Positions 1 through 64,000 of a stretch of DNA of 64,000 nucleotides are shown here, piece after piece. The notes beneath the pieces are model-generated. The model was not told where the DNA came from and searched no databases. It saw only the letters and a program-made list of their open reading frames with translations. Position numbers and translations under genes: made by a program. Positions within the stretch are counted from its first letter, which is position 1; each line of letters starts with the position of its first letter. This DNA comes from Sanguibacter sp. HDW7 (GTDB taxonomy: Bacteria; Actinomycetota; Actinomycetes; Actinomycetales; Cellulomonadaceae): NCBI RefSeq assembly GCF_011300875.1, contig NZ_CP049862.1:1612001-1676000 (forward strand), written 5' to 3'.

Positions 1-1
1 C

Positions 2-391
2 GAGCGTGAGATCGAGCGCGAGCTCGTCCAGGTGACCTGGGCGCCGCGCGTCAACATCTCGGCGAGGACGGGCTGGCACGCCGACAAGCTCGTGCCCGCG
101 CTCGAGACCGCGCTCGAGAGCTGGGACAAGCGCATCCCGACGGGCCGCCTCAACGCGTTCCTCGGCGAGCTCGTCGCGGCGCACCCGCACCCGCTGCGGG
201 GAGGCAAGCAGCCGCGTGTGCTCTTCGCGACGCAGGTGTCGTCGCGTCCGCCTCGCTTCGTCATCTTCGCGTCGGGCTTCATCGAGGCCGGCTACCGCCG
301 GTACATCGAGAGGAAGCTCCGCGAGACCTTCGGCTTCGAGGGCACTCCGATCGAGATCTCGGTGCGCGTGCGCGAGAAGCGCAAGCACTGA
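2..391 (+). CDS. der: GTPase Der, C-terminal part (gene cut by window edge)
   Basis: About 129 residues of the C-terminus of the ribosome-assembly GTPase Der/EngA are visible; the two GTPase domains lie off the left edge. The segment corresponds to the KH-like domain that packs against the G domains and contacts 50S precursors. The stretch [19 protein letters not shown] and the ending with [15 protein letters not shown] are typical of the family. Reading frame is open from base 2, so the start is outside the window. It is followed 19 nt later by a strong hairpin terminator, so it is the last gene of its transcript. Confidence 0.9.
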
Positions 392-410
392 CGCGGTGAC
401 GTACGACGGG

Positions 411-438
411 GCCCGTGGCTGCAGCAGCAGCCACGGGC
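411..438. terminator. Hairpin terminator between der and the convergent oxidoreductase gene
   Basis: A perfect 12-bp stem (GCCCGTGGCTGC paired with GCAGCCACGGGC) with a 4-nt loop lies between two converging genes, so it can serve both strands. A pyrimidine-rich tract follows on the + side. Confidence 0.8.
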
Positions 439-453
439 TCTGTCGTCCGTCCC

Positions 454-1683
454 TCAGTCGGTCGTCGTGATGCGGCCGCGGAGCGCGGCCGGGTCCGGGA
501 CGCTGCCGGGGGAGCCGAGCTCGGCGAGCAGCTCGGTGGCGCGGGCGGCACGGTCCCAGACGTTCCACAGCATGACGCCGCGCAGCGCCCCGTCGTCGGA
601 GACGTGGTAGACGACGCCGGCGGCACCGGGCGTGCCGGGTGCCCAGTCCTCGACGACCGTGAGCCGCATGTCGAGCGTGCCGACCGCCTCCCAGCCGTCG
701 TCGAACCAGTCGGAGTAGAAGAACGGCGTGTGGGTGTGCGGCTCCGCCGGCTGCCCGAGGCGCTCGGCCGCGTTCGCACGACCCGCGCTGCGGCCCGTCG
801 CATGTGCGTTGTCGACGTGCTCGATGCGCACGAGGCCGAGGACCGGGTCGGGGTAGCGAGCGACGTCACCGGCGGCGCGGACGTACGGGTCCGACGTACG
901 CAGGGTCTCGTCGACGACGATCCCGCCGTCGACGTCGAGCCCCGCGTCGCGCGCGAGCCCGTCGGCCGGCACGACGCCGAGCCCGACGACGATCGCGTCG
1001 GACTCGACCCAGGAGGAGTCGTCGAGCACGAGGACCGGGCCCGTGCCGGGCGCACCCGGCTCGGCCGTCACAGCGCGGCGGTGCGTGAGGATCTCGACGC
1101 CGCGCGAGCGCAGACCCTCCTCGAGCCTGTCGACGAGGACCTGCGGCACGAGGTGCTCGGCCGGACGGTCCTGGGTGATGACGAGCGTGACGCGCGCGGC
1201 CGAGCCCGCGAGCCCGCACGCGAGCTCGAGCCCGACGAACCCGCCGCCCACGACGACGACGTGGTTGCCTGCGTCAGCGAGCACGCGCACGCGACGGTAG
1301 TCCTCGAGCGAGCGGAACGTGCCGACTCCCGCGACCGGCTCGGGGGTGAGCGTGCGCGGCGTGCCGCCCGTCGCGAGCACGAGCCGCTCGTAGCCGATCG
1401 TCGTGCCGTCGTCGGTCGTCACGGTGCGGGCGGCCGTGTCGAGCGCGGTGACCGCGCGGCCCGTGCGGACGGTCACTCCCGTCGCGGCAGCGGTGCCGAG
1501 GTCGATCGACGCAGGCGGGTCCGGTCGCCACAGGTCCTTCGTCAGGGGTGGTCGGTCGTAGGGCTCGTCGGGCTCGGGCCCGAGGACGAGGATCGTCGCG
1601 TCCGGGTCCACCTCGCGGATGCCACGCGCGGCGGCGTCGGCCGCGACACCGGCCCCGACGATGACGTGGTCGAAGCTCTCCAT
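454..1683 (-). CDS. FAD/NAD(P)H-dependent oxidoreductase (ferredoxin/rubredoxin reductase type)
   Basis: 409 aa. The N-terminus carries the FAD-binding dinucleotide motif VIVGAGVAADAAA (about residues 8-20). A second Rossmann motif VVVVGGGFVGLELA (about 147-160) binds NAD(P)H, and the FAD ribityl motif appears as VRAAGDVA near 300. The C-terminal ~85 residues fit the Reductase_C domain of monooxygenase-type ferredoxin reductases. It likely passes electrons from NAD(P)H to a ferredoxin or rubredoxin; no partner oxygenase or ferredoxin gene is nearby. The ATG start has GGAGGTG just upstream. It stands alone, converging on der. The exact electron acceptor cannot be told from sequence. Confidence 0.85.
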   Translation of the reverse strand: MESFDHVIVGAGVAADAAARGIREVDPDATILVLGPEPDEPYDRPPLTKDLWRPDPPASIDLGTAAATGVTVRTGRAVTALDTAARTVTTDDGTTIGYERLVLATGGTPRTLTPEPVAGVGTFRSLEDYRRVRVLADAGNHVVVVGGGFVGLELACGLAGSAARVTLVITQDRPAEHLVPQVLVDRLEEGLRSRGVEILTHRRAVTAEPGAPGTGPVLVLDDSSWVESDAIVVGLGVVPADGLARDAGLDVDGGIVVDETLRTSDPYVRAAGDVARYPDPVLGLVRIEHVDNAHATGRSAGRANAAERLGQPAEPHTHTPFFYSDWFDDGWEAVGTLDMRLTVVEDWAPGTPGAAGVVYHVSDDGALRGVMLWNVWDRAARATELLAELGSPGSVPDPAALRGRITTTD

Positions 1684-1807
1684 CGTGCACCTCCATCGGT
1701 TCGTCCCTGCTCGTCACCGTACGCCCCACCTGCGGACCTCGCGAGGCCCGGTGACGTGGCCCACTCAGGGCCTTCGTCGTCCCCTGGAGGCCTGAGCGGG
1801 TGGGACC

Positions 1808-3148
1808 ATGGAGGGCGTGGCCAGCACACCCCGGCAGAGCCTCGTCCACCATCCCGACTTCCGACGGCTGTGGGCGGCCGACGCCCTTGCACAGGTCGGC
1901 GCCCAGCTGACCGCTCTCGCGCTGCCCGTCTACGCCGTGACGACGCTCGGCGCGTCCGCCCTCCAGATGGGCTACCTCACCTCTGCGCAGACCGCGGCGT
2001 TCCTCGTCGTCGGCCTGCCCGCCGGCGCCTGGGTCGACCGCATGCGCAAGCGCTCCGTGCTCATCTGGGCCGACGTGGTGCGCGGCCTCGTCCTCGCGGC
2101 CGTCGTCGTCCTCGCGAGCGTCGGCCTCGGCTCCATGCCGATGCTCTACGCGGCGGGGCTCATCATCTCGGTGGCGACGGTGTTCTTCGACGTCGCGCAC
2201 CTCTCGTACGTGCCCGGGCTCGTCGGGCTCCAGCACGTCTCCGAGGGCAACACGAAGCTCCAGGCGACGTACTCCGTCGCGGCCGTCGCCGTGCCGGCGG
2301 TCGGCGGCTCGCTGCTCAAGGTGCTCGCCGCGCCCGTGCTCATCGGCGTCAACGTCGTCACCTACTTCGCGTCCGTCGCGTTCCTCGCGCGCATCCGCAA
2401 GGTCGAGGTCCTGCCGCCCAAGGACTCCCACCTGCCGCTCGGACCCGCGATCGCCGAGGGGCTGCGCTTCATCACACGCACGCCCCTGCTCAACCGGCTC
2501 GTCTACTCGACGGGCGTGAGCGCGCTGTTCTCGACCATGGGCTGGTCGATGATCATCTACTACGTCGTCACGACGCTCGGGCTCGGCTCCGACGCGATCG
2601 GCGTCGTCATGTCGGCGAGCGCCGTCGGCGGCATCCTCGGCGCCGTCACCTCACGCCGCGCGACCGACGTGATCGGCGAGGGCCGCATCATCGCGTTCTC
2701 GGCGTTCCTCACGCCGTTCCTCTTCGCCGCGATCCCGCTCGCGTCGACGTTCCAGGACGACGGCGTCGACGCGCGCATCCCGCTCATCGTCGGCGGCTTC
2801 CTCATGCAGGTCACCCAGACCTGGTTCAACGTCTCGCAGGTGAGCTTCCGGCAGCGCCTGTGCCCGCCGTACCTGCTCGGCCGCATGAACGCGTCGTTCC
2901 GGTTCATCGTGTGGGGCGGCATGCCGATCGCGGGCATCGTCGGCGGCCTCATCGCCAACCACTTCGGCGTCGTCGTGATGCTCTGGGTCGTCGTCGTGGG
3001 GGAGATCCTCGCGGCGCTGCCGCTCATGCTCTCGCCGTTCCGCACGATGCGCGTGCTGCCCGGCAGCCGCCAGGTGACGGCGCTCGACGACGAGCCCGAC
3101 GAAGCCCCCGACGAGGCTCCCGGCGAACCGGACGACGCACGTCCGTGA
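1808..3148 (+). CDS. MFS transporter (12-TM, enterobactin exporter EntS/MFS_3-like)
   Basis: 446 aa integral membrane protein with about 12 hydrophobic segments. The signature between TM2 and TM3 reads AGAWVDRMRKRSVLIWADVVRG, typical of MFS_3 drug/siderophore exporters. The C-terminal tail is acidic and repetitive (DEPDEAPDEAPGEPDD), probably cytoplasmic. Start at ATG 1808 with GGTGGGA upstream; a GTG at 1817 is an alternative. Transcribed away from the oxidoreductase gene. Substrate unknown. Confidence 0.85.
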   Translation: MEGVASTPRQSLVHHPDFRRLWAADALAQVGAQLTALALPVYAVTTLGASALQMGYLTSAQTAAFLVVGLPAGAWVDRMRKRSVLIWADVVRGLVLAAVVVLASVGLGSMPMLYAAGLIISVATVFFDVAHLSYVPGLVGLQHVSEGNTKLQATYSVAAVAVPAVGGSLLKVLAAPVLIGVNVVTYFASVAFLARIRKVEVLPPKDSHLPLGPAIAEGLRFITRTPLLNRLVYSTGVSALFSTMGWSMIIYYVVTTLGLGSDAIGVVMSASAVGGILGAVTSRRATDVIGEGRIIAFSAFLTPFLFAAIPLASTFQDDGVDARIPLIVGGFLMQVTQTWFNVSQVSFRQRLCPPYLLGRMNASFRFIVWGGMPIAGIVGGLIANHFGVVVMLWVVVVGEILAALPLMLSPFRTMRVLPGSRQVTALDDEPDEAPDEAPGEPDDARP

Positions 3149-3236
3149 CGAGCGTCGACGTGGTCGGTGGCACCTCGAATCTGGGGTAGTATTTCTGACG
3201 GCCCGCAAGGGCTGCGGAGGTCCGGCAACGGACCTA

Positions 3237-3310
<74 letters not shown>

Positions 3311-3315
3311 CAACT

Positions 3316-3346
3316 CGCCCTGACGAGACAGGTTCTCGTCAGGGCG
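3316..3346 (+). terminator. Hairpin terminator after tRNA-Pro
   Basis: Perfect 12-bp stem CGCCCTGACGAG / CTCGTCAGGGCG with a 7-nt loop, 5 nt after the tRNA, followed by TTGTCGT. Confidence 0.85.
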
Positions 3347-3430
3347 TTGTCGTCTCCCGAGGCAGTTCTGTCCAGGCCCGGTGGATAGACGCTGTCCGAC
3401 CGTCGAGCGGGCGCGAGACGTCGATCTGTC

Positions 3431-3826
3431 GTGTCGGTGAGCTTGACGGCCTGGCATTGGCGAAGCGAAGTGCCCTACCCAAGGACGTCGACGACACGGA
3501 CCGGACAACCTCGTTCGCAGAGCCCGTCGCCGGCCGTCGACGCCGTCGCGCTCGAGCTACCTCTCTCCGGCCTCACGCGGTCGCCCGCACCGCGATCCGT
3601 CACCGACGACGACTGGGTGGACCTCCTCCTGGACCTCGTCCACCCCGCGATGGACACGTGACCCCCGCCCGGCCTGAGCCTCGAGGTCGCACGACGGACG
3701 GCAGCGCCCGTGACGATCGTCATGCTCCGGGAGTGCGGTCACTTCCCGGTCGAGCAGCCGGGCGTCGGGGACATGATCGCGACGGTGTGCCGGCTGGCCG
3801 ACGCCGCCGTGAGGGGCGACGCCTGA
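3431..3826 (+). pseudogene. Relic of an alpha/beta-hydrolase 3' end
   Basis: The last ~55 codons before the stop at 3824 read like the C-terminus of an alpha/beta hydrolase: VTIVMLRECGHFPVEQPG followed by a helix, where GHFPxExP is the usual setting of the catalytic His. The same frame upstream is interrupted by a TGA at 3659-3661, and no nucleophile elbow (GxSxG) or start is seen. The stretch 3347-3600 shows no other coding signal. Most likely a decayed gene fragment left between tRNA-Pro and the FGE-like gene. The upstream limit is uncertain. Confidence 0.4.
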
Positions 3827-3829
3827 CGG

Positions 3830-4582
3830 TCAGGCGTCAGCGTCGAGGACCAGCCTCACGCCAGCACCCCGCTGGTCGTCGTAGAGCGAGTGCCTGCGGG
3901 CGCAGCGAGCGAGGTCGCGGTCCTGCGTGTAGCGACCGCCGCGGGTGACGTGCCGGTCGTTCGCCCACGCCTCGACGACGGGAACACCGTCCGGGGCACC
4001 GGGATAGGGCGCGAAGAGGTCGCGGGTCCACTCGTCGACGTTGCCCGCGAGGTCGAGCACGCCGAACGGGCTCGCGCCGCGCGGCAGGCTGCCGACGGGC
4101 ACCGGCGCGCCGACGCCGTGCGCGGCGGTGTTCGCGGCGTGCGGGTCCCACACATCACCCCAGGGATACTCGCGAGTGTCGTCGCCGCGCGCCGCGCGCT
4201 CCCACTGGATCTCGGACGGCAGGTGGACGGGCAGGCCGGTGGCATCCCGCAGGGTGGCGCAGAAGAGCTGCGCGTCGTCCCATGCCACGCCGTCTACGGG
4301 GAGGTCGGGACCGTCCGCCGGGTCGAGCGGCAGCGCGACGACGGCGGCGACCGCGTTCCACTGCGTCCGCGTCACCGGTGTGCGCGAGATCGAGAACGCC
4401 GGAACCTCGACGGAGTGCCGGGGAGCCTCCTTGAGGAAGTACGACAGCGGCAGGCCGAGATCACCGTGCCGCGCGACGACCGCGTCGATCTCTTCGAGGG
4501 GGGTCCCGCGGTGCAGGGTGCCGGCAGGGACCTCGACCCAGTCGACGTCGATCAACGGTCGCACTCGCAGACGAGGTTCCAC
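3830..4582 (-). CDS. Formylglycine-generating-enzyme (SUMF1/EgtB) family protein
   Basis: 250 aa with an FGE-sulfatase fold: VEVPAGTLHRG near the N-terminus, FSISRTPVTRTQWNAV, VDGVAWDDAQLFCATLRD, LPSEIQWERAARG, YPWGD, FGVLDLAGNVDEWTRD and a terminal RGGRYTQDRDLARCARR block. True FGEs oxidise a sulfatase Cys using a Cys pair and copper; here only one Cys lies in the C-terminal active-site block, and no sulfatase gene is nearby, so the substrate is open. The GTG start at 4582 overlaps the 60-aa gene upstream by 31 nt. A TTG at 4555 overlapping that gene's stop would give a start MIDVDWV and is an equally good choice. Confidence 0.75.
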   Translation of the reverse strand: MEPRLRVRPLIDVDWVEVPAGTLHRGTPLEEIDAVVARHGDLGLPLSYFLKEAPRHSVEVPAFSISRTPVTRTQWNAVAAVVALPLDPADGPDLPVDGVAWDDAQLFCATLRDATGLPVHLPSEIQWERAARGDDTREYPWGDVWDPHAANTAAHGVGAPVPVGSLPRGASPFGVLDLAGNVDEWTRDLFAPYPGAPDGVPVVEAWANDRHVTRGGRYTQDRDLARCARRHSLYDDQRGAGVRLVLDADA

Positions 4583-4734
4583 TCGACGACCTCTTCGTCG
4601 GGCTGCGCCCAGGCCTCGGCCTCGGCGCGGTCACGGAACGTGCGGGGTGCGAGGCGCCCGTTCGTCATGAGCACGCCGACCGCGATCTGCTCACGGGGGT
4701 CGGTCCACACGGTCGTGGGCTGCTGCGTCGTCAT
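4552..4734 (-). CDS. Small conserved-looking hypothetical protein, 60 aa
   Basis: ATG at 4734 gives a 60-aa soluble protein ending VVEWNLVCECDR, with a central FRDRAEAEAWAQ helix. It overlaps the start region of the FGE-like gene downstream, so the two are probably translated together. No domain is recognised. Longer upstream extension in the same frame is low-complexity Arg/Ser and was not used. Confidence 0.6.
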   Translation of the reverse strand: MTTQQPTTVWTDPREQIAVGVLMTNGRLAPRTFRDRAEAEAWAQPDEEVVEWNLVCECDR

Positions 4735-4816
4735 TGTCGACTCCTTCCGTCGTCCCGCCCGCACCCATCCTCCCACCGCGCGTCCCCGTGCGACGCGAGG
4801 AGCGGAAGCGTGGCTG

Positions 4817-5775
4817 CTACCGGTTGCGCAGGGAGAAGTGCTGATAGTCCTTGAGCCCGGTCCAACCGCCGCCCCAGCCCCATCCGATCCGCGCGAAGGC
4901 ACGCACGACGGGACCGTCGGGCGTGATCATCCCCGGCATGCCGGCGCTGCGGTCGAGATAGGCGCGCGCGAGCTCGGGCAGCACGACGTCGCCCTGGCGT
5001 AGGGGTTCTGGAACGGGTTGACGTCGATCGCGAGGCCGTAGGCGTGCTGGCTCGTGACCGTCGAGCCGCGGACGGGGCGGCACGCGAAGGCGACCGTGTC
5101 GTTGCCGTCGCCCGTCGGGGTCGCGTCCTGCTCGGCGCGTGTCGTGATGGACAGGCGCTCGAACTTCACGCCGTCGTCCCAGAGGTCGCGGAAGACGCCG
5201 ACGAGGTCGTCGGCGGCCGACGCGTTGACGAGTAGCTCGCCCGAGTGCCGTTGGCCGTCGAAGCCGTGGAAGGAGAGCTGGAGCCAGGCCAGCTCGTCGG
5301 CCCCGACGGGGCATCCCTTCGCCCAGGTCGAGCGCGCGATGACGTCGGCAGGCGCGGGGGCGACGACCTTCGACGCGAAGCCCGTCCCGGGCAGCATGGG
5401 CACCGTGTCCGGCAGCGTGAAGGCGCGGCTGACGAGCTCGGGCGGCGTCGTGAGGCGCGCCACCTTCGCGGGGTCGGTCGGGAGGGACCGTGTGCCGAGC
5501 CAGGCGGGCGGAACGGTCCCGGGGGCGGGGGGCGGCGTGGTGGTGGGCGCCTCGGTCGAGGGCGTCTCCGTCGGTGGCGCCGACGCGGGCGGCACAGTCG
5601 TCGTCGGGGCTTCCGTCGTCGTCGGCGCTTCTGTCGTCACTGGCGCACCAGACGTCGTCGACGGGGTCTCCGGGGCGCCGGGCACTGAGCACGCGACGGT
5701 GAGGGCGAGCGAGGCCGCGCACATCACCAGGCCCATCGCTCGCATCTTGTGTCCAGCGCGACGTCCTGTCCTCAT
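4817..5775 (-). pseudogene. M15-family D-alanyl-D-alanine carboxypeptidase-like lipoprotein, frameshifted
   Basis: The protein starts MRTGRRAGHK at ATG 5775, has a hydrophobic signal ending in a lipobox-like LTVAC, then a Thr/Pro-rich linker (TTEAPTTTEAPTTT), then an M15_4 zinc peptidase domain. The motif QHAYGLAIDVNPFQNPY (zinc ligands H and D) is in one frame. The rest, GDVVLPELARAYLDRS and the terminal GGGWTGLKDYQHFSLRNR with the last zinc ligand, is in another. The shift is one missing base around 4994-5001, just after NPY. Both halves are well conserved, so this is a recent mutation or a sequencing error. It would trim peptidoglycan stem peptides outside the membrane if intact. Confidence 0.8.
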
Positions 5776-5830
5776 GCACCCATCACACACCCGCGCGCCA
5801 CCGTCGGACAGGGGCGCGCGGGTCGCGTCC

Positions 5831-7945
5831 TCACCCGAGGAGGTCGCGCGTGCTCGCCCCGGGCGTGAGGTCGAGACGCCGCAGCAGCTGGGCGTTGAGC
5901 GCGACGACGACGGTCGAGGCCGACATGAGGATCGCGCCGACGCTCATCGGCAGGACGAACCCGAGCGGAGCCAGGACGCCCGCGGCGAGCGGCACGGCGA
6001 GGAGGTTGTAGCCGGCGGCCCACCAGAGGTTCTGCTGCATCTTGCGGTACGACGCCCGCGAGAGGGCGACGACGGAAAGGATGGAGCGAGGGTCGGAGCT
6101 CGCGAGCACGACGCCCGCGGAGCCGATGGCGACGTCCGTGCCGGCGCCGATCGCGATGCCGACGTCGGCGGCCGCGAGTGCGGGGGCGTCGTTGACGCCG
6201 TCGCCGACCATCGCGACCGCACGGCCCTCCGCGCGGAGCGCGGCGACGGTGGCGGCCTTGTCCTCGGGTCGGACGCCGGCGTGGACCCGGTCGATGCCGA
6301 GCGTGGCGGCGACGTGCTCGGCGACCGGGCGGGCGTCGCCCGTGACCATGACCACCTCGGCGCCGGCGGCGTGCAGCGCGTCGATCGCCTCGCGCGAGGT
6401 CTCGCGGATCTCGTCCGCGAGGCGCAGGGCGCCGACGACGGCACCGTCGACGAGGACGTGGAGGATGATCGCGCCCTGGGCGTGCCAGGGTGCGACGTCC
6501 GCGAGCTCGTCGAGCCCCGACTGCGCAAGGAGGCGGGGTCCGCCGACCTCGACGACGCGGCCGTCGACCGTCGCACGGACGCCGACCGCGGGTGACGACG
6601 TGAACTCCGTCGCCGCGGGGACGTCGAGCCCGCGCGCGCGTGCGGCGCCGACGATCGCGGTCGCGAGCGGGTGCTCGCTGTCCTGCTCGGCGGCTGCAGC
6701 CAGAGCGAGGACGTGCGCCTCGTCGTGGCCGCCTGCCGGGGCGACGGCTGTGACGGTCGGTTCGCCCTTCGTGAGAGTGCCCGTCTTGTCGAGCAGCACG
6801 GTGTCGACGGTGCGCATGCGCTCGAGCGCGAGACGGTCGGTGACGAGGACGCCGCCGCGGGCGGCACGCTCGGTCGCGATCGAGACGACGAGCGGGATCG
6901 CGAGGCCGAGCGCGTGGGGGCAGGCGATGACGAGGACGGTGATGGTGCGGACGACGGCGTCGTCGGGCAGGCCGACGAGCGACCACACGAGCGCGGTGAG
7001 CGCGGCGGAGCCGAGGGCGAACCAGAAGAGCCAGCCGGCGGCCCTGTCGGCGAGGCGCTGCGCGCGGGAGGTCGACGCCTGCGCGTCGGCGACGAGGCGG
7101 CCGATGCCTGCGAGCGCGGTGTCGTCGCCCGTCGCTGTGACCTCGACGCGCAGGCCGGAGTCGGTCGCGACGGTTCCCGCGGTGACGTGGTCGCCGATCT
7201 CACGCTTCACGGCGCGGGACTCGCCCGTGATCATCGACTCGTCGACGTGCGCCGAGCCGTCGACGACGCGACCGTCGGCCGGCACCGAGGCCCCGGGCCG
7301 GACGAGGACGACGTCACCGACGCGAAGGTCGGCGGGGGAGACCCGCACGACACCGTCGCCCTCGACGCGCTCCGCGGAGTCGGGCAGGAGCGCCGCGAGC
7401 GAGTCGAGCGCGGACGTCGTCTGTGCGAGCGAACGCATCTCGATCCAGTGGCCCAGCAGCATGATGACGACGAGGAGCGCGAGCTCCCACCAGAAGTCGA
7501 GGGCGTGGTGGAGCCATCCGAGGGTCGCGCCCCACGAGGCGACGAACGCGACCGTGAGGGCGAGCGCGACGAGGAGCATCATGCCGGGGCTGCGTCGACG
7601 CATCTCGTCGGCCGCTCCCGTGAGGAAGGGCCGGCCGCCCCACAGGTACATGAAGGTGCCGAGGACGGGGGAGACCCACGTGAGGAAGCCCGTGTGTGGC
7701 AGGTCGTAGCCGACGAGGTCGGCGAACGTGCCGCTCAGCGCGACCGTGGGGACGGCTAGGACGAGCATGATCCAGAAGAGCCGACGGAACTGGCCGACAT
7801 GGTCGCCGTGGCCGGTGTGGGCGTGGTTCGCCATGACGTGGTCCGCGTGCACGGCGGTCTCGTCGTGAGCGGTGGCGAGGCCTGCGTGCTCGGCCGGGCC
7901 GTGTCCCGCGTGGTGGGTCTCGTGGGTGTGGTCGTGGCTGCTCAT
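5831..7945 (-). CDS. copB: Copper-translocating P1B-type ATPase (CPH, CopB-like)
   Basis: 704 aa. A His-rich N-terminal tail (first ~50 residues, many HxH) replaces the usual CxxC metal domain. About eight TM helices follow, with the CPH metal-transport motif in VIACPHALGLA, the phosphorylation motif DKTGTLTKG, actuator TGES, and hinge GDGVNDAPALAAADVGIA. CPH pumps (P1B-3) export copper, probably Cu(II)/Ag(I), across the cell membrane. A CsoR-like palindrome lies 11 nt before the start, so it is likely copper-induced. It is monocistronic; no chaperone or csoR is adjacent. Confidence 0.92.
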   Translation of the reverse strand: MSSHDHTHETHHAGHGPAEHAGLATAHDETAVHADHVMANHAHTGHGDHVGQFRRLFWIMLVLAVPTVALSGTFADLVGYDLPHTGFLTWVSPVLGTFMYLWGGRPFLTGAADEMRRRSPGMMLLVALALTVAFVASWGATLGWLHHALDFWWELALLVVIMLLGHWIEMRSLAQTTSALDSLAALLPDSAERVEGDGVVRVSPADLRVGDVVLVRPGASVPADGRVVDGSAHVDESMITGESRAVKREIGDHVTAGTVATDSGLRVEVTATGDDTALAGIGRLVADAQASTSRAQRLADRAAGWLFWFALGSAALTALVWSLVGLPDDAVVRTITVLVIACPHALGLAIPLVVSIATERAARGGVLVTDRLALERMRTVDTVLLDKTGTLTKGEPTVTAVAPAGGHDEAHVLALAAAAEQDSEHPLATAIVGAARARGLDVPAATEFTSSPAVGVRATVDGRVVEVGGPRLLAQSGLDELADVAPWHAQGAIILHVLVDGAVVGALRLADEIRETSREAIDALHAAGAEVVMVTGDARPVAEHVAATLGIDRVHAGVRPEDKAATVAALRAEGRAVAMVGDGVNDAPALAAADVGIAIGAGTDVAIGSAGVVLASSDPRSILSVVALSRASYRKMQQNLWWAAGYNLLAVPLAAGVLAPLGFVLPMSVGAILMSASTVVVALNAQLLRRLDLTPGASTRDLLG

Positions 7946-7956
7946 GTCTTGAACGT

Positions 7957-7972
7957 ATACCCCCTAGGGTAT
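7957..7972. promoter_or_regulatory. CsoR-like copper operator
   Basis: ATACCCCCTAGGGTAT is a near-perfect inverted repeat (ATACCC / GGGTAT) directly upstream of copB. It resembles the G/C-tract palindromes bound by CsoR copper sensors. Its position over the start region suggests repression until copper binds. Confidence 0.6.
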
Positions 7973-8078
7973 CCCGCAAGGGGTGGCCCCCGTCCGGAAA
8001 TGACCTCGCGCTCCTTCCTGGTGCACAGCTACGGTCGTCCGCGGCGCACCTCAGCGCCCCGACGCGAAGGAACGCACC

Positions 8079-8201
8079 GTGACCCGCACGACGACGACCG
8101 AACGGCCCGACAGCCGCAACCTCGTCGTGCCCACGTATGTGAAGCGACCGTCGTCCCTGGACGACGCGCCCCCGTTCCGCCACGCCCGCAGACCAGCCTG
8201 A
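8079..8201 (+). CDS. Small hypothetical protein, 40 aa, upstream of rtcB
   Basis: GTG at 8079 preceded by GAAGGAAC gives 40 aa, mostly polar (starts MTRTTTTERPDSRNLVVP). It lies between copB and the hairpin in front of rtcB and may be a leader peptide or a small stand-alone gene. No family is recognised and codon evidence is short; moderate to low confidence. Confidence 0.35.
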   Translation: MTRTTTTERPDSRNLVVPTYVKRPSSLDDAPPFRHARRPA

Positions 8202-8220
8202 CGACCCCGTCGTCGCTGTC

Positions 8221-8258
8221 GAGAGCCGCCCCGGAGCACCCGCTCCGCGGCGGCTCTC
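8221..8258 (+). terminator. Long hairpin before rtcB (terminator or attenuator)
   Basis: GAGAGCCGCC pairs with GGCGGCTCTC, and an inner CGGAGC pairs with GCTCCG, so almost the whole 38 nt folds. It sits between the 40-aa ORF and rtcB (start 48 nt further on), with no T-tract, so read-through or attenuation is possible. Confidence 0.6.
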
Positions 8259-8305
8259 GGCGTTCCACCCACCCTGCACCACCCGATCACCGGAAGGATC
8301 GACCC

Positions 8306-9529
8306 ATGAACGAGTTCCCCGTGACGCTCTCCGGAGCGCGCGCCCCCACCCTCATGTGGACCTACGAGCACGACGTCGAGCCCGCCGCCCTCCAGCAGCT
8401 CCGCAACATCGCCGGGCTGCCCTGGGTCGAGGGCCTGCGCGTCATGCCCGACGTCCACCTCGGCAAGGGTGCGACCGTCGGCTCCGTCATCGCCATGCGC
8501 GACGCCGTCTCACCCAACGCGGTCGGCGTCGACATCGGCTGCGGCATGATCGGCGTCCGCACGTCGCTCACGGCCGACGACCTCCCCGACAACCTCGGGC
8601 CCCTGCGTGCCGCGATCGAGGCCGCGGTGCCCGTCGGCTGGAAGGGGCACGCGGAGCCTGTCAACCTTGCGCGCCTGCGTCCGGTCGCGAACGGCGCGGG
8701 CATGTCCGAGACGCTGCGCGGTGCCGACGCCTTCTGGTCGCGCTTCGACGGGCTCCACGGCCGGGTCTCCGACATCGAGGGCAAGGTGCGTCGCCAGCTC
8801 GGCACGCTCGGCGGCGGCAACCACTTCATCGAGCTGTGCGTCGACGAGTCCGGGCAGCTGTGGCTGCAGCTGCACTCCGGCTCGCGCAACCTCGGCAAGA
8901 CGCTCGCCGAGCAGCACGTCGCGATCGCGAAGCGGCTTCCGCACAACGACGGCCTCGTCGACCGGGACCTCGCCGTCTTCCTCGGCGGCACGCCCGAGAT
9001 GGACGCGTACCTCGCGGACCTGCGCTGGGCGCAGGAGTACGCGGCGCGCTCGCGCGCGGTCATGATGGCGCTCGTCGTCGACGTCGTCCGGACGCACCTC
9101 GCCGCGGCCGCCCCGACGTTCGACGAGGCCGTCAACGTCCACCACAACTACGTCGCGGTCGAGACGGTCGACGGCACGGACCTCGTCGTCACCCGCAAGG
9201 GCGCGATCCGCGCCGGCACGGGCGAGCTCGGGCTCATCCCCGGCTCCATGGGCACGGGTTCCTACGTCGTGCGTGGGCTCGGCAATCCCGCGTCGTACTG
9301 GTCGGCGTCGCACGGCGCGGGACGCCGCATGTCCCGGACGGCCGCGCGCAAGCGGTTCACGGCCGCCGACCTCGCGGCGCAGACCGCGGGCGTCGAGTGC
9401 CGCAAGGACGAGGGAGTCGTCGACGAGATCCCCGCCGCGTACAAGGACCTCGACGCTGTCGTCGCCGCCCAGTCGGACCTCGTCGAGGTCGTCGCCCGCC
9501 TCACGACCCTTCTGTGCGTCAAGGGCTGA
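8306..9529 (+). CDS. rtcB: RNA-splicing ligase RtcB
   Basis: 407 aa, usual length for the compact bacterial RtcB. It joins RNA ends with 2',3'-cyclic phosphate to 5'-OH using GTP and Mn2+. Visible motifs: VGVDIGCGMIGVR (metal-binding Asp/Cys), LGGGNHFIEL, the lid GSMGTGSYVV and the guanylylated-His motif SHGAGR. Start ATG 8306 follows CGGAAGGA with ideal spacing. No archease or RtcR regulator is adjacent. Likely role is RNA repair or tRNA healing in the cytoplasm. Confidence 0.95.
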   Translation: MNEFPVTLSGARAPTLMWTYEHDVEPAALQQLRNIAGLPWVEGLRVMPDVHLGKGATVGSVIAMRDAVSPNAVGVDIGCGMIGVRTSLTADDLPDNLGPLRAAIEAAVPVGWKGHAEPVNLARLRPVANGAGMSETLRGADAFWSRFDGLHGRVSDIEGKVRRQLGTLGGGNHFIELCVDESGQLWLQLHSGSRNLGKTLAEQHVAIAKRLPHNDGLVDRDLAVFLGGTPEMDAYLADLRWAQEYAARSRAVMMALVVDVVRTHLAAAAPTFDEAVNVHHNYVAVETVDGTDLVVTRKGAIRAGTGELGLIPGSMGTGSYVVRGLGNPASYWSASHGAGRRMSRTAARKRFTAADLAAQTAGVECRKDEGVVDEIPAAYKDLDAVVAAQSDLVEVVARLTTLLCVKG

Positions 9530-9541
9530 GGCGATCGCCCG

Positions 9542-10168
9542 TCAGGCGCGCACCGACATGTCGCCGGTCGCCGGCTCGCCGTCGATCACCCGGTACTGCA
9601 GCAGCACGACACCCTTCGGGCTGCCGACAGGGTCGGCGCGCAGCTCGAGGCGCGACGGTGCGGTGCCGGTGCCGAAGATCGTCCGGCCCTCGCCGAGAAG
9701 GATCGGGTGGACCCACAGGTCGATCTCGTCGACGAGCCGCAGCCGCAGCAGCGTCCCCAGCATCCCGAGGCTCCCGACGACGCTCACGAGCTCGTGCCGC
9801 GCTCGCAACGCGTCGACCTCGGCCGTGAGGTCCGGGCCGAGCAGGGTCGTCGGCTCCCAGTCGAGCAGCGGCCTTCCCCGTGAGACGACGTACTTCGGCA
9901 CGCGGTTGAACAGCTCGGCGATCGTGCCGTCGGGGCCCTCGGAAGGCTGCAGCGGCCAGTAGCCCGCGAAGATGTCGTACGTGCGCCTGCCGAGCAGCAG
10001 CGCGTCGACGCCCGTGTAGGCGGCGTCGAGCTGCTCGCCTGTGAGGTCGTCCAGGAGCGGGAACTGCCAGCCGCCGAAGGTGAACGCGACCGGGTCCTCG
10101 TCGGGGCCGCCTGGCGCCTGCCCGACGAGGTCGAGGGTCGAGAACAGCTCGGCACGGACGATGCCCAT
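9542..10168 (-). CDS. Dihydrofolate-reductase/RibD C-terminal-like protein
   Basis: 208 aa. The pattern FGGWQFPLLDDL, DALLLGRRTYDIFAGYW, KYVVSRG, VVGSLGMLGTLLRLRLVDEIDLWVHPILLGEGRTIF is that of stand-alone RibD_C/YwjB-type NADPH reductases. The physiological substrate of these proteins is mostly unknown. Start is ATG 10168 (MGIVRAEL). It converges on rtcB with a 12-nt gap. No operon partner is seen. Confidence 0.85.
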   Translation of the reverse strand: MGIVRAELFSTLDLVGQAPGGPDEDPVAFTFGGWQFPLLDDLTGEQLDAAYTGVDALLLGRRTYDIFAGYWPLQPSEGPDGTIAELFNRVPKYVVSRGRPLLDWEPTTLLGPDLTAEVDALRARHELVSVVGSLGMLGTLLRLRLVDEIDLWVHPILLGEGRTIFGTGTAPSRLELRADPVGSPKGVVLLQYRVIDGEPATGDMSVRA

Positions 10169-10272
10169 GGTCGTCTCCCGTCGTTGCGCGCGGCCGGCCG
10201 GCCCGCCCGTCCCGACCACCGTCACCCTGGATGTCGCGCGACGTCGAGGGCGGTGCCACCGGGCAGGACGAC

Positions 10273-10307
10273 CGCAGCCGCGCACCGAGGAACGGTGCGC
10301 GGCTGCG
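10273..10307 (-). terminator. Terminator after the zinc-ribbon gene
   Basis: Perfect 14-bp stem (CGCAGCCGCGCACC / GGTGCGCGGCTGCG), 7-nt loop, 21 nt past the stop of the zinc-ribbon/SPFH operon. Confidence 0.8.
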
Positions 10308-10327
10308 CGACGTGGGAACGGAGTCGG

Positions 10328-11464
10328 TCAGGTCCGTGACTTCGCGTAGAGGATCGCGACGACCACGAGCAGGATGATGCCCGCGAGGACGGTGAGGGCG
10401 ACCTTGATCGGGCTGACCGGGTGCTTGCCCGTCACCTTGCCGGTCGAGGCGTTGATGACGACCTGCCACTGCTTGCCCGCGTACATGTAGGTCGCGATCC
10501 AGAACGGCATGAGGACGAGCTTGAACATCACCGCGGCGTAGGCCGTGCGGATCTCGGAGATGCGCTGGTGGTCACCGCCGATCGCGTGCTCGACGTCGTT
10601 GCGGATGGTGCTCGCCATGACGGCCTTGGCCCGCTCGAGGCCGCGGGGCGGGTCGACGTCGTACCGCACGGTCGAGAACCCGGCGACGTACTCGGCGCGG
10701 TAGGGCTGCGCCTTGACGAGGTCGGCGCTGCCGGCTCCCCGTGCCTCCTTCGGGGTGAGCTGCGCCGAACCGGGCACCACGATGTCGTCGAAGGTGCGCC
10801 GTACGGTTCCCGAGCGGCGGGACCACTCGGTGCGGGTCTCGGTGCGGTCGTCGTCGACCTTGACGGTGTAGTCGTCGCCGCGCTGGCCCTCGTACTCGCT
10901 CGTGGTGCGTGCGTCGAAGGTCCAGTACGGCAGGTAGGTGCCGCGGAGCGATTCCTCGGCGTCGACGTCCTTGAGGGCGCGAGGTCCGAAGAAGCGGGAG
11001 GAGACCCACGTCGTGAATGCCTCGCGTGCCTTGGCGTGGTCGAGCGCGAACGGCACGACGGCCTCGGGCGGGATGACGCCCTCGGTCGGCGTGATGCCGA
11101 CGAGGTGGCCGCCGCAGAACTGGCAGGACGACGAGATCGCGGTCGACTCGGTCGTCGCGCCGCAACCCTCGCAGCGCAGGACGTGCCCGCCGAGGCTTGC
11201 CACGGCGCGTCCCGCGTTGTTGCGGGCCCATGTCTCGTAGTCGTGCTCGTCGACCGTGGCGTCGGGGTCGTGGGCGATCTCGGCGAAGTAGCCGCACATG
11301 AGGCAGCGCATCGACGAGGTGCCGGCGGCGAAGCCGAGCTGCGAGCCGCAGCCCGGGCACCGGGTCGCGAGCAGCGACGCGTCCTCGGTCGGAGCGACGA
11401 ACGGGGCGGGCACGGGGAGGGGGCCGGCGCCCTGCTCGGGCGGGAGCGGGGGAGGAATACTCAT
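10328..11464 (-). CDS. TFIIB-type zinc-ribbon membrane-anchored protein
   Basis: 378 aa. N-terminal ribbons: CPGCGSQLGF, CLMCGYFAEI, then CEGCGATTE and CQFCGGHL, i.e. four CxxC knuckles. A long soluble middle follows (YLPYWTFDARTTSEYEGQRG), then two hydrophobic segments at the C-terminus (MPFWIATYMYAG and the last TM before YAKSRT). It starts 4 nt after the SPFH gene's stop, so it shares that operon. The pairing with an SPFH-GYF protein is widespread in actinobacteria, but the function is not established; a role in membrane organisation or stress is inference. Confidence 0.75.
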   Translation of the reverse strand: MSIPPPLPPEQGAGPLPVPAPFVAPTEDASLLATRCPGCGSQLGFAAGTSSMRCLMCGYFAEIAHDPDATVDEHDYETWARNNAGRAVASLGGHVLRCEGCGATTESTAISSSCQFCGGHLVGITPTEGVIPPEAVVPFALDHAKAREAFTTWVSSRFFGPRALKDVDAEESLRGTYLPYWTFDARTTSEYEGQRGDDYTVKVDDDRTETRTEWSRRSGTVRRTFDDIVVPGSAQLTPKEARGAGSADLVKAQPYRAEYVAGFSTVRYDVDPPRGLERAKAVMASTIRNDVEHAIGGDHQRISEIRTAYAAVMFKLVLMPFWIATYMYAGKQWQVVINASTGKVTGKHPVSPIKVALTVLAGIILLVVVAILYAKSRT

Positions 11465-11468
11465 CGGA

Positions 11469-12596
11469 TCAGGCCCCCGGCATCGCCGGCGGGAGCGGCG
11501 GCGGGACGGCACCGAAGATCGAGGAGAGGGCGGGCACCGAGCCTGCCGCGGTCCAGGACGGCATGCCGTCCTGCCAGACGAGCGTGTCGCGGGTGAACGA
11601 GCCCGCGGCGACGAGCGCACCGAGCTCAGCCACCGTCGTCGGGCCCGACTGGGCGCCGCCCGTGGCGTGGAACCAGGGCGCTCCCGCGCCTGGCAGCGGC
11701 GGCGGCGCGGCGGCTGCGGGCGCGGCCGCCGGGGCGGCCTGGGCGCCGGCGAGCGTCTGCGCCATCTGCTGGCCGACGGCCAGGCCGAGGCCCATGGTCA
11801 TGCCCTCGCCACCGCCGCCGGGGTTGCCCGCGGCGGTCTCGATCGCGTTGGCGGCCTGGAACTGCGTGTACTGCTGCATGTTCCCGAGGACGGCCATCTG
11901 CGTCTTCTTGTCGAGCGCGGCCTCGACCTCGGGGGGCATCGAGATGTTCTCGATGACGAAGCGGGGGATCGCGACGCCGTACTCGGCGAGGCTCGCGGTG
12001 AGCTCGGTCGCGAGGCGACCGGCGATCTCGTTCTGGTTGGCTGCGAGGTCGAGGGCGGCGACGTTCGCGTGGGCGAGCGCGGGGCCGAGCGCGCCGACGA
12101 TGTTCTGGCGGAAGAACTCCCCGATCTCCTCGGTGCGGAAGTTGGGGTCGGTGCCCACGAGCTGGCGCAGCAGCGAGGCGGCGTCGGCGACCTGCAGCGA
12201 GTAGGTGCCGAAGCCGCGCAGACGGACGACCCCGAACTCGGGGTCGCGCAGCATGATGGGGTTCTGGGTGCCCCACTTGAAGTCGGTGAACTGCCGGGTC
12301 GTGACGAAGTAGACCTCGGCCTTCCACGGAGAGTTGAAGCCGTGCTTCCAGCCCTTGAGCGTCGAGAGGATCGGCAGGTTCTGGGTCGACAGGGTGTAGG
12401 TGCCGGGCCCGAAGACGTCGGCGAGACGCCCCTCGTTGACGAAGACGGCGACCTGTCCCTCGCGGACGACGAGCTTGGCCTCGTTCTTGATCTCGTTGCC
12501 CTGGCGCGGGAAGCGCCAGACGATCGTGTCGCGCGAGCTGTCGAGGAACTCGATGATGTCGATGAGCTGCCCGCGCAGCTTGTCCATGAAGCTCAT
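11469..12596 (-). CDS. SPFH (band 7) domain protein with C-terminal GYF_2 domain
   Basis: 375 aa. Residues ~1-260 form an SPFH/virion-core-like domain as in Bacillus YdjI (MSFMDKLRGQLIDIIEFLD, FGPGTYTLSTQNLPILSTL, KTQMAVLGNMQQYTQFQ). An Ala/Pro linker follows, then a GYF_2 domain (WFHATGGAQSGPTTVAELG, DTLVWQDGMPSWTAAGSVP), ending in a proline stretch that GYF-type domains often bind. It probably oligomerises at the inner face of the membrane. First gene of a two-gene operon with the zinc-ribbon protein. YdjI-like proteins respond to envelope stress in Bacillus; that role here is inference. Confidence 0.85.
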   Translation of the reverse strand: MSFMDKLRGQLIDIIEFLDSSRDTIVWRFPRQGNEIKNEAKLVVREGQVAVFVNEGRLADVFGPGTYTLSTQNLPILSTLKGWKHGFNSPWKAEVYFVTTRQFTDFKWGTQNPIMLRDPEFGVVRLRGFGTYSLQVADAASLLRQLVGTDPNFRTEEIGEFFRQNIVGALGPALAHANVAALDLAANQNEIAGRLATELTASLAEYGVAIPRFVIENISMPPEVEAALDKKTQMAVLGNMQQYTQFQAANAIETAAGNPGGGGEGMTMGLGLAVGQQMAQTLAGAQAAPAAAPAAAAPPPLPGAGAPWFHATGGAQSGPTTVAELGALVAAGSFTRDTLVWQDGMPSWTAAGSVPALSSIFGAVPPPLPPAMPGA

Positions 12597-12826
12597 GGGT
12601 CCGTCGTCTCCCCCTGGTGCGGCAATGTGGGTCAGTGCGGCCGGAACGGCCGCGCATCGCTGATGCTACACATGAGGACTGGGGTGCGCCTGGGTTCGGT
12701 CACGTATCGGCAAAGTCGCGGCGGCGGGGTTCTGACGCCTTGTCGCTGGATGTCACGATCCTGTCGTGGCGAGCCTAGTGTGGCGGTGAGTCGCCGCCAC
12801 GGTGGCTCCTGACCCGAGGAGCCCGC

Positions 12827-13873
12827 ATGTCCCGCGTTGCCGTCGTCCTGCTCAACCTCGGCACGCCCGAGGCTCCCACGCCGCGCGCCGTCAGGCGGTA
12901 CCTGCGCGAGTTCCTCTCCGACCGACGCGTCGTCGAGACGCACCCGGCCCTCTGGCGCCCGATCCTCGAAGCGGTCGTCCTCACGGTGCGTCCGCGCGCC
13001 TCGGCCGCGAAGTATGCCTCGGTGTGGACCGCGGACGGCTCGCCGCTCCTCGTGCACTCCCGCGCGCAGCGCGACGGGGTGGCGGCTGCGCTCGCGAGTG
13101 GCGACATCGATGTCCGCGTCGCGATGACCTACGGCTCTCCGTCGCTCTCGTCGGTCCTCGACGACCTCTCGGCGGACGGCCTGCAGCGCGTCCTCGTCGT
13201 CCCGCTCTACCCGCAGTACTCGGGCTCGTCGGCGGGCGCGGCGCTCGACGCGCTCCGACGCCACGGGCTGCGGCGGCGCGACACCCCCGAGATTCGTACG
13301 GTGCGGTCGTTCCCCGAGGACGAGGGCTACATCGACGCGCTCGCGCGCGCGGTCGAGGCCTCCTGGGTCGAGCGCGGTCGCCCGGACGTCGCCGCAGGAG
13401 ACAGGCTGCTCCTCAGCTATCACTCGGTGCCCGTCGCGATGATCGAGGCAGGTGACCCCTACGCGGAGGAGTGCGCGCGAACCACCGCCGCGCTCACGCA
13501 GCGGCTGGGCCTGCCGCGCGAGGGTGTCGTCGAGACGTTCCAGTCCGTCTTCGGACCGGCGCAGTGGCACGGGCCCGCGACGATCGACACGGTGGCGGCG
13601 CTCGCACGCAGCGGCACCCGCCGGCTCGACGTCGTCTGCCCCGGGTTCGTCTCGGACTGTCTCGAGACGCTCGAGGAGATCGACATGCTCAACCGCGAAG
13701 CCTTCGTCGAGGCCGGAGGCGTCGACTTCTCGTACGTCCCGTGGGGCAACAGCAACCAGCCCTGGGTCGACGCGCTCGCAGCGATCGTCCGTCAGCACCT
13801 GGGCGGTTGGCCGGTGGGGGCCTGCACGCCGGAAGAGCCCGTCAAGAACTCGTCCCCGCTTGAAGTTCGGTAG
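12827..13873 (+). CDS. hemH: Ferrochelatase (protoporphyrin-type HemH)
   Basis: 348 aa. VVLLNLGTPEAPTPRAVRRY at the N-terminus, VVPLYPQYS, LSYHSVPV (catalytic His; most relatives have FHGVP or FHSVP), FQSVFGPAQW and VCPGFVSDCLETLEEI (catalytic Glu). This is the pattern of protoporphyrin-IX ferrochelatases as in proteobacteria. Actinobacterial coproporphyrin ferrochelatases (CpfC) carry a [2Fe-2S] Cys set and other motifs, not seen here. No other haem genes are adjacent. The 3' end overlaps an operator for the downstream metal transporter. Confidence 0.88.
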   Translation: MSRVAVVLLNLGTPEAPTPRAVRRYLREFLSDRRVVETHPALWRPILEAVVLTVRPRASAAKYASVWTADGSPLLVHSRAQRDGVAAALASGDIDVRVAMTYGSPSLSSVLDDLSADGLQRVLVVPLYPQYSGSSAGAALDALRRHGLRRRDTPEIRTVRSFPEDEGYIDALARAVEASWVERGRPDVAAGDRLLLSYHSVPVAMIEAGDPYAEECARTTAALTQRLGLPREGVVETFQSVFGPAQWHGPATIDTVAALARSGTRRLDVVCPGFVSDCLETLEEIDMLNREAFVEAGGVDFSYVPWGNSNQPWVDALAAIVRQHLGGWPVGACTPEEPVKNSSPLEVR

Positions 13874-13884
13874 TCCGAAAACTA
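13863..13884 (+). promoter_or_regulatory. DtxR/MntR-type operator candidate for the metal ABC transporter
   Basis: TTCGG-TAGT-CCGAA inverted repeat extended by flanking AG/CT-like bases, 11-32 nt before the transporter start and overlapping the last codons of hemH. The arrangement and sequence resemble DtxR-family metal-repressor sites in actinobacteria. TATGTT at 13883-13888 could be a -10. Confidence 0.5.
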
Positions 13885-13894
13885 TGTTGGGGCG

Positions 13895-14833
13895 ATGCCC
13901 ACCCCTCGTCCGCCGCGGCACGGCCGCCTCGCGGCACTGACCTCGCTCGTCCTTGTCCTGGCGCTGCTCGGCGGGTGCGGGACGAGCGCGGATCCGGTGG
14001 CGGACGATCCACGGCCGCTGGCCCTCGCGACGTTCACGGTCGTCGCCGACATCGCACGCAACGTCGCGGGCGACGACCTGCGCGTCGCGTCCATCACCAA
14101 GGTCGGCGCTGAGATCCACGGTTACGACCCGACGCCGGGGGACCTGCGTCGGGCTGCTGGCGCGGACATCATCCTCGACAACGGCCTGGGGCTCGAGGCC
14201 TGGTTCGCGCGCTTCGTCGACGGCCTCGACGTGCCGCGCGTCACCCTGTCCGAGGGACTTGCGACGATCCCCGTCGCGCGCGGAGAGGCCGAGGGCCGAC
14301 CCAACCCTCACGCGTGGATGAGCCCGTCGGCGGGCGCCGCGTACGCGCGCCGCGCGGCGGAGGCCTTCGCCGCGCTCGACCCGGCGCACGCCGACGGCTA
14401 CCGGGGGCGCGCCGAGGCGTACGCGACCCGCCTCCAGACCCTCCGGGACGAGCTCGTCACCCGGCTCGAGACCGTCCCGGAAGCATCGCGCGCGCTCGTC
14501 ACGTGCGAGGGCGCGTTCTCCTACCTCACGGCGGACGTGGGCCTCGAGGAGCGGTACCTGTGGGCCGTCAACGCCGAGCAGCAGGCGACGCCGCAGCAGG
14601 TCGCGGACGTCGAGACGTTCGTCCGCGAGCGCAGCGTCCCCGCGGTGTTCTGCGAGTCCACTGTCAACCCCTCGGCCATGCAGCGGCTCGCGGAGGCGAC
14701 CGGCGCGCGATACGTCGGTCCGCTCTACGTGGACTCGCTCTCCGCGCCGGACGGCCCGGTCCCGACCTATCTCGACCTGCTCCGGCACGATGTCGAGCTC
14801 ATTGTCTCGGGGCTCACGGGAGGTGCGGCGTGA
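13895..14833 (+). CDS. Metal ABC transporter substrate-binding lipoprotein (Mn/Zn, PsaA/ZnuA type)
   Basis: 312 aa. Signal peptide with lipobox LLGGC (Cys about 28). Cluster A-I solute-binding fold with metal ligands in HGYDPTPGD, NPHAWMSP, a Glu in CESTVNP and an Asp in YVDSLS. There is no His-rich loop, and HxYxPTP resembles the Mn/Fe PsaA/MntC group more than ZnuA, so manganese is favoured. Its stop overlaps the ATPase start (GTGA), first gene of a three-gene operon. Confidence 0.88.
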   Translation: MPTPRPPRHGRLAALTSLVLVLALLGGCGTSADPVADDPRPLALATFTVVADIARNVAGDDLRVASITKVGAEIHGYDPTPGDLRRAAGADIILDNGLGLEAWFARFVDGLDVPRVTLSEGLATIPVARGEAEGRPNPHAWMSPSAGAAYARRAAEAFAALDPAHADGYRGRAEAYATRLQTLRDELVTRLETVPEASRALVTCEGAFSYLTADVGLEERYLWAVNAEQQATPQQVADVETFVRERSVPAVFCESTVNPSAMQRLAEATGARYVGPLYVDSLSAPDGPVPTYLDLLRHDVELIVSGLTGGAA

Positions 14834-15570
14834 CGCGGGAACCTGCGCTCGATGTTCTGGGCCTCACCGTCCTGCGCGGCGAGGTCCGGGCGCTCACGGA
14901 CGTGTCGCTCACGGTCGTCCCGGGCCGCGTGACGGCGCTCGTCGGTCCCAACGGCTCGGGCAAGTCGACGCTCTTCGCGGCGGTGACGGGCGGGGTCGAC
15001 GTGTCGTCGGGCTCGGTGACGGTCGGGGGCACGGACGCGGCTGCGGCCCGACGGCGTCGGGCGATCGCGTTCGTCGGCCAGGACGACACGGTCGACCGAG
15101 CGTTCCCGCTTACTGTCGCCGACGTCGTCGCCCAGGGTCGGCCCGCGCCGCGTGGACTGCTCGGCCGCCGGTCCGCCGCGGACCGAACCGCGATCGCGGC
15201 CGCGCTCGAGCGTGTCGGGCTGGCGGGGCTCGCGCGCCGGCCGATCGGTGCGCTCTCGGGCGGGCAGCGCCGCCGCGTGCTCGTGGCCCGGGCGCTCGTC
15301 CAGGAGGCGGACCTGCTGCTGCTCGACGAGCCGCTCGCAGGCGTGGACGTCGCGTCGGCCGAGCTGCTCGTGGACGTCGTCCGTGCACGGGCGGCCGAGG
15401 GTGCTGGCGTGCTCGTCTCGACGCACGACCTCGCTGGCGTCGCGGGCCTCGCGGACGACGTCGTGCTCCTCGCGGGGCGCGTCGTCGTGGCCGGGCCCGT
15501 CGCGACGACGCTCACGCCAGACGCTCTCGCCGAGGCGTTCGGGCTCCGGCCGCCCCAGGAGCAGCCATGA
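14830..15570 (+). CDS. Metal ABC transporter ATP-binding protein
   Basis: 246 aa. Walker A GPNGSGKST, ABC signature LSGGQRRRV, Walker B LLLLDEPLAGVD, and the H-loop in STHD. GTG start at 14830 overlaps the stop of the binding-protein gene. Energises uptake of Mn or Zn with the neighbouring permease, whose start overlaps its stop (ATGA). Confidence 0.92.
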   Translation: MTREPALDVLGLTVLRGEVRALTDVSLTVVPGRVTALVGPNGSGKSTLFAAVTGGVDVSSGSVTVGGTDAAAARRRRAIAFVGQDDTVDRAFPLTVADVVAQGRPAPRGLLGRRSAADRTAIAAALERVGLAGLARRPIGALSGGQRRRVLVARALVQEADLLLLDEPLAGVDVASAELLVDVVRARAAEGAGVLVSTHDLAGVAGLADDVVLLAGRVVVAGPVATTLTPDALAEAFGLRPPQEQP

Positions 15571-16424
15571 CGATCCTCGACCTCGTCGCCGACCCGCTGT
15601 CGCACGAGTTCATGCTCCGCGCGCTCGTCGTCATCACGACCTCGAGCGCCGTGTGCGCCCTGCTGTCCTGCTGGCTGGTCCTCGTGGGCTGGTCGCTCAT
15701 GGGCGACGCCGTCTCGCACGCGGTGCTGCCGGGCGTCGTGCTCGCGTACGTCCTCGGGCTGCCGTTCGCCGTGGGTGCCGTCGTCTTCGCGCTCGGGGCT
15801 GTCGTGCTCGTCGCGGCCGTGCGGACGACGGGCCGTACGAAGGAGGACGCGGCGATCGGCATCGTCTTCACGACGCTCTTCGCCCTCGGCCTCGTGCTCG
15901 TCTCGGTGACGCCGAGCCAGACCGACCTCATGCACGTCGTCTTCGGCAACGTCCTCGGAGTCTCCCGCGGCGAGCTCGTCCAGGTCGCGGTGCTTGCGGG
16001 GGTCGTCGCCGTCGTCGCGCTCGTACGTCGACACGATCTCACGGCCTTCGCGTTCGACCCGGTCCAGCTCCGGGTGCTCGGCCGGTCGCCCGGGCGCGTC
16101 GGGGCGCTCCTGCTCGTGCTGCTCGCGCTCACGTCGGTCACCGCGATCCAGTCGGTCGGCGTCGTGCTCGTCGTCGCGATGCTCGTCATCCCGGGGGCGA
16201 CAGCACATCTCCTGTGCGACCGGCTCTCGTCGATGCTCGCCGTCGCACCCCTCGTCGCGGTCGTGTGCGGCGTCGTCGGCGTGTACGTGTCGTACTACGC
16301 GGACCTCGCGACGGGTGCGACCGTCGTGCTCGCCCAAGGCGCGGCGTACCTTCTCGCGGCGCTCCTCGCGCCGCACCGTGGCGTGTTCGCGCGTGTGCGT
16401 TCACGCGTTCGCGTCCCGGCGTGA
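15567..16424 (+). CDS. Metal ABC transporter permease
   Basis: 285 aa, about eight to nine hydrophobic segments, ABC-3 family. Characteristic stretches: VGWSLMGDAVSHAVLPGVVLAY and the GVVLVVAMLVIPGATA block. Starts inside the ATPase stop codon, so the three genes are translationally coupled. Forms the membrane channel of the importer. Confidence 0.92.
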   Translation: MTILDLVADPLSHEFMLRALVVITTSSAVCALLSCWLVLVGWSLMGDAVSHAVLPGVVLAYVLGLPFAVGAVVFALGAVVLVAAVRTTGRTKEDAAIGIVFTTLFALGLVLVSVTPSQTDLMHVVFGNVLGVSRGELVQVAVLAGVVAVVALVRRHDLTAFAFDPVQLRVLGRSPGRVGALLLVLLALTSVTAIQSVGVVLVVAMLVIPGATAHLLCDRLSSMLAVAPLVAVVCGVVGVYVSYYADLATGATVVLAQGAAYLLAALLAPHRGVFARVRSRVRVPA

Positions 16425-16549
16425 AGTCTCGGGTGGGAGCACCCTGCCGCACGGGTCCTTCGCCTTGACCCCACGAGTGCGGTGCGGTCGGAGGATGGTT
16501 TCAGGGCCGGGCCCAGACCGGGTCCGGCACCGACCGGACAGGACACGAC

Positions 16550-17644
16550 ATGGCACGCAGGAGCAGAAGAGCACTGGCGATCGCCGCAGCCTCGGCGCTC
16601 GCCCTCGGCGCGGGAACGCTGTCGGCCGCCGCGGGCGGCCGCGGTCACGGTCACGGCACGCACGACCCGTCGCCGCCGGCGACGGTGGCGACGGGGCTCG
16701 TCGCCGCGCTGACGTTCGACGTCACGGGCAAGGGCGTCGTCGTCGGGCAGCCGAGCGGCGCGATCGACCTTATCCGTCGCGACGGGATGACGAGGCAGCT
16801 CGTCGCACCGGGCGGGGTCCAGGCCGAGGCGGTCTCCGTCCACGGCAGCACGATCTTGTGGGCGACGACACCCCGGGACGCGACGACGTTCGAGCCGTCC
16901 GCCTCGACGTTGTGGCGCACGGACCGCAAGGGCCGCACGACGAAGGTGGCCGACGTCCTCGCGTTCGAGAAGAAGCACAACCCTGACGCGAAGAACACGT
17001 ACGGCTTCATCGGGCTCGACGCGGGCTGCGCCGCCAGCCTCCCGCCCGAGCTCCAGAAGCACGGCGGGATCATCGACGTTCACCCGTACCAGTCGGTCAC
17101 GCACGCGGGCAGGCTCTTCGTCGCCGACGCGGGCGCGAACGCGATCTTCTCGGTCGATCACCGTGGCAAGATCCGCACGGTCGCGGTGCTCCCGCCCGTG
17201 AAGGTCAAGGTGACCGCAGAGATGGCCGCAGGTCTCGGCATGCCGGACTGCGTCGTCGGCGCGAAGTTCGCGCTCGACCCGGTGCCGACGGACGTCGAGG
17301 TCGGCCCGCGCGGCATGCTCTACGTCTCGACGCTCCCGGGCGGCCCGGAGGACGGTTCGCTCGGCGCGCTCGGCGGCGTGTGGAAGGTCGACCCCCGCAC
17401 GGGGAAGGTCTCGCAGGTCGCGTCCGGCTTCCTCGGCGCGACGAACCTCGCCGTCGCCCGCGGCGGCGATGTCTACGTCACCGAGATGTTCGGCGGCAAG
17501 GTGACGAAGCTCCCCAGGTGGGGCAAGCGCACGACCGTGCTCGAGACCGCGATGCCTGTCGCGGCAGAGATGCGTGGGCAGTCGCTCTACGTGCTCTCCG
17601 ACCCGTTCGCGACAGGACTCCTGCAGCGGCTGCGAGTGAGGTGA
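16550..17644 (+). CDS. ScyD/ScyE family secreted protein (beta-propeller-like)
   Basis: 364 aa. Sec-type signal peptide (MARRSRRALAIAAASALALG, cleavage near the AAAGG region), a His-rich patch (HGHGTHD), then repeated propeller-like strands such as GRLFVADAGANAIFSVD and GDVYVTEMFGGKVTKLP. ScyD/ScyE-named proteins are common secreted proteins of unknown function in actinobacteria; the name comes from scytonemin gene clusters and does not imply that pathway. Stand-alone gene with its own terminator. Confidence 0.75.
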   Translation: MARRSRRALAIAAASALALGAGTLSAAAGGRGHGHGTHDPSPPATVATGLVAALTFDVTGKGVVVGQPSGAIDLIRRDGMTRQLVAPGGVQAEAVSVHGSTILWATTPRDATTFEPSASTLWRTDRKGRTTKVADVLAFEKKHNPDAKNTYGFIGLDAGCAASLPPELQKHGGIIDVHPYQSVTHAGRLFVADAGANAIFSVDHRGKIRTVAVLPPVKVKVTAEMAAGLGMPDCVVGAKFALDPVPTDVEVGPRGMLYVSTLPGGPEDGSLGALGGVWKVDPRTGKVSQVASGFLGATNLAVARGGDVYVTEMFGGKVTKLPRWGKRTTVLETAMPVAAEMRGQSLYVLSDPFATGLLQRLRVR

Positions 17645-17682
17645 TGCAGCGCGTCACCGCGTGAGCGCAGCTCGCGGACGAC

Positions 17683-17720
17683 GACGGCGGCGGTCCCGGG
17701 TTCCCGGGGCCGCCGCCGTC
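17683..17720 (+). terminator. Terminator after the ScyD-like gene
   Basis: GACGGCGGCGG pairs with CCGCCGCCGTC across an inner CCCGGG/CCCGGG region, followed by CTCTTCTGTT. It lies between converging genes. Confidence 0.85.
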
Positions 17721-17732
17721 CTCTTCTGTTCG

Positions 17733-17948
17733 TCAGTCCCTGCGGACGCCGAGCGCGAGGCCCACGGCGAGGCACGAGCCGAGCAGCCCGCCCGAGAAGA
17801 GCAGCGCGCTGTGCTGAGCGATGGCCTCGCCCATGGCCCAGAAGCCCAGCACGAAGATCGCCATGACGACGACGAAGATGAGGGCGTTCACGGCGACCGG
17901 ACGGTCGTCCATGTGCGCCTCGGTGGGCTCGGTGTTGAACGTGTCCAT
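17733..17948 (-). CDS. Small membrane protein, 71 aa
   Basis: Two hydrophobic helices (ALIFVVVMAIFVLGFWAMG and LLFSGGLLGSCLAVGLALG) after a polar N-terminus; no known domain. Start ATG 17948 with GGAGCGATG context. It lies 73 nt past the FMN reductase stop and may be the last gene of that transcript or independent. Confidence 0.7.
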   Translation of the reverse strand: MDTFNTEPTEAHMDDRPVAVNALIFVVVMAIFVLGFWAMGEAIAQHSALLFSGGLLGSCLAVGLALGVRRD

Positions 17949-18021
17949 CGCTCCTCCAACGGCTCTGGGTGGCGCGTGCGCGCCCTGGTCCGAGACTACC
18001 CGGGTTCGGTGCGCGGGACGC

Positions 18022-18642
18022 TCAGCGTCCGAGCTGCTCGGCGAAGGGGACGACGTCGGCGAAGATGTCGTCGTCCTGGGCCCCCGCGTACGCCGCGACC
18101 TTGGCGCCGAGCTCGCGCCCCGCCTTGTCGATCCGGGCCTGGAGCTTGCCGGCGGTGTCGTACGCCGAGCCGGTCGCGCCCCAGTCGTCGGTCGCCGCGA
18201 AGACGGCGGTGCCGACGACGTCGGCGTGCAGGTAGGAGAACAGCGGACGCAGCGCGTGCTCGAGGGCGAGCGAGTGCCGCGGCGTGCCTGCGGTCGCACC
18301 GAGGAGCACGGGCACGTCGGTGAGCGCCTTGGGGTCGACGACGTCGAAGAACGACTTGAAGAGCCCCGAGTACGACCCGGAGAAGATCGGCGAGACGAGC
18401 ACGAGGCCGTCGGCCGTGCGGACGCGCTCGAGGACGTCCCCGAGGCGCGGCGACGGGAAGCCCGTGAGCATCATGTCGGTGATGTCGTGCGCCAGGTCGC
18501 GCAGCTCGACCGTCTCGGTCTCGACCTGCTGGCCGCGGGCGACGAGCTCGTCGGCGGCCGCGGTGACGAGCCGGTCGGCGAGCAGCCGGGTGGACGAGGG
18601 CTGGGAGAGGCCGCCGCTCACGGCGACGAGTCGGCGGGTCAT
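18022..18642 (-). CDS. NADPH-dependent FMN reductase, CE1759 type
   Basis: 206 aa flavodoxin-fold reductase: VAVSGGLSQPSSTRLLADRL at the N-terminus, LVSPIFSGSYSGLFKSFFDVV, LLGATAGTPRHSLALEH. It matches the group of FMN reductases found next to LLM-class monooxygenases (CE1759 with CE1758 in Corynebacterium), and the LLM gene is two genes upstream here. It would supply reduced FMN to that monooxygenase. Start overlaps the MarR stop (ATGA). Confidence 0.88.
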   Translation of the reverse strand: MTRRLVAVSGGLSQPSSTRLLADRLVTAAADELVARGQQVETETVELRDLAHDITDMMLTGFPSPRLGDVLERVRTADGLVLVSPIFSGSYSGLFKSFFDVVDPKALTDVPVLLGATAGTPRHSLALEHALRPLFSYLHADVVGTAVFAATDDWGATGSAYDTAGKLQARIDKAGRELGAKVAAYAGAQDDDIFADVVPFAEQLGR

Positions 18643-19142
18643 GAGAGGTCCTCCTGCGAGGTGCTGGTGGCGGGGGTGCTGGCGGGGGCGGGGTCGACGT
18701 GCGCGCGCAGGACGCCGCAGAGACGCTCGAGCTCGGCGAGCTCGGAGGTGTCGAGCGAACCTGTGATCGCGCGGTCGATCGAGGCGACGTGGCGACGTCC
18801 GACGCGCTTCTGGGTCGCGCGTCCTTCCTCGGTGAGCACGACGCGCGTGCCGCGGAGGTCGTCGATGACGGCGTGCCGCTCGACGAGACCGCGGGCGACG
18901 AGCCGGTCGACGAGGCGCGACAAGGACGGCTGCGAGAGGAGCACCTCACGGTTGAGCTCCTTGAGCCGGAGGCCGTCGGCGCTGCAGCGCGAGAGCGTGA
19001 AGAGCACGTCGTACTCCTTCATGCTCACCTCGTCCCAGACGTCGTCGGCCTCGAGGCGGCGGACGACGGCGACCTGGGCGCGGAAGAGTGCCTCCCACGC
19101 CTCGGCCGTCGACGTCGCCCGCCGTCGCGTCGTCGTCGTCAT
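18639..19142 (-). CDS. MarR-family transcriptional regulator
   Basis: 167 aa with a winged helix: SMKEYDVLFTLSRC, LRLKELNREVLLSQPSLSRLVDRLVARGLVER, and the wing DDLRGTRVVLTEEG. Lies between and overlaps both the monooxygenase and the FMN reductase genes, so it very likely controls its own operon through a site upstream of the LLM gene. The inducer is unknown. Confidence 0.9.
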   Translation of the reverse strand: MTTTTRRRATSTAEAWEALFRAQVAVVRRLEADDVWDEVSMKEYDVLFTLSRCSADGLRLKELNREVLLSQPSLSRLVDRLVARGLVERHAVIDDLRGTRVVLTEEGRATQKRVGRRHVASIDRAITGSLDTSELAELERLCGVLRAHVDPAPASTPATSTSQEDLS

Positions 19143-20290
19143 CGTGCGTCCGTGGTCGGCGAGGCGCCCGTGACGTCGTCGGCGTCCGCGTAGACGGTCG
19201 AGTCGTGGCCGCCGCCGGCGGCGGCGACACGGCTCGCGTGCGTCGGGGCGTCCGGCACGTCGGCCGGACGGCCGGCGGCGAGCTCCTTGCGGAGGACGGG
19301 CACGACCTCTTCGCCGAGCAGGTCGAGCTGCTCGAGGACGGTCTTGAGCGGGAGTCCTGCGTGGTCGATGAGGAAGAGCTGGCGCTGGTAGTCGCCGACG
19401 TGGTCGCGCATCGCGGCGTAGCGGTCGATGACCTCCTGCGGCGAGCCGATCGTCAGTGGCGTCTGCTCCGAGAAGTCCTCCATCGAGGGGCCGTGGCCGT
19501 AGACGGGGGCGTTGTCGAAGTAGGGCCGGAACTCACGCTTGGCGTCCTGGGAGCTCTTGCGCATGAAGACCTGGCCGCCGAGGCCGACGATCGCCTGGTG
19601 CGCCTTGCCGTGGCCGTAGTGCTCGAAGCGGCGGCGGTAGAGCGCGACCATCTGCTTGGTGTGGCTCATGGGCCAGAAGATGTTGTTGTGGAAGAAGCCG
19701 TCGCCGTAGTAGGCGGCCTGCTCGGCGATCTCGGGAGTGCGGATCGAGCCGTGCCAGACGAACGGCGCGACACCGTCGAGCGGGCGGGGGACGGACGTGA
19801 AGCCCTGGAGCGGGGTGCGGAAGCGTCCCTTCCAGTCGACGACGTCGTTGGTCCACAGCTCGCGGAGCAGCGCGTAGTTCTCGACGGCGAGCTCGACGCC
19901 CTGGCGGATGTCCTTGCCGAACCAGGGGTAGACGGGGCCCGTGTTCCCGCGGCCCATCATGAGGTCCATACGGCCGTCGGAGAGGTGCTGGAGGAGCGCG
20001 TAGTCCTCGGCGAGGCGGACGGGGTCGTTCGTCGTGATGAGGGTCGTCGACGTCGACAGGAGGATGCGCTCGGTCTGCGCCGCGACGTGGGCGAGGAGGA
20101 CGGTGGGGTTGGCGGGCGCGGCGAACGGCGGGTTGTGGTGCTCGCCGGTTGCGAAGACGTCGAGGCCGACCTCTTCTGCCTTCTTGGCGATCGCGACCGT
20201 CGCCTTGATGCGCTCGTGCTCGGTGGGGGTGCGGCCGGTCGTGGGGTCGGTCGTCACGTCGCCGACGGTGAAGATCCCGAACTGCATCAT
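19139..20290 (-). CDS. LLM-class flavin-dependent monooxygenase, CE1758 type
   Basis: 383 aa luciferase-like TIM barrel: MMQFGIFTVGDVTTDPTTGR, EEVGLDVFATGEHHNPPF, RMDLMMGRGNTGPVYPWFG, YYGDGFFHNNIFWP. AGGAGG 5 nt before ATG 20290 fixes the start. First gene of a three-gene operon with MarR and FMN reductase. It uses FMNH2 and O2; the substrate is not known for this subfamily. Confidence 0.9.
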   Translation of the reverse strand: MMQFGIFTVGDVTTDPTTGRTPTEHERIKATVAIAKKAEEVGLDVFATGEHHNPPFAAPANPTVLLAHVAAQTERILLSTSTTLITTNDPVRLAEDYALLQHLSDGRMDLMMGRGNTGPVYPWFGKDIRQGVELAVENYALLRELWTNDVVDWKGRFRTPLQGFTSVPRPLDGVAPFVWHGSIRTPEIAEQAAYYGDGFFHNNIFWPMSHTKQMVALYRRRFEHYGHGKAHQAIVGLGGQVFMRKSSQDAKREFRPYFDNAPVYGHGPSMEDFSEQTPLTIGSPQEVIDRYAAMRDHVGDYQRQLFLIDHAGLPLKTVLEQLDLLGEEVVPVLRKELAAGRPADVPDAPTHASRVAAAGGGHDSTVYADADDVTGASPTTDAR

Positions 20291-20346
20291 GGTGTCCTCC
20301 TGGGTGCGGCCTGTCGGGCCGGTCGAAAGTTCATGCATCTGCATCT

Positions 20347-20362
20347 ACTTTAGCCTTCAACT
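20347..20362. promoter_or_regulatory. Candidate MarR operator upstream of the LLM operon
   Basis: ACTTTAGCCTTCAACT is an imperfect dyad (AcTTtAg..TTcAAcT) 57 nt before the LLM start, followed on the gene side by ATGCATCTGCATCT, a short direct repeat. The size suits a MarR site. Evidence is position plus weak symmetry. Confidence 0.35.
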
Positions 20363-20599
20363 ATGACGGGTGTCGATGTGTTCCCGCGGGGGAGTGGTGT
20401 ACGTCACCTGGGGCGGGGCGGGGCCTCGGCTTCTGCGGTTCAGGTCCGGCCGTTGGGGTGGGTGGCGCTTGGCGGCGACGCGCAAGCCGGCGCGGCGCAG
20501 GGTGGCGCCACGCAAGACTGCGCCCCGCAAGTTGGTGGCGCACGCCTCGTTGGGGGTATCGCTGCCGAACGTCCACAGGTTGCCCGCCCGCCGAGCGAT
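20363..20599. other. Intergenic stretch, no gene seen
   Basis: Between the LLM operon promoter and the HNH gene promoter. It holds GC-rich imperfect repeats (several GGCGC and CGCAAG copies) but no open frame with a credible start or composition. Confidence 0.5.
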
Positions 20600-20615
20600 T
20601 CGAATGTCCGTTCGA
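20600..20615 (+). promoter_or_regulatory. LexA (SOS) box candidate before the HNH gene
   Basis: TCGAATGTCCGTTCGA matches the actinobacterial/mycobacterial SOS box TCGAAC-N4-GTTCGA with one mismatch. A -10-like TAGAAT directly follows (20616-20621), and the ATG is 7 nt after that, so the mRNA may be leaderless. Confidence 0.6.
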
Positions 20616-20627
20616 TAGAATGAGAAC

Positions 20628-22874
20628 ATGAGCCGCAAACCTCGCTCCCGCCGCCCGCGCCCGTCGCGGTCCGCGGCGCGCCCTGAGCGGGCAGGTTCGG
20701 CGCGGTCCGCGGTGCGGCCGGAACCGGCAGGGACGGCATGGCCTGTGGTGCGCCCTGGGTCTGCAGGTTCGGCGCGGCCACACGAGGCTCTCGGATCTCG
20801 TGAACGCTGGATCGCCGAGCACGACCGCCTGCTCGAGGCAAAGGCGGCCGCGCTCGCGACGCTCGGCCAGGCCGAGATGATGGAGCGGACTGCCGCGGCC
20901 CTCCGGACGCACGCCCTGGCGATCCTCGACAGGCTCGCTGTCGACGAGGTCGAGCACACCGCGGAGCTCACGGGGGCCGCTGCGAGCACCCGTGAGCACG
21001 AGCTCGCGCGGCGTTCGCTCGTCGCCGAGGTCGCCACGATGACGACTCAGCCCGAGGCGAGGGTGAGCGGACACTGGTCCCGTGCGGTGACCTGCATGCG
21101 GGAGCAGCCGCAGACGGCCGACGCTCTGCTCGCCGCCGAGATCGGGGCCGAGCACGCGAAGGTCCTCGTCGACGAGCTCGAGTGCGTGAGCGCGCGGGTG
21201 CGCGAGCACCTGCTGCCGGGGGCGATCGAGAAGGCGCAGACGTGCACGCCTGCGGCGTTGCGACGTTGGATCGTGCGCGCTCGGGAGAGCGTCGACCCGG
21301 AGAGCATCGAGCGGCGCCATCGGAGGGCCCGTGCAGGGCGCAACGTCCAGCTCTCGCTCGGCCGCGAAGGGATGGCGACCCTTTCCGCGCATCTGCCCGA
21401 GGTCACTGCCGCCGCGATCTACAACCGCTGCACCGACGCGGCCCTCGCGACCCGTGGTGGCGACGACCCCCGGACGCTCAGCCAGCTGCGTGCTGATGCG
21501 TTCGCCGCGTACTGCCTCTCCGAGTCGCCCGTGCTCGACGACCTCGTGGTTCGCACGGATGCGCAGCAGGGGACGCTCAGTCTTGGTCCCGATCATCGCC
21601 GTGACCTCGACCGTGACTCCGGCAGCGAACCCGACCTCGACCGTGACTCCGGCAGCAAACCCGGCAGCGAACCCGACACCGGCCGCGACTGCAACCGCGA
21701 CCCCGACAGCAACCCCGTCGGCAACCGCGACCCCGATCGTGGCCGCGACCGCAGCCGCGGGGCGGCCACTCCTCCACCTGACGGGGAGCGTGGGGGTCCA
21801 CCGCAGTATGCGCTCACCGGACCTTTGACGGTGGGTCGAACGCCGTCGGGCGCCTCCTTCGACGACCGGCGCCTCGACGCTGCGGCGTCGGAGTCGCTCG
21901 CCGAGGATGATGCGCTCGTCGCGTCGAGCGCGTGCGACGTCGACATCTGGGGGATCCGTCCCACTGTGATGATCGCGGTCCCGATCGAGGCCGTGCTGCC
22001 GGACGAGCTCCGGGAGTCTCGAGTCGGGACGGTCGCCGGCGAACACGTTCCACTAGGCCGCTCGGCGCGGGAGGACGCGGCCAACGCGAGTGCGGCGCGT
22101 GAGCGGGGCGAGCGTGAGACCCGGGCGCACGAGCATGGGGCGCAGGTCGTCGGCGGTGGGATGCTCGATGCCGCGACGGCGCGGGAGCTCGTCGCTGCGG
22201 CTCCGTCGCTGCGCAGGCTTCTCACGGACAGGGACACGGGCGTCGTGCTCGACGTGTCACGCACGACGTATGCGGTCCCCGCCGACCTCACGGCGTTCCT
22301 CCGCCTGCGCGACGAGACCTGTCGGTTCCCCGGCTGTCGTCGGCGTGCCGAACGCTGCGACATCGACCACGTCGAGGCCTGGGCCGAGGGCGGGACGACG
22401 CGCGCCCCGAACCTCGCGCATCTCTGCCGTCACCACCATCGGCTCAAGCACGCGACAGGGTGGAAGGTCGAGGTTGTCGAGCCGAAGGCTCGTGACGCGC
22501 GCGCAGCCACCGGCGGCGAGCAAGTTCTTCGATGGCGATCGCCAGGAGGGCACCTCACGACGACGTTGGCGGCGCTCGCGGTCCCCGTGATGAGGCCGCT
22601 CGCGTCAGAAGGGCAGAGCGGCGCTGGCCCGAGCGGTCCAGACCCGAGCGGTCCGGACTCGAGCAGGTTGGGCTCGAGCGGGTTGGGCTCGAGCGGGTTG
22701 GGCTCGAGCGAGTCAGGCCCGAGCGGTCCAGACCCGAGCGGTCCGGACTCGAGCAGGTTGGGTTCGAGCGAGTCAGGCCCGAGCGGTCCGGACCCGAGCG
22801 AGTCAGGCCCAGATGCTCCGGATCTCGAGATGCCCGAACTGGACCGCCTCGGGCCTGACATCCCACCGTTCTAG
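20628..22874 (+). CDS. DUF222 / HNH endonuclease domain protein (13E12-repeat type)
   Basis: 748 aa. An Arg/Pro-rich N-terminus is followed by DUF222 (about 60-560) and a C-terminal HNH domain: TCRFPGCRRRAERCDIDHVEAWAEGG with NLAHLCRHHHRLKH (metal and catalytic His). Two low-complexity inserts break the usual architecture: Asp/Arg/Gly repeats (DLDRDSGS, about 325-375), and a C-terminal tail of five-residue repeats such as GPSGP and GSSGL (about 665-730). Such genes are multicopy in many actinobacteria and some are SOS-induced; a LexA-like box here fits. Nuclease function is inferred from the motif. Confidence 0.85.
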   Translation: MSRKPRSRRPRPSRSAARPERAGSARSAVRPEPAGTAWPVVRPGSAGSARPHEALGSRERWIAEHDRLLEAKAAALATLGQAEMMERTAAALRTHALAILDRLAVDEVEHTAELTGAAASTREHELARRSLVAEVATMTTQPEARVSGHWSRAVTCMREQPQTADALLAAEIGAEHAKVLVDELECVSARVREHLLPGAIEKAQTCTPAALRRWIVRARESVDPESIERRHRRARAGRNVQLSLGREGMATLSAHLPEVTAAAIYNRCTDAALATRGGDDPRTLSQLRADAFAAYCLSESPVLDDLVVRTDAQQGTLSLGPDHRRDLDRDSGSEPDLDRDSGSKPGSEPDTGRDCNRDPDSNPVGNRDPDRGRDRSRGAATPPPDGERGGPPQYALTGPLTVGRTPSGASFDDRRLDAAASESLAEDDALVASSACDVDIWGIRPTVMIAVPIEAVLPDELRESRVGTVAGEHVPLGRSAREDAANASAARERGERETRAHEHGAQVVGGGMLDAATARELVAAAPSLRRLLTDRDTGVVLDVSRTTYAVPADLTAFLRLRDETCRFPGCRRRAERCDIDHVEAWAEGGTTRAPNLAHLCRHHHRLKHATGWKVEVVEPKARDARAATGGEQVLRWRSPGGHLTTTLAALAVPVMRPLASEGQSGAGPSGPDPSGPDSSRLGSSGLGSSGLGSSESGPSGPDPSGPDSSRLGSSESGPSGPDPSESGPDAPDLEMPELDRLGPDIPPF
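22626..22811 (+). repeat. 15-nt coding minisatellite in the HNH gene
   Basis: Units of 15 nt (variants of GGGTTGGGCTCGAGC and GGTCCGGACTCGAGC) are repeated about 12 times, with a higher-order copy spaced 90 nt apart (22626 and 22716). It encodes the Ser/Gly/Pro tail of the HNH protein without breaking frame. Confidence 0.85.
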
Positions 22875-22903
22875 GCCGAGACACCGACGTGTCGCGGACG
22901 CGA

Positions 22904-22939
22904 ACGAGCCCTGCCCTCCCGAGGGAGAGCAGGGCTCGT
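22904..22939. terminator. Bidirectional terminator between the HNH gene and glgP
   Basis: ACGAGCCCTGC pairs with GCAGGGCTCGT, with a CCTCCCGAGGGAG-type apex that also pairs. It lies between two converging genes. Confidence 0.85.
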
Positions 22940-23012
22940 CGGTCTGCGCAGACCGAGGTGTCCGCCGCGTCGCGACGCAGCCGTGGTGCGGCGGCCGTCG
23001 CGACGAGTCCGA

Positions 23013-25481
23013 TCAGGCGATCGGCGCCGCCGGCGCGTGCCAGATGCGGTCGAGGTAGTCCTGGATCGACCGGTCGGACGTGAAGAACCCGGTGCGGGCG
23101 ACGTTGAGGATCGCGGAGCGGGTCCAGGCGTCCTGGTCGGCGTAGGCAACCTCGACGCGGTCCTGGGTGTCGACGTAGGACCGGTAGTCGGCCAGGACCA
23201 TGAAGCGGTCCTTGTAGAGCAGGTCGGAGATGACGAACTCGAACGCGGTCCGGTCGCCGCCGGAGAACAGGCCCGACGAGATGAGGTCGATCGCGCCGCG
23301 GAGGCCGGCATCGACCTCGTAGTACGACGTGGGGTTGTAGCCCCGGTCCTCGAGCGCCTGCACGGCGGGCTCGTCCATGCCGAAGAGGAAGAAGTTCTCG
23401 TCGCCGACGAGCTGGCGGATCTCGACGTTGGCGCCGTCGTCCGTCCCGATCGTCAGGGCGCCGTTGAGCGCGAACTTCATGTTGCCCGTGCCCGACGCCT
23501 CCTTGCCCGCGAGCGAGATCTGCTCGGAGAGGTCGGCGGCGGGGATGAGGCGCTCGGCGAGGGTGACGTTGTAGTTCGCGGGGAACGCGATGCGCAGGCG
23601 ACCTTCGAGCTCGGGTGCGGTGTTGACGACCGCGGCCACCCGGTTGATGAGGTGGATGATCTCCTTGGCCATCTTGTAGCCGGGTGCCGCCTTGGCACCG
23701 AAGACGACGACGCGCGGCTGCAGGTCGGACGCCTTGACCTCGCCCTTGAGGACGCGGTCGTAGAGCGTGACGACGTGAAGGAGCTTGAGCATCTGACGCT
23801 TGTACTCGTGGAGGCGCTTGACCATGACGTCGTAGAGGGCCTCGGCCGGGACCTCGATGCCGTCGCGCTGCGCGAGGAGCGCGGAGAAGTGCTCCTTGTT
23901 CGCCTGCTTGATCGCTCGGAACTCGGCGCGGAACGACGCGTCGTCGGCGAACGGCTCGAGCTTGGTGAGCTGCGCGAGGTCGTTCGTCCAGCCGGTGCCG
24001 ATCGCCTCGTCGAGGAGGCCGGAGAGGCCGGGGTTCGACAGGCGCATGAAGCGACGCGGCGTGACGCCGTTGGTGACGTTCGTGAACTTCTCGGGCCACA
24101 GGGCTGAGAAGTCGTCGAGCACCTTGTCCGCGAGGAGCTGCGAGTGCAGCGCGGCGACGCCGTTGACCTTGGTCGAGCCGACGGTCGCGAGGAACGCCAT
24201 GCGGACGGCGCGCTCGGGGCGCTCCTGGATGATCGACATGCGGCGCACGCGGAGCTCGTCGCCCGGGTACGCCTGGCGCACGAGGCTGAGGAACTCCTCG
24301 TTGATCCGGTAGATGATCTCGAGGTGGCGCGGCAGGAGGCGGCCGAGGAGGTCGACGGACCAGACCTCGAGGGCCTCGGGGAGGAGCGTGTGGCACGTGT
24401 AGTTGAAGGTGCGACGCGTGATGTCCCACGCGGCGTCCCAGCTGAGGCCGCGCTCGTCGACGAGGATGCGCATGAGCTCGGGCACTGCGATGACGGGGTG
24501 GGTGTCGTTGAGCTGGAAGACGACGCGCTCGGGGAGCGTCGCGAGGTCGTCGTCGCGCAGGACGGAGTCGAGGTAGTCGCGGAGCGACGCGGCGACGAAG
24601 AAGTACTGCTGCTTGAGGCGCAGCTCCTTGCCCTGGGGCGTCGAGTCCTCGGGGTAGAGGACCTTCGAGATGTTCTCGGCGACGGTCTGGCGGCGGACGG
24701 CCGACTCGTAGTCGCCCGAGTTGAAGATCTGCAGGTCGAAGGCGTCGGTTGCCTTCGCGGACCACAGGCGCAGCGTGTTGACGTTGCGAGTCTCGTAGCC
24801 GGGGACCATGTAGTTGTAGGGGACCGCGAGGACCTGCTCGGACGGGACCCAGCGGGTGCTGGTGACGCCGGCAGCGTCGGTGTGCTGCTCGGTGTGGCCG
24901 CCGAAGCTCACGGTGACGGCGTTCTCGGGCTGCGCGAGCTCCCAGGGGGTGCCCTTGGCGAGCCAGCGGTCGGGCTGCTCGACCTGGCGGCCGTCGACGA
25001 ACGTCTGGCGGAAGATGCCGTACTCGTAGCGGATGCCGTAGCCGATCGCGGGGATGGACTTCGCGGCGAGGGAGTCGATGAAGCATGCGGCGAGGCGGCC
25101 GAGGCCGCCGTTGCCGAGGCCGGGCTCGGTCTCGTAGGCCGTGAGCTCGTCGAGGTCGAGCTCGAGCTCGGCGAGCGCGGTGCGCGCCACGTCGGTGAGG
25201 GCGGTGGACAGGAGTGCGTTCTCAAGCTGCGGTCCCATGAGGAACTCGGCCGACAGGTAGGCGACAGTCTTCGCCCGTGCCGCGCGGTGCGCGGCCTGCG
25301 TGGCGATCCAGCCGTCGACCATGGCCGAGCGGACGGTCCGCGCGAGCGCCTGGTACAGGTCCTCCGTGCGGGCGTCGACGAGGTCGACCCCCTGCTCGTA
25401 ACGGAGCTGACGGCAGAACTCGCTCTTGAACGACTCCACGGTCGTGGGGGAGGAGATGAACCTCTCGGTGTTCTCAGTCAC
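23013..25481 (-). CDS. glgP: Glycogen/maltodextrin phosphorylase
   Basis: 822 aa from GTG 25481, normal length for GT35 phosphorylases. Cleaves alpha-1,4-glucan with phosphate to glucose-1-phosphate. Visible: YLSAEFLMG, ETEPGLGNGGLGRLAACFID, the active-site region VKRLHEYKRQ, and the pyridoxal-phosphate lysine in ASGTGNMKFALNGALTIGT. A GTG at 25490 is an alternative start. Transcribed alone; LacI-type operator-like palindromes lie about 180-215 nt upstream. Confidence 0.95.
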   Translation of the reverse strand: MTENTERFISSPTTVESFKSEFCRQLRYEQGVDLVDARTEDLYQALARTVRSAMVDGWIATQAAHRAARAKTVAYLSAEFLMGPQLENALLSTALTDVARTALAELELDLDELTAYETEPGLGNGGLGRLAACFIDSLAAKSIPAIGYGIRYEYGIFRQTFVDGRQVEQPDRWLAKGTPWELAQPENAVTVSFGGHTEQHTDAAGVTSTRWVPSEQVLAVPYNYMVPGYETRNVNTLRLWSAKATDAFDLQIFNSGDYESAVRRQTVAENISKVLYPEDSTPQGKELRLKQQYFFVAASLRDYLDSVLRDDDLATLPERVVFQLNDTHPVIAVPELMRILVDERGLSWDAAWDITRRTFNYTCHTLLPEALEVWSVDLLGRLLPRHLEIIYRINEEFLSLVRQAYPGDELRVRRMSIIQERPERAVRMAFLATVGSTKVNGVAALHSQLLADKVLDDFSALWPEKFTNVTNGVTPRRFMRLSNPGLSGLLDEAIGTGWTNDLAQLTKLEPFADDASFRAEFRAIKQANKEHFSALLAQRDGIEVPAEALYDVMVKRLHEYKRQMLKLLHVVTLYDRVLKGEVKASDLQPRVVVFGAKAAPGYKMAKEIIHLINRVAAVVNTAPELEGRLRIAFPANYNVTLAERLIPAADLSEQISLAGKEASGTGNMKFALNGALTIGTDDGANVEIRQLVGDENFFLFGMDEPAVQALEDRGYNPTSYYEVDAGLRGAIDLISSGLFSGGDRTAFEFVISDLLYKDRFMVLADYRSYVDTQDRVEVAYADQDAWTRSAILNVARTGFFTSDRSIQDYLDRIWHAPAAPIA

Positions 25482-25660
25482 GGGTTGCACGCTACCTGTC
25501 GGGCGCTTCACTTGCCATGACCTTGGGCCCGTGCTTTGCAAGATGTCGCCCGGTGGGATCGCGACCATCCGGGCACCTCCGGTCCGTCCGACGTGCCAGA
25601 AGTCGCAGAATTTCAACGTTCTTGCGGGCTGGCGACACAACGCACCCGCTCGCTACGACC

Positions 25661-25696
25661 CTGCAACGCGTTCGCGATGTTGCTGAAACGTTGCAG
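25661..25696. promoter_or_regulatory. Paired LacI-type operator candidates between glgP and a divergent gene
   Basis: CTGCAACGCGTT (25661-25672) and CTGAAACGTTGCAG (25683-25696) share the CG-centred dyad typical of LacI/GalR-family sites, 11 nt apart. They lie in a ~320-nt region without genes (25482-25804) that must hold the promoters of glgP and the + strand gene. Nothing else is recognised there. Confidence 0.4.
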
Positions 25697-25804
25697 AGTC
25701 ATGGGATGACACAGTCCCACCCTTCCGCGTGGTTCACCCCGAATCTACGATGGCGTCACGACCCCGATGACGTGGTCGTGCCACGCGACAAGGAGGTGCG
25801 GCTC

Positions 25805-26158
25805 ATGCTCACCGCGGTGGTGTCGTGCACGGCCCTCGCGATCGGGGTCGCGTTCGTGGTGTGCGCTGCCCGGGGCCGTGCAGCACAGAGACCGCCCGAC
25901 CCGTTCCGAGCGCTCGACGTCCAGCTCCGCCTCGCCCGGATCGCCGCCGAGGTCCGTCGGATCGACGTGGACCGGACCATGTTGGCGCGCGCCCACCACC
26001 TGCGCGTCGCGCTCGAGGCCTACGACGCGCTCCTCTCGGAGGCCTGCACGCTTGCGGACGGCGCACCCCGGGAGGTCGCGCCGCTCGGCACGACCACGCC
26101 CGACGCCGTCCGCCTCGACCGCGAGCTGCTGCTCAGCGCGCGCGGCTGGAGCTGGTGA
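25805..26158 (+). CDS. Hypothetical single-pass membrane protein, 117 aa
   Basis: ATG 25805 follows a strong AAGGAGG, 7-8 nt away, which decides this start over ATG 25706. One N-terminal TM (LTAVVSCTALAIGVAFVVCA), then a charged helix-rich domain (RALDVQLRLARIAAEVRRID). No family is recognised. Its end overlaps the converging DUF58-operon membrane gene by 26 nt. Confidence 0.65.
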   Translation: MLTAVVSCTALAIGVAFVVCAARGRAAQRPPDPFRALDVQLRLARIAAEVRRIDVDRTMLARAHHLRVALEAYDALLSEACTLADGAPREVAPLGTTTPDAVRLDRELLLSARGWSW

Positions 26159-26714
26159 GCCGCACCGTCACGACACCCAGACCCACGACCCCGACGACGG
26201 CGAGCAGGCCGAGCCCAGTCGGCAGGTCGATGTCGACGAACGAGACGAGCGCGATCGAGGGCACGACGACGCCAGCGACCAGGACGGTCGAGCGCAGCGC
26301 ACGGCCCAGGAGGCGGACGTCGACGCCGACGCCGCGCAGGTCGGAGCGCGAGGCAGCATCCGCGAGGAGCGAGAGGTGCACCGCGAACGGGAGCAGCAGC
26401 GCGATGACGGCGGACCGCAGACCCGCGTCGGCGGCCGCGAGCGACAGCCCGACGAAGGCAGCGGCGACCACGGCGGCCCACGAGCCGCCGGGGGCCAGCG
26501 ACGCGGCCAGCAGGGGGACCACGATGAACCACGCGAGCGGCGAGGGCGAGAGCAGCATGAACGCCCCTGCGAGCGCGACGGCCGACGTGAGCCGCAGCGA
26601 GAGCAGAGGAACGGTCCGCACCCCTTCGAGCGAGACGCGCGGCGGACGCGACGGGGCCGGGGTGCCGCGCACGACCCGGAGCACGCGCGTGAACCAGGTG
26701 CGAGGGGTGTTCAT
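26133..26714 (-). CDS. Membrane protein at the end of the MoxR/DUF58 operon
   Basis: 193 aa, several TM helices (LTSAVALAGAFMLLS, WFIVVPLLAASLA, VALVSFVDI region). ATG 26714 overlaps the DUF58 stop (ATGA). Function unknown; its place suggests it works with the MoxR system. Confidence 0.75.
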   Translation of the reverse strand: MNTPRTWFTRVLRVVRGTPAPSRPPRVSLEGVRTVPLLSLRLTSAVALAGAFMLLSPSPLAWFIVVPLLAASLAPGGSWAAVVAAAFVGLSLAAADAGLRSAVIALLLPFAVHLSLLADAASRSDLRGVGVDVRLLGRALRSTVLVAGVVVPSIALVSFVDIDLPTGLGLLAVVGVVGLGVVTVRLTSSSRAR

Positions 26715-28012
26715 CGTCGACCTCCCGGGCGGACACGAGCCATCATGCGGAGATGCTGCTCGGGCGACGGCCCGGGCACGGCGCGCTCGGGCGCCGACCA
26801 GTCGACGACGGTGATGCCTGCCGCGGCGAGCCGTTCGAGCCGCAATGCCCGCTCGAGCCGCAGGACGCGCCACGCGAGCCCCGTCGCGCCGTCGGGCAGG
26901 ACGCCGCCGACGGCCGGCAGCATGTCGAAGGCCCACACCTCGTGCCCGCGGGCGACCCACACGAGCGCGGCCTCGGCCGCGTCGTCGTCGAGGAACGTCG
27001 AGAGCAGGGCGACGGTCGCGCCGGCCTGCAGCGCGGGGGCGCGGGTCCGGCCGACGCTCCCGTCGTCGGGACGAGCGAGCGCGAGGGCGTGCATGATCCG
27101 GCGCAGGTGGCGTTCGCCCGCACCCGGACGGAGCTGGGCGCGGCTGCGGCCGAGGTCGACGAGCCCCACACGGTCCCCGCGGCGCAGGAAGGTCGTCGAG
27201 AGAGACGCGGCCGCGGAGCGCGCGAGGTCGAGCGAGCCCGGCCGGTCCGGACGGGGCTCGCCGAAGCCGGTCCATGTCGCGATGTCCTGCGCCATGTCGT
27301 CACGCGAGTCGAGGACGACGACGACGTGCGCCTCGGACGTCGCGTGCGTGCGCCGGACGTAGATCTCGTCGAGCTCGGGCGAGCGACGCGCGGTCGCACG
27401 CCAGTCGATGCCGCGCATGCGGTCGCCGGGCGCGAAGGGGTGGACGTCGCGCAGGTCGCCTCCCGCGCCGGGACGCCGCGAGCCGTGCGGGCCAGAGAGC
27501 CCACGCAGACGCTGCGGCACGGGGACCTCGCCGAGACGGCGGGCCACGGGCAGGACGATCGCGTCGCCCGAGCGGCTCTCGGGCAGGAGGGCGACCGTGT
27601 CGAGCGCCTCGCTCCACACGATGCCGTTCGCGGAGTACCCCGGGACGCGACCCGTGCGCGCGAGCGGCAGGGACGCCGTCAGCTCGCGAACGCCGTCGAC
27701 GGCGACGAGCGCCCCGACGGGGTCGGCTCCGGGGCTCGCGACGCGGACGAGGACCGCCGCGGGCGCTGCCGACGTGAGGACGACGGGTGCGACGAGCCGA
27801 CGGTCGCCCGCGTCGTCGCGCGTCGTCGGCTCGTCGACGTCGAGCGTGACCGTCGGCAGTCCGCGCCGTGCAAGGACGAGCGTCCCGAGGAGGGCGGCGC
27901 CGACGAGCACGACGTCGGCGCGGCTGAGCAGCACCCCGGCGATGCACACCACGATGCCCGGCGCCAGGAGCAGGGCGGCCCCCGACGCGCGACGCGCCTC
28001 ACCGACGGCCAT
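26711..28012 (-). CDS. DUF58 domain protein
   Basis: 433 aa: two TM helices at the N-terminus, then DUF58 with GDRMRGIDWRATARRSPEL, and a vWA-like end with VVVLDSRDDMAQD (partial MIDAS). DUF58 proteins pair with MoxR ATPases. Start is 2 nt after the MoxR stop, so coupled. Likely a membrane-tethered substrate or partner of MoxR in assembly of a surface complex (inference). Confidence 0.88.
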   Translation of the reverse strand: MAVGEARRASGAALLLAPGIVVCIAGVLLSRADVVLVGAALLGTLVLARRGLPTVTLDVDEPTTRDDAGDRRLVAPVVLTSAAPAAVLVRVASPGADPVGALVAVDGVRELTASLPLARTGRVPGYSANGIVWSEALDTVALLPESRSGDAIVLPVARRLGEVPVPQRLRGLSGPHGSRRPGAGGDLRDVHPFAPGDRMRGIDWRATARRSPELDEIYVRRTHATSEAHVVVVLDSRDDMAQDIATWTGFGEPRPDRPGSLDLARSAAASLSTTFLRRGDRVGLVDLGRSRAQLRPGAGERHLRRIMHALALARPDDGSVGRTRAPALQAGATVALLSTFLDDDAAEAALVWVARGHEVWAFDMLPAVGGVLPDGATGLAWRVLRLERALRLERLAAAGITVVDWSAPERAVPGPSPEQHLRMMARVRPGGRR

Positions 28013-28014
28013 GC

Positions 28015-29006
<992 letters not shown>

Positions 29007-29010
<4 letters not shown>

Positions 29011-29597
29011 CGGGGTGCTCCCTCGGGTGGGGTGGGGCGGACATGGGTGCGGGACGAGACTGTCGCCGTGGCGAGGGACGACGGGGACGCCATGCGCTTC
29101 CCCGTGGGGTCCAGCGCCTCGAGCGCGCTGAGACAGCGGCCGAGGTCACGCGGACGGGTCTCGGTCGAGGGCGCCGCATCGAGGAGGGTCGCAGCGCCGG
29201 CGCCGAGGAGAGCGCGGGCGCGGGCGACGTCGTTTGGGGCGACGACGAGCGGGAAGCCGCCCTCGGCGGCGACCCCGTGGTGGGCGAGGAGGCGAGCCGC
29301 GAGGTCACCCACGCGACGCATGGTCCGCGGCGGGACGAGCCCCGACCGCGAACGCATCCCCCAGGCGAGCGCCGAGAGCTCGTCGCGACGCCCCGCGCCC
29401 TGGGAGAGGCGTTCGGCGGCGAGGAGCGGGTCCTCCTGCTCGGCGACGACGGCGTGCGAGACGAAGGCATAGAGGAGGGGGAGGAGGGCGAGCGCGATCG
29501 CGTGCGTCCACTGGAGGACGAGCAGCCCGACGACGAGGACGACGGCAGAGCCGATGCCCCACAGGACGAGCCGGGGCCGGGACGGGATCCAGCTCAT
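29007..29597 (-). CDS. Hypothetical membrane protein of the MoxR operon
   Basis: 196 aa, with two N-terminal TM helices (LVLWGIGSAVVLVVGLLVLQW and IALALLPLLYAFVSHAVV), then a cytoplasmic-looking domain. No family is recognised; it occupies the position often held by a DUF4350 gene but lacks obvious similarity. ATGA overlaps on both sides tie it to the operon. Confidence 0.75.
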
Positions 29598-30334
29598 GCG
29601 TCGGCTCCGTGCTCGGCGTCGCGCAAGGATCGGAGGATCTTCTCGAGGGCCGCGCGTGCCGTCGCGATGTCCGCTGCGACGACGTCGCCGCTGCCGTAGC
29701 GCACGGCCTCGTACGTCCGCAGGAGGGTGGTCGTCGCCGCGCGCGGCGCGTGCGTCGTGTGGAGGACGTCGCGCGTGAGCTCGGCCTGCGTCTGCGCCGC
29801 GTCGCGCACGACGCCCTCGCGGGCGACGGCCTCCTCGAGCACGAGCCATGCCCGGACGACCGCGTCCGCGGGGTCGGGCGTGCCGTCGAGCCGGGCGAGG
29901 GCCTCGGCGACCGCGTCGGCGACGACCTCGCGCGACGGCATGAGCTGGCCGGGCATGGTGTCGATCGTCACGGGGGCCTCGGGCACGACCTCGGGCCGCC
30001 GCGACCACCACGTCCGGATCGCGCGCGCCGCGACGGCGAGGACGAGCGCGAGCACGACGAGCCCGAGGGCGATGATGATCCACAGCACGACGTCTCCCGC
30101 GCCCTGCTGCGCATCGGGCGGTTCCGTGGCGGGCGGCGTCGGCGGCTCCGACGCGTCGGACGTCGGCAGCGTGATCGAGAGGTCAGGGTTCCAGCGAAGC
30201 TCCCACGGAGCCCAGGCGAGCGCGGCGACGACGAGGCACGCGAGGGAGCCGATCGCGAGGACGGTCGTCGTGCGTGCACGCCGGGACGCGCGGTCCGGGG
30301 TCGGCTGCGCTGTCGGTGCGTCGTCGCTGATCAT
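29594..30334 (-). CDS. DUF4129 domain membrane protein
   Basis: 246 aa. Cytoplasmic start, TM1 (TVLAIGSLACLVVAALAW), acidic Pro-rich loop, TM2 (VVLWIIIALGLVVLALVLAVAA), then the DUF4129 region (AVVRAWLVLEEAVAREGV ... TLLRTYEAVRYGSG). First gene of the five-gene MoxR/DUF58 operon. DUF4129 proteins often accompany transglutaminase-like proteins; none is present here. Confidence 0.85.
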   Translation of the reverse strand: MISDDAPTAQPTPDRASRRARTTTVLAIGSLACLVVAALAWAPWELRWNPDLSITLPTSDASEPPTPPATEPPDAQQGAGDVVLWIIIALGLVVLALVLAVAARAIRTWWSRRPEVVPEAPVTIDTMPGQLMPSREVVADAVAEALARLDGTPDPADAVVRAWLVLEEAVAREGVVRDAAQTQAELTRDVLHTTHAPRAATTTLLRTYEAVRYGSGDVVAADIATARAALEKILRSLRDAEHGADA

Positions 30335-30353
30335 CGGGCTCAGCGTACGGGTC

Positions 30354-31487
30354 TCAGTGCGAAGCCGGACGCAGCGGCGCGACGCGCGACGCGTGGACGC
30401 CCGCAGCGGCGGCGGCGAGGAACGGCCACGGGTCGGCGTCGAGGTCGCGGCCCATGGTCGACATCCGCACGGGCGAGGTGCGCAGCGCGTCGAGCAACGT
30501 CGCGTCCGCGGGCACGTCGACGAGCGTGTGACGACCGGCCTCGAGCGCGGGACGTGCGTCGTCGACCGACGCGCGCAACGTGTCGGCTCCGCCCGGGACG
30601 GGGACGTCGTCGCTGACGACGGGCACGACGACGTCGGACGGTGCGAGCGCGACCCGGCCGACGGCCGTGAGCGAGTGGTGCGACACGCCGAGGTGCCGGG
30701 CGCGCGCGTCCGTCGTCGAGACACGGAGCGCGGCGATGCCCCGGCCGCCGAGCACGGCGGCTGCGTTGAGCGCCTCGCCCGCTGCGACGCCGGAGAAGCC
30801 CCAGCGGGTCCCGGTGCCCAGGTTGCCGGGGCCCTGCGCGACGACGACGACGTCCGCGCCGAGCACGACATGGGCGGCAAGCAGGCCTGAGTGGAGGCTC
30901 ACGGCCTCGAGGTCGCCGCCGTACGCCTGCCCCACCGTGACGGCGGCGTCGAGCCAGCCGGCCTCGCGCAGACCAGCGACGGCACGGGAGAAGGCGAGGG
31001 GGAGCGCGCCGCCGTCCGTCATGACGTAGACGGTGCGGGGCGGGCGCGGGCCGGTCCATGCGGCGCGTACGCCAGCGAGCACGGCGGGGAGCGCTGAGTG
31101 AAGATCAGCGACGACGACGGGAAGGCCCGCGAGGTCGTCGGCGTCGCGCAGCAGCTCGTGGTGCTCCGACTCCTGCTCGTCGGCGCCGAGCACCATCGTC
31201 TGCAGCGGCGAGTAGCGCGCCTTGACGAGGTGGCCGGGACCCGCGGGGGCGTCGGCCGGCAAGGCGTCGGGCAGGGCGACGACGAGCGCGTAACCGCCCG
31301 TGCCGAGGCCCCGCTCAAGGGCCGTCGCGTTGAGCAGGACGCGGTCGCCGACCTGCGGCGACCCGACGAGATCGACGTACGCGAGCGCCCGGACCTCGGC
31401 GCCCGAGGCCGTCCGGACCGTCGCCTCGCACGCCCCCGGCCACGACCGACCGAGCGACACCACCGAACCCTCGCGCCAACTGATCAC
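30354..31487 (-). CDS. DUF3866 family protein
   Basis: 377 aa. N-terminal strand MISWREGSVVSLGRSWPG, then GHLVKARYSPLQTMVLGADEQES and VVVAQGPGNLGTGTRWGFSG, characteristic of DUF3866. Function unknown; often near pafBC in actinobacteria, and here it is divergent from pafB with a 34-nt gap. Confidence 0.85.
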   Translation of the reverse strand: MISWREGSVVSLGRSWPGACEATVRTASGAEVRALAYVDLVGSPQVGDRVLLNATALERGLGTGGYALVVALPDALPADAPAGPGHLVKARYSPLQTMVLGADEQESEHHELLRDADDLAGLPVVVADLHSALPAVLAGVRAAWTGPRPPRTVYVMTDGGALPLAFSRAVAGLREAGWLDAAVTVGQAYGGDLEAVSLHSGLLAAHVVLGADVVVVAQGPGNLGTGTRWGFSGVAAGEALNAAAVLGGRGIAALRVSTTDARARHLGVSHHSLTAVGRVALAPSDVVVPVVSDDVPVPGGADTLRASVDDARPALEAGRHTLVDVPADATLLDALRTSPVRMSTMGRDLDADPWPFLAAAAAGVHASRVAPLRPASH

Positions 31488-31521
31488 GCGGACACGCTAC
31501 CGGGCGCTACGGTTGATCTCG

Positions 31522-32547
31522 ATGTCCACGCGCACCCGGGCCGACGAACGGCTCCTCAACCTAGTCATCGCCCTCGTCAACTCCGGGCACGGGCTGACGC
31601 GCGCCCAGATCCGGGCCGGCGTCGAGGGTTACGGCGACGCGGCGAGCGACGGCGCGTTCGAGAAGCTCTTCGAGCGCGACAAGGCGACGCTGCGTGAGCT
31701 CGGCTTCCCGTTGGGCACGACCGACGACACCTACCAGGACTCGATCCGCTACTGGCTCGACATGCAGTCCTACGACATGCCGCCCCTGCACCTCACGGCC
31801 TCCCAGCTCGGGGTGCTCTCGGTCGCTGCCCAGCTGTGGCGCGACGGCGCGCTCGGGTCGGAGTCCCGCCGGGCCGTGACGAAGCTCCGCGCGCTCGGTG
31901 ACCCGGACGTCGACGCGCAGGGGCTCGGCGCGCTCGCGCTGCGCGTCGGTGCCGCGGGCGACGCGTACGGCCCGCTCGTCGACGCGATCGACACGCGCAC
32001 CGCGGTGACCTTCAGGTACCGCGCAGCGAGCACGGGGCAGGTCGCCCACCGTACGGTCGAGCCGTGGCGGCTCGCCGTGCGTCGCGGCGGCTGGTATCTC
32101 CTCGCGCACGACCGGGACCGCGACGCGGCGCGCGCGTTCCGGCTCTCACGCATCGACGGCACGGTGAACGTCGTCGGCGAAGCAGCCGCGTTCACGATCC
32201 CTGAGGACGTCGACGTCGACGGGATGCTCGGACTGCGCGGCGCACAGGTCGAGGCGTTCCTCGCGATCACGCCGGGTCGCGCGGCCGCGCTGCGCGCGCA
32301 GGGCCGCCCCTCCGAGGCGACCGAGGCGTGCGGCTGCGCGGAGGGACGCGACCTCGTGGACCTCACGCTCGACGACCTCGAGCAGGGCGCCCGGCTCGTC
32401 GCCGCGTACGGCGACGCCGTCGTCGTCCTCGAGCCCGACGAGCTGCGCGCCGCCGTCGAGCGGCGGCTGCGCGCCGCCGCCGCGATCCGGCTCGGCGTGA
32501 CGGGACCCGGAGCCGCCCTGCCCGACGAGGAGGCCGACCGTGGCTGA
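31522..32547 (+). CDS. pafB: WYL-domain transcriptional regulator PafB
   Basis: 341 aa. N-terminal winged helix (RLLNLVIALVNSGHGLTRAQI), then WYL domain (TVEPWRLAVRRGGWYLLAHDRD, FRLSRI) and a C-terminal extension. PafB with PafC forms the RecA-independent DNA-damage activator in mycobacteria. Overlaps pafC by 8 nt. No pafA, pup or proteasome genes lie in the window. Confidence 0.93.
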   Translation: MSTRTRADERLLNLVIALVNSGHGLTRAQIRAGVEGYGDAASDGAFEKLFERDKATLRELGFPLGTTDDTYQDSIRYWLDMQSYDMPPLHLTASQLGVLSVAAQLWRDGALGSESRRAVTKLRALGDPDVDAQGLGALALRVGAAGDAYGPLVDAIDTRTAVTFRYRAASTGQVAHRTVEPWRLAVRRGGWYLLAHDRDRDAARAFRLSRIDGTVNVVGEAAAFTIPEDVDVDGMLGLRGAQVEAFLAITPGRAAALRAQGRPSEATEACGCAEGRDLVDLTLDDLEQGARLVAAYGDAVVVLEPDELRAAVERRLRAAAAIRLGVTGPGAALPDEEADRG

Positions 32548-33529
32548 GACCGCACCCGACCGGCTCGTCCGGCTGCTCGGCCTGCTCGCGTTCCTGGGGC
32601 GCGACGACGTCGCCGAGACCGGCTACGCCTCGTGGCGGCTCGAGGAGCTCGCCGAGCGCTTCGAGGTGACGCCCCGCAAGATCCTCCAGGACATCAACCT
32701 GCTCTTCGTCGCAGGCCTGCCCGGGCACGGTCCCGAGGACCTCATCGACTTCGACCTCGACGAGGAGGACGGCTACGTCGCGCTGCGCGAGCCGCACGGC
32801 ATGGCACGGCCCCTGCGGCTCAGCACCCGTGAGGCCGTCGCGCTCGTCGCGGCGCTGCGCACGCTCGCCGCGAACCTCGACCCGGATCTCCAGCCGCGCG
32901 AGGCGGCCGAGGTCGCCTCGACGCTCGAGGTGCTCACCGCAGCGGCCGGCGAGGCCGCGAGCACGGCCGCGCTCGTCGACGTCGACCTGGGCGCCGCGGC
33001 ACCCGTCGCGGTGCGGGCCGCGCTCGTGCGCGCGCTCGACGAGAAGCGGCGCCTGCGCCTGCGCTACGTCTCCGCGTCCGACGTCGTCTCGGAGCGTGAC
33101 GTCGACCCCGTGCGCCTCGCGACCGAGGACTCCCACGGCTACCTCGTCGCGTTCTGCCTGCGCGAGCAGGCGGGCCGCAGCTTCCGCATCGACCGCATCC
33201 TCGAGGCCACGGTGCTCGACGACACCTCGTCGCCCCACGACGAGCTCTCCGAGGTGCCGACCTTCCGTCCCGCCCCGGGCGACGGCGCCGTCCTCGCGAC
33301 GCTCGCCCTCGCGAGCCCCGCCCGGTGGATCGCCGAGTCCGTGCCCGTCGAGGAGGTGCGCGAGCTCACCGACGGCGCGTTCGAGATCGACCTCGTCGTC
33401 CGCGACACCGGCTGGTTCGTGCGGCTCGTCCTCGAGGAGGCCGAGAACGTCCTCGCGATCGCGCCCGCCGAGCTCCACGCAGCCGTCACGGGCGCCGCGA
33501 CCGCGGCCCTCGAGGCGTACGACGGATAG
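32540..33529 (+). CDS. pafC: WYL-domain transcriptional regulator PafC
   Basis: 329 aa paralog of PafB: RLLGLLAFLGRDDVAETGYA helix-turn-helix region, WYL core with LRLRYVSASDVVSERDVDP and GYLVAFCLREQAGRSFRIDRI. Start GTG 32540 inside the end of pafB, as is usual. Acts as heterodimer with PafB on damage-response promoters. Confidence 0.93.
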   Translation: MAETAPDRLVRLLGLLAFLGRDDVAETGYASWRLEELAERFEVTPRKILQDINLLFVAGLPGHGPEDLIDFDLDEEDGYVALREPHGMARPLRLSTREAVALVAALRTLAANLDPDLQPREAAEVASTLEVLTAAAGEAASTAALVDVDLGAAAPVAVRAALVRALDEKRRLRLRYVSASDVVSERDVDPVRLATEDSHGYLVAFCLREQAGRSFRIDRILEATVLDDTSSPHDELSEVPTFRPAPGDGAVLATLALASPARWIAESVPVEEVRELTDGAFEIDLVVRDTGWFVRLVLEEAENVLAIAPAELHAAVTGAATAALEAYDG

Positions 33530-33538
33530 CCTGAGACC

Positions 33539-33856
33539 GTGTGGTTCTGGATCTGGACGGCCCTCGTGCTCGGCGCCCTCGGCGCGGGCTTCCTCAGGTG
33601 GCGCCACGTGTGGCGGCACGGCAAGGGCTTCCTGCGTGAGCTCGGCGCGTCGTCGGAACGCCTCGGCGACGTGCTCGGCGAGGCCACCGCACGCACCGAC
33701 GCCCGGCTCGACGCGATGGAACCCGTCCACGTCACCGTGGGCGAGGACCCCGCGCACCTGCGTCAGGCCATCGAGGAACGCCGCGCACGCGCCCGTGCGC
33801 ACCGCGTGCGGCCCCGGCCCGAGGTCTGGGAGCGCTGGGCACAGGTCTGGCGCTGA
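33539..33856 (+). CDS. Small membrane-anchored hypothetical protein, 105 aa
   Basis: One N-terminal TM (WFWIWTALVLGALGAGFL), then a basic cytoplasmic domain ending RPEVWERWAQVWR. GTG start 9 nt after pafC. A small TM protein at this place between pafC and tatA is common in actinobacteria but has no assigned role. Confidence 0.7.
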   Translation: MWFWIWTALVLGALGAGFLRWRHVWRHGKGFLRELGASSERLGDVLGEATARTDARLDAMEPVHVTVGEDPAHLRQAIEERRARARAHRVRPRPEVWERWAQVWR

Positions 33857-33929
33857 ACGGACGCGCGTCGTCCGCGGCCCGCACCCGGCCTAGGATGGGT
33901 GCACCTTCCGACGTCTGGAGAACGACCCC

Positions 33930-34160
33930 ATGTTCCTCAAGGACCACCCGCTCGCCATCGTGGTCATCCTGCTGCTCATCCTCCTGCTCTTCGGATCGAG
34001 CAAGCTGCCCGACCTCGCGCGCAACCTCGGCCGCTCGATGCGCATCGTCAAGAAGGAGGTCCGCGAGATGCGGGCCGACGACGACACCGCGGCTCCGTCC
34101 GCGCCGACGACCCCGCAGACGCCGGCCGACCAGGCCGGGGACGACGCCCCCAAGGCCTGA
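33930..34160 (+). CDS. tatA: Twin-arginine translocase subunit TatA
   Basis: 76 aa: N-terminal TM (HPLAIVVILLLILLLFGSSKL) followed by the amphipathic helix LPDLARNLGRSMRIVKKEV and an acidic Pro-rich tail. FGxxKLP is the TatA/E signature. Forms the Tat pore with TatC, whose gene starts 3 nt later. Confidence 0.94.
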   Translation: MFLKDHPLAIVVILLLILLLFGSSKLPDLARNLGRSMRIVKKEVREMRADDDTAAPSAPTTPQTPADQAGDDAPKA

Positions 34161-34163
34161 CGC

Positions 34164-34949
34164 GTGCCACGCACCGGCCGCCCGCGCGACGGGCGGATGC
34201 CCTTGCGCGCCCATCTCGTCGAGGCGCGCAACCGTGTCGTCCTCGCCGGGCTCGGGATCCTCGTCGGTGCGGTCGCAGGCTGGTTCCTCTACCCGCACGT
34301 CTTCGACCTCCTGCAGGCGCCGATCCTCGAGGTCGCCGCGAAGGAGAACCGCACGGTCGCCCTGAACTTCTCGGGCGCCTTCACGGCGATCGACATGCAG
34401 ATCAGGCTGTCGGTGTGGATCGGGCTCATCATCTCGAGCCCGTGGTGGCTCTACCAGGCGTGGGCGTTCGTCGTCCCGGGCCTCAACCGGCGTGAGAAGT
34501 GGGGGACCGCGGCGTTCGTCGCGTCCGGCGTCCCCCTGTTCCTCGCGGGTGCGGCGCTCGCGTGGTGGGTGCTGCCGCGCGCCGTCGTCATCCTCGTGAC
34601 GTTCGTCCCCGAAGGGGCGACGAACCTCCAGGACGCGCAGTCGTACCTCACGTTCGTCTCGCAGTTCATCCTCGCGTTCGGGCTCGTCTTCCTGCTGCCG
34701 GTCGTCATGGTCGCGCTCGACCTCGTCGGGCTCGTGCGGGGACGGACGTGGCTCAAGGGCTGGCGCTGGGCGATCATCCTCGCGTTCACGTTCTCCGCGA
34801 TGATGACGCCGACGCCCGATCTCCTGACGATGTTCCTCATGACCGTCCCGATCCTCGTGCTCTACGCCGCGGCCGTCGGGATCGCGATGCTCCATGACCG
34901 CCGCGTCGACCGTCGACGCGCCCTCGCCGAGGAGGCCGACGGCCTGTGA
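34164..34949 (+). CDS. tatC: Twin-arginine translocase subunit TatC
   Basis: 261 aa, six TM helices, with MPLRAHLVEARNRVVLAG at the N-terminus (HLxELRxR family motif) and the FxxxFGxxFxxP-like FILAFGLVFLLPVV. Receptor for RR signal peptides. GTG start 34164; its stop overlaps the next start. Confidence 0.94.
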   Translation: MPRTGRPRDGRMPLRAHLVEARNRVVLAGLGILVGAVAGWFLYPHVFDLLQAPILEVAAKENRTVALNFSGAFTAIDMQIRLSVWIGLIISSPWWLYQAWAFVVPGLNRREKWGTAAFVASGVPLFLAGAALAWWVLPRAVVILVTFVPEGATNLQDAQSYLTFVSQFILAFGLVFLLPVVMVALDLVGLVRGRTWLKGWRWAIILAFTFSAMMTPTPDLLTMFLMTVPILVLYAAAVGIAMLHDRRVDRRRALAEEADGL

Positions 34950-35887
34950 CCACCCCTCAGGGCCCGCTGGGTCTCGTCGTCAACCCCACGTCGGGCCGCG
35001 GCCGAGGCGCACGCGCAGGAGAGCGTGCGCGCGAGCTGCTCGAGGCCGCGGGCCACGAGGTCGTCGAGCTGTCGGGGGAGACGCTGCTCGATGCCGTGCA
35101 CCGCGCCCGTCAGGGCGTGTCCGACGGGCTGCGCGCGCTCGTCGTCGTCGGGGGCGACGGCATGGTGCACCTCGGCTTCAACGCGGTCGCGACGACGCGC
35201 ACGCCGCTCGGGATCGTCGCGGTCGGTTCGGGCAACGACTACGCGCGCGCCGCGGGCCTGCCGCTGCACAAGGTCGACGTAGCCGTGCGGGTGATTCTCG
35301 ACGCGCTCGCCGCGGGCCGCACGCGACCCGTCGACGCGGCGCACGTCGCGCAGCCGCGCTCCCTCGACGGGCGGTGGTTCGCCGGCGTCCTCTCGGCGGG
35401 TCTCGACGCGGCCGTCAACGCGCGCGCCAACCGGCTGACGTTCCCGCGCGGGCACCTCAAGTACCTGCGCGCGGTCGTCGGAGAGCTCGGGGCGTTCCTG
35501 CCGTTCGGCTACCGCGTGCGCGCTGACCACCCGGACGGCTCCAGCTCCGAGTGGCTCTCCGCGGGAACGCTCGTCGCGGTCGCGAACTCCCCGATGTTCG
35601 GCGGTGGCCTGCTGGTCGCGCCCGACGCGAGCATCGACGACGGTGAGCTCGACCTCGTGACGGCGGGGCCATTGCGTCGGATGCAGACCGTCGGGATCTT
35701 CCCGCGCCTGTACCGGGGCACGCACGTCACGCACCCAGCAGTGACGATCTCTCGGGCGACGGCCGTCACGGTCGAACCCTCGGACCTCGGCCGTACCCCG
35801 CCCGTCGCGATGGCGGACGGCGAGGAGATCGGACCGCTTCCTCTGCGCGTCGAGATCCACCGTGGAGCGGTGGCGCTCCTCGTCTGA
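34946..35887 (+). CDS. Diacylglycerol kinase family lipid kinase
   Basis: 313 aa YegS/DagK type: LVVNPTSGRGRG, VVVGGDGMVHLGFNAV (GGDG nucleotide motif), VGSGNDYARA, MFGGGLLVAPDASIDDGELD. Phosphorylates a membrane lipid such as diacylglycerol. Coupled to tatC by a GTGA overlap. Confidence 0.88.
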   Translation: MTTPQGPLGLVVNPTSGRGRGARAGERARELLEAAGHEVVELSGETLLDAVHRARQGVSDGLRALVVVGGDGMVHLGFNAVATTRTPLGIVAVGSGNDYARAAGLPLHKVDVAVRVILDALAAGRTRPVDAAHVAQPRSLDGRWFAGVLSAGLDAAVNARANRLTFPRGHLKYLRAVVGELGAFLPFGYRVRADHPDGSSSEWLSAGTLVAVANSPMFGGGLLVAPDASIDDGELDLVTAGPLRRMQTVGIFPRLYRGTHVTHPAVTISRATAVTVEPSDLGRTPPVAMADGEEIGPLPLRVEIHRGAVALLV

Positions 35888-35908
35888 CGCGCCGCCTACG
35901 CTGGGTGC

Positions 35909-38734
35909 ATGAGCAGCACGGAGGACCTCTCGCCCGCCGAGCGCTACGCGCTCTCCCGCGTCAGTGCCGCCGAGGCGGCCTCGGCCTTCGGCCGCTTCCG
36001 CGCCCAGCTCGGTTTCGAGCTCGACGACTTCCAGGTCGAGGCGTGCCGGGCCCTCGAAGCAGGGCAGGGCGTGCTCGTCGCGGCGCCGACGGGCGCCGGC
36101 AAGACGGTCGTCGGCGAGTTCGCGGTGCACCTCGCGCTCGAGCAGGGCCGCAAGGCGTTCTACACGACGCCCATCAAGGCGTTGTCGAACCAGAAGTACA
36201 CCGACCTCGCCAAGCGTCACGGCGCCGATCGCGTCGGCCTGCTCACGGGCGACGTCTCGATCAACGGCGACGCGGACGTCGTCGTCATGACGACCGAGGT
36301 CCTGCGCAACATGCTCTACGCGGGCTCGCCCGCGCTTGCCCGTCTCGGGCACGTCGTCATGGACGAGGTCCACTACCTCGCCGACCGCTTCCGCGGGCCG
36401 GTGTGGGAGGAGGTCATCATCCACCTGCCGCGGGACGTCCAGGTGACGTCGCTGTCCGCGACGGTGTCGAACGCCGAGGAGTTCGGCGACTGGCTCGCAA
36501 CCGTGCGTGGCGAGATGGCCGTCGTCGTCTCCGAGCGTCGGCCCGTGCCGCTGTGGCAGCACGTCATGCTGCGCGGACGGCCCTCGGAGGACGAGCCGCG
36601 ACGCGGGCGTCGCGCGGACATCCTCGACCTCTACGCGGGGCACGTCGACCCGACCGACCCCGGCGTCAACCCGCCCATCAACCCCGACCTCGCACAGGCG
36701 ATGCGTCGCCTCGAACCGGGACCCGGGCCGCGGCGCGGACGCGGCCGGCCCGAGCCGCGCAGGCGCGGGCCGCACGGCGGCCGCCAGGTGTCGCGCGCTG
36801 CCGCCGTCGACACGCTCGACGGCGCGGGCCTCCTGCCCGCGATCCACTTCATCTTCTCGCGTGCAGGGTGCGAGGCGGCGCTCGCGCAGTGCCTCGGCCT
36901 CGGCATAGCGCTGACGTCCCGCGAGGAGGAGGTGCGCATCCGCCACCTCGTGCACGAGCGGTGCGCCGACCTGCCGGCCGAGGACCTCGGCATCCTCGCC
37001 TACGCGTCGTGGGTCGAGGGGCTCTCGCGCGGGATCGCGACGCACCACGCGGGCATGCTGCCGCTGTTCAAGCAGACGGTCGAGGAGCTCTTCGCGGCGG
37101 GACTGCTCAAGGTCGTCTTCGCGACGGAGACGCTCGCGCTCGGCATCAACATGCCCGCGCGCACCGTCGTCCTCGAGAAGCTCGTCAAGTGGGACGGGCG
37201 CGGGCACGCGGACCTCACGCCGGGGGAGTACACCCAGCTCACGGGGCGCGCCGGCCGCCGCGGCATCGACGTCGAGGGCCACGCAGTCGTGCTCGACCAC
37301 CCCGGTCTCGACCCCGTCGTCCTCGCGGGCCTCGCCTCGCGCCGCACGTACCCGCTGCGCTCGAGCTTCCGCCCGACGTACAACATGGCGGTCAACCTCG
37401 TCGGGACTGTCGGGCGTGCCCGCACGCGCGAGGTCCTCGAGACGAGCTTCGCGCAGTTCCAGGCGGACCGCGGGGCCGTCGGCCTCGCGACGCAGGCGCG
37501 TCAGCAGTCCGAGGCGCTCGACGGCTACGCGGCGGCCATGGTGTGCGATCTCGGCGACTTCGCCGAGTACGCGCGCCTGCGCCAGCGTGTCGCGCAGCGC
37601 GAGGGCGACCTCCGCAAGGCCGGCGCGGGCGCGCGCCGCCGGGCCGTGCTCGAGTCCCTCGGCGCGCTGCGACGCGGCGATGTCGTCAGCGTCGGCCAGG
37701 GGCGCCGCGCGGCGCACGCCGTCGTCGTCGCGGGCCCGAGCCCCGAGCGCTTCGGACCCGGCCAGCCCATCGTCCTCACGGAGCAGGGCAAGGTGCGGCG
37801 CATCGACTCGGCGGACCTCCTCGGCCCCCTCGAGGTCGTCGGGCAGGTGGGTGTGCCGAAGGCGTTCGACGAGCGTCGGCCTGGGGACCGCCGCGACCTC
37901 GCGTCGTCGCTGCGCTCCGTCGTGGCCGGGCTCGACGCAGCACCGTCGCGCACCGAGAAGGCCCGTTCAGCAGCGGCTGACGACGCCGAGCTCGAGGCCC
38001 TGCGCCGGGCGCTGCGGGCGCACCCGTGCCACCGCTGCCCGGACCGCGAGCAGCACGCCCGCTGGGCCGAGAGGCACGCACGCCTCACGAAGGACCATGC
38101 TGCGCTCGTCCGGCGGATCTCGGGGCGCACGGGCACGATCGCGCGGCAGTTCGACCGCGTGTGCGAGATGCTCGTAGACCTCGGCTACCTCGCGCCGGCC
38201 GGTGACGGCACGTCCGACCTGCGCGTGACGACGCACGGACGCACGCTCAAGCAGATCTACGCGGAGAACGACCTGCTCGTCGCCGAGTGCCTGCGCCACG
38301 GTGCGTGGGCGGAGCTCGACGCACCAGGGCTCGCGGCGGTCGTCACGGCCGTCGTCCACGAGCCGCGGGGCGAGGAGATCGGCGAGCCGCGCGTGCCCGG
38401 CGGTCCCGACGGGCGCCTCGCGGTCGCGCTCGACGCGACCGTGCGGGCCTGGTCGCGGCTCGAGGACCTCGAGACCGCGCACCGGCTCGACGCGACGCCG
38501 CCGCCGTCGATGCAGCTCGTCGAGGCGGTCCACCGCTGGGCCGCGGGCCGCAGCCTCGAGCACGTGCTGCGTGGCACCGACCTTGCGGCGGGTGACTTCG
38601 TGCGGATCTGCAAGCAGGTCGTCGACGTGCTCGACCAGCTGACGGTCGGAGCGTCCGACGCCCGCACCCAGAAGGTCGCTCGGCAGGCGGTCGACGCGGT
38701 GCGGCGTGGTGTCGTGGCTCACGCCGGGGTCTGA
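35909..38734 (+). CDS. helY: DEAD/DEAH-box RNA helicase HelY (Ski2-like)
   Basis: 941 aa. Walker A APTGAGKT, motif II DEVHYLADRFRGPVW (DEVH), SATVSNAEEFGDWLATVRG, motif VI GRAGRRGIDVEGH, followed by the rRNA-processing arch and DSHCT-like C-terminus. An Arg-rich insert (about residues 270-290) separates the two RecA lobes. Linkage with pafBC-tatAC is conserved in actinobacteria. Likely RNA turnover. Confidence 0.92.
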   Translation: MSSTEDLSPAERYALSRVSAAEAASAFGRFRAQLGFELDDFQVEACRALEAGQGVLVAAPTGAGKTVVGEFAVHLALEQGRKAFYTTPIKALSNQKYTDLAKRHGADRVGLLTGDVSINGDADVVVMTTEVLRNMLYAGSPALARLGHVVMDEVHYLADRFRGPVWEEVIIHLPRDVQVTSLSATVSNAEEFGDWLATVRGEMAVVVSERRPVPLWQHVMLRGRPSEDEPRRGRRADILDLYAGHVDPTDPGVNPPINPDLAQAMRRLEPGPGPRRGRGRPEPRRRGPHGGRQVSRAAAVDTLDGAGLLPAIHFIFSRAGCEAALAQCLGLGIALTSREEEVRIRHLVHERCADLPAEDLGILAYASWVEGLSRGIATHHAGMLPLFKQTVEELFAAGLLKVVFATETLALGINMPARTVVLEKLVKWDGRGHADLTPGEYTQLTGRAGRRGIDVEGHAVVLDHPGLDPVVLAGLASRRTYPLRSSFRPTYNMAVNLVGTVGRARTREVLETSFAQFQADRGAVGLATQARQQSEALDGYAAAMVCDLGDFAEYARLRQRVAQREGDLRKAGAGARRRAVLESLGALRRGDVVSVGQGRRAAHAVVVAGPSPERFGPGQPIVLTEQGKVRRIDSADLLGPLEVVGQVGVPKAFDERRPGDRRDLASSLRSVVAGLDAAPSRTEKARSAAADDAELEALRRALRAHPCHRCPDREQHARWAERHARLTKDHAALVRRISGRTGTIARQFDRVCEMLVDLGYLAPAGDGTSDLRVTTHGRTLKQIYAENDLLVAECLRHGAWAELDAPGLAAVVTAVVHEPRGEEIGEPRVPGGPDGRLAVALDATVRAWSRLEDLETAHRLDATPPPSMQLVEAVHRWAAGRSLEHVLRGTDLAAGDFVRICKQVVDVLDQLTVGASDARTQKVARQAVDAVRRGVVAHAGV

Positions 38735-38784
38735 CCTGGCCTGCCGGTGCGGGTCGACCGCCCGACGTGGCATATCGTCAGGAC

Positions 38785-40401
38785 GTGAGCTCGATCCTCT
38801 TCCGCAACGGCGTGGTGCACTCGCCCGCCGATCCCTTCGCCGAGGCGGTGCTCGTCGAGGACGGTGTCGTCGCCTGGCTCGGTGCCGAGGACACGGCCGA
38901 CGGCTTCGCCAAGCGGGCTGACCGTGTCGTCGACCTCGACGGCGCGCTCGTCGCCCCCGGCTTCGTCGACTCCCACGTGCACCTGCTGCGCACTGGCGAG
39001 GTCCTCGACGGCCTCGATGTCGGCACCGCGACGTCGGCCGACGACCTCACGCGGCGCGCGGCAGCGCGCGCCGCGGCGACCGAAGGGCCCGTCGTCGGGC
39101 ACGGCTGGGACGAGTCCCGGTGGGACGAGCGCACCGCGCCGTCGCGTGCTGCGCTCGACGCGGCCGCGGGGGAGCGGGAGATCGCGCTCGTGCGCGCCGA
39201 CCAGCACTCGAGCCTCGTCTCGACCGCGCTCGCCGCGCGTCTCGGCCTCGTCGACCTCGCCGGCTGGAGCCACGACGGACCGGTCACCGGCGCCGCGCAC
39301 GCGGCCGTCTCGACCTATCTCGGCGAGCTCGCCGCGAGCCGCCACACCGAGCTCACGAACCTCGCCCTGAGCTCTGCCGCTCAGCGCGGCATCGTCGCGG
39401 TCCACGAGATGTCGCTGCCAGGCATGGACTCGCGTGCCGGCCTCGCCGACCTGCTCGCCCGCACGGCGGACGCGTCGTCGGGCCTGCCGCTCGTCGTCGG
39501 CTACCGCGGCGAGCTGTGCGAGACGACGACGGACGTCCAGGTGCTCCTCGACGCGATCCCCGGTCTCACGGGGGTCGGCGGCGACCTCGCTGTCGACGGC
39601 TCCCTCGGCTCGCGCACCGCCGCGCTCGGCGCGCCGTACGCGGACGACCCCGACGGCGGCACGGGCACCCTGCACCTCACGGCGGAGCAGATCACGACGC
39701 ACGTCCTCGCCGCGACGCGCGCTGGCGTCCAGGCCGGCTTCCACGCGATCGGCGACCGCGCGCTCCAGGAGGTGCTGCTCGGCCTCGAGACCGCGGCCGA
39801 CCTCGAGGGCCTCGCCGCGATCCGCGCCCGGGGCCACCGCGTCGAGCATGCGCTCATGGTCGGCGCCCCCGCGCTCGCCGCGCTCGTCCTGCTCGGCCTG
39901 CGCCTCTCGGTCCAGCCCGCGTTCGACACGCGGTGGGGAGGCCCGTCGGGCATGTACGCGTCGCGCCTCGGCGCGACGCGCGCCGCCGACACGAACCCGC
40001 TCGCGGACCTCGCCGGGGCGGGCGTCCCGCTCGCGCTCGGCTCCGACACGCCCGTCACGCCGTTCGACCCGTGGGGAGCCGTCGCCGGGGCGCTGCTGCT
40101 GAGCTCCGCCGACCAGCGGATCTCGGCCCGCGCAGCGTTCCGCGCGCACACACGCGGCGGCTGGCGGCTCGCGAACCTCGACCACACGGGAGCCGGCGAG
40201 ATCCGCCTCGGCGCGCCCGCGCACCTCGCGGTGTGGCGCACCGAGCACCTCGCCGTCCAGGGCCCGCAGACTCCTGGCACGTCGTGGAGCACCGACGCAC
40301 GTGCCGGGACGCCGCTCCTGCCCGCGCTCGGGCCCGTCGAGCCCGAGCCGACCTGCCACATGACGCTGCGCGACGGCATCGTGCTCCACGAACGATGGTG
40401 A
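38785..40401 (+). CDS. Amidohydrolase family protein (YtcJ-like)
   Basis: 538 aa from GTG 38785. Metal motif GFVDSHVHLLR near residue 60, VVGHGWDESRWDE, HAIGDRALQEVL and GSDTPVTPFDPWGAVAGALL are typical of YtcJ-like amidohydrolases (amidohydro_3). Hydrolyses an amide or formamide; substrate unknown. The end overlaps the lnt start by 7 nt. Confidence 0.88.
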   Translation: MSSILFRNGVVHSPADPFAEAVLVEDGVVAWLGAEDTADGFAKRADRVVDLDGALVAPGFVDSHVHLLRTGEVLDGLDVGTATSADDLTRRAAARAAATEGPVVGHGWDESRWDERTAPSRAALDAAAGEREIALVRADQHSSLVSTALAARLGLVDLAGWSHDGPVTGAAHAAVSTYLGELAASRHTELTNLALSSAAQRGIVAVHEMSLPGMDSRAGLADLLARTADASSGLPLVVGYRGELCETTTDVQVLLDAIPGLTGVGGDLAVDGSLGSRTAALGAPYADDPDGGTGTLHLTAEQITTHVLAATRAGVQAGFHAIGDRALQEVLLGLETAADLEGLAAIRARGHRVEHALMVGAPALAALVLLGLRLSVQPAFDTRWGGPSGMYASRLGATRAADTNPLADLAGAGVPLALGSDTPVTPFDPWGAVAGALLLSSADQRISARAAFRAHTRGGWRLANLDHTGAGEIRLGAPAHLAVWRTEHLAVQGPQTPGTSWSTDARAGTPLLPALGPVEPEPTCHMTLRDGIVLHERW

Positions 40402-42032
40402 CGGCGCGCACGGCCGGTCGCAGCCGGGCGACGACACCGACTCGCCCGACGGCTCGTCCTGCTGAGCAGGCCGAGGCTCGCCGCATCCCTGGCCTGGTCC
40501 TCGGTGCGTTCGCCGCTCTCGGCGGCTGGGTGACGAACCTCGGCTTCCCCGACACCGACGTGTGGTGGCTCGCGATCGTCGGTCTCGCGATGCTCGCCGT
40601 GACGCTCCACGCGACCGGCACGCACGGACGCGCCGCGTGGCGATCGGCGGGACTCGGCTTCCTCTGGGGGGTCGCCTTCTTCCTCCCGCACATCCAGTGG
40701 GCCGACGTCTCGGTCGGCGCAGTGCCGTGGGTCGCGCTGTCGGTCGTCCAGGCCGGCATGGTCGCGCTCGCCGCGGGCGCGTACTCGTGGGCCCGTCGCG
40801 CGTCGTGGCTCGCGAGGCGCGAATGGTTGCAGCCCGTCGCGCTCGCCGTCGTGTGGACCGGGGTCGAGCTCCTGCGCTCGTACTACCCGTTCGGCGGGTT
40901 CCCGTGGGGGCGCATCGCGTTCTCGCAGGCAGGGTCCCCGCTCGGTCGGCTCGCGTGGCTCGGCGGCGTGCCGCTCGTCTCCGCCGCGACGGTGCTCGTC
41001 GCGGGAATGCTCGCCTTCGGCGTCGTCCGCCTCGTCCAGCTGCGGCTCATGGGCCCTGCGGGCGCCGTCATCGCCGCGGCGGCCGTCACGGCGTCGGGCA
41101 TGTTCGTGCCCGTCGCGACGCGCGCCGAGGCCGGCACGCTGCGCGTCGGCGCCGTCCAGGGCAACGTCGGCGAGCCCGGCGAGGGCTCGTTCGCGCACCG
41201 CCTCGAGGTGACCGGCAACCACGTCGCGGGCACGCTCGCGGTCGTCGAGCGCGCCGGGGCCGAGGGGCTCGACCTTGTCGTGTGGCCCGAGAACGCGTCG
41301 GACGTCGACCCGCGCATCGACGAGCAGGGGCGTGCGCTCATCGACGAGGCCGTCACGGCTGCCGGCGTGCCTCTGCTCTTCGGCACGCAGGAGTACGTCG
41401 AGGGCGGCCGCTACAACCAGTCGGTCCTGTGGCTCCCGGGCGAAGGCCCGACGCACGTCTACGCGAAGCGCGTCCCCGCCGCGTTCGCCGAGTACATCCC
41501 GTGGCGGTCGCTGTTCGAGAAGCTCTCCGACAAGGTCGCGCTCGTCACGACGGACATGATCGCCGGCACCGAGGTCGGTGCGGTCCCGGTCCCCGTCGCC
41601 CGGCTCGACCGTGACGTCGTCGTCGCGCCGATCATCTGCTTCGAGGTCGCGTACGACCACATCGCGCGCAGCGCGGTGCGCGAGGGCGCCGAGGTGATCT
41701 TCGTCCAGACGAACAACTCGAACTTCGGCTACACGGCCGAGTCGACCCAGCAGCTCGCCATGACGCGCCTGCGCGCGATCGAGGCGGGTCGGGCCGCGAT
41801 CCAGATCTCGACGGTCGGCGTGAGCGCGGTCGTCGACCCGGCCGGCCGGGTGCTCGAGCGCACGGGCCTGTTCACCGCCGAGCAGCTGCTCGCGGACATG
41901 CCGCTGCGGACGTCGACGACCCCCGCGGTGCTCCTCGGCAGCTGGGTCGAGCTTCTCCTCGCCGTCGGCGCGTCGTCCCTCGTCGGAGTTGGTATCGTCT
42001 CCGGTGCTCGATCCCGTTCACGAAGGAAGTGA
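40395..42032 (+). CDS. lnt: Apolipoprotein N-acyltransferase
   Basis: 545 aa. Six or more N-terminal TM helices, with LLRSYYPFGGFPWGRIAFSQ, then a nitrilase domain with the catalytic triad: Glu in VVWPENASD, Lys in YAKRVPAAFAEYIPW, Cys in APIICFEVAYD. Adds the third acyl chain to lipoproteins; in actinobacteria it often sits next to or fused with ppm1. The ppm1 start is just 2 nt past its stop. Confidence 0.93.
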   Translation: MVTARTAGRSRATTPTRPTARPAEQAEARRIPGLVLGAFAALGGWVTNLGFPDTDVWWLAIVGLAMLAVTLHATGTHGRAAWRSAGLGFLWGVAFFLPHIQWADVSVGAVPWVALSVVQAGMVALAAGAYSWARRASWLARREWLQPVALAVVWTGVELLRSYYPFGGFPWGRIAFSQAGSPLGRLAWLGGVPLVSAATVLVAGMLAFGVVRLVQLRLMGPAGAVIAAAAVTASGMFVPVATRAEAGTLRVGAVQGNVGEPGEGSFAHRLEVTGNHVAGTLAVVERAGAEGLDLVVWPENASDVDPRIDEQGRALIDEAVTAAGVPLLFGTQEYVEGGRYNQSVLWLPGEGPTHVYAKRVPAAFAEYIPWRSLFEKLSDKVALVTTDMIAGTEVGAVPVPVARLDRDVVVAPIICFEVAYDHIARSAVREGAEVIFVQTNNSNFGYTAESTQQLAMTRLRAIEAGRAAIQISTVGVSAVVDPAGRVLERTGLFTAEQLLADMPLRTSTTPAVLLGSWVELLLAVGASSLVGVGIVSGARSRSRRK

Positions 42033-42034
42033 CG

Positions 42035-42835
42035 ATGTCCGCCAATGACGGCGCACGACCCGGGGATGCTCCGCGCACCCTCGTCGTCGTCCCCACGTAC
42101 AACGAGTCCCTCACGCTGCCTGGCACCGTCGGAAGACTGCGCGCGGCGGCGCCGTGGGCCGACGTCCTCGTCGTCGACGACGGCAGCCCCGACGGAACCG
42201 GACGGCTCGCCGAGGAGATGGGCGAGGCCGATCCGGCCATCCACGTCCTGCACCGCGAGGGGAAGCAGGGGCTCGGCACCGCGTACGTCGCTGGCTTCGG
42301 ATGGGCGCTCGAGCGGGGCTACGAGATCATCTGCGAGATGGACGCTGACGGCTCGCACCGTCCCGAGCAGATGCCGGACCTCCTCGCGCGGATCTCGGCG
42401 GACCCGCGTGTCGATCTCGTCATCGGGTCGCGCTGGGTCCCGGGCGGCGAGGTCGAGAACTGGCCGCTGCACCGCGAGGTCCTCTCGCGCGGTGCCAACC
42501 TCTACACGCGCGTCATGCTCGGCATGCCCGTCGGCGACGCGACCGCCGGCTTCCGTGCGTTCCGTGCCGAGATGCTCGAGAAGCTCGACCTGCCGTCGGT
42601 CTCGTCGCAGGGCTACTGCTTCCAGGTCGACATGACGCGCCGCGTCGTCGAGGCCGGCGGCAAGGTCGCCGAGGTGCCGATCACGTTCGTCGAGCGTGAG
42701 GCCGGCGTGTCGAAGATGAGCCGCAACATCATCGTCGAGGCGCTCGGCAAGGTGACCGTGTGGGGCGTGCAGAAGCGCGGGCGTCAGCTCCGCGGGCTGC
42801 TCCCGGGGGGTTCGACGGGCGCGTCCGCGCGCTGA
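42035..42835 (+). CDS. ppm1: Polyprenol monophosphomannose synthase
   Basis: 266 aa GT2 enzyme: VVVPTYNESLTLPGTV, VVDDGSPDGTGRLAEEM, EMDADGSHRPEQMPDLL (metal DAD), RVMLGMPVGDATAGFRAF. Transfers mannose from GDP-mannose to polyprenyl phosphate for cell-envelope mannosylation. GAAGGAA with good spacing supports ATG 42035. In mycobacteria this domain is fused to Lnt. Confidence 0.93.
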   Translation: MSANDGARPGDAPRTLVVVPTYNESLTLPGTVGRLRAAAPWADVLVVDDGSPDGTGRLAEEMGEADPAIHVLHREGKQGLGTAYVAGFGWALERGYEIICEMDADGSHRPEQMPDLLARISADPRVDLVIGSRWVPGGEVENWPLHREVLSRGANLYTRVMLGMPVGDATAGFRAFRAEMLEKLDLPSVSSQGYCFQVDMTRRVVEAGGKVAEVPITFVEREAGVSKMSRNIIVEALGKVTVWGVQKRGRQLRGLLPGGSTGASAR

Positions 42836-42848
42836 GCCGGCCGATCCG

Positions 42849-42894
42849 ACGCAGAAGGGGCCCCGACCAGATCTGGTCGGGGCCCCTTCTGCGT
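42849..42894. terminator. 46-nt perfect inverted-repeat terminator after ppm1
   Basis: The whole segment is a perfect palindrome centred on CCAGATCTGG with 23-nt arms including AGGGGCCCC. It is placed between converging ppm1 and rbpA, so it serves both. Confidence 0.9.
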
Positions 42895-42927
42895 TCCGGG
42901 CGGACGCTCGTCGCGTCTGCCCGGAAC
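42893..42927. terminator. Second hairpin next to the ppm1/rbpA terminator
   Basis: GTTCCGGGCGGACG pairs with CGTCTGCCCGGAAC (one G-T wobble), loop CTCGTCG. It overlaps the end of the first hairpin by two bases and ends 10 nt from the rbpA stop, so the two folds are adjacent terminators for opposite strands. Confidence 0.75.
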
Positions 42928-42937
42928 GATGTTCGAC

Positions 42938-43282
42938 TCAGGCGGAGCGGCGGAGCTTGCCCGCGCGCAGGAGTCCGAGGCGCTCGTCGAGCAGCTCTTC
43001 GAGCTCCGAGATGGTGCGGCGCTCGAGCAGCATGTCCCAGTGGGTGCGGACGGGCTTGGTCGCCTTGGGCTCGGGCCGGTCCGCGTCCCGCAGGAGCGCG
43101 GTCTCGCCGCAACGGCACTCCCACTCGACCGGGACCTCAGCCTCGGTCGAGAACGGGAGGATGATCGTGTGACCGTTGGGGCAGTCGTAGTGCGCCTGGA
43201 ACCGCGGGGCGAAGTCGACGCCCTCGTCGTTCTCCATGCTCTTGGCGCCGATGCTCATTCCACGCAGCGACCGGTCGGCCAT
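42938..43282 (-). CDS. rbpA: RNA polymerase-binding protein RbpA
   Basis: 114 aa from ATG 43282 (GGAGG upstream). Starts MADRSLRGMSIGAKSMEND (sigma-interacting part), zinc motif YDCPNGHTI with WECRCGETALL, and the sigma-binding helix SELEELLDERLGLLR. Actinobacteria-specific activator of sigma A/B holoenzyme. A SigR-like promoter lies upstream. Confidence 0.95.
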   Translation of the reverse strand: MADRSLRGMSIGAKSMENDEGVDFAPRFQAHYDCPNGHTIILPFSTEAEVPVEWECRCGETALLRDADRPEPKATKPVRTHWDMLLERRTISELEELLDERLGLLRAGKLRRSA

Positions 43283-43329
43283 GTCGTCCTCCAAAGGGCT
43301 GTTGTGCAGCGGGTGTGTCCAGACGGGTC

Positions 43330-43356
43330 AACGCCATGACGTCCGCGGACGTTCCC
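43330..43356 (-). promoter_or_regulatory. SigR-like (disulphide-stress) promoter of rbpA
   Basis: On the - strand GGGAAC, then 18 nt, then GTT, close to the SigR/SigH consensus GGAAT-N18-GTT, about 48 nt before the start codon. rbpA is SigR-controlled in Streptomyces. The rest of the 43283-43692 gap carries no gene. Confidence 0.5.
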
Positions 43357-43692
43357 GATGGCCGTGAAGGTCCCGTGAAACGCGTGCGAGATGTCGGGGT
43401 GCTGACGTCGCCGGTGTCGCTCCGGCTCGTCGGGCGGGGCTGGGACGCCGCGCGGGGCGGCGGTGCTAAGGGAGGGTCCGCCCGAGGGCGGTCCCGGCCA
43501 GGCGGGTGCACGGGACGTTTCGTCGTGTCTCACGAATTGTGCCGTGGAAAACCGCGCCGGACCAGAGGAGACTCTATCTCGGATCGTTCCAGGACGGGGC
43601 GAGGCCCGCAGGTGACGATGCTCACCAGAGGGTGCCCTCGGACCTCGGACGACGTGTCAGGATGTTCCGACGGTCTCGACGAGGGGAAGACG

Positions 43693-46053
43693 ATGGAACC
43701 GAGCCAGCACGCGGCGGACGCGCACGACCTCATCCGGGTGAGGGGAGCGCGGGAGAACAACCTCAAGGACGTCTCCGTCGACATCCCCAAGCGTCGCCTC
43801 ACCGTGTTCACCGGCGTCTCGGGCTCGGGGAAGAGCTCGCTCGTCTTCGACACGGTCGCGGCGGAGTCGCAGCGCATGATCAACGAGACCTACTCGGCTT
43901 TCCTCCAGGGCTTCATGCCCACGCTTGCGCGGCCCGAGGTCGACCACCTCGAGGGCCTGACGACCGCGATCATCGTCGACCAGGAACGACTCGGCGCGAA
44001 CCCGCGCTCGACGGTCGGCACCGTGACCGACGTCAACGCGCTGCTCCGCATCCTCTTCTCCCGGCTCGGCGTGCCGCACGTCGGCGGTCCGAACGCCTAC
44101 TCGTTCAACGTCCCGACGGTGCACGCGAGCGGCGCGATGACCGTCGACAAGCCCAACGCGAAGGCGGTGCGGACGACGTTCACGCAGACGGGCGGCATGT
44201 GCCCGCGCTGCGAGGGCCGCGGCCGGGTCAACGACATCGACCTCGACGAGATCGTCGACCCCGAGCTCTCGCTGCTCGGCGGGGCGATCAAGGTCCCTGG
44301 GTACACAGCTGACGGCTGGTACGTGAAGATCTACACCGAGTCGGGCATGCTCGACGGCGACAAGCCGATCAAGGACTACACCGAGCGCGAACGCCACGAC
44401 CTCCTCTACAAGGAGCCCGTGAAGATCAAGGTCGGCGGGACGAACTTCACCTACGAAGGACTCATCCCCAAGATCAGCAAGTCGCTGCTCTCCAAGGACC
44501 CCGAGGCGATGCAGCCCCACGTGCGGGCGTTCGTCGACCGTGCCGTGACGTTCCAGACGTGCCCGGACTGTGCGGGGACGCGCCTCACGGAGGCCGCGCG
44601 CGGCTCGAAGGTCGCGGGACGTTCCATCGCGGACGTCTGCGCCATGCAGATCACCGACGTCCTCGCGTGGGCGCAGGCGATCGACGACCCGGGCGTCGCG
44701 CCGCTCGTCACGGGCCTGCGCGAGGTGCTGGGCCACTTCGTCGAGATCGGCCTCGGCTACCTCTCGCTCGACCGCTCCTCGGGGACGCTCTCGGGCGGGG
44801 AGGCGCAGCGCACCAAGCTCGTCCGCCACCTCGGCTCGGCGCTCACGGACGTCACGTACGTGTTCGACGAGCCGTCGGTGGGTCTGCACCCGCACGACGT
44901 GCAGCGGATGAACGCGCTGCTCGAACAGCTCCGCGACAAGGGCAACACCGTGCTCGTCGTCGAGCACAAGCCCGAGACGATCGCGATCGCCGACCACGTC
45001 GTCGACCTCGGGCCCGGTGCGGGCACCGCCGGCGGCACGATCACCTTCGAGGGGACGGTCGCCGAGCTGCGTGCGTCGGACACACGGACGGGCCAGCACC
45101 TCGCGTACCGCGCGTCCGTCAAGGACGAGGTCCGCACGCCCACGGGCGCGCTCGAGATCCGCGGAGCGGCGACGCACAACCTCCAGGACGTCGACGTCGA
45201 CGTGCCGCTCGGCGTCCTCACCGTCGTCACGGGCGTCGCGGGCTCGGGCAAGAGCTCGCTCGTCCACGGCTCGGTGTCGAAGCGCGACGGCGTCGTCGTC
45301 GTCGACCAGGGCGCCATCAAGGGCTCGCGGCGCTCGAACCCCGCGACGTACACGGGTCTCCTCGAGCCCGTGCGCAAGGCCTTCGCCAAGGCGAACGACG
45401 TCAAGCCCGCGCTCTTCTCCGCGAACTCCGAGGGTGCGTGCCCCGCGTGCAACGGTGCCGGTGTCATCTACACCGACCTCGGCATGATGGCTGGCGTCTC
45501 GACGACGTGCATGGAGTGCGAGGGCAAGCGGTTCCAGGCCGACGTCCTCGACTACCGGCTCGGCGGGCTCAACATCGCCGAGGTGCTCGCGCTCCCCGCC
45601 TCCGAGGCGGCCGCGTACTTCGGTGCGAAGGACTCGCGCGTGCCCGCGGCTCGCACGATCGCCGAGCGACTCGTCGATGTCGGCCTCGGCTACGTGACGC
45701 TCGGGCAGCCGCTCACGACGCTCTCCGGCGGGGAGCGGCAGCGGCTCAAGCTCGCGACGCACCTGGGGGAGACCGGCGGGATTATCGTGCTCGACGAGCC
45801 GACGAGCGGCCTGCACCTCGCCGACGTCGCCCAGCTCCTCGCGCTGCTCGACCGGCTCGTCGACTCGGGCCGGACCGTCATCGTCGTCGAGCACCACCAG
45901 GCCGTCATGGCGCACGCCGACCACCTCATCGACCTCGGCCCCGGCGCCGGGCACGACGGCGGCCGCATCGTCTTCGAGGGGACGCCCGCCGAGCTCGTCG
46001 CGCAGCGCACGACCCTCACGGGCGAGCACCTTGCGAGGTACGTGGGCGCGTAG
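43693..46053 (+). CDS. UvrA-like ABC ATPase (short UvrA2-type)
   Basis: 786 aa, shorter than UvrA (about 950). Two ABC modules with Walker [17 protein letters not shown] and [13 protein letters not shown], signatures [11 protein letters not shown] and [11 protein letters not shown], zinc knuckles CPRCEGRG and CPACNGAG. UvrB-binding region is reduced. Such proteins are often linked to drug tolerance (e.g. daunorubicin DrrC-like) rather than to core excision repair. Start ATG 43693 with GAGGGGAAG upstream. Confidence 0.9.
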
Positions 46054-46103
46054 CGCGTCTTCGGCGGCTCTGAACGATTCGGCGACGTGCACGACCTCGG
46101 CGT

Positions 46104-48308
46104 TCAGCGGCCGTGCAGCACGACGAGCCGTGACGTCGCGCGGGTCATCGCGACGTAGCGGTCGACGGCACCTGTGACGCCGCTGCCGAGCGCGTCGTCG
46201 TGGAGGACGACGAGGTCGAACTCGAGCCCTTTCGCCTCGACGGCTGACAGCGACCGCACGTGCGGGCCGTCAGGGACGGAGGGGTCACCGATGACGGCCG
46301 CCAGGCCGCCCGGTGACTCCTCGAGCCACTCGCGAAGAATCTCGTCGAGCGCCGTGCGCGGTGCGTGCAGGACCGGCACACCCGAGCGGCGGACAGCCGT
46401 CGGGACGTCCGCGTCGGGCAGGACGGCGCGGATGACGGGCGCGGCCTCCTCGAGGACCTCGGCAGGCGTGCGGTAGCCGACCGTGAGGGTCTGCACCCGG
46501 ACGTTGGGCAGGCCCGCACGTCCGAGACGCTCGGCCCACGTGCCCTCGAACCCGTCGCGCGCCTGGGCACGATCGCCGACGACCGTGACCGACCGTGACG
46601 GGCACCGCCGCAGCACCATGAGCCATGCAGCGTCCGAGAGGTCTTGGGCCTCGTCGACGACGACGTGCGCGAACGGCCCGTCGAGCGAGCCCGAGTCGAC
46701 CTCGTCGTCTCTGTCGAGCAGCGTGTCCGCGAGATCGGGGTGGACGAGCTGCGCCATGAGGCCCTCGCCGCCGTCGTCGGACGCGCGGAGCTCGGCGGCG
46801 ACCTCGGCACGAACCCGGCGCTCCTCCTCACGCTCGGCATCCGAGCGCGAGGCGCGGGCAGCCTCGCCGACGAGGGCGCGGGCCACGTCGAGCAGCGGGA
46901 GGTCCGCGAGCGTCCACGCGGCGCTCGCGTCCCGCCGCAGGGCGGCTCGCTCGTCGGCCGTGAGCCACGGTGCGCAGTAGCGGAGGTAGGCGGGGACGGC
47001 CCAGAGGTCCGCGACGACCTCGGGCGGGTCGAGGAGCGGCCACACGCGACGCACCTGCCGGCGGAACGCCGGGTCGTGCGCGATCGCTGCGGCGAGGTTG
47101 TCGGAGGACGCGGGCGCGTGCGGCTCCTGGTGGCGAGCCGCGACGAGCGCCAGCTCGCGCACTAGGTCGTCGACGGCGAGGTTGTGGGGGAGTCCGGGCT
47201 CGAGGGCGTCGACGGCGTCGGCCCAGTCGTCGGCCGTGAGCGTGAACGCTCCGATCGACGTCTCGACGTCGATGCCGTCGGCGGGAGCCTCCTCGGAGAA
47301 GCGCACGGCGGCCTCGACCGCGCGGACCATGGCACCCGAACCCTTGAGCCGCGCGACGACAGGATCGGCCTCGGGCATCGCGGTTGCGCCCTCAGGGACG
47401 AGGTCCCGCAACGTGCAGGTCGCGACGCCCTCGTCACCCAGGCCGGGCAGGACGTCCGCGACGTAGCCGAGGTACCGCTCCGACGGACCGAGGACGAGCA
47501 CCCCGCCGCGGCCGCCGCCGACACGCGGGTCGGCGTGCAGCAGGTAGGACGCGCGGTGCAGCGCGACGACGGTCTTGCCGGTGCCCGGACCGCCGTCGAC
47601 GACGAGTGCACCGCGCGCGTCCGCGCGGATCGCCGCGTCCTGGTCGGACTGGATCGTCGCAAGGACGTCCCGCATGCGGTCTGTGCGTTCACCCGCGAGC
47701 GAGGCGACGAACTGCGACTCGTCGTCGGGCGCGAGACCGTCGGTCGGTGCTGCAGGGTCGAGAATCTCGTCCCAGAAGCCGCTGAGCCGGCCCGCGGTCC
47801 ACCGGAAGCGGCGACGGCTCGCCACGCCGAGAGGTTCCGCGCGCGTCGCGGCGAAGAACGGCGCGGCGGCCGGCGTGCGCCAGTCGACGAGCAGGCGCGT
47901 CCCGTCCTCGTCCGCGAGACCCGTACGCCCGACGTAGACGGGTGCGCCGCCGTCCGACGGGACGAAACGCCCGAGGCAGAGGTCGACGCGCAGCAGCGCA
48001 AGCTGCGTCGTGCGGCTCGCGAGACGCCGCGCGGCCTGGTCACGCTCGACGGCAGCGCGCCCGGCGCGCGCCTGGGTCGTCCGGGCGTCGGCGAGGCGAG
48101 CCTCGTGCGTCGCGAGCATCGTGTCGAGGGCGTGCGCGATGGACGCGAGGTGGCGGGCGTCGGATCCGATGAGCGCTTCCGTCGCGCGCGCACCCAGCCG
48201 CGCGTCGTCGAGGACGTCGTCGAGGTGTGTGTCGAGGCCGGACGTCGTGGTGAAGTCAGAGGTCTTGGGGGAGTCGGAGGTGTGCGACGTGCGGGGCGTA
48301 GTGGGCAT
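46104..48308 (-). CDS. helR: RNA polymerase recycling helicase-like ATPase HelR/HelD
   Basis: 734 aa UvrD-like. An N-terminal coiled arm (~residues 30-110) inserts into RNA polymerase in relatives. Walker A DGGPGTGKTVVALHRA, Walker B VVDEAQDLSDAAWL, TVGYRTPAEVLEEA, and a final VEAKGLEFDLVVLHD with VAMTRATSRLVVL. HelR of Streptomyces displaces rifamycin-bound or stalled polymerase and is induced through a rifamycin-associated element, and such an element lies upstream here. Start ATG 48308 preceded by GGAG. Confidence 0.87.
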   Translation of the reverse strand: MPTTPRTSHTSDSPKTSDFTTTSGLDTHLDDVLDDARLGARATEALIGSDARHLASIAHALDTMLATHEARLADARTTQARAGRAAVERDQAARRLASRTTQLALLRVDLCLGRFVPSDGGAPVYVGRTGLADEDGTRLLVDWRTPAAAPFFAATRAEPLGVASRRRFRWTAGRLSGFWDEILDPAAPTDGLAPDDESQFVASLAGERTDRMRDVLATIQSDQDAAIRADARGALVVDGGPGTGKTVVALHRASYLLHADPRVGGGRGGVLVLGPSERYLGYVADVLPGLGDEGVATCTLRDLVPEGATAMPEADPVVARLKGSGAMVRAVEAAVRFSEEAPADGIDVETSIGAFTLTADDWADAVDALEPGLPHNLAVDDLVRELALVAARHQEPHAPASSDNLAAAIAHDPAFRRQVRRVWPLLDPPEVVADLWAVPAYLRYCAPWLTADERAALRRDASAAWTLADLPLLDVARALVGEAARASRSDAEREEERRVRAEVAAELRASDDGGEGLMAQLVHPDLADTLLDRDDEVDSGSLDGPFAHVVVDEAQDLSDAAWLMVLRRCPSRSVTVVGDRAQARDGFEGTWAERLGRAGLPNVRVQTLTVGYRTPAEVLEEAAPVIRAVLPDADVPTAVRRSGVPVLHAPRTALDEILREWLEESPGGLAAVIGDPSVPDGPHVRSLSAVEAKGLEFDLVVLHDDALGSGVTGAVDRYVAMTRATSRLVVLHGR

Positions 48309-48390
48309 GGGGAGGCTCCGTCCGAGGTCGCGCGGGGCCGGACGTCCCGTCCTCCGCGTGGCCTGAGCGAGTGATTCTGCGCCCTGCCGG

Positions 48391-48409
48391 GGGCCTTGCG
48401 GCAAGCCCC
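48391..48409. promoter_or_regulatory. Rifamycin-associated-element-like palindrome
   Basis: GGGCCTTGCGGCAAGCCCC: inverted repeat CTTGC-G-GCAAG with G/C flanks, strongly like the RAE in front of rifamycin-inducible genes as I recall it. On the helR strand it overlaps a -35-like TTGCCG, 19 nt before a -10-like CAGAAT. Confidence 0.65.
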
Positions 48410-48444
48410 GGGTCGTGGCATAACGTAGAGAGTGAGGGGAGCGG

Positions 48445-48621
48445 ATGGCCCCCGACCTCAATTCATCCCATCTTTTTCGACTCGCCGCGACGGGCTGTAT
48501 CAGTGGTGCCATCGGGTCCGAGGGCGGATCGGATGCGGAAAGTCGGGCCGCCGGGGCTAGCGGCTCGAGCGCGTGGCTGCGTGCGCAAGGTGGCGTGCGC
48601 ACGAACCGTCGGAGCATCTGA
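48445..48621 (+). CDS. Possible small protein, 58 aa, divergent from helR
   Basis: ATG 48445 after GGGGAGCGG. Encodes a Ser/Gly-rich 58-aa peptide with no family. A + strand promoter-like pair (TTGCGG, 17 nt, CATAAC) runs out of the RAE towards it. Codon use is atypical (TCA, CTT, TTT), so it may not be real. The remaining 48622-48797 has no gene. Confidence 0.25.
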   Translation: MAPDLNSSHLFRLAATGCISGAIGSEGGSDAESRAAGASGSSAWLRAQGGVRTNRRSI

Positions 48622-48797
48622 TCGTCGACGATCCAGGGCTGGCGGCTCAGAAGCTGGTCGCGAACCCGTCGGCCGCAGAGGCGCGGCTCGACGGCAGCGC
48701 GGTTCAGCCAGCAACGGCGATGGCGCGCGCTGCGCCCGTAGCTTCATCAGGGGCAGGACCCTGAGGCCGGCAGGCCCCTCCGCGGACACCCTGCCCG

Positions 48798-48825
48798 TTC
48801 GCCGATAAGGTACAGGTTGTAGGGC
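48798..48825 (+). other. attL: left phage/host junction at dif
   Basis: XerC arm TTCGCCGATAA and central GGTACA are followed by a degenerate right arm (GGTTGTAGGGC) in place of the XerD arm. Shares the 15-mer CGCCGATAAGGTACA with attR. Read as host XerC half joined to phage half. Confidence 0.75.
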
Positions 48826-48892
48826 GTCGGAGACGCGTGTAGCGTAGACATCAACGAACCTCGCTCGTGGTTGTGACGGGCGGGCTTCCAGT

Positions 48893-48928
48893 CGCCCCCG
48901 GTGTGCTGCGTCAACAGCCCCGGGGGCG
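48893..48928. other. Two-tier hairpin downstream of ssb (terminator or packaging signal)
   Basis: Outer 9-bp stem CGCCCCCGG / CCGGGGGCG; its apex holds a smaller stem GCTG/CAGC closing a loop that reads TTGACG on the - strand. Placed in the noncoding gap between ssb and attL, like the packaging hairpin of Ff phages, but it may also end transcription. Confidence 0.55.
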
Positions 48929-48961
48929 CGCCCTTTGATAGAGCCGGAAACCCTGGCTATG

Positions 48962-49417
48962 TCAGAAGGGCGCGGAGCCCGTGTCGGGCGTCGGCCCGAG
49001 GGAGTCATACGCCGAGGCCGGAGCACCCGACGCCACGAGCGCGGGGTCCTCCCGCCGCGTCGGACGACGCAGCGACCCGGAAACCCGGCGCAGCGAGACG
49101 GCAACCTCACGAGCGCGGAGCTCGATGCGGGAGCGCTTGTCCCCGGTCGTCTTGTCCTGCCACTCCGACTGGATCGTCTCGCCCACGACCATCACGCGGT
49201 CACCCTTGCGCAGGGTCTCCACAGCGTTCTTCGCCATGTCCTCGCCCCAGGCGGTGACCGGCCAGAAGATCGTAGGGTGCTCGACGTACTCGCCCGCAGC
49301 GTTGCGGTAGCCGGAGTTCTCCGCCACGGTGAACGACAGCAGCGTGTGACCGGACGGGGTGACCCGGAGTTCCGGGTCAGACGTGAGGTTGCCCATCACG
49401 TGAATGTTGGTAGGCAT
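48962..49417 (-). CDS. ssb: Phage single-stranded DNA-binding protein (SSB, OB fold)
   Basis: 151 aa from ATG 49417 (AGAGGG spacing favours it over ATG 49420). OB fold: NIHVMGNLTSDPELR, GHTLLSFTVAENSGY, FWPVTAWGEDMAKN, LRKGDRVMVVGET. It lacks the acidic SSB tip of the host protein. In the phage it would coat the replicated single strand, the job of gene V protein in Ff. A TTGACG-loop hairpin lies upstream, as for rep. Confidence 0.85.
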   Translation of the reverse strand: MPTNIHVMGNLTSDPELRVTPSGHTLLSFTVAENSGYRNAAGEYVEHPTIFWPVTAWGEDMAKNAVETLRKGDRVMVVGETIQSEWQDKTTGDKRSRIELRAREVAVSLRRVSGSLRRPTRREDPALVASGAPASAYDSLGPTPDTGSAPF

Positions 49418-49439
49418 CATGCCCTCTTCTCATGTTGTG

Positions 49440-49453
49440 GCCGCGTCAACGGC
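49440..49453 (-). promoter_or_regulatory. TTGACG-loop hairpin in the ssb leader
   Basis: - strand: stem GCCG/CGGC closing loop TTGACG, then CACAAC and the ssb ribosome-binding site. Same loop and 3' flank as the rep leader, with a compensated stem pair. Confidence 0.55.
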
Positions 49454-49463
49454 GTTGGGCACA

Positions 49464-49769
49464 ATGATGCACATGAACCGCTACCACGTCAACACACAAC
49501 ACGCACGTGCGCGGAGCACTCACCTCACCGGCTCCGCGATGGTCGAGCTCACAGACTGGCTCAGCGAGCCGATGAACCTACGCATGCCGCCGCTCGACGC
49601 CTACCGCGCCGCCCACGACCACTACGCCCGTGCCGCCGTGCTCGCGCTGGGCAACAACGACCTTCGCGGAGCGCTCCGAGCCTCCGAGCAGTCACTAGAG
49701 GCCCTACGGCTCGCGGAGCGCGAGGCCGAGCGCGAGGCCCGTAGGGCTCGGCTCGGGACCGTTGGGTAA
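49464..49769 (+). CDS. Only + strand phage gene, hypothetical, 101 aa
   Basis: ATG 49464 (also 49467 and 49473 in frame). Polar helical protein with VELTDWLSEP, DAYRAAHDHYARAAVLALG and a highly charged end (AEREAEREARRARLG). Points away from ssb; a 7-bp GC stem follows its stop. The lone opposite orientation is often where a repressor or immunity gene sits, but no helix-turn-helix is evident. Confidence 0.5.
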   Translation: MMHMNRYHVNTQHARARSTHLTGSAMVELTDWLSEPMNLRMPPLDAYRAAHDHYARAAVLALGNNDLRGALRASEQSLEALRLAEREAEREARRARLGTVG

Positions 49770-49789
49770 CGCTCCGTACTGAGTCAAGA

Positions 49790-49806
49790 GGCCCGCTCCG
49801 CGGGCC
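49790..49806 (+). terminator. Short hairpin after the + strand phage gene
   Basis: GGCCCGC pairs with GCGGGCC around TCC, 20 nt past the stop at 49769; no T-tract. Confidence 0.45.
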
Positions 49807-50122
49807 GCGGTGGCCGGGTCGAGCGGACCCCTCACCTCCGCGCAGCGTCGAGCCGTGCGGGCGGCTCGCTCCGCTTGCAGCCGCTCCGCGCGGCACGACG
49901 TCGCGCGGGAGGGGCGCAGGTGGACGCGCACGAGCTCCGAGCAACCCCGGAGAACGCCGAAGGCCCCGCACCAGCGCAGGTGCGGGGCCGACGAGCGCTG
50001 AAAGGCCGGCAAGAAGGACGACGGAACCGCATAGCCGGCCCCCGTACGCGAGACAAGGGCGTCCCGACAATCCGCAGCATCTTGCGTCCCGCCGAGGTGC
50101 TTTGCTCGTGCCCGACTCGAGG
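49807..50122. other. Phage intergenic region with hairpins, candidate origin
   Basis: About 315 nt without a convincing gene. It holds a perfect 11-bp hairpin at 49962-49989 (GGCCCCGCACC / GGTGCGGGGCC, loop AGCGCA) and GGCCGGC / GCCGGCC arms at 50004-50040. A hairpin-dense gap next to rep genes is where inoviruses keep replication origins and packaging signals. No nick site is recognised. Confidence 0.45.
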
Positions 50123-50311
50123 TCACGAGGACGTCAGTACCTGCGCAACGAACAGCCCGAGGGGGAGTACGACGAGCAGGACGAAGATCGCAAGGTTGCC
50201 GCGCTTGTACCGCTTGACGAGCCGCCGCAGCCGCGCGTTCTCATCCTCGAGCTCGAAGACACGTTGAGCGGTCGCAGGGTCCGGGGGAGTACCGAAAGGA
50301 ACGTAGCTCAT
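50123..50311 (-). CDS. Small phage protein: coiled coil plus membrane helix, 62 aa
   Basis: ATG 50311 overlaps the previous stop (ATGA). A leucine-spaced, charged helix (VFELEDENARLRRLVKRY) precedes one C-terminal TM (LAIFVLLVVLPLGLFVAQVL). No family is recognised. Confidence 0.65.
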   Translation of the reverse strand: MSYVPFGTPPDPATAQRVFELEDENARLRRLVKRYKRGNLAIFVLLVVLPLGLFVAQVLTSS

Positions 50312-50571
50312 GCCCCTGCATCGGCCAGACGCTGACCGACCTTGAGGCCCGCAACGTGCCGCGCCCACCCGTCCACAGCAGCCGGTGTCGCGCCGCACGA
50401 GCAGCGCACCCGGTCCCGATAGACACTCGCCTCCGGGAACCACTCGAACGTCATACGCTCGACCTCGACGTGCCCGACCGGCTCGACGACGAAGAGTGTT
50501 CCCTGCCCCTCGTAAATGAACATTCCACGCACCACCAATCTTCCAGAAGTCTTTATGGGTAGACTTGACAT
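50308..50571 (-). CDS. Small phage protein with CxC, 87 aa
   Basis: Mixed strands (YEGQGTLFVVEPVGHVEVER) then RCSCGATPAAVDGWARHVAGL. ATG 50571 lies 19 nt after rep; the internal ATG for MFIYEGQG with GGTGG upstream is a good alternative. Function unknown. Confidence 0.55.
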   Translation of the reverse strand: MSSLPIKTSGRLVVRGMFIYEGQGTLFVVEPVGHVEVERMTFEWFPEASVYRDRVRCSCGATPAAVDGWARHVAGLKVGQRLADAGA

Positions 50572-50589
50572 AGGGCGGTCAAGCGTGCA

Positions 50590-51606
50590 TCAGGCGACGA
50601 GCCATAACGATTCCGTAACGCAACCTGCGATCGGCACGTGCGGAGGCAGGTCCGGGTGATCGGGGACCACGAGCCGCGCCCAACCAGCCGACGCCGGGAC
50701 GTCGGCCCACGACGGCAGCGCATCGAGCACCGCGACGTGGTGAGCCTGTGCAGCGCGGACGTCGCGCATCGAGCGACCCCAGCTGCGCGAGGCGACCCAC
50801 GTCCGGAAGCCCGGACGCTTCTGGAACACCGCGACGTCCTGCATCTCGCCAACCGTGGGCCACGTCGTGCTCCGTCGTCGCCGCGTCACCGTGGAAGGCC
50901 ACACGACCCCGGAGCGGTCGTCGGCCGACTTCGCTACGTACTTCGCCACGTAGCCCGCGTGGCCCGGTTCGAGGCGTTGCACGTCCACCGAGTGCCCGAA
51001 ACCGTGCTTGATCGCCAGCCGTCGCACGTCGGAGACCCGCACCCGGAGCGGTCGCCCGTCGTCGCGCCGGAGCATCACGTGGAAGTGCAGCGCGCCGCGC
51101 TGTTGGGCCTCCGTACCCCGGAAGTAGGCCAGGTGCGAGATCTCGCGCTTGTACGTCTTGGTGTCGAGCGTCCCGGAGTACTTGTCCAGCACGTCACGCT
51201 CCGCGACGACGTACTCATGAGCGCCGATCGAACGCCCGAGGTCCCGCAGGAAACGGTTCCAGCGAGCGACCGCCGTCGCGTTCCACGACATGAGCTCGAC
51301 GCCACCCTCAGGCGTGCACGGGCACGGAGCTCCGTTGCGCTGGAAGTGCTGGGAGTCGCCCGGAGCCGTCAGCGTCAGAAACAAGCCCCGGACACCCGTG
51401 ACCATGCCGGACCCGGCGACCCTGCCGACCCGCGCACGGTACGCCGCAGCGCACGCCACGCACTTGCTAGCCCGCGAGGTCTGACACCTCGCGCCGACAC
51501 TCTCGCCGCACTCGCGGCAGGTGAGCCGGACGGGCGCCGAGCACCCGGAGACAGTGGGACCGTCCCAGGTGCCCGACGCCGCCCAGCGATGAGCACATGC
51601 GCTCAC
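50590..51606 (-). CDS. Phage HUH rolling-circle replication initiator
   Basis: 338 aa from GTG 51606 with AAAGGGG 5 nt upstream. N-terminal Cys clusters (LTCRECGESVGARC ... KCVACAAAYR), HUH motif in GALHFHVMLRRD, and motif 3 GYVAKYVAKS with the nicking tyrosine(s). Resembles RepSA-type initiators of actinobacterial plasmids. It would nick the phage plus-strand origin. A TTGACG-loop hairpin sits in its leader. Confidence 0.85.
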   Translation of the reverse strand: MSACAHRWAASGTWDGPTVSGCSAPVRLTCRECGESVGARCQTSRASKCVACAAAYRARVGRVAGSGMVTGVRGLFLTLTAPGDSQHFQRNGAPCPCTPEGGVELMSWNATAVARWNRFLRDLGRSIGAHEYVVAERDVLDKYSGTLDTKTYKREISHLAYFRGTEAQQRGALHFHVMLRRDDGRPLRVRVSDVRRLAIKHGFGHSVDVQRLEPGHAGYVAKYVAKSADDRSGVVWPSTVTRRRRSTTWPTVGEMQDVAVFQKRPGFRTWVASRSWGRSMRDVRAAQAHHVAVLDALPSWADVPASAGWARLVVPDHPDLPPHVPIAGCVTESLWLVA

Positions 51607-51625
51607 CGCTACCCCTTTCGTTGTG

Positions 51626-51641
51626 ACCCGCGTCAACGGGT
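51626..51641 (-). promoter_or_regulatory. TTGACG-loop hairpin in the rep leader
   Basis: - strand: stem ACCCG/CGGGT closing loop TTGACG, then CACAAC and the AAAGGGG ribosome-binding site of rep. Counterpart of the ssb leader element. Confidence 0.55.
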
Positions 51642-51667
51642 GTGGAGGTGGGGGAGTCTTGGCCTCG

Positions 51668-52096
51668 CTACGTAGCCTCGATGACCTCGCCCTCTTCGAC
51701 CAGTGCCCGAAGGTCCTCCGCGTCCCCATCGACGTCGGAATCCTGCTCAAGGAGCGCGCGCGGACCCTGAATCCACTCCGCGCCGTCGAGGCCCGCAGCC
51801 TCACGAGCTGCGACCGCCCGAGCACCCTCAGCCACCACGATGTTCACCTGATTGGTGGCCGTCGCCCCGGCCATAGCCGCAGCCGTCGCACGAGCCTCAG
51901 CACGCGCATACGCCGCCGCGAACGCGGACGCCTTGCCCGAGTGCCGCCCGTGCCACCACACCGCCGCCAGCGACGCAGCAAACGCCAGCCCGAGCACCCC
52001 AGCGACCGGCTCGTTACCGGGGCCGAAGTCGGCGTGCTGAAACCCTGCAAACGCCCACGACGCGCAGATGATCGCGATAAACAGCCAGTGCATCAC
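51668..52096 (-). CDS. Phage membrane protein, 142 aa
   Basis: Two N-terminal TM helices (WLFIAIICASWAFAGF and VAGVLGLAFAASLAAVWWHG), then a long Ala-rich helix and an acidic tail. GTG 52096 overlaps the Zot stop (GTGA). Translation coupled to Zot suggests it may provide the membrane part of the assembly machine. Confidence 0.7.
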   Translation of the reverse strand: MMHWLFIAIICASWAFAGFQHADFGPGNEPVAGVLGLAFAASLAAVWWHGRHSGKASAFAAAYARAEARATAAAMAGATATNQVNIVVAEGARAVAAREAAGLDGAEWIQGPRALLEQDSDVDGDAEDLRALVEEGEVIEAT

Positions 52097-52728
52097 GCAC
52101 CCCCCACCGCGACGCCACCAGCGACCTCGGCACGCTTGGCCGCGTCCCGCTCACGACGAGCGCGCTCCGTCTTGCTCGTCTCCGCGTACGTGTCCTTCTC
52201 CGCGTTGACATGCGCCGCCGTCGTCAGCCGCTCGAACGTGTTGTACGCGTTCGCGACCTCACGGGAGAAGATGCGCCGACGTGTCGTCATGAGCTTCTTA
52301 TCGTTGCGGAAGAACTCCGGCTCGTACGACTTCGCGGAGAACACCACCGGGTGCCCGTCCCACTCGAACCACGCCGTGCACAGCCACATCCACGAGGACA
52401 CGTCACGGATGATCCGATCCACCCGGCCTTCATGCTGCGCACACCACAGCAGATCCCACCCGTTCTTGCGTGTCTGCGAGAGCATCGCGAGCCACGACGG
52501 CGGCAGCTTGAGCGACATGCGCGCCGGGAACCACAGGTGCGCCTCGTCAATGACGATCACGCCCGGAGGCAGGTCGAGCAGTTGGTCCGGCGAGAACGTG
52601 TAGCAGTTCTCAAAGTTGATCGGGTAGTTGGCAAAGATCGTCCGCCCACGCTTCGCGAGCTCGATAGCCCGCGCCGTCAGCGTGTAGGACTTCCCCGAGC
52701 CGGGACGGCCCACGTAGCCCTCAATCAT
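52093..52728 (-). CDS. Zot/pI-like phage morphogenesis ATPase
   Basis: 211 aa from ATG 52728. Walker A YVGRPGSGKSYTL, Walker B VIVIDEAHLWFP, then TRKNGWDLLWCAQHEGRVD, as in the Zot/gene I family that drives extrusion of filamentous phage. The usual TM after the ATPase is absent; the C-terminus is a charged helix. Membrane contact may come from the neighbouring TM proteins. Confidence 0.9.
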   Translation of the reverse strand: MIEGYVGRPGSGKSYTLTARAIELAKRGRTIFANYPINFENCYTFSPDQLLDLPPGVIVIDEAHLWFPARMSLKLPPSWLAMLSQTRKNGWDLLWCAQHEGRVDRIIRDVSSWMWLCTAWFEWDGHPVVFSAKSYEPEFFRNDKKLMTTRRRIFSREVANAYNTFERLTTAAHVNAEKDTYAETSKTERARRERDAAKRAEVAGGVAVGGA

Positions 52729-52942
52729 CAAGCACCACCTTGTGGATGAGCGCGGCACCGAATACCACCCAGGGGAAAGACGCCAGGGCAAGGACAATCC
52801 CCACCCAGGTCGGCCACTGAATGACGCCCTGCAAGACGAGCAGACTGACAGCAACAGGAGTGATCACGACACAGAAAGCGAGGGCAATTCCGGTAATCCA
52901 GAACGTGACCTCTAGAGCCTCGACAAAGTCTCTCTTAGTCAC
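52721..52942 (-). CDS. Phage two-TM protein, 73 aa
   Basis: GTG 52942 overlaps the stop of the 27-aa gene (GTGA). TMs: VTFWITGIALAFCVVITPVA and VGIVLALASFPWVVFGAALI. Overlaps the start of Zot by 8 nt. Confidence 0.65.
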   Translation of the reverse strand: MTKRDFVEALEVTFWITGIALAFCVVITPVAVSLLVLQGVIQWPTWVGIVLALASFPWVVFGAALIHKVVLDD

Positions 52943-53099
52943 GGACGCCACCGCCCCAGGAACGGCCCGCAGACGAACAGGAGCATCGTCCAGGCCGCGA
53001 GCCACGACGCAACGTGTTCCATGAGTCTCTTCCCTTCATCACGTAGAGCCAGAAGTCGATACGTCCGCGGACCATCCAGTCCGCCAGCCGCGCCCGCAT
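52935..53099 (-). CDS. Alternative 54-aa phage reading frame
   Basis: ATG 53099 overlaps the previous stop (TGATG). The first ~25 residues (RARLADWMVRGRIDFWLYVM) look real; the rest (RRGSRPGRCSCSSAG) looks like a shadow of the 27-aa gene. Either a short gene overlapped by the next or a false frame. Confidence 0.3.
   Translation of the reverse strand: MRARLADWMVRGRIDFWLYVMKGRDSWNTLRRGSRPGRCSCSSAGRSWGGGVRD
52939..53022 (-). CDS. Phage mini membrane protein, 27 aa
   Basis: ATG 53022 after GAAGGGAAG gives one short helix (SWLAAWTMLLFVCGPFLG) with a basic end, size like pVII/pIX minor coat proteins of Ff. Overlapping stop/start with the next gene supports it. Too short to prove by composition alone. 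Confidence 0.5.
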   Translation of the reverse strand: MEHVASWLAAWTMLLFVCGPFLGRWRP

Positions 53100-53359
53100 C
53101 ACGTCGCCTTCAGCGGCAGCACCGAGTACACGAACACGACGCCGCGCCACGCCAGCAGCGCGACCTTCAGCCCGAGCACGAGCGCGAGACAGATACCCAG
53201 CACCCGCACCGGGAAGTAGCCGTTGCCAGCCGACGCCATGGACCCCACCGACGCCGACGACTGCGAAAACGCCTCCGTCGGCGGAGTCCACGAGGGGATC
53301 AGGTCGAGCACGAGCGTGAAGCTCGAGGCCATGAGAGCGATCAGCGCGTCCAGGATCAT
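53099..53359 (-). CDS. Phage two-TM protein, 86 aa (minor coat candidate)
   Basis: ATG 53359 shares bases with the stop of the adsorption-like gene (TGATG). Hydrophobic start (ILDALIALMASSFTLVLDLI), Ser-rich loop, then VLGICLALVLGLKVALLAW. Position right after the adsorption gene matches pVI of Ff phages; assignment by synteny. Confidence 0.65.
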   Translation of the reverse strand: MILDALIALMASSFTLVLDLIPSWTPPTEAFSQSSASVGSMASAGNGYFPVRVLGICLALVLGLKVALLAWRGVVFVYSVLPLKAT

Positions 53360-55515
53360 CAGTCGCCCGTTCCCGCGTCGCGACCGCCGATAGCAGCCGT
53401 GAGCATGTGCCAGACGCCAAACACCGTTGCGCCCACGATCCCGGCCACCGCGACGCCGTACAGAGCGGTCAGCGGAGCCGACTGTGGGGGAGTGCACGGA
53501 ATCGTGAGCCTGCCCTGCTTCCACGGGTCGAACTCCGCAAGCGGCTGCGAGCAGCCCCCATCCCAACCGGTCTTGAAGCCGTTGATCGTCGCCGTCGCGG
53601 GAGCAACGAGCGTGAACGGTGGCTTGGTGTCCAACGTCGTCTTAACCTTGCTCACCTGCGTAGCGATGTTGGCCTTGTCCGGCACAAACACCTCCTTGAG
53701 CGCGCACGACGTGCCCTTGTACACCCACCAGCCCGAGAACAGGCCGCCGGCGGTGAACTTCGGCGGGCAGTTCGGGTCGAAGTCCTCAACGCCTGGACTT
53801 CCTCCCGGCCCCGGCGCGCTTCCGTCGTCCGGCTGCTCCTCGAGCTCCGGGTCTGGAACGTCACCCGTCACCGGGTCCCCGTACGGCACACCAAGGTCAC
53901 GGTTGAACGTCGGCCCGTACAGGTAGCACTCCGTAAGCGGCACCTTCTTCGACCCGTAATAGCACTGGTAGTTCGTCTCGCGGTCGGGGTCCTTGGTCCA
54001 ATCCACGCACAGCTCAGGGGACAGGAAGCACGACACCTCCGTGCCGGTCTTCTTCACCTTGAGGTCGAGCAGGCACGTCCCATCGGCGCACTCGGGGTAG
54101 TTCTGGAAGAAGTCCTCAGTCTCCTGTGGCAGAGACCATTCGTAGACGACCTCCGTACCCACGCCCTCGGTAACCTGGGACACCGTGAGCGTCTGCACCT
54201 GACCGAACGCGCACGACGCCTGGGGAGCGCCGGGAATCCGATCGTCAGCTTCCCGATACCAGACCGACTGGGCCTGACCACCAGGCCCCTGCGTGCACGT
54301 CCACTCAGTCAGCCAGTGACGCCGCGCATTGCCCTCGACACCCGGAGTCCAGTCCTTGTGCCCCTCCGGGACCCAGATAATCGGATCCATCGTCCACGCC
54401 GTCGAGGTATTCCGCCAGACCCAATGGTCGAACTTGTAGGTGCCGCTTCCGGTGACGTCTCGCTCGACTCGACCCTGATGCACCCCGTTGCACTGGAGCG
54501 AGCCGCTGAACGATGTGTAGCCTCCGAAGTCCACTTCCTGCCCGTCACTCCGCGTACCCTTCGCGCCGTTCTGAGTTGACACAGTGCCGTAATTCGGAGA
54601 GCACTCGAACCCCCCAATGCTCCACAGGAAATCCATCTCGACAGCGCCCTGCGCCTGGAACTCCGGCACGACGGGCGGCAGGGGATCGACCCGCACCGTA
54701 AAGGACTCAGGACGGTACGTCCCCGGATCATTCGCGACGACAGTCCGCGTGTTCCCGTTCGGGAAACCAGCCGGGACGCCCTCCCCAAGGTCCTGGTTAG
54801 GCACGTAGCCCTCAACGCCAGCCAGACCGCAATCTGAGTCCGCGAAAGCCGTAGCAACGTCACACATGAAGCTACCGGTCGTCGGGAGGCCAACCAGACC
54901 CGCGATACCCGTCCCGACTGCAACCCCAATTTCAGCAGTGCCAACGACCGCCGCACCAACGGCGGCGGCATTCCCCACCTTCATGAACACGTTCTTGGCA
55001 GTCCCGCCAGGGCTCGTGACCTTCGACAGGCCCCGCGAATCCGTCACCGTGACCACGCCGGATTTCGCAACCGAAGCAGGAGCGAGAGCAGACGTCGCCC
55101 CAGGCTTCTTCGAGTAAGAGTCCCGGTACCAGTCGTACATATCAGCGTCGGAGATATCGAAAGCGGAGACGCCCCGAGACTTCATCATCTCGGTCATGCC
55201 CTCGATATAGACGCCCTTGTCCGCAGCTCCGCGCACATTCATCTGCGAAAGCAGCTTCTTCACCTGCGCCTGCGTCTGCTGCTCCGCAAGGTCAACAGCA
55301 CCCAGGCGTGTCGCGTAGTAGTACTCGCGCGACACCGCCGACGACGGCAGCGCCGACTTAATCGGCAACCACGACGGCGGCTTAAGCGCCGACGCGACCG
55401 GCGCAGCCGAGGCCGGGGGAGCAGCAGCGCCCACCACCACGAACGACGCGACGATGAACACAGCACCTACACCGGCCAACCGCCGACCGACACCACGCAT
55501 CAGACGTAGCATCAT
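53359..55515 (-). CDS. Phage adsorption/pIII-like secreted protein
   Basis: 718 aa. Signal peptide (VGAVFIVASFVVVG, cleavage near PASA), a large Cys-rich exported domain with Trp/Tyr-rich strands, a hydrophobic stretch around 180-215, a Pro/Gly/Asp linker (DPELEEQPDDGSAPGPGGSPG), and a C-terminal TM (LYGVAVAGIVGATVFGVWHML). Signal, long ectodomain and terminal anchor next to coat and pVI-like genes is the layout of the receptor-binding pIII. No sequence family is recognised. Confidence 0.75.
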   Translation of the reverse strand: MMLRLMRGVGRRLAGVGAVFIVASFVVVGAAAPPASAAPVASALKPPSWLPIKSALPSSAVSREYYYATRLGAVDLAEQQTQAQVKKLLSQMNVRGAADKGVYIEGMTEMMKSRGVSAFDISDADMYDWYRDSYSKKPGATSALAPASVAKSGVVTVTDSRGLSKVTSPGGTAKNVFMKVGNAAAVGAAVVGTAEIGVAVGTGIAGLVGLPTTGSFMCDVATAFADSDCGLAGVEGYVPNQDLGEGVPAGFPNGNTRTVVANDPGTYRPESFTVRVDPLPPVVPEFQAQGAVEMDFLWSIGGFECSPNYGTVSTQNGAKGTRSDGQEVDFGGYTSFSGSLQCNGVHQGRVERDVTGSGTYKFDHWVWRNTSTAWTMDPIIWVPEGHKDWTPGVEGNARRHWLTEWTCTQGPGGQAQSVWYREADDRIPGAPQASCAFGQVQTLTVSQVTEGVGTEVVYEWSLPQETEDFFQNYPECADGTCLLDLKVKKTGTEVSCFLSPELCVDWTKDPDRETNYQCYYGSKKVPLTECYLYGPTFNRDLGVPYGDPVTGDVPDPELEEQPDDGSAPGPGGSPGVEDFDPNCPPKFTAGGLFSGWWVYKGTSCALKEVFVPDKANIATQVSKVKTTLDTKPPFTLVAPATATINGFKTGWDGGCSQPLAEFDPWKQGRLTIPCTPPQSAPLTALYGVAVAGIVGATVFGVWHMLTAAIGGRDAGTGD

Positions 55516-55519
55516 CCCT

Positions 55520-55534
55520 ACCTACCTTTCCCAG
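55520..55534 (-). repeat. Structural-gene leader repeat, copy 2 (adsorption gene)
   Basis: - strand CTGGGAAAGGTAGGT, 4 nt before the adsorption gene start; one mismatch to the copy before the coat gene. Contains the ribosome-binding site. Confidence 0.6.
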
Positions 55535-55541
55535 TAGTGAA

Positions 55542-55575
55542 GCGGCCCGCCTCCCGGACAGGGGAGGCGGGCCGC
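55542..55575 (-). terminator. Strong terminator between coat and adsorption genes
   Basis: Perfect 14-bp stem GCGGCCCGCCTCCC / GGGAGGCGGGCCGC, 6-nt loop, 5 nt past the coat stop. Would limit read-through and give high coat to adsorption protein ratio, as the gene VIII terminator does in Ff. Confidence 0.85.
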
Positions 55576-55580
55576 TGTTC

Positions 55581-55766
55581 TCACGCCTTCGACGCGCCCT
55601 TGCGCAGGTACTTGATGCCGAGGCCGATCACCGCGCCGAGGATGACGAGGCCGAAGAGCGCCGGGACGAGCACCCCGGTGACGGTCGACTGGAGCTCACC
55701 GAACTGCGTGGTGATGATCGCCCCGATACCCGAGGTGTCCTCGGCGGCGAAGAGAGCAGCGTTCAT
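55581..55766 (-). CDS. Phage major coat protein candidate (pVIII-like), 61 aa
   Basis: Short acidic/amphipathic start (AAEDTSGIGAIITTQFGELQ), one TM (VLVPALFGLVILGAVIGLGI) and a basic C-terminus (KYLRKGASKA) that can face DNA: the classic coat layout. There is no long signal peptide; only seven residues precede AED, as in leaderless coats such as that of Pf3. Good ribosome-binding site (AAAAGTAGG). Confidence 0.85.
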   Translation of the reverse strand: MNAALFAAEDTSGIGAIITTQFGELQSTVTGVLVPALFGLVILGAVIGLGIKYLRKGASKA

Positions 55767-55771
55767 GTTGC

Positions 55772-55786
55772 ACCTACTTTTCCCAG
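55772..55786 (-). repeat. Structural-gene leader repeat, copy 1 (coat gene)
   Basis: - strand CTGGGAAAAGTAGGT, 5 nt before the coat start and overlapping the end of the 35-aa gene. Confidence 0.6.
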
Positions 55787-55881
55787 GTCAAAGACCTGAT
55801 AGCGAGGCCGAGCAGACGCCCGACCATCCCAACCGCGAGACCGGTTGTCATCGCGGAGACCATGAGCTCGACGGCTTCCAT
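55774..55881 (-). CDS. Phage mini membrane protein, 35 aa
   Basis: ATG 55881 overlaps the upstream stop (TGATGG). One hydrophobic helix (LMVSAMTTGLAVGMVGRLLG) and end RSLTWEK. Directly upstream of the coat gene, where Ff has gene IX. Assigned by size and place. Confidence 0.55.
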   Translation of the reverse strand: MEAVELMVSAMTTGLAVGMVGRLLGLAIRSLTWEK

Positions 55882-56009
55882 CAGTCGAGCGATTCACCAG
55901 CAGCAGCGCGCGGAGCCGACCGCAGCCACGACGCCGCGAGCTCTACGAGCGCCAGGAGCCCGAGCAGAGCCACGAGCGGGCCGACGAGGGCCGGGAAGAA
56001 GTCACCCAC
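55881..56009 (-). CDS. Phage mini membrane protein, 42 aa
   Basis: GTG 56009 preceded by GGAGGTGA 6 nt away. One TM (PALVGPLVALLGLLALVELA), then a basic and Ala-rich end. Overlaps both neighbours; candidate pVII-type minor coat. Confidence 0.55.
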   Translation of the reverse strand: MGDFFPALVGPLVALLGLLALVELAASWLRSAPRAAAGESLD

Positions 56010-56388
56010 CGCCGCTCACCTCCGCCACAGCATCAGCACCAGCGCCCACAGACCCATCACCGTCAGCCCCAACCCAAGGACGACCGAAGCCCGCAGAGCC
56101 GCCAGCTCCGCCAGAATCGCGGGACCGGACGACGCGGGGTCGTCCCAGCACGCAGGCGACACCAGCGGCGCAGAGTCCCACCACCCCCGCGACGATCCAG
56201 ACGACGCCGAGTCCGGGGACGGGCACGGCGTAGTCGAAGGAGCGGACGATGTTTCCGACGACGGTACGGAGGACCCACCCGACCCCTCCGAGTCCGAGGG
56301 CGGTTCCGAGCCCGACGAGGACGACGAGCCGGACCCACTCGGCTCGGGTTCGGGAGTAGACGACGCGACCGCTGCGACGCTCAGCCAC
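56002..56388 (-). CDS. Phage two-TM protein, 128 aa
   Basis: GTG 56388 overlaps the stop of the 37-aa gene. TMs: LVVLVGLGTALGLGGVGWVL and VVWIVAGVVGLCAAGVACVL, with FDYAVPVPGLG between. The last ~40 residues are Gly-rich and look like a shadow of another frame, so it may end earlier or shift frame there. Confidence 0.5.
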   Translation of the reverse strand: MAERRSGRVVYSRTRAEWVRLVVLVGLGTALGLGGVGWVLRTVVGNIVRSFDYAVPVPGLGVVWIVAGVVGLCAAGVACVLGRPRVVRSRDSGGAGGSAGFGRPWVGADGDGSVGAGADAVAEVSGGG

Positions 56389-56492
56389 GGCTGAACACCC
56401 ACCGCAGTCGCCGCAGGAGCCGCCCATAGCGCAGCGCCAGCCAGAACGCCGCACAGAGCGACGCGGTACGCCAGAGTCCGGGATCGTCCCAC
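56016..56492 (-). CDS. Alternative overlapping frame, 158 aa, secreted-like
   Basis: GTG 56492 with GGAGG 6 nt upstream gives a signal-like start (VALCGVLAGAALWAAPAATA), a Ser-rich middle, and a C-terminal TM (VVLGLGLTVMGLWALVLMLW) with RR. The Ser-rich part mirrors the GTC-rich TM frame of the 128-aa gene, so the front is probably a shadow; the end has the better codon pattern. Confidence 0.3.
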   Translation of the reverse strand: MGRSRTLAYRVALCGVLAGAALWAAPAATAVGVQPWLSVAAVASSTPEPEPSGSGSSSSSGSEPPSDSEGSGGSSVPSSETSSAPSTTPCPSPDSASSGSSRGWWDSAPLVSPACWDDPASSGPAILAELAALRASVVLGLGLTVMGLWALVLMLWRR

Positions 56493-56494
56493 AT
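56381..56494 (-). CDS. Phage mini membrane protein, 37 aa
   Basis: ATG 56494 shares a base with the 148-aa gene stop (TGATG) and has GGAGG 4 nt upstream. Weakly hydrophobic helix (WRTASLCAAFWLALRYG) and very basic end (RLLRRLRWVFSRG). Confidence 0.5.
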   Translation of the reverse strand: MWDDPGLWRTASLCAAFWLALRYGRLLRRLRWVFSRG

Positions 56495-56940
56495 CACGCC
56501 TCCGGCCAGCGAGCAAAGAACGTGTGCGGTCGGACGCACACGTGCTCGTCGCCCAGCGCCGTCACGATCACCTGACCGGCGAACTCCCGCGCCCAGGTGG
56601 ACAGCAGCTCTTGGAGGTTCAGCGCCGACCGACCGGCGACCGGCCACACGAGCTCAAGACCGGAGCCGTCCTGCACGATGAGCACCAGCGCAGCGCCCGC
56701 GAGATTCTCCGACGACTTCGACAGCGACAGCCACGCCTCGATGACGCCCGCAGCCTCCGCCAGCGGGTCCGACATGGCCGCGACCTTGGCCGACGCCCAC
56801 GTGCGGCACGTGAAGCACGTGTCGAACGTGTCGTGCACCCGCTCGCAGCGATGCGCCGCCCAGCGATCCGCAACCGCCGTCCGCGCGTCGTGCCGCATCG
56901 CTTCCTTGACCGCCGCGACGGCCCAAGCCGGGGCGCTCAC
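56494..56940 (-). CDS. First gene of the phage operon, soluble, 148 aa
   Basis: GTG 56940. One CxxC pair (DTCFTCRTW), central helix (DPLAEAAGVIEAWLSLSKS), strands (GAALVLIVQDGSGLELVWPVAG) and end HVCVRPHTFFARWPEA. No family recognised; could be regulatory. Lies 45 nt inside attR, so it is promoter-proximal in the circular form. Confidence 0.65.
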   Translation of the reverse strand: MSAPAWAVAAVKEAMRHDARTAVADRWAAHRCERVHDTFDTCFTCRTWASAKVAAMSDPLAEAAGVIEAWLSLSKSSENLAGAALVLIVQDGSGLELVWPVAGRSALNLQELLSTWAREFAGQVIVTALGDEHVCVRPHTFFARWPEA

Positions 56941-56984
56941 GACGCAACTCCGAGACCGAACGTCTCAGCGCTTGGAACCGGCTT

Positions 56985-57012
56985 GACGCCGATAAGGTAC
57001 ATTATGTCAAAC
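56985..57012 (+). other. attR: complete dif-like site
   Basis: XerC-like arm GACGCCGATAA, central GGTACA, XerD arm TTATGTCAAAC. Matches the actinobacterial dif pattern, so chromosome dimer resolution should still work here. The right arm is host-derived, the left arm phage-derived. Marks the replication terminus. Confidence 0.78.
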
Positions 57013-57042
57013 TAGCGGAGCGCGCCGCTCCCCAGGGCTCTC

Positions 57043-57627
57043 TCAGCCCGTGATCCGGCGCACGGCCTCGACCACCTCGTCGACATCGCGCTCCTCGTCG
57101 TCGAGCGCACGGTGGATCGTCAGTCCCTCGATGAGCGCGTCGACCGTGCGAGCCGTCGCCGGGTCGAAGTGCCGTCCGAGCGACACCTGCGACCGCCGCA
57201 TCCACGCCGAGGTGATCGTCCTGAACCGCGGCTCCCGGGCGGCCAGCGTGTAGAGCTCGTGCGAGAGGACGAGGCTGCGCTCGTCCTGGAAGATGTCGTG
57301 CACGATGAGCGCGACGACGGCCTCCCGCGCGGCCTGCGGCCCGTCTGCCCCCGCGAGCCGGGCGTCGAAGGCCTCGCTCGCCGCCGTCGCGAAGCGCTCG
57401 AAGGCCGCGTGCAGCAGGTCGTCGAGCCCGTCGAAGTAGTACGTGGTCGCACCGAGCGGCACGTCGGCCGCCGCGGCGACCTTGCGGTGTGACGTCCCTG
57501 CGACGCCGGAGCGCGCGATGACCTCGAGGCAGGCGTCGACGATGCGGTCGCGCCGGTCGGGGTCGTTGCGCCTCCCCCGTCGTGAACCGCTCGCGCGCGT
57601 CTGCTGGGAGTCGGATGTCGTCGTCAC
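57043..57627 (-). CDS. TetR-family repressor
   Basis: 194 aa from GTG 57627. DNA-binding part: RRDRIVDACLEVIARSGVAG, TSHRKVAAAADVPLGATTYYF. C-terminal ligand domain with LSHELYTLAAREPRFR. Divergent from an MFS gene with a perfect palindrome between, so it most likely represses that exporter until a ligand binds. Confidence 0.9.
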   Translation of the reverse strand: MTTTSDSQQTRASGSRRGRRNDPDRRDRIVDACLEVIARSGVAGTSHRKVAAAADVPLGATTYYFDGLDDLLHAAFERFATAASEAFDARLAGADGPQAAREAVVALIVHDIFQDERSLVLSHELYTLAAREPRFRTITSAWMRRSQVSLGRHFDPATARTVDALIEGLTIHRALDDEERDVDEVVEAVRRITG

Positions 57628-57670
57628 GAGCACCGAGGCTATCCCGACTTGCGGCCCCGGTCCAAGATGT

Positions 57671-57686
57671 GTGTACGATCGTACAC
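57671..57686. promoter_or_regulatory. TetR operator
   Basis: GTGTACGATCGTACAC, a perfect 16-bp palindrome between divergent tetR and the MFS gene. Confidence 0.75.
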
Positions 57687-57729
57687 GTCCACCGCGGGAG
57701 TCCCGCGTCCCCCGCACCTGAGGTCTGCC

Positions 57730-58932
57730 GTGTACTCCCTCCTGCTCGCCATCATCTACGTCGCGTTCGTCAGCCTCGGCCTCCCGGACTCGCTCGTCGG
57801 CGCCGGTTGGCCCGCGATGCACGGCGACCTCGGCGTCCCCGTCGCCGCCGCAGGCGTTCTCACGATGATCATCGCCGGCGGGACGATCGCGTCGAGCCTC
57901 CTGTCCGCGCGTCTGACCAGCCGCTTCGGCACGGGCCTCGTCACGGCCGCGAGCGTTGCGACGACCGCAGCGGCCCTCGTCGGCTTCGCGACCTCGGACA
58001 GCTTCTGGATGCTCTGCATCTGGGCCGTGCCGTACGGCCTCGGCGCGGGCGCGGTCGACGCGGCGCTCAACAACTACGTCGCCCTGCACTACGCCGCGCG
58101 CCACATGAACTGGCTCCACAGCTTCTGGGGCGTCGGCGCGTCGATCAGCCCGTTCATTATGAGCCACGCCCTCGCCTCGGAGCTCGGCTGGACCGGGGCG
58201 TACAGCATCGTCGGCGTCATCCAGATCTCGCTCGCGGTCGTCCTCTTCGCATCGTTGCCGTTGTGGTCGCGCGCCACGGCCACCGCCGCGCAGGCTGAGG
58301 CGGCAGATGCGCCCTCCCCCACCGTCGACGAGCCCGTCAGCGGTCACGTCCCGCTCAAGGTGGCGCTGCGCATCCCGGGTGTCCTGTTCGTCCTCGTCGC
58401 GTTCTTCGCCTACTGCGGCCTCGAGTCCACCGCGATCCTCTGGTCGGCAACCTACCTCGTCGGCGAGCACGCGGTGACCCCTGCCACGGCGGCGGCCTTC
58501 GCATCCTTCTTCCTGCTCGGCATCACCGGCGGTCGGTTCCTCGCCGGAATCGTCGCCGACCGCATCGGCGACGTGGCGCTCATCCGGGGCGGCTTCCTCA
58601 TGGTCGGTGCGGGCGCGCTCCTCGTGGCGCTCCCCCTGTCGACCCCCGTGCTCGCGCTCACGGGTCTCGTCGTCGCCGGCCTCGGCTGCGCCCCCATCTA
58701 CCCCGCGATCATCCACTCGACCCCGACGAGCTTCGGGCGTGAGAGCTCCCACGCGATCATCGGCATCCAGATGGCTGCCGCATACACCGGATCGACGATC
58801 GTCCCGCCGCTCTTCGGCGTCCTCTCGACGTGGCTGGGGCAGTGGCTCTTCCCCGTCTTCCTCCTCCTGCTCGTCGTGCTGGGGCTAGTCATGTCCGAGC
58901 GGCTCAACCGGCTCGTCGCCCGCCGGGTCTGA
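57730..58932 (+). CDS. MFS transporter (FucP/YbjJ-like)
   Basis: 400 aa from GTG 57730, 12 TMs. LLAIIYVAFVSLGLPDSLVG start, ALNNYVALHYAARHMNWLHS, FFLLGITGGRFLAGIVADRIG. The sequence fits the FucP/GGP-type sugar or metabolite MFS group. Controlled by the adjacent TetR. Confidence 0.87.
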   Translation: MYSLLLAIIYVAFVSLGLPDSLVGAGWPAMHGDLGVPVAAAGVLTMIIAGGTIASSLLSARLTSRFGTGLVTAASVATTAAALVGFATSDSFWMLCIWAVPYGLGAGAVDAALNNYVALHYAARHMNWLHSFWGVGASISPFIMSHALASELGWTGAYSIVGVIQISLAVVLFASLPLWSRATATAAQAEAADAPSPTVDEPVSGHVPLKVALRIPGVLFVLVAFFAYCGLESTAILWSATYLVGEHAVTPATAAAFASFFLLGITGGRFLAGIVADRIGDVALIRGGFLMVGAGALLVALPLSTPVLALTGLVVAGLGCAPIYPAIIHSTPTSFGRESSHAIIGIQMAAAYTGSTIVPPLFGVLSTWLGQWLFPVFLLLLVVLGLVMSERLNRLVARRV

Positions 58933-59039
58933 CGAGGTCGGAGCCCGCCCTGGCCGTAGCGGTCCGACCTGCGACCTGGGAGCGCGCTGGGTGCGCGCTG
59001 GGCCTGCCGGGGTGAACGACGGACGGCTACAGTGGCGCT

Positions 59040-60281
59040 GTGCCCCTGAGTGAGAAGATGCGCCGCGTCCTGGTCCGCTCCGGCGCGGTCGCCGTCGCCA
59101 CGCCTTTCGCGCTCGCCGGTGCTCTCGTGGTCGCCGACGCGGTAAAGATCTACCGCCACGGCCGCGCGCCGGCCGACTTCCCGCACCTTCCCCCGCTCGA
59201 CGCCGAGATCGGCGCGACGCGCTCGACCGTCTTCACGTACGGCGAGGATCTCTTCGCCTCGATGCTCGACGCGATCCGCGGAGCCACACGCACAGTGCTC
59301 CTCGAGTCCTACATCTGGAAGGGTGACGAGCTCGGCGAGCAGTTCAAGGAGGCGCTCGTCGATGCCGCGCGCCGCGGTGTCGACGTCTACGTCATCTACG
59401 ACGGCTTCGCGAACATGGTCGTGCCGCGCTCGTTCTACGACCTGCCCGCGCCCATCCACGTGCTGCGCTTCCCGTTCATCCACCCGAAGACGTTCACGTT
59501 CAACATCCGCCACCTCGGCAGGGACCACCGGAAGATCCTCGTCGTCGACGACGAGGTCGGCTTCGTCGGCGGGTTCAACATCGGTTCGCTCTACGCGACC
59601 GAGTGGCGCGACACGCATCTGCGGCTCGTCGGCCCGGCTGTGTGGGACCTGCGCAACGCGTTCGTCGACTTCTGGAACACCAAGCGCAAGGCGCACCACC
59701 CGATCCTCGCCGACCCGGGCTCTGACGTCTGGGACCCGCACGTGCGCCCCGCGCGCAACGTCCCGTCGGACATGCTCTTCCCCATCCGCGGCATCTACCT
59801 CCAGGCGATCGACCGTGCGCGGCGGAACATCTACATCACGCAGGCATACTTCATCCCCGACGAGGAGCTTCTCGCCGGGCTTCTCGCGGCCGCCCGGCGC
59901 GGCGTCGATGTGAGGATCATCGTGCCGGCCGCGTCCAACCACGTCGTCACGGACTGGCTCTCGCGGGGCTTCTACACGTCCCTGCTCTCGGGCGGCGTGA
60001 CGATCTGGATGTACGAGCGCGCCATGGTCCACGCGAAGACCGCGACGATCGACGGAGAATGGACGACGATCGGCACCGCGAACATCGACCGGCTCAGCCT
60101 CACGGGCAACTACGAGATCAACCTCGAGATCTACGACCGCGACGTCGCCGGGCAGATGGAGCGCGTCTTCGCGACCGATCTCTCGAACTGCCACGAGCTC
60201 ACGCTCGACGAGTGGGCCACGAGGCCCTGGTACTCACGCCTCGGCGAGCGGATCCTCGCTCCCCTGCGGCCGCTCCTCTAG
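59040..60281 (+). CDS. cls: Cardiolipin synthase / phospholipase D family
   Basis: 413 aa. One N-terminal TM, then two HKD motifs: DHRKILVVDDEVGFVGGFN and VHAKTATIDGEWTTIGTAN. Joins phosphatidylglycerols at the membrane. Start GTG 59040. Monocistronic with its own terminator. Confidence 0.9.
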   Translation: MPLSEKMRRVLVRSGAVAVATPFALAGALVVADAVKIYRHGRAPADFPHLPPLDAEIGATRSTVFTYGEDLFASMLDAIRGATRTVLLESYIWKGDELGEQFKEALVDAARRGVDVYVIYDGFANMVVPRSFYDLPAPIHVLRFPFIHPKTFTFNIRHLGRDHRKILVVDDEVGFVGGFNIGSLYATEWRDTHLRLVGPAVWDLRNAFVDFWNTKRKAHHPILADPGSDVWDPHVRPARNVPSDMLFPIRGIYLQAIDRARRNIYITQAYFIPDEELLAGLLAAARRGVDVRIIVPAASNHVVTDWLSRGFYTSLLSGGVTIWMYERAMVHAKTATIDGEWTTIGTANIDRLSLTGNYEINLEIYDRDVAGQMERVFATDLSNCHELTLDEWATRPWYSRLGERILAPLRPLL

Positions 60282-60324
60282 CACCGCTCCCCCGGTGCTG
60301 CGCGCCGGGTGCCAGACGCATGAC

Positions 60325-60351
60325 GAAGGCCCCGCCGGTGGCGGGGCCTTC
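60325..60351. terminator. Terminator after cls
   Basis: Perfect 12-bp stem GAAGGCCCCGCC / GGCGGGGCCTTC with GGT loop, between converging genes. Confidence 0.88.
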
Positions 60352-60364
60352 GTCCTACGTGATC

Positions 60365-60514
60365 TCAGGAGTTGCGGGCCGCGTCGGCGGCCTCCTCCTC
60401 GGGGCGCGGAGGGATCGTCTCGTCGTCCTCGAGGAGCGGGACCTCGTCGAACTCAGGGTGCTCCGCGCGCAGCCGCGCGGCCACCTCGTGAGGGTCGTGC
60501 GCGGCGGTGCTCAT
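60365..60514 (-). CDS. Small acidic hypothetical protein, 49 aa
   Basis: ATG 60514, 4 nt after the merR stop. Starts MSTAAHDPHEVAARLRAEHP and has an acidic Pro/Glu end. Co-transcribed with merR; function unknown. Confidence 0.6.
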   Translation of the reverse strand: MSTAAHDPHEVAARLRAEHPEFDEVPLLEDDETIPPRPEEEAADAARNS

Positions 60515-60518
60515 GGTG

Positions 60519-61103
60519 TCAGCCGACGTTCCGTGCCCGGCGGCGTGCCGCAAGCTCGTCGACGGGCGACGGAGCCTGCTCGTCGTCCGTGAGCCGCTCC
60601 GTCGGAAGCTCGGCGAGCGTGCCCTCGACCTCGCGCCACACGCGTCCGACGGCGATGCCGAAGACGCCCTGGCCGCCCTGGACGAGGTCGATGACCTCGT
60701 CGGCGCTCGTGCACTCGTAGACGGACGCGCCGTCGCTCATGAGCGTGATCTGCGCGAGGTCCTCGACACCGCGCTCACGCAGGTGGCCGACGGCCGTGCG
60801 GATCTGCTGGAGCGAGACGCCCGTGTCGAGAAGGCGCTTGACGACCTTGAGGACGAGGATGTCGCGGAAGCTGTAGAGGCGGTGCGTGCCCGAGCCGGTC
60901 GCGGGACGCACGGTCGGCTCGACGAGGCCTGTGCGGGCCCAGTAGTCGAGCTGGCGGTACGTGATGCCGGCGGCGCGGCACGCGGTCGGGCCGCGGAAGC
61001 CCGTCGCGGGGTCGGACTCGGCGAGGTCCTCGCCGAAGAGGAGGCCCTGCGACGCGACGATCGCGCGTGCTGGTCCGTCGTTCGTCTCTCCGGTGACGCT
61101 CAC
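60519..61103 (-). CDS. MerR-family regulator (Rv1828-like)
   Basis: 194 aa. Helix-turn-helix FRGPTACRAAGITYRQLDYWARTGLVEP, then SFRDILVLKVVKRLLDTGVSLQQIRTA, and a C-terminal domain with SVYECTSADEVIDLVQGGQGVFG. Orthologues lie in the GarA/FtsR cluster of actinobacteria. The bifunctional nuclease gene that usually separates it from ftsR is missing. Direct repeats lie upstream. Confidence 0.88.
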   Translation of the reverse strand: MSVTGETNDGPARAIVASQGLLFGEDLAESDPATGFRGPTACRAAGITYRQLDYWARTGLVEPTVRPATGSGTHRLYSFRDILVLKVVKRLLDTGVSLQQIRTAVGHLRERGVEDLAQITLMSDGASVYECTSADEVIDLVQGGQGVFGIAVGRVWREVEGTLAELPTERLTDDEQAPSPVDELAARRRARNVG

Positions 61104-61228
61104 TGTGCCTCCTGAAGGGCGGGGTCAGGATCCCGTCGCAGGCGCCGGGCTCGTTGTCTACCGCTACGCTACGTTCCGCCCCAGGCACCGTCAACGACAT
61201 CGGGTTCAACACGCTTTCGGCGTGTCGC

Positions 61229-61264
61229 ACCTTCAACCCTGACCTTCAACCACAACTTGAGGGT
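61229..61264. promoter_or_regulatory. Repeated ACCTTCAACC upstream of merR
   Basis: Two direct copies of ACCTTCAACC (61229 and 61242, 13 nt apart), then ACTTGAGGGT as an imperfect inverted third. Likely binding sites for a MerR-type regulator of this cluster. Confidence 0.45.
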
Positions 61265-61281
61265 GAGGCTCCCGGAATGTG

Positions 61282-62058
61282 TCAGCCCAGGTCGAGGCGC
61301 GCGACCGACTGCCGCAGCATCGCTGCGTGCAGCTGCGTGAAGGACTCCCCCAGCTCGACAGCGGAGGCCTCAGCACGCGCCTTCGCGTTTCGCCCGAGCT
61401 TGGCCCGCGAGGGTGCCACGACCTGCTCGACGAGCCCGACCTCCCGGTCCACGGCCGTCCGCAGCGCACGCAGGTGTCGCGGCTCGACGCCGTGCTCCGC
61501 AAGAGCCGACGCGTGCAGCACGATCTGGCGCGCCCACGCGTCGAACCCGCCCCGGTCGTCGAGGCGCACGATGCCACCCTCGACGAGCGCGACGACGAAC
61601 GACTCCTCGACACCGAGGTCCGTAGCGAGCGACGCTGCGGTCTCGCGGTCCGCCGCACGCAGGGGCGCGTAGACCACGCCCTCCTGCACGGCGTGCGGAC
61701 CCGTCGACGCGTCGGCCAGGCCAGCGTCGAGCTCGGCGAGCTGCTCCTTGATGACACGCAGCGGCAGGTACGCGTCACGCTGCTGCGCGAGCGCATACCG
61801 CAGCCGCTCGACGTGGGCCCGCGAGTACTGGCGGTAGCCCGCCGGCGTCCGCACCGGCTCGACCAGGCCCTGCTCCTCGAGGAAGCGCAGCTTCGAGTGG
61901 GTCAGCGCCGGGAACTCGGCCTTGAGCGCCGCGAGGACGTCCGAGATCCGCATCGTCGCGGTCGTCGGGACACCCGCAGGCCAGGAACGCACGAGGTCGA
62001 GCCGAGGCGCCTCGCCGACGACCGGCTCGGACGGCTGCGGCTGCTGCCGCGGCGTCAC
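61282..62058 (-). CDS. ftsR: MerR-family cell-division regulator FtsR
   Basis: 258 aa from GTG 62058, overlapping the GarA stop (GTGA). MRISDVLAALKAEFPALTHS and KLRFLEEQGLVEPVRTPAGY form the winged helix; then RYALAQQRDAYLPLRVIKEQL. In Corynebacterium it activates ftsZ. Long regulatory C-terminus typical of the group. Confidence 0.88.
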   Translation of the reverse strand: MTPRQQPQPSEPVVGEAPRLDLVRSWPAGVPTTATMRISDVLAALKAEFPALTHSKLRFLEEQGLVEPVRTPAGYRQYSRAHVERLRYALAQQRDAYLPLRVIKEQLAELDAGLADASTGPHAVQEGVVYAPLRAADRETAASLATDLGVEESFVVALVEGGIVRLDDRGGFDAWARQIVLHASALAEHGVEPRHLRALRTAVDREVGLVEQVVAPSRAKLGRNAKARAEASAVELGESFTQLHAAMLRQSVARLDLG

Positions 62059-62525
62059 GCAGGGGCCCCGGGCTGCTGGCGGCTCGGGAAGTAGACCATG
62101 CGGAACTTGCCGATCTGCACCTCGTCGCCCGTGCGCAGCGCGGCGACGTCCACCCGCTGACGGTTGACGTACGTGCCGTTGAGCGATCCGGAGTCGCGGA
62201 CCGCGAAGCCCCCGCCGTCCCGCACGAACGCCGCGTGCTTGCGCGACACCGTGACGTCGTCGAGGAAGATGTCCGAGCGCTCGGAACGACCCACGAGCAC
62301 CTGGTCCGCGTCGAGGAGGAACCGCGAGCCGGCGCCCGGGCCACGCAGCGTGACGAGCAGCGCGCTGCCCGCGGGCAGTGCGGCGATCGTCGCCTCGTCC
62401 TGCGCCCCGGGCCGCTCGACGGGCTCGTCGCCCTGGGGCTCGCTCGGGATCGCGCCGAAGACGAGCGTCTGGTCCACGCTCTGCAGTGCGTCGTTCCCCG
62501 GTGCAGGATCGGCTGCGTGCGTCAT
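62055..62525 (-). CDS. garA: FHA-domain protein GarA/OdhI-like
   Basis: 156 aa. N-terminal tail with DQTLVFG, a possible kinase target, then FHA: VLVGRSERSDIFLDDVTVSRKHAAF and SGSLNGTYVNRQRV. GarA/OdhI controls 2-oxoglutarate flux depending on phosphorylation by Ser/Thr kinases; the exact TETxS motif is not seen, so the regulation may differ. Confidence 0.85.
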   Translation of the reverse strand: MTHAADPAPGNDALQSVDQTLVFGAIPSEPQGDEPVERPGAQDEATIAALPAGSALLVTLRGPGAGSRFLLDADQVLVGRSERSDIFLDDVTVSRKHAAFVRDGGGFAVRDSGSLNGTYVNRQRVDVAALRTGDEVQIGKFRMVYFPSRQQPGAPA

Positions 62526-62620
62526 GGCCCCTCCAAGCTACGTCGGTCCCGCCGGAGCGACCGGCGTCACACCATCCTAGGTGACCCTGAGCGCGGCGTC
62601 GCACGTCCGCGCCGCGCGGC

Positions 62621-63634
62621 TCAGTCCGCAGGCTCGACCGGGACCGGCACCGCCCACTGCGTCGCCGGCGCCTCACGGACCGCTGTGACCTCGACCTTGT
62701 CGCGCGTGGTGACCTCGCCCGTCGCGCCGGCGTTGCGGACCTGAGCCATCGCGCCGCCCGGGATCTCGAGGGCTGGCACGATCGTGTCCGCCGCACCGAT
62801 GACACGCCACTCGACGGGCGACGTGAGCACCGTGCCGTCGAGAGAGACCCCCTGGGCCGTATCGATGAACGACGAGCTTGCGACGATCCGGACGTCTCCG
62901 ACCTGGACGACCTCGGCGCCGGCGTTGCGCAGCTCTTCGAGGATCGCGCGGTAGACGGTCGCACGCAGCGGCTCCGCTCCCGCCGAGACCCTGATCGCCA
63001 CACCAGGGCCTTCTGCGGGGAGACGCCCCGAGAGGATCCCCTGCACCGTGGCGCGCTCCTGCGCGAGCGCGAGCAGCGCCTCCTGGTCAGCGTTGCCCGA
63101 CTCGAGGTCGCCGAGCTGCTCGCGCAGCGACGCCGCCTGCCGCGCAAGCTCGTTGCCGCGCCGCGTCGTCTCGTCGAGGATCCGGACGAGCTCGTTCTGG
63201 CGCAGGCCCGTGAGCGGCTTCTCCCGCGTAGAGGACACCTGGACGACGATGCCGAACCCGAGCAGGCCGCACAGGAGTGCCGCGACGACCTGCGTCCTGG
63301 TCGCCCTCGGCGCGCCGGCGCGCGCGAGCGTGAGCCACGCGTTGCGTCCGGAGGCCGCCGGGCGCGCATGCTCGGCGACGTGCGCCCCAGCTCCCGGCGC
63401 CGGTGTGCTCGGCGCGGCGGCGTCGGCCCCGGACGCAGCGTGCTGCCCGGCCGGCGGACGGGTCGGCGCGTCCGTGCCAGGGTTCTCCTGCGCGACGGAG
63501 GCCTCGTCCGAGCGCGCGGTGTCCTCCGCATGCGAGGTCTCGTCCGCGTGAGACGCGAGCTCCTCGCGAGGAGCGTCCCCCTCACGGGGCGCCTTGTCCG
63601 GGAGCTCAGGACGCTCGTCGTCGGCCACGCTCAC
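62621..63634 (-). CDS. DUF881 family membrane protein
   Basis: 337 aa. Long polar, acidic N-terminus (about 95 aa), one TM (TRTQVVAALLCGLLGFGIVVQV), coiled coil, then DUF881 with VRVSAGAEPLRATVYRAILEELRNAGAE-like core. GTG start overlaps the small basic protein stop (GTGA). Part of a conserved envelope/division-linked cluster, function unknown. Confidence 0.87.
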   Translation of the reverse strand: MSVADDERPELPDKAPREGDAPREELASHADETSHAEDTARSDEASVAQENPGTDAPTRPPAGQHAASGADAAAPSTPAPGAGAHVAEHARPAASGRNAWLTLARAGAPRATRTQVVAALLCGLLGFGIVVQVSSTREKPLTGLRQNELVRILDETTRRGNELARQAASLREQLGDLESGNADQEALLALAQERATVQGILSGRLPAEGPGVAIRVSAGAEPLRATVYRAILEELRNAGAEVVQVGDVRIVASSSFIDTAQGVSLDGTVLTSPVEWRVIGAADTIVPALEIPGGAMAQVRNAGATGEVTTRDKVEVTAVREAPATQWAVPVPVEPAD

Positions 63635-63963
63635 GCCTTGAAGAGATGGCGGCGGATCGCCGCGGCGTTCGAGAAGATGCGGATACCGAGGACGACGACG
63701 ACGCCGGTAGAGAGCTGGGTCCCGACACCGAGCTGGTCGCCGATGAAGACGATGAGAGCCGCGACGACGACGTTGGACAGGAACGACACGAGGAAGACCT
63801 TGTCGTCGAAGATCCCGTCGAGAAGCGCCCGGAGGCCGCCGAAGAGAGCGTCGAGCGCCGCGACGACCGCGATGGGGAGGTACGGCTGCAGCACGACCGG
63901 CACGTCCGGCTGGAAGTACAGGCCGAGCAGCGCTCCGGCGAGCAGGCCGAGCACGGGGATCAC
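63631..63963 (-). CDS. sbp: Small basic protein (Sbp, DUF1290)
   Basis: 110 aa from GTG 63963 with AGGAGG 6 nt upstream. Three TMs: IPVLGLLAGALLGLYF, YLPIAVVAALDALFGGLRAL, FLVSFLSNVVVAALIVFIG. The family lies between DUF881 genes; operon continues off the right edge. Confidence 0.9.
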   Translation of the reverse strand: MIPVLGLLAGALLGLYFQPDVPVVLQPYLPIAVVAALDALFGGLRALLDGIFDDKVFLVSFLSNVVVAALIVFIGDQLGVGTQLSTGVVVVLGIRIFSNAAAIRRHLFKA

Positions 63964-64000
63964 GAGCGTCCTCCTCGGGTCATGGGGTCGGCACGCCGTC

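Follow-up and report, generated by a model that had tools for sequence, protein, structure and literature searches.

What a rifamycin-associated element (RAE) would do in front of a helR gene, and by what anatomy it would do it, is the question that this locus raises. The element was reportedly described in 2014, and how rifamycin is sensed is said to have been an open matter since.

In actinobacteria the RAE is a 19-bp palindrome that precedes helR/helD and genes for rifamycin inactivation (PMC10719064, PMC8655204). In mycobacteria it overlaps the -35 of a downstream sense promoter (promoter 2), and in M. abscessus loss of half the element abolishes induction (PMC10719064); its mechanism and any regulator are stated to be unknown (PMC10719064, PMC12802891). 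The locus analyzed here lies in a stretch of 64,000 nucleotides from Sanguibacter sp. HDW7, called the window below. By its sequence it is a genuine further copy of the known RAE-helR arrangement, and what is added is the reading of the element as a two-sided promoter. This conserved two-sided anatomy yields single-base predictions that would make the RAE mechanism testable. It also supplies a longer signature, more specific than the 19-bp palindrome, by which genes that respond to rifamycin, and the direction in which they lie, can be found.

The helR gene and the palindrome before it

The gene occupies 46104–48308 on the minus strand and encodes a 734-residue protein that an earlier note on this DNA had taken for a HelR-type RNA polymerase recycling ATPase. 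The curated NCBIfam model motor_HelR (NF041254) bears this out, its cut-off of 750 bits being exceeded by a score of 943.9, with far lower scores for other HelD models. The closest solved relative is HelD of Mycobacterium smegmatis (6yxu, E 4e-92), and the nucleotide-binding and class II motifs GPGTGKT, DEAQD and DWRTP are present. The region where a primary-channel loop with an acidic tip would be expected aligns as DDGGEG, versus DDDGEG or DDSE in relatives; most sampled HelR relatives have only about half of their residues in common with the window protein. Additional, weaker HelD-type matches occur elsewhere in the same genome. The distribution of the gene within the genus is patchy: a HelR above the cut-off occurs in the window's species and in one congener, and in none of four further species that were sampled.

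Directly upstream of this rifamycin-resistance gene, 82 nt from its start at 48308, positions 48391–48409 read GGGCCTTGCGGCAAGCCCC on the plus strand and, toward helR on the minus strand, GGGGCTTGCCGCAAGGCCC. The latter has zero mismatches to GGGGCTTGCNGCAAGGCCC, which we took to be the RAE consensus and which conservation across relatives then supported. When the whole 3.35 Mb genome was searched, this was the sole site with at most two mismatches; the remaining matches all had three, and the reversed-pattern control gave similar three-mismatch noise. A loose palindrome pattern inside the window gave 11 matches versus 10.3 expected, which is not beyond chance; significance was therefore drawn from the exact match and from conservation. 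Sites with at most one mismatch are present in 103 of 396 genomes of the order, the reversed control giving few. A chance palindrome was ruled out by uniqueness in the genome together with conservation. Judged by sequence, uniqueness, position, and conservation before helR and three other kinds of resistance gene, 48391–48409 is an RAE, as had been claimed.

Conservation at helR and at other resistance genes

Among the genomes of 59 relatives, 18 contain a HelR match above the cut-off, and an RAE with at most two mismatches lies just upstream in 14 of these 18 loci; by the same threshold no RAE was found upstream of 11 HelD paralogue loci. With a class-wide sample added and more degenerate palindromes allowed, the set comprised 49 helR loci chosen by protein, and an RAE with at most three mismatches is present within 400 nt at 38 of them. 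Absence of the palindrome from orthologous promoters, which the earlier note had named as one outcome that would speak against its reading, did not occur. In some Streptomyces (L110, L120, L123) helR lies ~1.3 kb past the RAE, apparently behind another RAE-led gene, and this arrangement may account for part of the helR loci that have no RAE nearby.

RAE sites from the genome collection also precede genes that we take to encode Rox-type monooxygenases, Rph-type phosphotransferases and Rgt-type glycosyltransferases, names given by inspection of the protein sequences and by similarity within the set. The flanks of the palindrome are alike across HelR, Rox, Rph and Rgt sites, although the genes are unrelated.

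Promoter-like signals on both sides of the palindrome

Alignment of 77 helR sites on the palindrome shows that strong conservation extends outside its 19 bp. On the gene side the palindrome's internal TTGCNG is separated by exactly 19 nt from a hexamer that is usually CAGAAT or CACAAT, and on the outward side, on the other strand, TAnnnT lies exactly 19 nt from the mirrored TTGCNG. In the window the gene-facing pair consists of the -35-like hexamer TTGCCG (48399–48404, within the RAE) and the -10-like hexamer CAGAAT, whose first base is not T (48374–48379), both on the minus strand and separated by the conserved 19-nt spacer. The outward, antisense pair consists of TTGCGG (48396–48401), which lies within the RAE by the symmetry of the palindrome and overlaps the gene-facing -35, and TAACGT (48421–48426), both on the plus strand with a 19-nt spacer. 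The overlap of the palindrome with a -35, also claimed earlier, is upheld by the gene-facing pair, whose -10-like hexamer is nearly invariant in position among relatives, and it fits the published overlap. The outward-facing half of the element is what the earlier note missed; the open-access papers describe only the gene-facing side of the RAE, and literature beyond these may already describe the outward half.

When spacers from 10 to 29 nt were scanned, the -10 signals of both strands peaked at 19 and were near zero off the peak, save for secondary matches of the loosest pattern, nAnnnT, at 21, 22 and 25. Counts were made on 171 gene-oriented sites (92 HelR, 50 Rox, 19 Rgt and 10 Rph) that were not selected on their flanks; loci L189–L218 were dropped from this set because they had been fetched with a pattern containing the outward -10, and were kept in the direction and hairpin counts. 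At the 19-nt spacing, the gene-facing nAnnnT is present in 169 of the 171 sites, with T as first base in only 5, and the outward TAnnnT in 165. Common descent keeps these sites from being independent trials, but they are drawn from many families and from four kinds of gene that are unrelated to one another. The 38 helR-anchored sites give the same picture (gene-facing nAnnnT 38/38, T first 0/38; outward TAnnnT 37/38). Three Rox-type sites of one family (L013, L014 and L015, at 1501), in which both -10s begin with T, are exceptions to the rule of a weak sense -10. The asymmetry of the core was rejected as sole guide to direction, since several cores are reversed while their flanking -10s point to the gene. 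From these patterns the RAE looks like the common -35 of two mutually exclusive promoters.

That the palindrome of the window has been inherited but is no longer functional, or is a chance match, is very improbable. In its favor, the hairpin of the window's outward leader is weak and loose matches occur nearby by chance; however, an exact core and both -10s are present here, at the single site in the genome and directly before helR, and the congener G102, with ~89% identity over the locus, keeps both -10s and identical spacing with one palindrome mismatch.

A pattern made of the two -10s and CTTGCNGCAAG, with the outer arms of the palindrome not required, matches in 32 of 149 genomes, while its reversed control matches in none; when the left spacer is made one base longer, matches fall to 0 of 149 genomes and none occurs in the window's own genome, where the helR site is otherwise the sole match with zero mismatches. 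Both the GGG and the CCC arm are also present in 32 of the 39 distinct matches. Their retention in sites found by a search that did not demand them indicates that the arms are constrained separately, and this speaks for a protein that reads the palindrome as well. This is the point at which a classical operator has to be weighed: the 19-bp palindrome would be the binding site of a rifamycin-responsive regulator, whose action there would be to activate the gene-facing promoter or to relieve its repression. We regard such an operator as a possibility to be entertained tentatively; it draws support from the conservation of arms that the -35 boxes do not need and from the published preference for an unknown factor (PMC10719064, PMC12802891). 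On the same tentative footing, the outward -10-like hexamer would then be an outer contact of that protein or a by-product, and no working promoter.

Some sites stand apart from the four gene types. Mycobacterial-type RAEs with both -10s lie before genes that matched none of HelR, Rox, Rph or Rgt at L121, L226, L227, L230, L231, L233 and L234, and likewise at L236, L237, L239, L243, L244 and L248; these genes are possibly arr or new members of the regulon. In Mesorhizobium a Rox-like gene is preceded by an RAE-like core (L122 at 3416) that has neither -10 and is possibly a chance or a transferred one. The core was matched three times in viral contigs, in no case with both -10s beside it.

The predicted outward leader

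A working outward -10 would put the start of transcription at about -24 from the palindrome (about 48432–48434 in the window). The predicted outward leader (48432–48480, plus strand, its start placed by comparison with relatives) has a purine-rich start, a weak hairpin and a T-run ~40 nt downstream. Among relatives the predicted start region is strongly GG on the outward strand, and T almost never occurs in the first eight outward nucleotides. Start-site data for M. smegmatis revealed an extra sense promoter whose start, ~20 bp upstream of the RAE, is close to the predicted outward start position, and no antisense promoter is described there (PMC10719064), which weighs against the two-promoter reading.

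Perfect stems of at least 6 occur in 84 of 189 upstream regions (fewer than half of the relatives) versus 13% in shuffled sequence, and their ends cluster at -24/-23. Over its initial 30 nt the predicted outward RNA has a mean fold z of about -2.2, and at offsets of 10 nt or more further out the value is about 0. A hairpin followed by TTTT in the outward direction was found at 43 of the 189 sites; in the sense direction, TTTT lies between hairpin and palindrome in 4 of 189 only. Pairing of the 5' arm is better with the 3' region of the same site than with that of other sites (permutation p about 2e-4), and the preference extends to 74 arms that differ from the common one. Judged by sequence, the outward side looks in many relatives like a promoter with a terminator at the first nucleotide, and its RNA would then stop at ~30 nt. 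We also weighed a leaderless open reading frame on the outward side and set it aside, since a terminator is the better fit to the start-locked hairpin and the T-run. No known RNA family was found by Rfam at five hairpin-bearing RAE loci. In the window itself the fold of the outward leader is not significant (z +1.0), and its T-run ~40 nt in is also present in the congener.

These features bear on the classical operator, for protein contact does not predict the promoter-like polarity of the outward side (TAnnnT, spacing of 19, GG start, start-locked hairpin and, sometimes, a T-run). In addition, the center of the palindrome lies near -33 from both predicted starts, a position that we regard as unusual for an activator; the gene-facing start is predicted at about 48367. 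Activation of the MerR type, which the 19-bp spacer might bring to mind, was rejected: the palindrome is centered on the -35 and not between -35 and -10.

A proposed mechanism for induction

We consider it rather probable that a functional RAE makes helR inducible by rifamycin through a bidirectional pair of mutually exclusive promoters together with a probable bound factor. Two promoters would stand back to back, with their -35s shared and overlapping in the palindrome, and RNA polymerase could not occupy both simultaneously. The helR-facing promoter would be kept weak by its 19-nt spacer and by a -10 without the first T, and the outward promoter would have the better -10 (TAnnnT). Without rifamycin, polymerase would sit mainly on the outward promoter, its transcript in many relatives forming a hairpin and ending at ~30 nt; rifamycin, or polymerase stalled by it, would shift occupancy to the gene-facing promoter, more HelR would be made, and stalled polymerase would be freed. 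Simple competition would not by itself be sufficient for induction, because an outward polymerase arrested by rifamycin would still block the gene-facing promoter; this weighs against the scheme, as do the weak fold in the window and the occurrence of perfect stems in fewer than half of the relatives. The GGG/CCC arms are conserved beyond what a -35 needs, which makes it probable that they are bound by an unlinked dimeric protein that would help to set the direction. Firing of the promoters, their mutual exclusion, the bound factor and a reversal of the balance by rifamycin are what we infer from sequence, and that the drug would tip this balance toward helR is taken from the published induction in relatives. 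Induction of helR by rifampicin in this organism is likewise a prediction, made from published work on Streptomyces venezuelae and Mycobacterium abscessus.

A scheme in which polymerase itself does the sensing, on the model of the helD alarm of Bacillus subtilis, where helD is induced from two convergent promoters (PMC12802891), would need no regulator: rifampicin would disable the busier outward promoter first and so release the gene-facing one. The two systems have in common the helD gene, a 19-bp antisense spacer and a weak sense promoter opposed to a better-looking antisense one, the promoters here being predicted; a further common feature is a short antisense RNA that terminates, which is predicted here for many relatives (PMC12802891). 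Their geometry differs, however. The B. subtilis system is without an RAE palindrome, and its promoters converge with separated starts, whereas those predicted here diverge with overlapping -35s, so the Bacillus collision model is not transferable unchanged; moreover, B. subtilis lost inducibility through a deletion that was predicted to produce steric overlap (PMC12802891). We hold sensing by polymerase with no regulator to be rather unlikely, and keep to the promoter pair assisted by a bound factor.

In its 19-bp palindrome, its place upstream of a resistance gene and its overlap with a sense -35, the element is like the published actinobacterial RAE, and with its class II HelD/HelR and upstream RAE the locus resembles helR of Streptomyces venezuelae (SVEN_6029) and of Mycobacterium abscessus (MAB_3189c). 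What the conserved unit has beyond the open-access descriptions is an outward -10 with its predicted start, frequently accompanied by a hairpin; this is a difference in description only. Whether nearly every RAE would be such a bidirectional switch, with polymerase occupancy as part of the rifamycin sensor, or a mere operator for an activator, is a question on which our judgment is evenly balanced. It is no less finely poised on the fuller form of the switch, which would include an outward promoter with the common -35 and, often, a terminator-like hairpin from the first nucleotide of the transcript.

Neighborhood of helR

An inovirus-like element (48811–55515) lies immediately upstream of helR; its SSB, rolling-circle Rep (RepSA/G2P type), Zot-type ATPase and one large protein of unknown kind are all encoded on the minus strand. 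The congener G102 ceases to be collinear at 48811, where its contig is nearly at an end. On the other side, at 43315–46053, a gene for a UvrA-like ABC ATPase is convergent with helR, its start probably near 43693, and a similar UvrA-like gene is found at the helR locus of Nocardioides alcanivorans (L101).
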